Origin: Methylobacteriaceae bacterium
GTDB lineage: Bacteria > Pseudomonadota > Alphaproteobacteria > Rhizobiales > Beijerinckiaceae
Direction of reading: 5' to 3'
DNA length: 19,979 nt
NCBI GenBank assembly: GCA_031272615.1
Contig: JAISTL010000059.1
Span: forward strand, 1-19,979
Below are positions 1 to 19,979 of this stretch, piece after piece. Each line of letters starts with the position of its first letter. Positions within the stretch are counted from its first letter, which is position 1. Both the position numbers and the translations under genes were made by a program. Below the pieces are notes generated by a model that worked only from the letters and a program-made list of their open reading frames with translations, was not told where the DNA came from and did no database searches.

Positions 1-515
1 GCCTTGATATCGAAGTTCGGATCCATCACCTCCTCCGGGTAACCGCCCGGGTATTCGCTGAAGTCGATAATTCTCTTGCGTCCGCCCAACCGGAAGAAGA
101 TCTCGTCCGGCGCCTCCCACGGCACATCGCCGTATTCATCTATGACTGTCTGCTCCACATCGCGATAGTGCTCAAGATTGGAAATATCATTGAAATCCTC
201 ACTGGAAGGAAAGCGGTTGGAATGATAAAGCCCGGCGTTCCAGCGTTCGACGATGATGCGGCACAGGGTGAAGGCCTGGTCATTGCCCGCCTCCTCCTGT
301 GAGGAATACACCAGGAACTCTTCGGGAATGGCCCGCAAAAACAACATTTGCGCGGTCGAGCGGTCACATTCCGCCTGCGATGCAATCCACATCAACGGTT
401 TCAGGTCGTAGTCCCAATTATACGTGTAGGCAACCTCGTGCCACTCGACGGGGCCTTTCTTTTTCAACCACTGTATCAAGCGGTTCATATAAAAGGATGC
501 ATAGGGGTCGGACAT
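1..515 (-). CDS. DUF4274-like protein, C-terminus cut by window edge
   Basis: An open reading frame on the minus strand starts at the ATG at 515 and runs off the left edge without a stop (171 complete codons visible). Residues about 25-65 contain the pattern WHEVAYTYNWD...PLMWIASQAECDRSTAQMLF. This matches my memory of DUF4274, in which an 'NW' segment is followed by a Cys-Asp-x-x-Thr-Ala helix. The family has no known activity. The rest is acidic, with repeated Asp/Glu and aromatic residues, and shows no signal peptide or membrane segment, so it is probably cytoplasmic. The start lacks a clear Shine-Dalgarno sequence; an internal ATG at 487 is the alternative. It lies downstream of the ilv operon on the same strand, with a 103-bp gap and a perfect inverted repeat 26-43 bases before the start. 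Family assignment is by eye only. Confidence 0.7.
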   Translation of the reverse strand, partial: MSDPYASFYMNRLIQWLKKKGPVEWHEVAYTYNWDYDLKPLMWIASQAECDRSTAQMLFLRAIPEEFLVYSSQEEAGNDQAFTLCRIIVERWNAGLYHSNRFPSSEDFNDISNLEHYRDVEQTVIDEYGDVPWEAPDEIFFRLGGRKRIIDFSEYPGGYPEEVMDPNFDIK

Positions 516-540
516 TAGGCGCCGGAGACTAGGGACAAGG

Positions 541-558
541 ATAACCGTTATCGGTTAT
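541..558. repeat. Perfect inverted repeat upstream of the DUF4274-like gene
   Basis: Arms ATAACCG and CGGTTAT flank a 4-base centre (TTAT). It lies in the 103-bp gap between ilvN and the DUF4274-like gene, 26-43 bases before that gene's start. There is no T run on either side, so a simple intrinsic terminator is unlikely. An operator or a short mRNA hairpin are both possible. Confidence 0.4.
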
Positions 559-618
559 AAGCTTGATAGCGTCAAATTTCCAGCACCTTAATCCAACAGG
601 GTTACCAACGGGGCAACG

Positions 619-1152
619 CTAGACCGCCCCCGCTCCCCTCGTTGTGGCGGCGCTGCCGGTGCGGCAGACATCCACCAGGCCGACGGTCGCCATGACATTG
701 ATGAACCGTTCAATGGCGTCACTGCCGGCGGCAAGTTCAAAGACGAAGGAATTGAGCGTTGCGTCCAGCGTGCGCGCGCCGAAGGCCTGGGCAAGGCGCA
801 GGGCCTCCTGGCGGGCCTCGCCGGTTCCCGCCACCTTCACCAGGCAGAGCTCCCGTTCGACGAACAGGCCTTCCAGGGTGAGATCAATCACCCGGTGCAC
901 CGGCACGAGGCGATTCAACTGGCTGCGGATTTGCGCCACCGTGGACGATGTGCCCCTAGTGACGATGGTCAGACGGGAAATGTGGCTGTCATGCTGGGTT
1001 TCGGTGACGGTGAGGCTTTCAATGTTGTAGCCGCGCCCTGAAAACAGACTGGCGACGCGGGCCAGCACTCCCGGTTCGTTGTCGACGATGACCGAGAGGA
1101 TGTGGCGCTCGATGGGTTCCTGGACGGATTGGCCGGAAGCGAGGGTGTTCAT
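619..1152 (-). CDS. ilvN: Acetolactate synthase small (regulatory) subunit
   Basis: Regulatory subunit of acetohydroxyacid synthase (also called ilvH), which binds the large subunit and confers valine feedback inhibition in isoleucine/valine/leucine synthesis. The protein has 177 residues, usual for the family. An N-terminal ACT domain is visible at about 16-85, starting RHILSVIVDNEPGVLARVASLF with the family's GRGYNIESLTV segment. The second half (about 95-165) is the small-subunit C-terminal domain. The ATG at 1152 follows an AGGA about 9 bases upstream. The C-terminal tail after residue 165 is rich in Ala, Thr and Gly and looks unstructured. It lies 84 bp downstream of the large subunit gene on the same strand with a strong hairpin between them. 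The two are surely co-transcribed from the attenuated promoter near 3200. Confidence 0.95.
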   Translation of the reverse strand: MNTLASGQSVQEPIERHILSVIVDNEPGVLARVASLFSGRGYNIESLTVTETQHDSHISRLTIVTRGTSSTVAQIRSQLNRLVPVHRVIDLTLEGLFVERELCLVKVAGTGEARQEALRLAQAFGARTLDATLNSFVFELAAGSDAIERFINVMATVGLVDVCRTGSAATTRGAGAV

Positions 1153-1197
1153 GTGGAATATCCTGTTGGGTTTGAACTGTGAATGGAATGAACCGGA

Positions 1198-1222
1198 CCC
1201 GCCGGAAGGTCGTTCCGGCGGG
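1198..1222 (-). other. Strong 10-bp hairpin between ilvB and ilvN
   Basis: On the transcript, CCCGCCGGAA pairs with TTCCGGCGGG around a 5-base loop (CGACC), a perfect GC-rich stem. No U run follows, so it should not terminate efficiently. It sits between the large-subunit stop and the small-subunit start and could tune subunit ratio through RNA stability or processing. The structure is seen; the role is inferred. Confidence 0.55.
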
Positions 1223-1236
1223 AGAGCGGCGCCGGA

Positions 1237-2994
1237 CTAGACCAGCGCCCGACCCTTTTCATCGATGACCGAACCGATATCCTCGGTGGAGTCGTTCAAC
1301 AGCATGTCGTTGTGGGCCTTTCCCGACGGAATCATCGGCAGGCAGTTCTCCAGCTTCTCGACAATGCAATCCAGAATGACAACGCCGGGCGTGTTCAGCA
1401 TTTTTTCGATGGCCCCGTCCAGGTCCTCCGGCTTGGTGCAGCGGATGCCGGTGGCGCCGTAGGCTTCGGCCAGCTTGATGAAGTCCGGCATGGCCGCCGT
1501 ATGACTGTGGGAGAAGCGTCCGCCGTGCAGCAGCTCCTGCCACTGGCGCACCATGCCGAGATACTCGTTGTTGAGAATGAAGATTTTCACCGGCAGATTG
1601 TGCTGCGCCGCTGTCGCCAGCTCCTGGATGTTCATCTGGATGGAGCCGTCTCCGGCGATGTCGATGACCAGCGACTCGGGATGGGCCGTCTGCACGCCGA
1701 TGGCCGACGGAAACCCGTAGCCCATGGTGCCGAGGCCGCCGGAGGTCATCAGGCGGTTCGGCTCCCTGAACTTGTAGAACTGCGCCGCCCACATCTGATG
1801 CTGACCCACTTCGGTGGTGATGTAGGTATCGCGGTCTTTCGTCGCGGCATAAAGCCGCTCGATGGCGTATTGCGGCTTGATGAATTCGGTTGACGGCTTG
1901 TAGGCGAGGGAGTTGCGCGCGCGCCATCCGTTGATTTGCTTCCACCACGCTTTCAGCGACGGATTGGCGGTTTTGCCGCCGCCCGTCCATGCCGCCAGCA
2001 TATCTTCCAGCACGCTGCCGCAATCACCGATAATGGCCAGGTCCACCGGCACGATCTTGTTGATGGACGAGGGGTCGATGTCGATATGGATGATGCGGGC
2101 CGTCGGCGCGAAGGCGTCCAGCCGCCCGGTGACGCGGTCGTCGAACCGCGCGCCCACCGCAACGATGAGGTCGGAATCGTGCATGGTGAGGTTGGCTTCA
2201 TAGGTGCCGTGCATGCCCAGCATGCCGAGAAAGGCGTCGTCATCGCCGGGATAGGCGCCCAGGCCCATCAACGTTGACGTGATGGGGAACCCGGTGGCCT
2301 TGACCAGGGCGCGCAGGGTTTCCGAAGCCTTGGGGCCGGAATTGATGACGCCGCCGCCTGTGTACAGCACCGGCCGGGCCGCCGCCGCCATCATGTCCAC
2401 CGCCTTGCGGATACGTTCCGGGTCTCCCTTGACACCCGGCCGATAGGTCTTGTGGCTGGAGTTCTCGGGTTTGTAGTAGGTTCCGGTGGCGAACTGGACA
2501 TCCTTGGGCAGGTCCACCACCACCGGGCCGGGCCGGCCGCTGGAAGCGATGTAGAACGCCTCGTGCATGATGCGCGGCAGATCGGCGACATTCTTCACCA
2601 GGTAGTTGTGCTTGGTGCAGTTGCGGGTGATGCCGACGGTATCGCATTCCTGGAAGGCGTCGGTTCCGATGAGCTGGGTCGGCACCTGCCCGGTGAGACA
2701 CACCAGAGGAATCGAGTCGGCAAAGGCATCCGCCAACCCCGTCACGGCATTGGTCGAACCCGGGCCGGAGGTCACCAGCACAACGCCGACCTTGCCGGTG
2801 GAACGGGCATAACCTTCGGCGGCGTGCGCCGCGCCCTGTTCATGGCGCACCAGGATGTGCTGAATGACATCCTGCTGAAAAATAACGTCATACAACGGAA
2901 GTACCGAGCCGCCGGGGTACCCGAATATATGTTTCACTCCTTGATCCTGCAAGGCGCGGATCACCATTTCAGCTCCGGTCATAGTTTCGCTCAT
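1237..2994 (-). CDS. ilvB: Acetolactate synthase large (catalytic) subunit
   Basis: Thiamine-diphosphate enzyme (also named ilvI) that condenses two pyruvates, or pyruvate with 2-oxobutyrate, in the first common step of branched-chain amino acid synthesis. The start chosen is the ATG at 2994, giving MSETMTGAEMVIRAL and 585 residues, because AGGGG lies 9 bases upstream. The longer reading from 3036 adds 14 residues with no family match. Visible motifs are the N-terminal GYPGGSVLPLYD, the catalytic glutamate in RHEQGAAHAAEGYAR (E52), the FAD-binding middle domain with GARFDDRVTGR, and the ThDP/Mg motif GDGSIQMN (448 onward) ending in NN at 475-476. It is cotranscribed with ilvN. Expression should be set by the leader peptide and terminator immediately upstream. 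Confidence 0.97.
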   Translation of the reverse strand: MSETMTGAEMVIRALQDQGVKHIFGYPGGSVLPLYDVIFQQDVIQHILVRHEQGAAHAAEGYARSTGKVGVVLVTSGPGSTNAVTGLADAFADSIPLVCLTGQVPTQLIGTDAFQECDTVGITRNCTKHNYLVKNVADLPRIMHEAFYIASSGRPGPVVVDLPKDVQFATGTYYKPENSSHKTYRPGVKGDPERIRKAVDMMAAAARPVLYTGGGVINSGPKASETLRALVKATGFPITSTLMGLGAYPGDDDAFLGMLGMHGTYEANLTMHDSDLIVAVGARFDDRVTGRLDAFAPTARIIHIDIDPSSINKIVPVDLAIIGDCGSVLEDMLAAWTGGGKTANPSLKAWWKQINGWRARNSLAYKPSTEFIKPQYAIERLYAATKDRDTYITTEVGQHQMWAAQFYKFREPNRLMTSGGLGTMGYGFPSAIGVQTAHPESLVIDIAGDGSIQMNIQELATAAQHNLPVKIFILNNEYLGMVRQWQELLHGGRFSHSHTAAMPDFIKLAEAYGATGIRCTKPEDLDGAIEKMLNTPGVVILDCIVEKLENCLPMIPSGKAHNDMLLNDSTEDIGSVIDEKGRALV

Positions 2995-3060
2995 GGTATT
3001 TCCCCTGATCTGCGATAATTGTTTCAATAAATGCACGACTGTTCGGGCACGGTGTTTCAG

Positions 3061-3092
3061 GCAATAAAAAAGGCCCCGGAACTTTAGGGCCT
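3061..3092 (-). terminator. Attenuator terminator of the ilv leader
   Basis: On the transcript AGGCCC (3092-3087) pairs with GGGCCT (3076-3071) and a run of six T follows directly. This intrinsic terminator lies about 70 bases before ilvB and 29 bases after the leader peptide stop, the right place for attenuation. The 5' UTR continues through it to the ilvB start, so it can only make sense as a conditional terminator. Confidence 0.85.
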
Positions 3093-3096
3093 GTGC

Positions 3097-3145
3097 GACG
3101 TCACCAACGGACCGTGCGGGTTATTCCCGCTCCGCCAATGACGTC
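3097..3145 (-). promoter_or_regulatory. ilv leader long hairpin (1:2-type stem)
   Basis: In RNA the segment 3145-3131 (GACGUCAUUGGCGGA) can pair along all 15 bases with 3111-3097 (UCCGUUGGUGACGUC), using four consecutive G-U pairs. Inside it, GCGGG and CCCGC (3130-3126 with 3120-3116) form a second hairpin whose loop holds the leader stop codon. The left arm overlaps the second half of the leader peptide, so a ribosome stalled on the branched-chain codons would open it. I could not identify a convincing antiterminator pairing by eye. Confidence 0.7.
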
Positions 3146-3174
3146 CAACGTACAATAATAAGATAACTGCGCAT
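3121..3174 (-). CDS. ilv operon leader peptide (attenuator)
   Basis: A 17-residue ORF, MRSYLIIVRWTSLAERE, ends in TAA between the promoter and the attenuator terminator of ilvB. Residues 5-8 are Leu-Ile-Ile-Val in a row (CTT ATT ATT GTA), the three amino acids made by the pathway, with another Leu at 13. That is the hallmark of translation-coupled attenuation: with scarce charged tRNA the ribosome stalls on these codons and terminator formation is prevented. The stop codon lies in the loop of a hairpin, and the coding sequence forms the left arm of the long leader stem. The Shine-Dalgarno is weak (GGGAAACGG region upstream). It is too short for most gene callers. The peptide itself is not expected to have a function. 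Confidence 0.82.
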   Translation of the reverse strand: MRSYLIIVRWTSLAERE

Positions 3175-3205
3175 GAAAGCCGTTTCCCGAAATAATCGTG
3201 CTGAC

Positions 3206-3234
3206 TGACTACAGAACAAACGGAACTCTGTCAA
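3206..3234 (-). promoter_or_regulatory. Probable ilv promoter
   Basis: A perfect -35 TTGACA (3234-3229) preceded by C is followed, 17 bases on, by a weak -10 TAGTCA (3211-3206). The predicted start near 3199 gives a short 25-base lead to the leader peptide ATG. The strong -35 with a poor -10 is common in alphaproteobacteria. Confidence 0.5.
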
Positions 3235-3349
3235 GCCGTATCCTCATGAATCGCCAAAAAAAGTCATATCCCGCGGAGCGCGCTTCAAAATCCGTGAGTT
3301 GCCGGGCGGGTACCGGGCGTCATCATCGGGCTTCGCTGCTGCCTGTGCG

Positions 3350-4132
3350 TCACTGCGCGGCGGCGAGCCGCTTCACGCGGCGCAGGCGGCGTTGGGTGAA
3401 CGGACAGACATGGAAACACACGCCGCAGATGGCGGTGTTGACGCCGAAGGCGCTGAGCGAGAGCTGCCGCGCCTTGGTCTGGCATTTCACCGGGTCCATC
3501 AGCGTGTCGCGGGGGCGCCCCGGGGCCCAGTGGTTTCCGAGGATGGTCTCAGCCGGGCATTCGTCGGCACAGGCGTTGCATGTTCCGCACCGGGAGGCGG
3601 TGACGGGGGTTCCGTAGGGCAGCGGCGCGTCCGTCATCACGGAAATCAGCCGGAAGGCCGAGCCGTACTCCTTGTTGACCAGCAGCGCGTTTTTGCCGAT
3701 CCAGCCGAGGCCCGCCATGGTGGCGACGGTTTTGTGCGGCAGCGGAGTCGAAAACACGTTCTCATCGTAATTGGGAATGGTGGACACCTGGGCAAAGGCG
3801 GCAAAACCGCGTTGGCGCAACAGGTCCACGCAGTATCCGGCGAGGATGTCCAGGCGTTTGTTGGTGGTGACATAGGCCTCGTAATAGGGGCCGGTGGGGC
3901 CGTGCGTCAGGCCGCCGACAATATCCGGCGGCAGCAGAATCGCCATGGCGACGCCGCTCAACGGCGAGCCGGCGTCGAACGCATGGTCCGGATTGGCCTC
4001 TTTGAGCCTGTTCCGGCAGAAGTCCCGCAGGGGTTCATCGGGATAAGCCGACAAATCGGCAAACCCCACCAGCGCCGCGCCGGCGGCTTTCAGTTGCCCA
4101 CGTAACTCTTCGCCGTCCATGGTCCGGTTCAT
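3350..4132 (-). CDS. QueG-related double [4Fe-4S] cluster protein
   Basis: Iron-sulfur protein related to epoxyqueuosine reductase. The start at 4132 (MNRTMDGEEL, 260 residues) is preceded by GGAGG 9 bases upstream; the reading from 4195 adds 21 unlikely residues. The segment AGLGWIGKNALLVN is the QueG-type signature. Two ferredoxin-type clusters follow: C182-x2-C185-x2-C188-x3-C192-P, then C217 with C236-x2-C239-x3-C243-P, enough for two [4Fe-4S] clusters. At 260 residues it is shorter than QueG (about 350-380) and lacks its C-terminal HEAT-like extension, so true epoxyqueuosine reduction in tRNA is doubtful. Related short proteins are annotated only as double-cluster or reductive-dehalogenase-like proteins. 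No signal peptide, so cytoplasmic. It is a single gene upstream of the ilv promoter on the same strand. Substrate unknown. Confidence 0.82.
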   Translation of the reverse strand: MNRTMDGEELRGQLKAAGAALVGFADLSAYPDEPLRDFCRNRLKEANPDHAFDAGSPLSGVAMAILLPPDIVGGLTHGPTGPYYEAYVTTNKRLDILAGYCVDLLRQRGFAAFAQVSTIPNYDENVFSTPLPHKTVATMAGLGWIGKNALLVNKEYGSAFRLISVMTDAPLPYGTPVTASRCGTCNACADECPAETILGNHWAPGRPRDTLMDPVKCQTKARQLSLSAFGVNTAICGVCFHVCPFTQRRLRRVKRLAAAQ

Positions 4133-4258
4133 GGTTCCAATCCTCCACCCGCGGCCCGCCGCTGAGCCTATGACCGCGTCTCCCGGAATTGTCAATCGTT
4201 TCCGGTTGTCGGCGCCGGACTTGGGCCGCGGCGCCGGACAATCGGTACGGAATCTCTG

Positions 4259-4286
4259 TTTACAATCCCTGCGGCGGTATTATAAA
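4259..4286 (+). promoter_or_regulatory. Possible promoter of the lipoprotein gene
   Basis: TTTACA (4259-4264) and TATAAA (4281-4286) are separated by 16 bases, about 50 bases before the chosen start of the lipoprotein. The gap between the divergent QueG-like gene and this gene must hold a promoter, and this is the best match seen. Confidence 0.45.
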
Positions 4287-4335
4287 GGAGCAAAATACCG
4301 GCGTTATGAAAGTATACAGTAGGAGAGTACAGGCG

Positions 4336-5112
4336 ATGTCAGTGGATGCGAGGTGTTTTCCGGGAGCGCGGAAGTGGTGTTTGGTGGTTGCGGGTGCGGC
4401 GCTGCTTGCCGGCTGCGCGTCGTCCGGGCCGAAAGAATACAAAATGTCTGAACGCGGGAAGCGGCAGGTCACCAAAATCGATGAACAACTGAAGAAGTAC
4501 GGCGCGGTGATCGTGACACGTGTGATCGACCCCCGCGGCGGCTGCGCGATTTCAGAAGTGCGGTTGCGGCCGGTGCGCGACGGAAAAATCGACGATTCGG
4601 TGTTCTATACGGTTGGGGTGACCAATTTCGCGTCGGGCAAACCCCATGTCGAGTCCATGGGAGAATTCGTGAAGAAGAGCGTGACGCTCCAGATCGGCAC
4701 GCTTCTCAAGGATATCGAAATCAGAGACGAAATGACGTCTTTCGAGCCGATTCCCCCGGGCGACTACGCCGTCACCTCGGCCATATGCAACCGCAGCACT
4801 CCCAAACATACCGATATGTCGCGGATCGGCCGCGACATCGTGACGTTCACCAAGACGGAAACCGGATTCAGGGAACCGGTCCCGGGCGCCAATTTCATCC
4901 GCGTGCGGAAAGGCGACGTTCTCGATGCGGGGTTTCTGCAAATCGTCTTCAAGGGCGAGGGAAAGGGGTTCAACACCAAAACCTACGACAGCGGGGAACT
5001 GGTTGCCGTACCGGTGCCGCAGGAGTACAAGGACTATCTGCAAAGCGAAATGCCGGACTTCTACGCCCGGCTGCGCTTCGATGTGTTTACCGGCGGCCGC
5101 TTCAAGGAATGA
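4336..5112 (+). CDS. Putative lipoprotein of unknown function
   Basis: A 258-residue predicted lipoprotein that I do not recognise. The ATG at 4336 is chosen because AGGAG lies 10 bases upstream and the N-terminus is then a normal signal: positive residues (GARKW), a hydrophobic core (LVVAGAALL), and lipobox LAGC with the lipidated Cys at 27. An in-frame ATG at 4306 would add ten residues and lacks a well-placed ribosome site. The mature part (27-258) has mixed charged and hydrophobic residues with no further membrane segment, Cys motif or repeat that I can name. A stretch near the C-terminus ends in FDVFTGGRFKE. The nitrilase gene follows after 27 bp, so the two are probably one operon, but that does not reveal a function. 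Confidence 0.85.
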   Translation: MSVDARCFPGARKWCLVVAGAALLAGCASSGPKEYKMSERGKRQVTKIDEQLKKYGAVIVTRVIDPRGGCAISEVRLRPVRDGKIDDSVFYTVGVTNFASGKPHVESMGEFVKKSVTLQIGTLLKDIEIRDEMTSFEPIPPGDYAVTSAICNRSTPKHTDMSRIGRDIVTFTKTETGFREPVPGANFIRVRKGDVLDAGFLQIVFKGEGKGFNTKTYDSGELVAVPVPQEYKDYLQSEMPDFYARLRFDVFTGGRFKE

Positions 5113-5139
5113 CGCGGCAGAGAGCGAAAGGAACCCACC

Positions 5140-6087
5140 ATGGCCCGTAGCGTAAAGGTTGCGGTTGTGCAGGCGGCGCCCGTCGTCATGAATCGGGATG
5201 CCACCGTCGAGAAATGCCTGTCAATCATTGCCGATCTCGGGCGGCAGGGCGTGGAACTCGCGCTGTTTCCCGAGGTGTTCATTCCGTGTTATCCGCGGGG
5301 CCTGTCCTTCGGAACCTTTGTCGGCAGCCGTTCGCCGGAAGGACGCAGGGAGTTTTTGCGCTACCATGACAACAGCGTCGACGTGCCGGGGGAAACCACC
5401 CGTCTCCTGGGCGAGGCGGCGGCCCAGGCGGGGCTGTATCTCTCCATCGGCGTCACCGAACGCGAGGCCGGCACCCTCTATTGCACGTTGCTGCACTTCG
5501 CCCCCGACGGCACGCTGGCCGGCAAGCACCGCAAGCTGAAACCCACGGCGGCGGAACGCATCATCTGGGGCGAGGGAGACGGCTCGACTCTGCCGGTGGT
5601 CGCGACTCCCTGGGGCAACATGGCGGGGCTCATCTGCTGGGAAAACTACATGCCGCTGGCGCGGGCCGCCCTCTACGGCAAAAACGTCGTGCTCTATCTG
5701 GCGCCCACCGCCGATTCCCGCGACAGCTGGCAGGCCACCCTCCGCCACATCGCCATGGAGGGGCGCTGTTTTGTGCTGGGCTGCAACCAGTTCATGACCA
5801 AGGCGATGTTCCCGGAGGACATCGGCTGCCGCGAAGGCTTTGCCTCTCTGCCCGACGTGATGTGCCCCGGCGGCAGCGCCATTGTCGACCCGCTGGGGAA
5901 TTATGTGGCGGGGCCGGTGTTCGGGCGCGAGGAAACCCTGATTGCCGAGCTGGACATGAGTGCCGTCGCCGCGAGCCGGTTTGATTTTCACGTCACCGGG
6001 CATTATTCGCGGCCGGATGTGTTCCGGCTCGAGGTGGATGAAACCCCTCGCGCCGGAATTCACTACGGGAGAGAAAACAGCGGCTGA
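5140..6087 (+). CDS. Nitrilase (carbon-nitrogen hydrolase family)
   Basis: Nitrilase-superfamily enzyme that hydrolyses a nitrile (R-CN) to carboxylic acid and ammonia through a cysteine thioester. It has 315 residues, near the usual 320-350. The catalytic triad is complete: Glu45 in LFPEVFIPCYPRG, Lys132 in HRKLKPT, and Cys166 in LICWENYMPLAR. The segment PTAAERIIWGEGDGS (135-149) and the Cys-Trp-Glu-Asn context are typical of true nitrilases (branch 1, plant NIT/bacterial aromatic-aliphatic nitrilases) rather than amidases or N-carbamoylases. There is no signal peptide, so cytoplasmic. AAGGA sits 8-10 bases before the ATG. It follows the lipoprotein by 27 bp. The natural substrate cannot be read from the sequence. 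Confidence 0.93.
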   Translation: MARSVKVAVVQAAPVVMNRDATVEKCLSIIADLGRQGVELALFPEVFIPCYPRGLSFGTFVGSRSPEGRREFLRYHDNSVDVPGETTRLLGEAAAQAGLYLSIGVTEREAGTLYCTLLHFAPDGTLAGKHRKLKPTAAERIIWGEGDGSTLPVVATPWGNMAGLICWENYMPLARAALYGKNVVLYLAPTADSRDSWQATLRHIAMEGRCFVLGCNQFMTKAMFPEDIGCREGFASLPDVMCPGGSAIVDPLGNYVAGPVFGREETLIAELDMSAVAASRFDFHVTGHYSRPDVFRLEVDETPRAGIHYGRENSG

Positions 6088-6145
6088 GACGACAGGCGGC
6101 GCGCCGGACGGCCGGTTCGCGGTGCGGGAATCGGCGCCGACACCG

Positions 6146-6174
6146 TTGAATCCGGGGTTGGTCTCGGCTATAAC
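6146..6174 (+). promoter_or_regulatory. Probable promoter of the small membrane protein gene
   Basis: TTGAAT (6146-6151) and TATAAC (6169-6174, five of six matches to the -10 consensus) are spaced by exactly 17 bases. The site lies in the 160-bp gap after the nitrilase and about 75 bases before the GTG start of the next gene. Confidence 0.5.
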
Positions 6175-6247
6175 AAGGGGCAACGCGGCGCATGCTCAGA
6201 GCCGGCGCCTTTATCGGCCGGACGGCCGTGATTCGGGAGATCCGCAG

Positions 6248-6604
6248 GTGGATGGTGAAGAGTCCCACAGCTTCTCGGAAATGATCGCCCTGGCGGCGTT
6301 CTGTTTGCATCCGCTGTTTTATTTTTTCTTTGATGTCCGCGTGGTGCTGTTGAACTTCTTCCTGTTGGTGGCGTTGTATTGTCTCGTGTTCATCGTGTAT
6401 CTGGTGCTTTCGATGCTGCGCACCCGGCAGTTTTACATCGGCACCGAACTGGTCGCCGCGGCGGACCACAAGAAACAGTTCATTCTGCGCATCATCGGAT
6501 GGCTGCTGGTCATCGCGGTGCTGCTGGTGTTTGAATATACGGTGATCACCGACGGCAAGGGTGATATCGTGTTCATCAAGTTGTGGCGGTATCTCTCGGC
6601 ATAG
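6248..6604 (+). CDS. Small inner-membrane protein, three predicted TM segments
   Basis: An unrecognised 118-residue hydrophobic protein. The GTG at 6248 is chosen because GGGAG lies 8 bases upstream. The open frame extends back into the nitrilase gene, but those residues are compositionally unlike a protein and the only ATG in this frame lies inside nitrilase. Three membrane helices are visible: about 12-28 (MIALAAFCLHPLFYFFF), 31-56 (very hydrophobic, ending VLSML) and 78-100 (FILRIIGWLLVIAVLLVF). A charged loop (57-77) lies between the second and third. The short C-terminal tail ends KLWRYLSA. A possible promoter lies just upstream, so it need not be part of the nitrilase operon. It converges with the secreted-protein gene at 6679. 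Confidence 0.72.
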   Translation: MDGEESHSFSEMIALAAFCLHPLFYFFFDVRVVLLNFFLLVALYCLVFIVYLVLSMLRTRQFYIGTELVAAADHKKQFILRIIGWLLVIAVLLVFEYTVITDGKGDIVFIKLWRYLSA

Positions 6605-6678
6605 GGTGTTTCACCAGGCTTCTCCCGCCGGCTTCGAGCGCCATCCGAAGGATTGAAGCATTTCGCGCGAAACGCACG

Positions 6679-7347
6679 CTAATCCGCGAAGTGCAGCGTG
6701 GACGCCAGAGTGTAATCGAAAAGCTGCAGGGAAAAACGCCGCAGCTTCTCCGGATCGGTGGCGCTGCGTTCCAGCCCGAGGGTGAGAATCGTGCCGCATT
6801 CCGGGCGGAACAGGTAATTCTGGTCAGGAACGGTGCCGGGCATGATTTGACATTCGTTGAAGGGCGGCGGCTCGGTTCCGGGTTGCGGCCGTCGCCAATA
6901 ATACCCGGCGTCCCGGCCGCGGTCGTCCTTGTATACGCCTTCGGGCTTGCCGTAGATTTTGCCGAATTCGAGGATATACTGGTCAAGCGGCGGCTGATGG
7001 TCGTCGGCGAACATGCGGCTGTGCCCGACAAAATAAATCAGGCCGCCTTTTTCCGGTGAGCCCTGCATGGACACGTATTCTTCCGCCGTAATGGCGCCCG
7101 ACGCCGGGCATTCGGTTCCGGTGAAATACTCGAAGCGTCTGCCGTCAGGCAACTGCCGGACAAAGTAGGAGTTGGGAAGCACGTTGCAGTGGCGATCGGT
7201 CGCAAACTCCAGGAACTTGGCATAGGTGTCACCGGGTTTTATGCCCTCGACGGTGAGGTCCGTCGTCTGAGCGGAGGCGGGGAAACAAAGCAACGCCAAC
7301 ACGGCGGCAAAAAGACTGGGGGAAGCGGCACAACGAAACCCGAGCAT
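6679..7347 (-). CDS. Secreted/periplasmic protein of unknown function
   Basis: A protein of 222 residues with a clear Sec signal peptide: a hydrophobic core SLFAAVLALLCF and a PASA cleavage site before QTTDLTVEGI, so cleavage is expected near residue 27. The mature domain has four or more Cys residues (in DRHCNVLP, GTECPAS, NECQIMPG, RPECGTIL), consistent with disulfides in the periplasm. I do not recognise the family. The phrase VEGIKPGDTYAKFLEFA resembles the N-terminal 'I.PGMS...' motif of small periplasmic repeats, which is weak evidence. GGAG lies 10 bases before the ATG at 7347 and 7 before an in-frame GTG at 7350, so either may start the protein. It follows the M48 protease gene by 71 bp on the same strand and may share its transcript. 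Confidence 0.8.
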   Translation of the reverse strand: MLGFRCAASPSLFAAVLALLCFPASAQTTDLTVEGIKPGDTYAKFLEFATDRHCNVLPNSYFVRQLPDGRRFEYFTGTECPASGAITAEEYVSMQGSPEKGGLIYFVGHSRMFADDHQPPLDQYILEFGKIYGKPEGVYKDDRGRDAGYYWRRPQPGTEPPPFNECQIMPGTVPDQNYLFRPECGTILTLGLERSATDPEKLRRFSLQLFDYTLASTLHFAD

Positions 7348-7418
7348 CACTGATAATCTCCGAATCTGGCGGGTGGAGCGAGTGGCCGGATGATACCCCG
7401 GAATGGTTCATGTTTGGT

Positions 7419-8846
7419 TTATTCGACGACAATCTTGTAGGACTGCCCGGCAACGGGCGCCTGGCCCTGTTCCAGTCCGTTGAGAACGGAGAAGTAGGCA
7501 GGCCCGGGTGGCGAAGCCATCCGCCGGGCCAGCGAGGCGGTTGATTCTCCGGTCCCGGCGGTGACAATGCGGAGTTTGAGCGGCTGGACGCGCTCGCCTT
7601 CCTCCGCCGTCGGGGTGTGGACGGAATTGAGCATTTGCCGGAACACCGCGTCCAGGGCGGAACCCTGCTTGCGTGCCGCGACAATCAGCCGGAACACGTT
7701 GCCGCTCTGGCGGATGGCCGCGAGCCGGAACACCCATTCCGGGCTTTGCGCCCGCGCGGTAAGAACCGCCAGCCCGTTGACGGTCTCCGATTGAAAATCC
7801 TCGGGTTTGATGGCGTCGTTCCAGATGTTGTCGAGAATGCTCTGCAGGTCGGCGCTGCCGCGCACCACATCCAGCATCAGCCGCATCCCGGTGCCGTCAC
7901 TGGTGCCGAGAACCGCCCTCGCCGTGTTCTCCAGGCGGAAGCCCGGCGGCGCCTCGAAGGCGAAGCGCAGCGTCGTGTGGATGAAGCGCCGCCCGACGAC
8001 CAGGCCTTCATCGGGCGAATCGCCGTATTCCATGCCGTCCAGCGTCGCGAGATACTCATTGCGGTCCTGCCGGCCGAGCCCCGGCGCGCCGATCACCCGC
8101 GCGGCGGCGAGAGTCAGCTTGATGCGTTCCTTGAGCGACGGGTGGGTGGAGAGCATGTCCGTTCCGCTCTGCCGGCCGCCGCTTGTCCGATCCAGGGATT
8201 TCAGGAAGCGGGGCGCGCCGAAGGGGTCATAACCCGCCTTGGCCAGGGTGGCGATGCCGGTTTTATCCGCCTCGAACTCCTGCTCCCGCGAGAACCGGGC
8301 AATGGAAAAGCGGGATTGGTCGGCATAAAGCGAGGAACCGCTCTTGTCCTGCAGCACGTCTGAAACCACGCGGCTCACCAGTGCGGAGCGCGCCTCCAGT
8401 TCGGTGCGGGCCGCGGCATGGCGAAGCGTCACATGGGCAATCTCGTGGGCGATCACCGCCGCGACTTCGCTGGAATCATTGGCCAGCGCCAGCAACCCGC
8501 GGGTGACGTAGAGCTGATGACTGGGAAGGGCAAAGGCGTTGATTTGCGGGGACTTGAGTATTGTCACCCGGTAGCCTTCCCCGGGACGGTCCGTCGCCGG
8601 GATAATGCGCCCGACGATGCGTTCCAGCATGGCCCGGACCGCGGGGCTGCGGTATTCGCCGCCGAAGGCGCGCAGCATCTGGGCGTGTTCCTGAACGGAG
8701 ACATTGGAACCGTCGGGGATGTCGGGGGCGTCCAGCGTGTTGGGCACGGTGGAACAGGACGCCAGCAGCAGCACGCTCATCAGCGCGCCGCCGATACGAC
8801 GCAGCGCGCGTATTGTGCCTTTGCCGGTCTGCTGCCGCCTGCCCAC
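7419..8846 (-). CDS. M48-family zinc metalloprotease lipoprotein (BepA/LoiP-like) with C-terminal LysM-like segment
   Basis: Periplasmic, outer-membrane-anchored metalloprotease of the M48 family, which typically handles outer-membrane protein quality control. The zinc site is HEIAH (H134, E135, H138, numbered from the GTG start), with the third ligand in REQEFEADKTG (E190). The N-terminus carries a lipoprotein signal ending LLLASC (lipidated Cys31). The last 50 residues (LRIVTAGTGESTASLARRM...VLNGL...GQSYKIVV) look like a degenerate LysM domain, common in alphaproteobacterial members. The GTG at 8846 is chosen: AGGTG precedes it, it leaves a normal signal peptide, and the longer frame from the ATG at 8924 runs through a promoter-like sequence and lacks a ribosome site. 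A GTG at 8855 is also possible. About 475 residues. Substrates unknown. Confidence 0.88.
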   Translation of the reverse strand: MGRRQQTGKGTIRALRRIGGALMSVLLLASCSTVPNTLDAPDIPDGSNVSVQEHAQMLRAFGGEYRSPAVRAMLERIVGRIIPATDRPGEGYRVTILKSPQINAFALPSHQLYVTRGLLALANDSSEVAAVIAHEIAHVTLRHAAARTELEARSALVSRVVSDVLQDKSGSSLYADQSRFSIARFSREQEFEADKTGIATLAKAGYDPFGAPRFLKSLDRTSGGRQSGTDMLSTHPSLKERIKLTLAAARVIGAPGLGRQDRNEYLATLDGMEYGDSPDEGLVVGRRFIHTTLRFAFEAPPGFRLENTARAVLGTSDGTGMRLMLDVVRGSADLQSILDNIWNDAIKPEDFQSETVNGLAVLTARAQSPEWVFRLAAIRQSGNVFRLIVAARKQGSALDAVFRQMLNSVHTPTAEEGERVQPLKLRIVTAGTGESTASLARRMASPPGPAYFSVLNGLEQGQAPVAGQSYKIVVE

Positions 8847-8912
8847 GTCTTTCACCTGTCGTGCCGGTATTTCGCCCCGGTAAAATAAGGACAAATCATT
8901 ATCGGAAGAGCA

Positions 8913-8941
8913 ATTATCCCCCATCGACCCGGGAAATGCAA
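8913..8941 (-). promoter_or_regulatory. Probable promoter of the M48 protease gene
   Basis: TTGCAT (8941-8936) and GATAAT (8918-8913, five of six) are separated by 17 bases. The predicted transcript starts near 8906, some 60 bases before the chosen GTG start, and beyond the upstream ATG at 8924, which argues against that longer start. Confidence 0.5.
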
Positions 8942-8972
8942 CCCGTGAATGTCAGAGATTTCTTCCGTCGGT

Positions 8973-10790
8973 TTACCCGGCGTTAATACGCGAACGCTTG
9001 CGCTCGATGGGGTCGAGAATACGCTTGCGCAGCCGGATGGATTTCGGCGTCACTTCCACCAGTTCATCATCCTGAATCCATGCCAGCGCCTTTTCCAGGG
9101 TCAGAATGACCGGAGGCGTCAGGCGGATGGCCTCGTCGGCGGCGTGGGTGCGGATGTTGGTGAGTTTCTTGCCCTTCAGCACATTGACTTCCAGATCGTT
9201 GCCGCGGGTGTGCTCGCCGACGATCATGCCCTGATACACCCGCCAGCCCGGCTCGATCATCATCGGGCCGCGGTCTTCCAGGTTCCACAGGGCGTAGGCC
9301 ACCGCCTCGCCCATGTCGGTGGAGATCATGACGCCGGTGCGCCGCCCGGGAATGTCGCCCTTGTGGGGTTCGTAGGCGTGGAACAGACGGTTCATGACCG
9401 CGGTGCCGCGGGTGTCGGTCAACAGTTCGCTCTGATAGCCGATGAGGCCGCGGGTCGGCGCGTGGAACACCAGGCGCAGACGGTTGCCGCCGGAATTGCG
9501 CATCTCCAGCATTTCCGCCTTGCGTTCCGACATCTTCTGCACCACCACCGAGGAGTGTTCCTCATCGACGTCGATCACCACCTCTTCCACCGGTTCCAGC
9601 AGCGCGCCGGTGGTGTCCTCATGCCGGTAGACCACCCGCGGGCGGGAAACCGCGAGTTCAAACCCTTCCCGGCGCATGGTTTCAATAAGAATCGCCAGCT
9701 GCAGCTCACCGCGGCCGGAAACCTCGAAGGCATCGGTATCCCTGGTTTCGGCGATTTTCAGGGTGACATTGCCTTCCGCCTCCTTGAGCAGGCGGTCACG
9801 AATCATGCGGCTGGTGACTTTCGTTCCCTCGGTTCCGGCCAGCGGCGAATCATTGACGAGAAACGACATGGTCACGGTCGGCGGATCGATGGGCTGCGCC
9901 GGAAGCGCCTCCGTCACCTCCAGCGCACAGAAGGTATCGGCCACCGACCCCTTGTCCATGCCGGCGATGGCGATGATGTCGCCCGCTTCGCCAAGCTCGA
10001 TGGCCTGGCGCTCGATGCCGCGGAAGGCGAGGAGCTTGGAAATCCGCCCCTGTTCCAGCACGGCGCCGTGCCGGTCCAGAACCTTGATGGTCTGGTTGGG
10101 GCGCACGCTTCCCGACGTGACGCGCCCGGTGATGATGCGCCCGAGGAACGGATTGGCCTCCAAAATGGTGCCGAGCATCCGGAACGGCCCGTCTTCCACT
10201 TTGGCCGGCGGCACATGGCGGGTCACTAGGTCGAACAGCGGCGCCATGCCGAGATCCTGCGGCCCCTCCGGCGAGTCGGCCATCCAGCCGCCGCGCCCCG
10301 AACCGTAGAGAATGGGGAAATCCAGTTGTTCGTCGCTGGCGTCCAGCGCCGCGAACAAGTCGAACACCTCGTTGACGACTTCCGTCGGCCGGGCGTCGGC
10401 GCGGTCCACCTTGTTGACGACAACGATGGGCTTGAGGCCGATTTTCAGGGCCTTGGACACCACGAACTTGGTCTGCGGCATCGGGCCTTCCGCCGCGTCC
10501 ACCAGCACCAGCGCGCCGTCGACCATGTTGAGGATGCGTTCGACCTCGCCGCCGAAATCGGCGTGTCCCGGCGTGTCGACGATATTGATACGCGTATCCT
10601 TCCACTCCACGGAGGTGCACTTGGCGAGAATGGTGATGCCGCGTTCCCGTTCGAGATCGCCGGAATCCAGAATACGCTCGGCAACCCGCTGGTTGTCACG
10701 GAACACCCCGGACTGCCGCAGCAACTGGTCCACCAGCGTGGTTTTGCCGTGGTCCACATGGGCGATGATGGCGATATTGCGAAGGTTCAT
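8973..10790 (-). CDS. typA: Ribosome-associated translational GTPase TypA/BipA
   Basis: EF-G-like GTPase that binds the 70S ribosome and assists large-subunit assembly and stress adaptation. It has 605 residues, the standard length. GTPase motifs are complete: P-loop AHVDHGKTT (10-18), switch [14 protein letters not shown], and NKVD followed by the DARPTEV segment. The family-specific region continues through domain II ([12 protein letters not shown]), domain III, domain V and the TypA C-terminal domain ([26 protein letters not shown] and [33 protein letters not shown]). It ends in a basic tail, [18 protein letters not shown]. The ATG at 10790 gives the normal [15 protein letters not shown] start. 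It lies downstream of the Y-RNA array on the same strand, with no clear terminator between. Read-through from the array is possible, though a housekeeping promoter of its own is likelier. Confidence 0.98.
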
Positions 10791-11023
10791 GAAACAAAGG
10801 TCCGGAGAATAACGGCGACGCGCCGCCGCGGCTTATAACGGCATTGGCCGGAAATAAACAGGGGGCGGACGGATTTTTTTGTCCGATGAGAGTCTTTTTC
10901 GACGGAACAGGGTTACCGCCGCAGCGTCCGCCGGGCGGCGCCGCAAACCGACGGGTTATTGAAACAAACGGCGGAGACCATCGCTCGTCGCAACAGAATC
11001 ATCCCGCGGCGCCGCCGGCATTG

Positions 11024-11065
11024 CGGGCAAACACGGCAGCCCGGTCCGCCGGGGGCATTTGCCCG
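11024..11065 (-). ncRNA. Short Y-RNA-like RNA B3 (degenerate YrlB-type)
   Basis: Third and shortest B-type element, about 42 nt. CGGGCAAA (5') pairs with UUUGCCCG (3') over 8 bases, and the arm runs into the shared motif AAAUGCC seen in B1. An inner hairpin can form from CCCGG and CCGGG around CGGA. It begins exactly 15 nt after A3, the same spacing as in the other two pairs. It lacks the CCUUG that precedes the 3' arm in A1, A2 and B1, so it is probably degenerate. Ends are estimated from the closing stem. Confidence 0.5.
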
Positions 11066-11080
11066 GGCATGGGGATGAAC

Positions 11081-11182
11081 GGGCGGCGACAAAAGGTGAT
11101 GAAACGTATCGGGTCATCGTGCAATGACCCGTTCAAGAGTCGAACTTGTGATGCCATGTAGTTCCATCGGCATTCGCCGCCC
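11081..11182 (-). ncRNA. Y-RNA-like RNA A3 with a reduced tRNA-like module
   Basis: Third A-type RNA, about 102 nt. The closing stem GGGCGGCGA/UCGCCGCCC is 9 bp. After the internal-loop motif AUGCC a second helix, GAUGGAAC/GUUUCAUC, is 8 bp and differs from A1 and A2 by compensatory changes. Inside, the shared ACUACAU is followed by a T-arm-like hairpin, CAAG-UUCGACU-CUUG, and then a perfect 8-bp hairpin CGGGUCAU/AUGACCCG in place of the acceptor-like stem. The D arm present in A1 and A2 is absent. This is the least tRNA-like of the three. Just upstream is a 10-base duplication of GCGGCGAATG. Confidence 0.72.
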
Positions 11183-11196
11183 ATTCGCCGCATTAC

Positions 11197-11298
11197 CCGG
11201 ACAGAAAGGAAATATCAATACTTGACACCCGGGCACCAAGGGAAAATGACGAGACGATCCGTTCAGGCTCATGTCGTCCCGCACCGGAATTTGTCCGG
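11197..11298 (-). ncRNA. Y-RNA-like RNA B2 (YrlB-type, enlarged)
   Basis: Second B-type RNA. CCGGACA (11298-11292) pairs with UGUCCGG (11203-11197). The inner stem GCGGGACGA/UCGUCUCGU is 9 bp with two G-U pairs. It is about 30 nt longer than B1 because of an insertion after the inner stem. A nearer, imperfect 3' arm UGCCCGG (11235-11229) could close a shorter form. It begins 15 nt after A2 and ends 14 nt before A3. Confidence 0.62.
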
Positions 11299-11313
11299 AG
11301 CGGGTATCGGAGG

Positions 11314-11453
11314 CGCGGCGACAAGGTTTCGTGAAACAAACACTTTCCTGCTCTACCGGTTGAGCTACGAACCCATTGTCATGAGTCCGGCGGGACTTGA
11401 ACCCGCAACCTGGGCATTATGATTGCGATGTAGTTCCACAGGCATTCGCCGCG
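11314..11453 (-). ncRNA. YrlA-type Y RNA A2 with permuted tRNA-like module
   Basis: About 140 nt. The closing stem CGCGGCGA/UCGCCGCG is 8 bp, then an internal loop (AUGCC on the 5' side, a 3' side ending ACCUUG), then the helix GUGGAAC/GUUUCAC. The tRNA-like module is in permuted order: T arm GCGGG-UUCAAGU-CCCGC, then a 9-bp acceptor-like hairpin CGGACUCAU/AUGGGUUCG capped by GACA, then UA, then D arm GCUC-AACCGGUA-GAGC. So the acceptor ends are joined by a loop and the outer helix replaces the anticodon stem. This is the arrangement known for YrlA partners of Ro60. On the plus strand it looks like two tRNA halves in the wrong order. Confidence 0.85.
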
Positions 11454-11469
11454 CATCATTTTATAAAAC

Positions 11470-11539
11470 CCGGACAACAAGGATAGTCGCGAGACGGTGC
11501 ATCAACTGAAAATGTAGTCCCGCAACGGCATTTGTCCGG
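11470..11539 (-). ncRNA. Y-RNA-like RNA B1 (YrlB-type)
   Basis: About 70 nt. The lower stem CCGGACAA/UUGUCCGG is a perfect 8 bp. After AUGCC the upper stem GUUGCGGGAC/GUCUCGCGAC pairs over 10 bases (two G-U). The loop starts with UACAU, the same sequence that opens the tRNA-like module in the A RNAs. The 3' arm is preceded by CCUUG as in A1 and A2. It has no tRNA mimic. It starts 15 nt after A1 and ends 16 nt before A2; an AU-rich stretch follows. Confidence 0.75.
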
Positions 11540-11554
11540 ATATCGTATCGGAAC

Positions 11555-11691
11555 CGCGGCGACAAGGTTGGGTTGAAACACATTACACCTGCTCTACCGG
11601 CTGAGCTACGGGGCCGGATTCCGGACCCGGCGGGACTCGAACCCGCGACCTGGCGATTATCGACAATGTAGTTCCAACGGCATTCGCCGCG
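11555..11691 (-). ncRNA. YrlA-type Y RNA A1 with permuted tRNA-like module
   Basis: About 137 nt, first RNA after rsr. The closing stem CGCGGCGA/UCGCCGCG is 8 bp; then the AUGCC internal loop opposite a 9-nt side ending ACCUUG; then an 8-bp helix GUUGGAAC/GUUUCAAC. The module holds, in order, T arm GCGGG-UUCGAGU-CCCGC, an acceptor-like hairpin CGGGUCCGG/CCGGCCCCG with one mismatch capped by AAU, UA (like U8-A9), and D arm GCUC-AGCCGGUA-GAGC with the conserved GG. A short helix ACAUU/AAUGU replaces the anticodon stem and joins the Y stem. Bacterial Y RNAs next to Ro60 are known to carry such tRNA mimics, tether Ro60 to RNases and receive tRNA modifications. The ends are estimated from the closing stem. 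Confidence 0.88.
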
Positions 11692-11724
11692 CATATCCCT
11701 GTTGTAAAACCTCCTTCGGTCATC

Positions 11725-11765
11725 CGGGCGGGAGAGACACGGGGTGTATGCGTTTCTCCCGCCCG
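11725..11765 (-). other. Stem-loop between rsr and the Y-RNA array
   Basis: CGGGCGGGAGA and TCTCCCGCCCG pair over 11 bases around a 19-base loop that can itself form a small hairpin. It starts 5 bases after the rsr stop. No T run follows on the minus strand, so it is more likely a stability or processing structure at the boundary between mRNA and Y RNAs than a terminator. Confidence 0.55.
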
Positions 11766-11770
11766 AACGT

Positions 11771-13335
11771 TCATTCGGCGTCCAGGCGGACTTTGTTGAT
11801 CTCGCTCACCCAGTGGGCGGCGCTCAATTCGCCCCGGGCAAACGTGCCGATAATGTCGAACACCGCGTCGGAGAAGCCGCCGACGTTGAGGATGTCCAAC
11901 CGTTCATGGGCCTGCGTCGTGGTATACGGCGCAATATCCAGGCACACCAGACGCGCCTGGCGATTGAGTTTTTTCACCCTCTCCCAGGCCTGCATCGTCG
12001 CGGTCCCGCGATGCCCCGGTGTGGCATCGAACCAGGACTGGTTGTCCGAGATCAGCACGACGAGGTCCACCGGGTGGCGGCTCACGGCGATCCGATCGAT
12101 CGCGACGGAGCACGCGGTTCCGCCGCCGCACAGCGCCGCCAGCTTTCCGGAATTGGTCATCACCGTGTCGCGGGCGTTCAGGTTCACGTCACGCACCTCG
12201 GTATCGAACGGCAACACCATCGCGCGGCTGTTCTGCCGCAGGATGGCGGCCGCCATCAGCGCCGCAACGTCCACACAGCGCGTCACCGATGTCTGGCCCC
12301 TGCGGAACCCCGTCACCGGGTATGACATGGAGCCCGAAACGTCGACACACACCACAACGTTTCCGTCGATCACCGGCACATTGGTGATGGCGATTTCATG
12401 GCGTCCTGCAGGGCGTCGCGGATCATTGCCGGAACTTCCGCGCCGATACTGTTGAACGCCGTCATCAGTTGATACGGAAACACTTTGGCGTGTTTGATCG
12501 CTTCGGCGTTTCTCAGCTTGTCGGCAATCATCCGGGTGAAGCCATCGTCCTTGAACGCGCCGTGGCGGCCGAAGGTGTTGAGGTTCATGCGGATCATGTG
12601 CCAACCGGCCTTTTCACCGATGGACATCCAGTGGTCGCGCGTCAACGGCAGAGACGTCAACAGTTGGAACGGAACATCCGGGACGTCACGACCGGCCGGA
12701 TCGGCCTTGAACGCGATGTAATCGCGGACAATGCCCGGCAGCGCCAGAATGTCATACGGCTTTCCGATCAGCCAGCCGAACAGCGCCTCGCGGGCCTTGC
12801 TCGCCGGTTTCGGGTGCACCATTTTGATGATGTCGGCCAAAGACGGGTCCTGCCCCACCGACGCGCGCAGAATCGCGGCGTCGGTCGCGGTTTCCAGCCA
12901 GTTCAGAATCATCTTTTTCGGGCGGATGCCGAAAGACTTGCGTCCCGTGGCGCCGGAGCGGACGATCTGGGCGAAGGTGCGCAGCATTTTGCCGTTGTCC
13001 ACCACACGGTGAAAAACCTTGGTGAAATGCTCGCTGCGGACAGAGGAAAGCCATGCCAGCAACAGGGCCGGCATATCCTTCATGTAGCCGCGTTCACGGG
13101 CATACACCGCCGTTTTGGCGACGAATTCCGGAGAAACGCCGTTGACCACCGCCAGAACCTCATCGAGTTGCGCTTCGGCGGTCGCGTAAAACGTGCGGGA
13201 CATGGTCCCCGTTGCCGCCAGCTGCGCGAGTTTCTGCTCGGCGGAGAGCTCATACGCGGTTCCACCGGCCTCGTTGACGATATCCGTCCACAGGATTTTG
13301 CCTGCCGCGGACCCGAAGATTGACTTGTTGGCCAT
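11771..13335 (-). pseudogene. rsr: Ro60 ortholog Rsr (TROVE plus vWA), interrupted by a one-base frameshift
   Basis: Ring-shaped RNA-binding protein that binds Y RNAs and the ends of misfolded RNA. The start at 13335 (MANKSIFGSAAGKI) follows AAGGAG 8 bases upstream. The first frame encodes the TROVE HEAT-like ring and stops at 12370 with the false tail KSPSPMCR. The vWA half continues in the neighbouring frame to 11771, with the MIDAS motif DVSGSM. Joined, DAM-EIAITNVPVIDG reads like normal Ro60, and the total would be about 521 residues, close to the family's 530. The junction ATG-AAATCGCC at 12397/12396 lacks one G compared with the expected ATGGAAATCGCC. It could be a sequencing or assembly error, or real loss. 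It is transcribed from the sigma-54 promoter at 13394-13409 and followed by the Y RNAs, its expected partners. Identity is certain; the functional state is not. Confidence 0.9.
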
Positions 13336-13393
13336 GGCCGTTCTCCTTTCTAAGATTTTTGATCTGCTTCGTTTGACTGACGTAAAACTTATG

Positions 13394-13409
13394 AGCAATC
13401 ACCATGCCA
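13394..13409 (-). promoter_or_regulatory. Sigma-54 (-24/-12) promoter of rsr and the Y-RNA array
   Basis: The minus strand reads TGGCATGGTGATTGCT, a full match to the sigma-54 consensus TGGCAY-N5-TTGCW. It is 59 bases before the rsr start and points toward it. The divergent neighbour encodes RtcR, a sigma-54 activator, which fits exactly. Transcription should begin about 12 bases after the GC, near 13384. Confidence 0.88.
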
Positions 13410-13491
13410 AATTCTGAAAAATATCGAATTTATTTTTTAATGCGTTGAAATGTAAAACAAAAATATTTTTCCGGCGGTGGAGGTTTCACCC

Positions 13492-13520
13492 TTGCCTGTC
13501 CGGAGAATCTTATCTAAAAT
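13492..13520 (+). promoter_or_regulatory. Sigma-70 promoter of rtcR
   Basis: TTGCCT (13492-13497) and TAAAAT (13515-13520, five of six) are spaced by 17 bases. The predicted start near 13527 gives a 23-base leader before the rtcR ATG. The -10 lies inside an inverted repeat. Confidence 0.6.
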
Positions 13521-13527
13521 GATAAGA
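13508..13527. promoter_or_regulatory. Inverted repeat, candidate RtcR binding site
   Basis: TCTTATC and GATAAGA flank six bases (TAAAAT). The site centres about 115 bp upstream of the sigma-54 promoter of rsr, the usual distance for an activator enhancer, and covers the -10 of the rtcR promoter. One site could therefore both activate rsr and repress rtcR. The DNA between (13410-13475) is very AT-rich, which would ease looping. Assignment to RtcR is inference. Confidence 0.55.
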
Positions 13528-13549
13528 CGTTATACTATAGGATACAGAT

Positions 13550-15145
13550 ATGCGCCCTGTCGTGGTCATCGGCTTTCTCGGAACAACCCTCGACGCCGGT
13601 CGTTATGAAAAACGCTGGAATCGGTGGCGTCCGACGGTGGCCCTGTGCCGGCAGCCCGGTTTGCCGGTGGACAGACTGGAGCTTCTGCTCGATGAACAAT
13701 ACGCGCCCATGGCGGAAACCGTTGTCAACGACATCAGGGTGGTTTCCCCTTACACCCTGGTTGTTCCCCGCTTCGTGAAACTGGCGGATCCGTGGGATTT
13801 CGAGGAAATGTACGCCGCCCTTCACGATTTCGTGCGCGACTACCCGTTCGATCCGGAGAAGGAGGAGTATCTGGTCAACATCACCACCGGCACCCATGTG
13901 GCGCAGATTTGCTGGTTTTTGTTGACGGAAGCCCATGACATTCCCGGGAAAATCCTGCAACTCTCGCCGCCTGCCGCCGGTTCGGGGGATACCGCCGGCA
14001 GCCACGCGGTCATCGACCTCGATTTGTCGCGTTATGACCGCATCGCCAACCGGTTCCAGGCGGAACAGAGGGAAGCCGCATCGTTTCTGAAGTCGGGCAT
14101 CGATACGAGAAACGACATGTTCAACCGCCTGATCGACCATATCGAACGGGTGGCGGTTCGCTCGTCGGCGCCGATTCTGCTCACCGGACCGACGGGAGCG
14201 GGAAAATCCCAGCTGGCGCGGCGTATCTACGATCTCAAGAAGCTGCGCTACCAGGTGAGCGGGCCGTTTGTCGAAGTGAATTGCGCCACGCTGCGCGGCG
14301 ATACCGCCATGTCCACCCTGTTCGGGCATGTCAGGGGCGCCTTTACCGGGGCGCAGGCGGATCGTCCCGGCCTGTTGAAAACGGCGGAAAAGGGCGTGCT
14401 GTTTCTGGATGAAATCGGTGAGCTGGGCCCGGATGAGCAGGCGATGATTCTGCGCGCGGTGGAGGACAAGTGCTTTTTGCCGCTGGGCTCCGACCGGGAG
14501 GTGAAAAGCGATTTCCATCTCATCGCCGGCACCAACCGTGATTTGGGCGAGGCGGTGCGAAAGGGGACGTTCCGGGAGGATTTGTTCGCGCGCCTCAATT
14601 TGTGGTTTTTCAACCTGCCGGGGCTCCGGCACCGGCGGGAGGACATCGCTCCGAACATCGACTACGAGTGTCAGCGCTTTGCCGAACGGGAAGGGCAAAG
14701 GGTTTCGTTCAACCGGGAGGCGAAGGAGCGCTATCTGGCGTTTGCGCTTTCGGAAGAGGCGGTATGGAGCGCCAATTTCCGGGATTTGAGCGCGTCGATC
14801 ACCAGAATGGCGATCCTCGCGACGAATGCCCGCATCAACCTGGAAAACGTCGAGGAAGAGATATCGCGCCTCAGGGATCTGTGGCGGGCAAAACCATCGC
14901 TGACGTCGGATGAGGCCGTGCTGGATCAGGTGTTGGGTACAGAGCGCGCGGCGCAGCTGGACCTGTTCGACAAGACGCAACTGGCCGCGGTGGTGCGAAT
15001 CTGCCGGGACGCTTCGTCTTTGAGCGCCGCCGGGCGCATTCTCTTCGCCGTTTCCCGCACGCGCAAGACCTCGGGCAACGATGCCGACCGTCTCAAGAAA
15101 TACCTTGCCCGCTTCGACCTCGACTGGAAAGACGTGCACGGGTGA
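13550..15145 (+). CDS. rtcR: Sigma-54-dependent transcriptional activator RtcR
   Basis: Bacterial enhancer-binding protein that activates RNA-repair operons with sigma-54 RNA polymerase. The 531-residue length is typical. The N-terminal sensor (about 1-180) is the RtcR domain, a CARF-like fold: it opens RPVVVIGFLGTTLDAG and contains VNITTGTHVAQICWFLLTEA. It is thought to sense damaged RNA ends or tRNA fragments. The AAA+ domain has Walker A GPTGAGKS (213-220), the sigma-54 contact loop GAFTGA (263-268) and Walker B LFLDE (D287, E288). The C-terminus (about 470-531) should hold the DNA-binding helices. AGGA lies about 8 bases before the ATG. It is divergent from rsr, and the shared 214-bp region holds both promoters and a candidate binding site. 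In enterobacteria it sits beside rsr, yrl RNAs and rtcBA; here rtcBA is not in the window. Confidence 0.96.
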   Translation: MRPVVVIGFLGTTLDAGRYEKRWNRWRPTVALCRQPGLPVDRLELLLDEQYAPMAETVVNDIRVVSPYTLVVPRFVKLADPWDFEEMYAALHDFVRDYPFDPEKEEYLVNITTGTHVAQICWFLLTEAHDIPGKILQLSPPAAGSGDTAGSHAVIDLDLSRYDRIANRFQAEQREAASFLKSGIDTRNDMFNRLIDHIERVAVRSSAPILLTGPTGAGKSQLARRIYDLKKLRYQVSGPFVEVNCATLRGDTAMSTLFGHVRGAFTGAQADRPGLLKTAEKGVLFLDEIGELGPDEQAMILRAVEDKCFLPLGSDREVKSDFHLIAGTNRDLGEAVRKGTFREDLFARLNLWFFNLPGLRHRREDIAPNIDYECQRFAEREGQRVSFNREAKERYLAFALSEEAVWSANFRDLSASITRMAILATNARINLENVEEEISRLRDLWRAKPSLTSDEAVLDQVLGTERAAQLDLFDKTQLAAVVRICRDASSLSAAGRILFAVSRTRKTSGNDADRLKKYLARFDLDWKDVHG

Positions 15146-15543
15146 CCGCGGCTGAGGGATCCGTTGGAATAACCGGCCATTCGCCGGATGGACCGGGCCG
15201 CTTCACCCACCGACAACCGTTCTGTCCGGGTGAACGGGAAAAACGGCATTGAAATGCGAATCCGCGAATTTCACAGTTTTCTGCCCGAATTTTGCAGATT
15301 TGGCGCGTTTTTCACTGCAAAATTCCCGATTGACCGGCAAAAAACCGGCAAAATACTACGATTTCTCCAATCCTGCGACAATCTTGCACAAAGGCCGTCC
15401 CTTGCGGCCGCGGCCCGCAGCCCATAAGCTGACCGTCGATGCCGCGGAAAAGGCCGCGGCGTCTGACGGGTCTGTTGTTCACGACGCCGTATGACGCGGA
15501 AAAGGAGCGCGGCCGTCGATATAATATGGAGGAGAGGAAGTAC
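15146..15543. other. 398-bp intergenic region between rtcR and glpQ
   Basis: No convincing gene. It holds a stem TTCACCC/GGGTGAA at 15202-15234 with an inner GACA/TGTC, shortly after rtcR but without a T run. A direct repeat CCGGCAAAA lies at 15334 and 15345. A nested hairpin sits at 15433-15469. A TATAAT at 15520-15525 lies just before the glpQ ribosome site but has no good -35. The middle (15250-15390) is more AT-rich than its surroundings. Confidence 0.5.
15433..15469 (+). other. Nested hairpin upstream of glpQ
   Basis: GCCGCGG (15441-15447) pairs with CCGCGGC (15454-15460) around AAAAGG, and outside this CCGTC (15433-15437) pairs with GACGG (15465-15469). No T run follows at once, so it is a structured leader element or a dyad rather than a terminator. 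Confidence 0.4.
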
Positions 15544-16578
15544 ATGATGAAAAAAACAGTTCTCGCTGCGATACTATTGAGTTGCATTCCCGCACTCGCC
15601 CTGGCGCAGGATTACCGGCCGGGCGTTGCGGCACACCGCGGAGCCAGCGCCTATCTGCCGGAACACACCCTGGAAGCCAAGGCCATGGCCTATGCCATGG
15701 GTGTGGACTATATCGAGCAGGATCTGGTGCTGACCAAGGATGACGTGCTGGTGGTGCTCCATGACCACAGCCTGGAAACGACTACCGACGTGGCCAAGAA
15801 GTTCCCCGGCCGCAACCGGGCCGACGGCAGTTATTATGCCATTGACTTCACCCTTGCGGAAATCAAGAGCCTCATCGTCACCGAGCGGTTTGACGCCAAA
15901 ACCGGCGAAGCCGTTTTCAAGGGGCGTTTCCCGGTGAGTTTCGACATCGACTACCGTGTTCCGACCTTCGAGGAGGAACTGCAGCAGGTTCAAGGGCTGA
16001 ACAAGGCCACCGGCAACGATATCGGCATCTATGTCGAGGTGAAGGAACCGGCGTTCCATGACCGTGAAGGCAAGCCGATCATGAAGGCCGTCATCGATAT
16101 GCTGACGAAGTACGGCTATAACAAGAAGGACTCAAACTGCATCCTGCAGATTTTTGATTATCCGGCTGTCAAGCAATCCCGTGAACTGGGCTGGGTCGGC
16201 CCGCTGGCCATGCTGGTGGACGGCGACGGGCAGCTGCTCACGGACGACAAAGATGTTCACAAGTTCCTTCTCACCCCCGAAGGCATCAAGGAAGTCAGCC
16301 AGGTTGCCGACATTTACGCGCCCTGGTTCGGCCATCTGGCTGAAGCCAAGGCGGACGGCAGCGGCTATACCATTCCGGAAGAGCGCATCAAGGCGGTGCG
16401 CGACACCGGCATGAAGCTGCATTCCTGGACCTATCGCGCCGACGCTCTGCCCAAGGGCTTCAAGAGCGAGGATGAGGTCATGGATTTCCTGTTCAAGACC
16501 ATCAAGGTTGACGGCATGTTCAGCGACCACGCGGATCATCTGATTGTCTACCTGAAAAAGAACGGCTTACGCGATTAA
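15544..16578 (+). CDS. glpQ: Periplasmic glycerophosphodiester phosphodiesterase
   Basis: Hydrolyses glycerophosphodiesters from phospholipid turnover to glycerol-3-phosphate and an alcohol in the periplasm. The start at 15544 (MMKKTVLAAILLSCIP) follows GGAGGAGAGGAAG. The upstream frame from 15439 is arginine-rich and not protein-like. A Sec signal ends ALALA before QDYRPG, so cleavage is expected after residue 21. The protein has 344 residues. GDPD catalytic residues are visible: H31-R32 in HRGASAYLPEHT, E58 and D60 in YIEQDLVLTKDD (metal ligands), and H73 in VVLHDHS. The long insert and the C-terminal GMFSDHADH segment match the GlpQ type rather than cytoplasmic UgpQ. A strong terminator follows, so this is a single-gene unit. 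Confidence 0.95.
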   Translation: MMKKTVLAAILLSCIPALALAQDYRPGVAAHRGASAYLPEHTLEAKAMAYAMGVDYIEQDLVLTKDDVLVVLHDHSLETTTDVAKKFPGRNRADGSYYAIDFTLAEIKSLIVTERFDAKTGEAVFKGRFPVSFDIDYRVPTFEEELQQVQGLNKATGNDIGIYVEVKEPAFHDREGKPIMKAVIDMLTKYGYNKKDSNCILQIFDYPAVKQSRELGWVGPLAMLVDGDGQLLTDDKDVHKFLLTPEGIKEVSQVADIYAPWFGHLAEAKADGSGYTIPEERIKAVRDTGMKLHSWTYRADALPKGFKSEDEVMDFLFKTIKVDGMFSDHADHLIVYLKKNGLRD

Positions 16579-16610
16579 TCCGGGCGTGAGCGAAACGTCG
16601 GACGAAGGCC

Positions 16611-16645
16611 CCCTCCGCCCTGTCACCGGGGCGGAGGGTTTTTTT
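16611..16645 (+). terminator. Rho-independent terminator after glpQ
   Basis: A perfect 10-bp stem, CCCTCCGCCC with GGGCGGAGGG, around an 8-base loop, followed by seven T. It lies 32 bases after the glpQ stop. Confidence 0.95.
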
Positions 16646-16689
16646 GCGTTAACGTAATATCCAAAAAAAGCCCGCTTGAATCGTTCCGG

Positions 16690-16707
16690 TTCTTTTCAAA
16701 AAAAGAA
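16690..16707. repeat. AT-rich inverted repeat before the membrane-protein gene
   Basis: TTCTTTT and AAAAGAA flank CAAA, and the pairing extends outward to GGTT/AACC with one bulge. It lies about 55 bases before the start of the polytopic membrane protein gene. It may be an operator. No clear promoter could be placed around it. Confidence 0.35.
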
Positions 16708-16761
16708 ACCTCTGCTAACAAAGGGTATTTTGTTGTTCGCCGTGAGGAAGCCGGAGCGAAA

Positions 16762-18033
16762 ATGGAAACCATTGAGAGAAACAGCCTGAGAAGTCAAAGG
16801 CAGGCAAGAGCCGCGACTCTCATAAAACCCAAAGAAGGTCTCGGTTTTTGGGCGGTGCCGATGGCGATTCTGGTGCTGCTGGCCTACATCGTCGCCATGT
16901 ATGTCGGTTTCCGTCTGCCGAACTTATGGAGCGCCAACTATTATCTGCCCAGTTTCCAGGAGGGTTTCTACCGGCGCGGTCTGGTCGGCGCGCTGATGTA
17001 TTATCTCGGCGACATGCGGTTTGACTACTATGTCACCATGTACATCAGTTTCGCTCTTTTTGGACTTGTCGCCATCCTGGTTTTCTTCAAGGTTCTGAAG
17101 AACGGGCATATTGCCTGGATTTTCACGCTGTTCCTGCTGTCGCCCTATGGCGGCTACGCGTTCCACACCATCGGCTATATCGATTATCTGCTGATGTTGC
17201 TGCTGTTTCTGGCCGTCGCCATCAATAACCGGATTGTCGGCATCATTCTGCTCACCGTGTCTCTGTTCATTCATGAACAGACCGTCTTCACGACCATTCC
17301 CGCCTATTTCGCCTATCGCCTGTATCGGGGTGACCGCCTGTTCAGCCTGGTGCCCTACGCATTCATAATGCTGGCGATTATCGGGGCCTTTTCAATCTAC
17401 TGTCAGGAAATCCCCGGGGAAACCATCGGCGCGTTCATGGACAAGGTGAGGCAGAAGATCAATTATCCCTTCCGGGATGATTTCTATTGGCATTTCCCGG
17501 AAACATTTTCAGTGAAAACGGCCCGCCTCGATCGGTATTACAACCTGGTCGACGCCCACAACATCGCCTACCTGATTCCCTTGGCGGCGGTGGTCGGTTA
17601 TCTGTTTTCGTCCAGGGGCGATACGCCGGCCGAACAGGTGTTCATGGCGGCCGTCGGTATTTTCGCCTGCGCCGCGCCGCTGCTGATGGGAGCGCTGGCA
17701 TGGGATTGTTCCCGTTGGGAGTTCCTGTCGGCATGTTTCGCCATGATGATGATCTATTATGCCCGCGACATTGTGAGCTGGAGGGAATCGCTGGTCTGTA
17801 CCCTGGCGATGCTGAGCATCATTCCGTTGACGGAGTTGTTCTATTTTGACGATTATCGGCCGCGTCAGGTAATCTATCGCGAAATTCCGAAGCCGGAAAC
17901 GCCGTGGGAATACAAATACGCGATCAATAAGCAGGAAATTGAGGATTTCTTCACCAGAGAACTGTTTGTGGAAGCATCCAAGAAGCCGTGTGCCCAGCGT
18001 ATCGATCAAAAAACCGATTGTCTCGGCCGCTGA
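16762..18033 (+). CDS. Polytopic membrane protein of unknown function, about ten TM segments
   Basis: A protein of 423 residues with roughly ten hydrophobic helices: about 29-50, 92-111, 117-135, 139-153, 157-172, 196-213, 269-283, 292-311, 319-334 and 343-358. Between the first two is a conserved-looking extracytoplasmic or interfacial motif, FQEGFYRRGLVG (65-76). Other polar spots within the membrane region are HEQ (171-173) and WDCSRWE (314-320). These features recall EpsG-like or GT-C-type envelope polysaccharide proteins, but I cannot assign a family. The N-terminal 28 residues are basic and cytoplasmic; the C-terminal 65 residues are soluble. GGAG lies 5 bases before the ATG. It stands alone between the glpQ terminator and lepA, 85 bp before the latter. 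Confidence 0.85.
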   Translation: METIERNSLRSQRQARAATLIKPKEGLGFWAVPMAILVLLAYIVAMYVGFRLPNLWSANYYLPSFQEGFYRRGLVGALMYYLGDMRFDYYVTMYISFALFGLVAILVFFKVLKNGHIAWIFTLFLLSPYGGYAFHTIGYIDYLLMLLLFLAVAINNRIVGIILLTVSLFIHEQTVFTTIPAYFAYRLYRGDRLFSLVPYAFIMLAIIGAFSIYCQEIPGETIGAFMDKVRQKINYPFRDDFYWHFPETFSVKTARLDRYYNLVDAHNIAYLIPLAAVVGYLFSSRGDTPAEQVFMAAVGIFACAAPLLMGALAWDCSRWEFLSACFAMMMIYYARDIVSWRESLVCTLAMLSIIPLTELFYFDDYRPRQVIYREIPKPETPWEYKYAINKQEIEDFFTRELFVEASKKPCAQRIDQKTDCLGR

Positions 18034-18118
18034 GCATGTCCGTACAAACCGCCTTGCGTTTGGGGAGGTTTAAGGGTAGGAACGCCGAACAATCACCCGT
18101 TTCCATCAACGTGAGCCG

Positions 18119-19924
18119 ATGACCGCGCATTCCGTTTCCAATATCCGCAACTTCGCCATCATCGCCCATATCGACCACGGCAAGTCTACTCTCGCCGACC
18201 GACTGATTCAGATTACCGGCGCCATCCCCGAGCGTGAGATGACCGAGCAGGTTCTCGATAACATGGATATCGAGAAGGAGCGCGGCATTACCATCAAGGC
18301 GCAGACCGTCCGTCTCGAATACACGGCGAAGGATGGTCTCGCCTATATCCTCAACCTGATGGATACCCCGGGACACGTGGATTTCGCCTATGAGGTGTCG
18401 CGTTCATTGGCAGCCTGTGAAGGCTCGGTGCTGGTTGTCGACGCGTCCCAGGGCGTGGAAGCGCAGACCCTCGCCAATGTCTATCAGGCCATCGAGGCCA
18501 ATCACGAAATCGTGCCGGTGCTCAACAAAGTGGACCTGCCGGCGGCCGAACCGGAACGGGTGCGGGAGCAGATTGAGGAAGTCATCGGCATTTCCGCCGC
18601 CGATGCCGTGGAAATTTCGGCCAAAACCGGCCTCAACATCGAGGGTGTGCTGGAGGCCATCGTCCTGCGGCTGCCGGCGCCCGAAGGCGATGAAACCGCG
18701 CCGCTGAAGGCGCTGCTGGTGGATTCCTGGTATGACGCCTATCTCGGCGTTGTCGTGCTGGTGCGCATTTTCGACGGCGTTCTGAAAAAGGGCATGCAGA
18801 TTCGCATGATGGACACCGGCGCCGTATATGGCGTCGACCGTGTCGGTGTGTTCCGTCCCAAGATGACCGACATCGACCGCCTCGGCCCCGGGGAAATCGG
18901 TTTTCTCACCGCCTCCATCAAGGAAGTGGCGGACACCCGGGTCGGCGATACCATCACCGAAGACCGGAAGCCCACGGCCAAACCGCTGCCCGGTTTCAAA
19001 CCGGCCCAACCGGTGGTGTTCTGCGGATTGTTCCCGGTGGATGCCGCCGATTTTGAAAACCTGCGCAACGCGCTGGGCAAGCTGCGCCTCAACGACGCCA
19101 GTTTCTCATGGGAAATGGAAACCTCAGCGGCTCTCGGCTTCGGGTTCCGCTGCGGCTTTCTCGGCCTGCTGCATCTGGAAATCATCCAGGAACGCCTGTC
19201 GCGGGAATTCAATCTGGACCTCATTTCCACCGCCCCCAGCGTCATCTATCACATCCGCCTCACCAACGGCGAGGTGCTGGACCTGCACAACCCGGCGGAC
19301 ATGCCCGACGCCATGAAAATCGCCGCCATCGAGGAACCGTGGATCCGGGCGACAATCATGACGCCCGACGACTATCTCGGCGCGGTGCTGAAGCTGTGTC
19401 AGGATCGCCGCGGCGTCCAGGTGGACCTCAACTATGTCGGCGCCCGCGCCATGGTCACCTATGATCTGCCGCTCAACGAAGTGGTGTTCGACTTCTACGA
19501 CCGGCTGAAATCCGTGTCCAAAGGCTATGCCTCCTTTGATTACCACCTCTCGGATTACCGCGAGGGCGACCTGGTGAAAATGCAGATTCTCGTCAACGGC
19601 GAGGCGGTGGATGCCCTGTCGATGCTGGTGCACCGCTCGCGGGCGGAATCGCGCGGGCGCGCCATGTGCGAAAAGCTGAAGGAGCTCATCCCTCAGCACC
19701 TGTTCCAGATTCCCATCCAGGCGGCGGTGGGCGGGCGCATCATCGCCCGGGAAACCATCCGGGCGCTGCGCAAGGATGTCACCGCCAAGTGTTACGGCGG
19801 CGACATCACCCGCAAGCGCAAACTGCTGGATAAGCAGAAGGAAGGCAAAAAACGCATGCGCCAGTTCGGCACCGTCGAAATCCCGCAGGAGGCCTTCATC
19901 GCCGCGTTGAAAATGGATGACTGA
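18119..19924 (+). CDS. lepA: Elongation factor 4 (LepA), back-translocating GTPase
   Basis: Ribosome-bound GTPase that acts in translation initiation/elongation quality control. It has 601 residues, the family norm. GTPase motifs: AHIDHGKST (P-loop, about 15-23), switch I with [22 protein letters not shown], and [13 protein letters not shown]. LepA-specific segments follow: [23 protein letters not shown], the domain V region, and the unique C-terminal domain ending [37 protein letters not shown]. The ATG at 18119 gives the usual short N-terminus before [10 protein letters not shown]. Its stop is only 6 bases from the stop of a convergent gene. Elsewhere lepA often precedes signal peptidase lepB; here that partner does not follow. 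Confidence 0.98.
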
Positions 19925-19930
19925 CCCGGG

Positions 19931-19979
19931 TTATCCGGCGAATTGCCGCAGCAGATTGTCCAACACCTCACGGCAGTCG
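19931..19979 (-). CDS. C-terminal end of an unidentified convergent gene
   Basis: Reading leftward from the window edge, one frame gives ...DCREVLDNLLRQFAG followed by TAA at 19931-19933. Fifteen sense codons without a stop, a helix-like sequence and a tail-to-tail position with lepA suggest a real gene end. Too little is visible to name it. Confidence 0.4.
   Translation of the reverse strand, partial: DCREVLDNLLRQFAG

Follow-up and report, generated by a model that had tools for sequence, protein, structure and literature searches.

A Y RNA array downstream of Ro60 in a Methylobacteriaceae bacterium, with heads that resemble circularly permuted tRNAs

The window analysed here, 19,979 nucleotides of a Methylobacteriaceae bacterium and the entire contig of a draft genome with a completeness estimate of 78%, carries several Y RNAs downstream of the gene for Ro60 (rsr). 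They share a core of the kind that docks on Ro60, as indicated by matches to the YrlA family and to our core model R3 and by the Ro60 domains found, and this part of a first-pass annotation is supported. In two units, A1 and A2, the head is, as read from the sequence, a nearly whole tRNA that is circularly permuted and opened in the anticodon stem. The annotation had described three A/B pairs in the order A1-B1-A2-B2-A3-B3. Six elements are indeed visible in this order between positions 11024 and 11691, all on the minus strand like Ro60 (Table 1), but not all six are sound Y RNAs, and what was described as three pairs amounts to two pairs followed by an A unit of a different type and a remnant.

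Table 1. Units of the array, their tRNA-like parts and features of the Ro60 operon, in window positions.
Feature	Position	Strand	Evidence
A1: YrlA-type Y RNA with circularly permuted tRNA-like head	11555..11691	-	RF02553 65.1 bits; R3 47.5 bits; fold
A1 T-arm-like stem-loop, 5 bp and 7-nt loop	11630..11646	-	sequence, fold
A1 acceptor-like helix: 7-nt strands, 7-nt linker, 6/7 paired	11609..11629	-	
A1 D-arm-like stem-loop	11591..11606	-	sequence, fold
B1: simple Y RNA, core and hairpin without tRNA-like head	11468..11541	-	R3 41.5 bits, E 3.6e-9; z -3.89
A2: YrlA-type Y RNA with circularly permuted tRNA-like head and anticodon-like arm	11313..11454	-	RF02553 64.3 bits; R3 48.6 bits
A2 T-arm-like stem-loop	11390..11406	-	sequence, fold
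A2 acceptor-like helix: 7-nt strands, 7/7 paired, 8-nt linker	11368..11389	-	
A2 D-arm-like stem-loop	11350..11365	-	sequence, fold
B2: degenerate copy of B1	11225..11301	-	54/73 identical to B1; z -0.33; no R3 match at E<=2
A3: different type of Y RNA; Y core, acceptor-like and possible T-arm-like hairpin	11080..11183	-	R3 51.5, R1 57.7 bits; z -4.83
A3 possible T-arm-like stem-loop, 4 bp and 7-nt loop	11134..11148	-	sequence; energy model favours an overlapping 6-bp hairpin
A3 acceptor-like hairpin	11110..11131	-	sequence, fold
B3: short element, possibly what remains of a simple Y RNA	11024..11065	-	R2 14.3 bits, E 0.076; R3 12.2 bits, E 0.22
Ro60 (rsr), open frame with TROVE part	12370..13398	-	PF05731 E 1e-8; 62% identity to the L003 protein
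Ro60, second open frame in another frame, von Willebrand A part	11771..12604	-	PF25045 (vWA_Ro60) E 7e-16; homology starts near 12391
Sigma-54 (-24/-12) promoter-like site preceding Ro60	13394..13409	-	exact consensus match
rtcR, CARF-type sensor and sigma-54 activator, divergent from Ro60	13550..15145	+	PF06956 E 7e-79; PF00158 E 4e-49

The core of the units consists of a closing stem, an AUGCC internal loop, a second helix that contains GGAACUACA or GGGACUACA, and a 3' side that carries CUUG. A1, A2, A3 and B1 have the closing stem, the AUGC internal loop and the second helix, but B2 and B3 do not. The claim that every A has these elements was borne out by Rfam and R3, and for the B units it holds for B1; motif and stem are broken in B2, and the core was not recognised in B3. 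When Rfam was searched in E-value mode, A1, A2 and A3 matched YrlA (RF02553) with 65.1, 64.3 and 38.3 bits (E 2e-14, 3e-14 and 1e-6), all under the curated cut-off of 69 bits. B1, B2 and B3 gave no YrlA match at E<=1, and gathering mode returned no match anywhere in the window. In the RF02553 alignments of A1 and A2, 14-16 nt are inserted between the second helix and the T arm. The window's matches to tmRNA, tRNA, group II intron and plastid families were regarded as weak cross-matches; tmRNA matches in relatives coincide with YrlA matches.

A Y-core model (R3) was made from 13 simple Y RNAs of relatives, with zero rows from the window; from the first simple-unit alignment, the doubtful seeds L059 and L068 had been removed ahead of modelling. 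R3 detected A3 (51.5 bits), A2 (48.6), A1 (47.5) and B1 (41.5), with E values from 8e-12 to 4e-9, and missed B2 at E<=2. The seed of model R1 holds A1 and A2 and that of R2 holds B1, so that high scores of these units with their own model are built in; A3, which is in neither seed, reached 57.7 bits with R1, and R2 gave B2 11.3 bits (E 0.43). On the minus strand of the window, the top four hits of a descriptor were B1, A2, A3 and A1, scoring 53-60 compared to at most 45 in five simulated 20-kb sequences, although this test is partly circular, as the descriptor was written after the units had been read. Folding energies support the same four units, with z-scores of -2.3 (A1), -3.3 (A2), -4.83 (A3) and -3.89 (B1), but not B2, which folds at shuffle level (-0.33), or B3 (-1.3).

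B2 clearly looks like a degenerate copy of B1 that arose by tandem A-B duplication: B1 and B2 are identical at 54/73 aligned positions (best of 200 shuffles, 37), and A1B1 and A2B2 at 165/226, spacer included. Equal A-to-B spacers of 15 nt had been reported for all three pairs. Pairs 1 and 2 do have this spacing, and since they are tandem copies it reflects duplication and not phasing; in pair 3 it depends on the stem ends chosen. A3 is a different type of A unit, without D arm and without anticodon arm, and A3B3 shares 96/163 positions with A1B1 and 91/163 with A2B2. Whether B3 is a Y RNA remnant is doubtful.

The T, acceptor and D arms follow each other in permuted order in A1 and A2, and are absent in this form from A3 and B1. 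Read across the cut, the order of T stem, 7-nt strand, linker, 7-nt strand, U8-A9 and D stem is that of tRNA geometry, and in 88 distinct units the 7-nt strands form 5 or more of the 7 acceptor pairs. The tests of the head were made on 97 units, at least one of which occurs in 68 of the 80 related loci described below (best 80 of 518); the set takes in short YrlA types without an anticodon loop. CCA was found exactly one base past the 7-nt strand, the place of discriminator and CCA in tRNA, in 33 of 77 distinct linkers of at least 4 nt, and at all other offsets together in 6. After clustering at 85%, N-CCA remained in 17 of 51 linkers compared to about 1.2 expected from linker composition. The linkers of A1 and A2 are without CCA.

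A 5-nt variable region and an anticodon arm precede the T arm. At a fixed offset, the anticodon loop has U33 in 60/97 units and a purine at 37 in 76/97. The 5' strand of the anticodon stem had to be drawn from both sides of the cut, 2 nt of it lying on the D-arm side, which did best among six cuts; all five pairs then form in 58/97 units, compared to a mean of 21 and a maximum of 30 with shuffled partners (slid 0-2). Among 58 representatives, the full stem forms in 31 (shuffled mean 9.4, maximum 17). A2 has 5/5 pairs and U33 at the commonest cut, and A1 has 4/5, or 5/5 if cut two bases further, with C at 33. Under an alternative criterion (next cut, 4/5 pairs, U33, purine 37), 48/97 units from 44 sources were complete, A2 included.

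When the units were re-ordered, ARAGORN called a tRNA in 92/97 (A1 Ile(gat)-like, A2 Met(cat)-like), compared to 0/97 in native order and a mean of 49/97 for mismatched joins; the join point had been picked after inspecting one unit (L078). Since about half of the mismatched joins are called, ARAGORN is lenient here, and a tRNA call alone is weaker than the stem test. No tRNA gene in native order was found within the window. The best of 73 reference tRNAs varies by unit, Arg(tct) being the commonest (33/97). In 25 first units, which occupy the same array position, positions 31-38 have an entropy of 0.72-1.52 bits, while 42, 49-53 and 60 are invariant, part of the T-stem invariance being due to selection, as a mostly paired T stem was required; the invariance at 47, 54-56 and 58 was built in by selection and was not used. 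A variable anticodon loop with a constant T stem fits a tRNA fold that is maintained rather than used for decoding. In A1 and A2 the permuted cloverleaf lies at most 0.8 kcal/mol above the minimum, and the unconstrained minimum is another fold.

Compensatory changes, whose absence from relatives would by the annotation have refuted the idea, do occur there, in 19 of 28 predicted pairs of the tRNA-like class and 14 of 15 of the simple class, when a pair is counted on at least one both-sided change that keeps pairing. This covariation is partly built in for closing stem, second helix, T stem and D stem, which the selection of units required. The acceptor-like stem is free of such selection; here both sides had changed in 2-11 of 21 sequences per pair, and 2 or 3 were broken.

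The idea that such an array is unusual is not supported. A genome scan with three full-length Ro60 proteins provided 80 loci (the best 80 of 518 confirmed), and R1 was built from 21 seed units, 2 from the window and 19 from these loci. Matches within 3 kb downstream of Ro60 were counted as array members. This applies to 362 of 375 R1 matches, of which the 80 loci account for 354, L010 for 5 and the window for 3. At least two units were found in 79 and at least three in 72 of the best 80 of 518 loci: 7 loci have two, 12 three, 23 four, 19 five, 11 six, 5 seven and 2 eight. The sole locus with none, L052, has merely 237 nt of sequence past Ro60. Neighbouring R1 units in these 80 loci are separated by a median gap of 19 nt, and 214 of 279 gaps measure 8-40 nt. 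Descriptor hits of at least 46 within 2.5 kb downstream of Ro60 number at least one in 75 and at least three in 56 of the best 80 of 518 loci, and elsewhere in the loci there are 6 on the plus and 18 on the minus strand; these counts lie under those of the model because the descriptor is strict. Strict alternation of long and short units was seen in none of the 79 unit-bearing loci and not in L010 (R1 units and the best 150 of 325 R3 units); judged from these comparisons, the strict A-B-A-B order is a local duplication in the window. The Y core is conserved across loci of several phyla, as assigned by record title. In L057 (7607-7842) and L068 (7606-7840), the first unit is about 235 nt long and its head much longer than in the others. 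L020, recorded as Mycobacterium sp. KBS0706, carries as many R1 units as Inquilinus limosus (L019) does, in similar places, and the name may be wrong.

To what extent R1 is specific can be seen from 199 genomes of the order. Some Ro60 match was found in 20 of them and a strong one (E below 1e-100) in 14, and all 14 have R1 matches, with best E values between 1.1e-34 and 1.1e-20. Among the matches listed for the 199 genomes, the best R1 match in a genome without any Ro60 match has 46.8 bits (G160). Some R1 match at E<=0.001 occurs in 127/199 genomes; the weak ones are taken as probable tRNA-gene background, and specificity is argued from strong matches only. In three genomes (G007, G070 and G190), R1 matches lie no more than about 0.4 kb from a weak Ro60 match; in G070 the R1 matches are partial, and tRNA genes may account for them. 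Twelve of the thirteen R1 matches outside arrays straddle two neighbouring tRNA genes called by ARAGORN, and the partial tRNA-like match L087:4413-4465 is accounted for by no tRNA gene call. One match counted as an array member, L084 8064-8134, overlaps a tRNA-Pro gene (8020-8097). In L042, L054, L063 and L087, 8-10 ordinary tRNA genes are clustered upstream of Ro60, and neighbouring pairs of them mimic the permuted module for R1. ARAGORN also placed a tRNA-Asn (L038), a tRNA-Leu (L075) and a tRNA-Pro (L084) in or beside the array, within 2.5 kb past Ro60.

In the window, both the TROVE and the von Willebrand A domain of Ro60 were found by Pfam, but in two frames. A frame slip near 12391 (12391-12397) splits the protein; aligned with three full-length relatives, both parts jointly span it. 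Either the assembly is wrong at this place or the gene was inactivated recently; both parts seem otherwise complete. When 60 genomes were searched with the TROVE part, seven matched: its own, G025 (62%), G014 (58%), G058 (56%) and three with weak matches (E 7e-5 to 4e-4). The Ro60 protein of G025 is that of Rhizobiales bacterium SYSU XM002 (L012), at 100%. Of the features of an RtcR-controlled RNA repair operon, the divergent RtcR and a sigma-54 site are present in the window, the latter an exact match to the -24/-12 consensus. rtcB and rtcA do not adjoin the array, which is followed by typA instead; RtcB of this genome exists as two contig-end pieces away from the array (G000:C34:29-781 and C175:2-421), and a search of the 78%-complete genome gave no RtcA. 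With its split Ro60, no rtcBA beside the array and no RtcA match, the locus may be decaying.

The suggestion that the whole array is made as one long precursor is consistent with the putative promoters: an exact sigma-54 site precedes Ro60, none of the three sigma-70-like sites (1.2 expected) falls within the array, and gaps in relatives are short. A terminator-like site at 11240-11221 within B2 counts against a single precursor; three such sites were found, compared to 3.3 expected.

Related loci show the operon in a more complete state. RtcR was matched in 77 of the best 80 of 518 loci, in 77/77 divergent and upstream of Ro60, and RtcB lies downstream on the Ro60 strand in at least 51 of the 80 (one query, which missed L012 and L031). 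In L012 and L078, RtcB is followed by RtcA. A sigma-54 site with at most 2 mismatches precedes Ro60 in 40/79 loci compared to 0/79 shuffles (one shuffle each), and in 18/79 by a stricter pattern. A gene of the Hen1 type of RNA repair follows RtcB and RtcA in L012 (6596-7990), and an RlaP gene follows RtcB in L042 (9434-10309).

We consider it reasonably probable that the RtcR-controlled Ro60 operon makes several Y RNAs with the same docking core and different heads, which would serve as exchangeable adaptors. The array would then be the RNA-coding 3' part of this operon. RtcR would sense cleaved tRNA, as in Salmonella, and switch on one sigma-54 transcript that spans Ro60 and then several Y RNAs and is presumably cut into separate Y RNAs. 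Each could dock on the Ro60 ring via the common core observed here, as suggested by the conservation of this core and the nearness of the units to Ro60, and the Y stem of A1 and A2 would leave the head where the anticodon stem of a tRNA would go on. The heads differ: that of A1 and A2 resembles a permuted tRNA, A3 would offer an acceptor-like hairpin, perhaps together with a T-arm-like hairpin, B1 has a bare hairpin, and B2 and B3 appear to be decaying. They may decide what the Ro60 ring is tethered to or admits, for which PNPase with the Deinococcus Y RNA is a precedent, and may also keep tRNA-handling proteins bound, so that one Ro60 would obtain a set of exchangeable RNA adaptors. This is supported by the Rfam and R3 matches, the Ro60 and RtcR domains, the sigma-54 site, the operons of relatives and the permuted-tRNA tests. 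It is weakened by the lack of CCA in A1 and A2 and of U33 in A1, the non-cloverleaf minimum and the scores under the Rfam cut-off, and also by the split Ro60, the rtcBA genes that do not adjoin, RtcA not being found and the terminator-like site in B2.

Several known systems come close to this proposal. YrlA (RF02553) has the Y core, the permuted T, acceptor and D arms and the place beside Ro60 in common with A1 and A2; the A units of the window differ by scores under its cut-off, by several copies per array and, in A1 and A2, by the extra 14-16 nt at the place of the tRNA anticodon loop. The Salmonella operon rsr-yrlBA-rtcBA, in which RtcR switches on upon 5' tRNA halves with cyclic phosphate (PMC7790460), likewise has a divergent RtcR, sigma-54 control and Ro60 followed by tRNA-like and other Y RNAs. 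Its name gives two Y RNAs and then rtcBA, whereas the window has up to six units without adjoining rtcBA. In Deinococcus, a Y RNA tethers Ro60 to PNPase (RYPER; PMC8394870, PMC4726728). Docking on Ro60 and linking to a partner are predicted for the window as well; here several kinds of head occur in one operon, and PNPase would be a partner by analogy. The crystallised head of Salmonella YrlA (PDB 6CU1) superposes on tRNA with a circular permutation (PMC11472068), as proposed for A1 and A2. D, T and acceptor arms are named for it (PMC8394870), whereas an anticodon arm is found here too, and N-CCA in relatives.

How the array came about and what it does could be explained otherwise. It is conceivable, if unlikely, that the locus is in decay: Ro60 would have been inactivated and rtcBA lost, and by chance one or two Y RNAs that still work would have stayed on along with redundant duplicates. 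The frame slip, the degenerate B2 and B3, the lack of rtcBA beside the array and of an RtcA match would agree with this; however, RtcR and the sigma-54 site look intact, as do four of six units, the slip is possibly an assembly error of the draft genome, and relatives keep arrays of similar size. A small chance must also be given to the more far-reaching idea that the heads are captured whole tRNAs, permuted at the anticodon stem, which have kept the anticodon arm and, in part of the lineage, the 3' N-CCA. Ro60 operons would have multiplied them into arrays, and their varied anticodon loops would decoy or sense enzymes that cleave tRNA, within the very damage circuit read by RtcR. Rather improbable is the view that the permuted tRNAs are decoys which occupy tRNA-cleaving nucleases during damage, or are cut by them, so that real tRNAs are spared, perhaps delivering cyclic-phosphate ends back to RtcR. 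The anticodon arm is kept at tRNA spacing, its loop positions are more variable than the T stem in the 25 first units, and loops differ within one array; the Salmonella operon is induced by tRNA cleavage, and its authors suggest competitive inhibition as a possibility (PMC7790460). On the other hand, Salmonella YrlA is, according to that paper, not a nuclease substrate, many units (A3, B1, short YrlA types) are without anticodon loop, and A1 is without U33.

That the units are permuted tRNA genes which mature to working tRNAs is hardly credible. Near-complete geometry could be read in this way, as could the N-CCA that some relatives have and the RNA ligase gene that accompanies the operon in relatives, but loops at the same position differ between species and include odd ones, the array-bearing relative G014 has ordinary tRNA genes (48 matches), and the Y core is retained. 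Nor is it at all probable that the units are chance matches or functionless remains of tRNA genes: tandem tRNA genes do yield weak R1 matches, but strong ones accompany Ro60 in the 199 genomes, and loci from several phyla, going by record titles, have retained the Y core.

As far as the literature examined goes, partly in excerpt, bacterial Y RNAs are treated as one or two per Ro60. Chen et al. 2014 are said to state that each species has at least one Y RNA with a tRNA-like domain, and therefore several Y RNAs per species would occur in some. Multiple Y RNAs and mimicry of permuted tRNA are thus already known in kind. In a literature search that did not cover the main Y RNA papers, we found no account of arrays of 2-8 units as the rule in this Ro60 group and none of an anticodon arm or N-CCA position in Y RNAs, both of which may be in print, and no paper that joins permuted tRNA with Y RNA. 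If arrays of 2-8 units with varied heads are the rule in this group, Ro60 would be a platform with exchangeable RNA adaptors, and the purpose of Y RNA heads could be tested head by head within one operon. From the anticodon arm and the position of N-CCA, the tRNA-like head seems to derive from whole tRNAs, and these features would tie Y RNAs closer to tRNA damage and repair. Elsewhere in the window, the open frame 16762-18033 (+; 423 aa), which is without a Pfam match, looks hydrophobic and membrane-protein-like.
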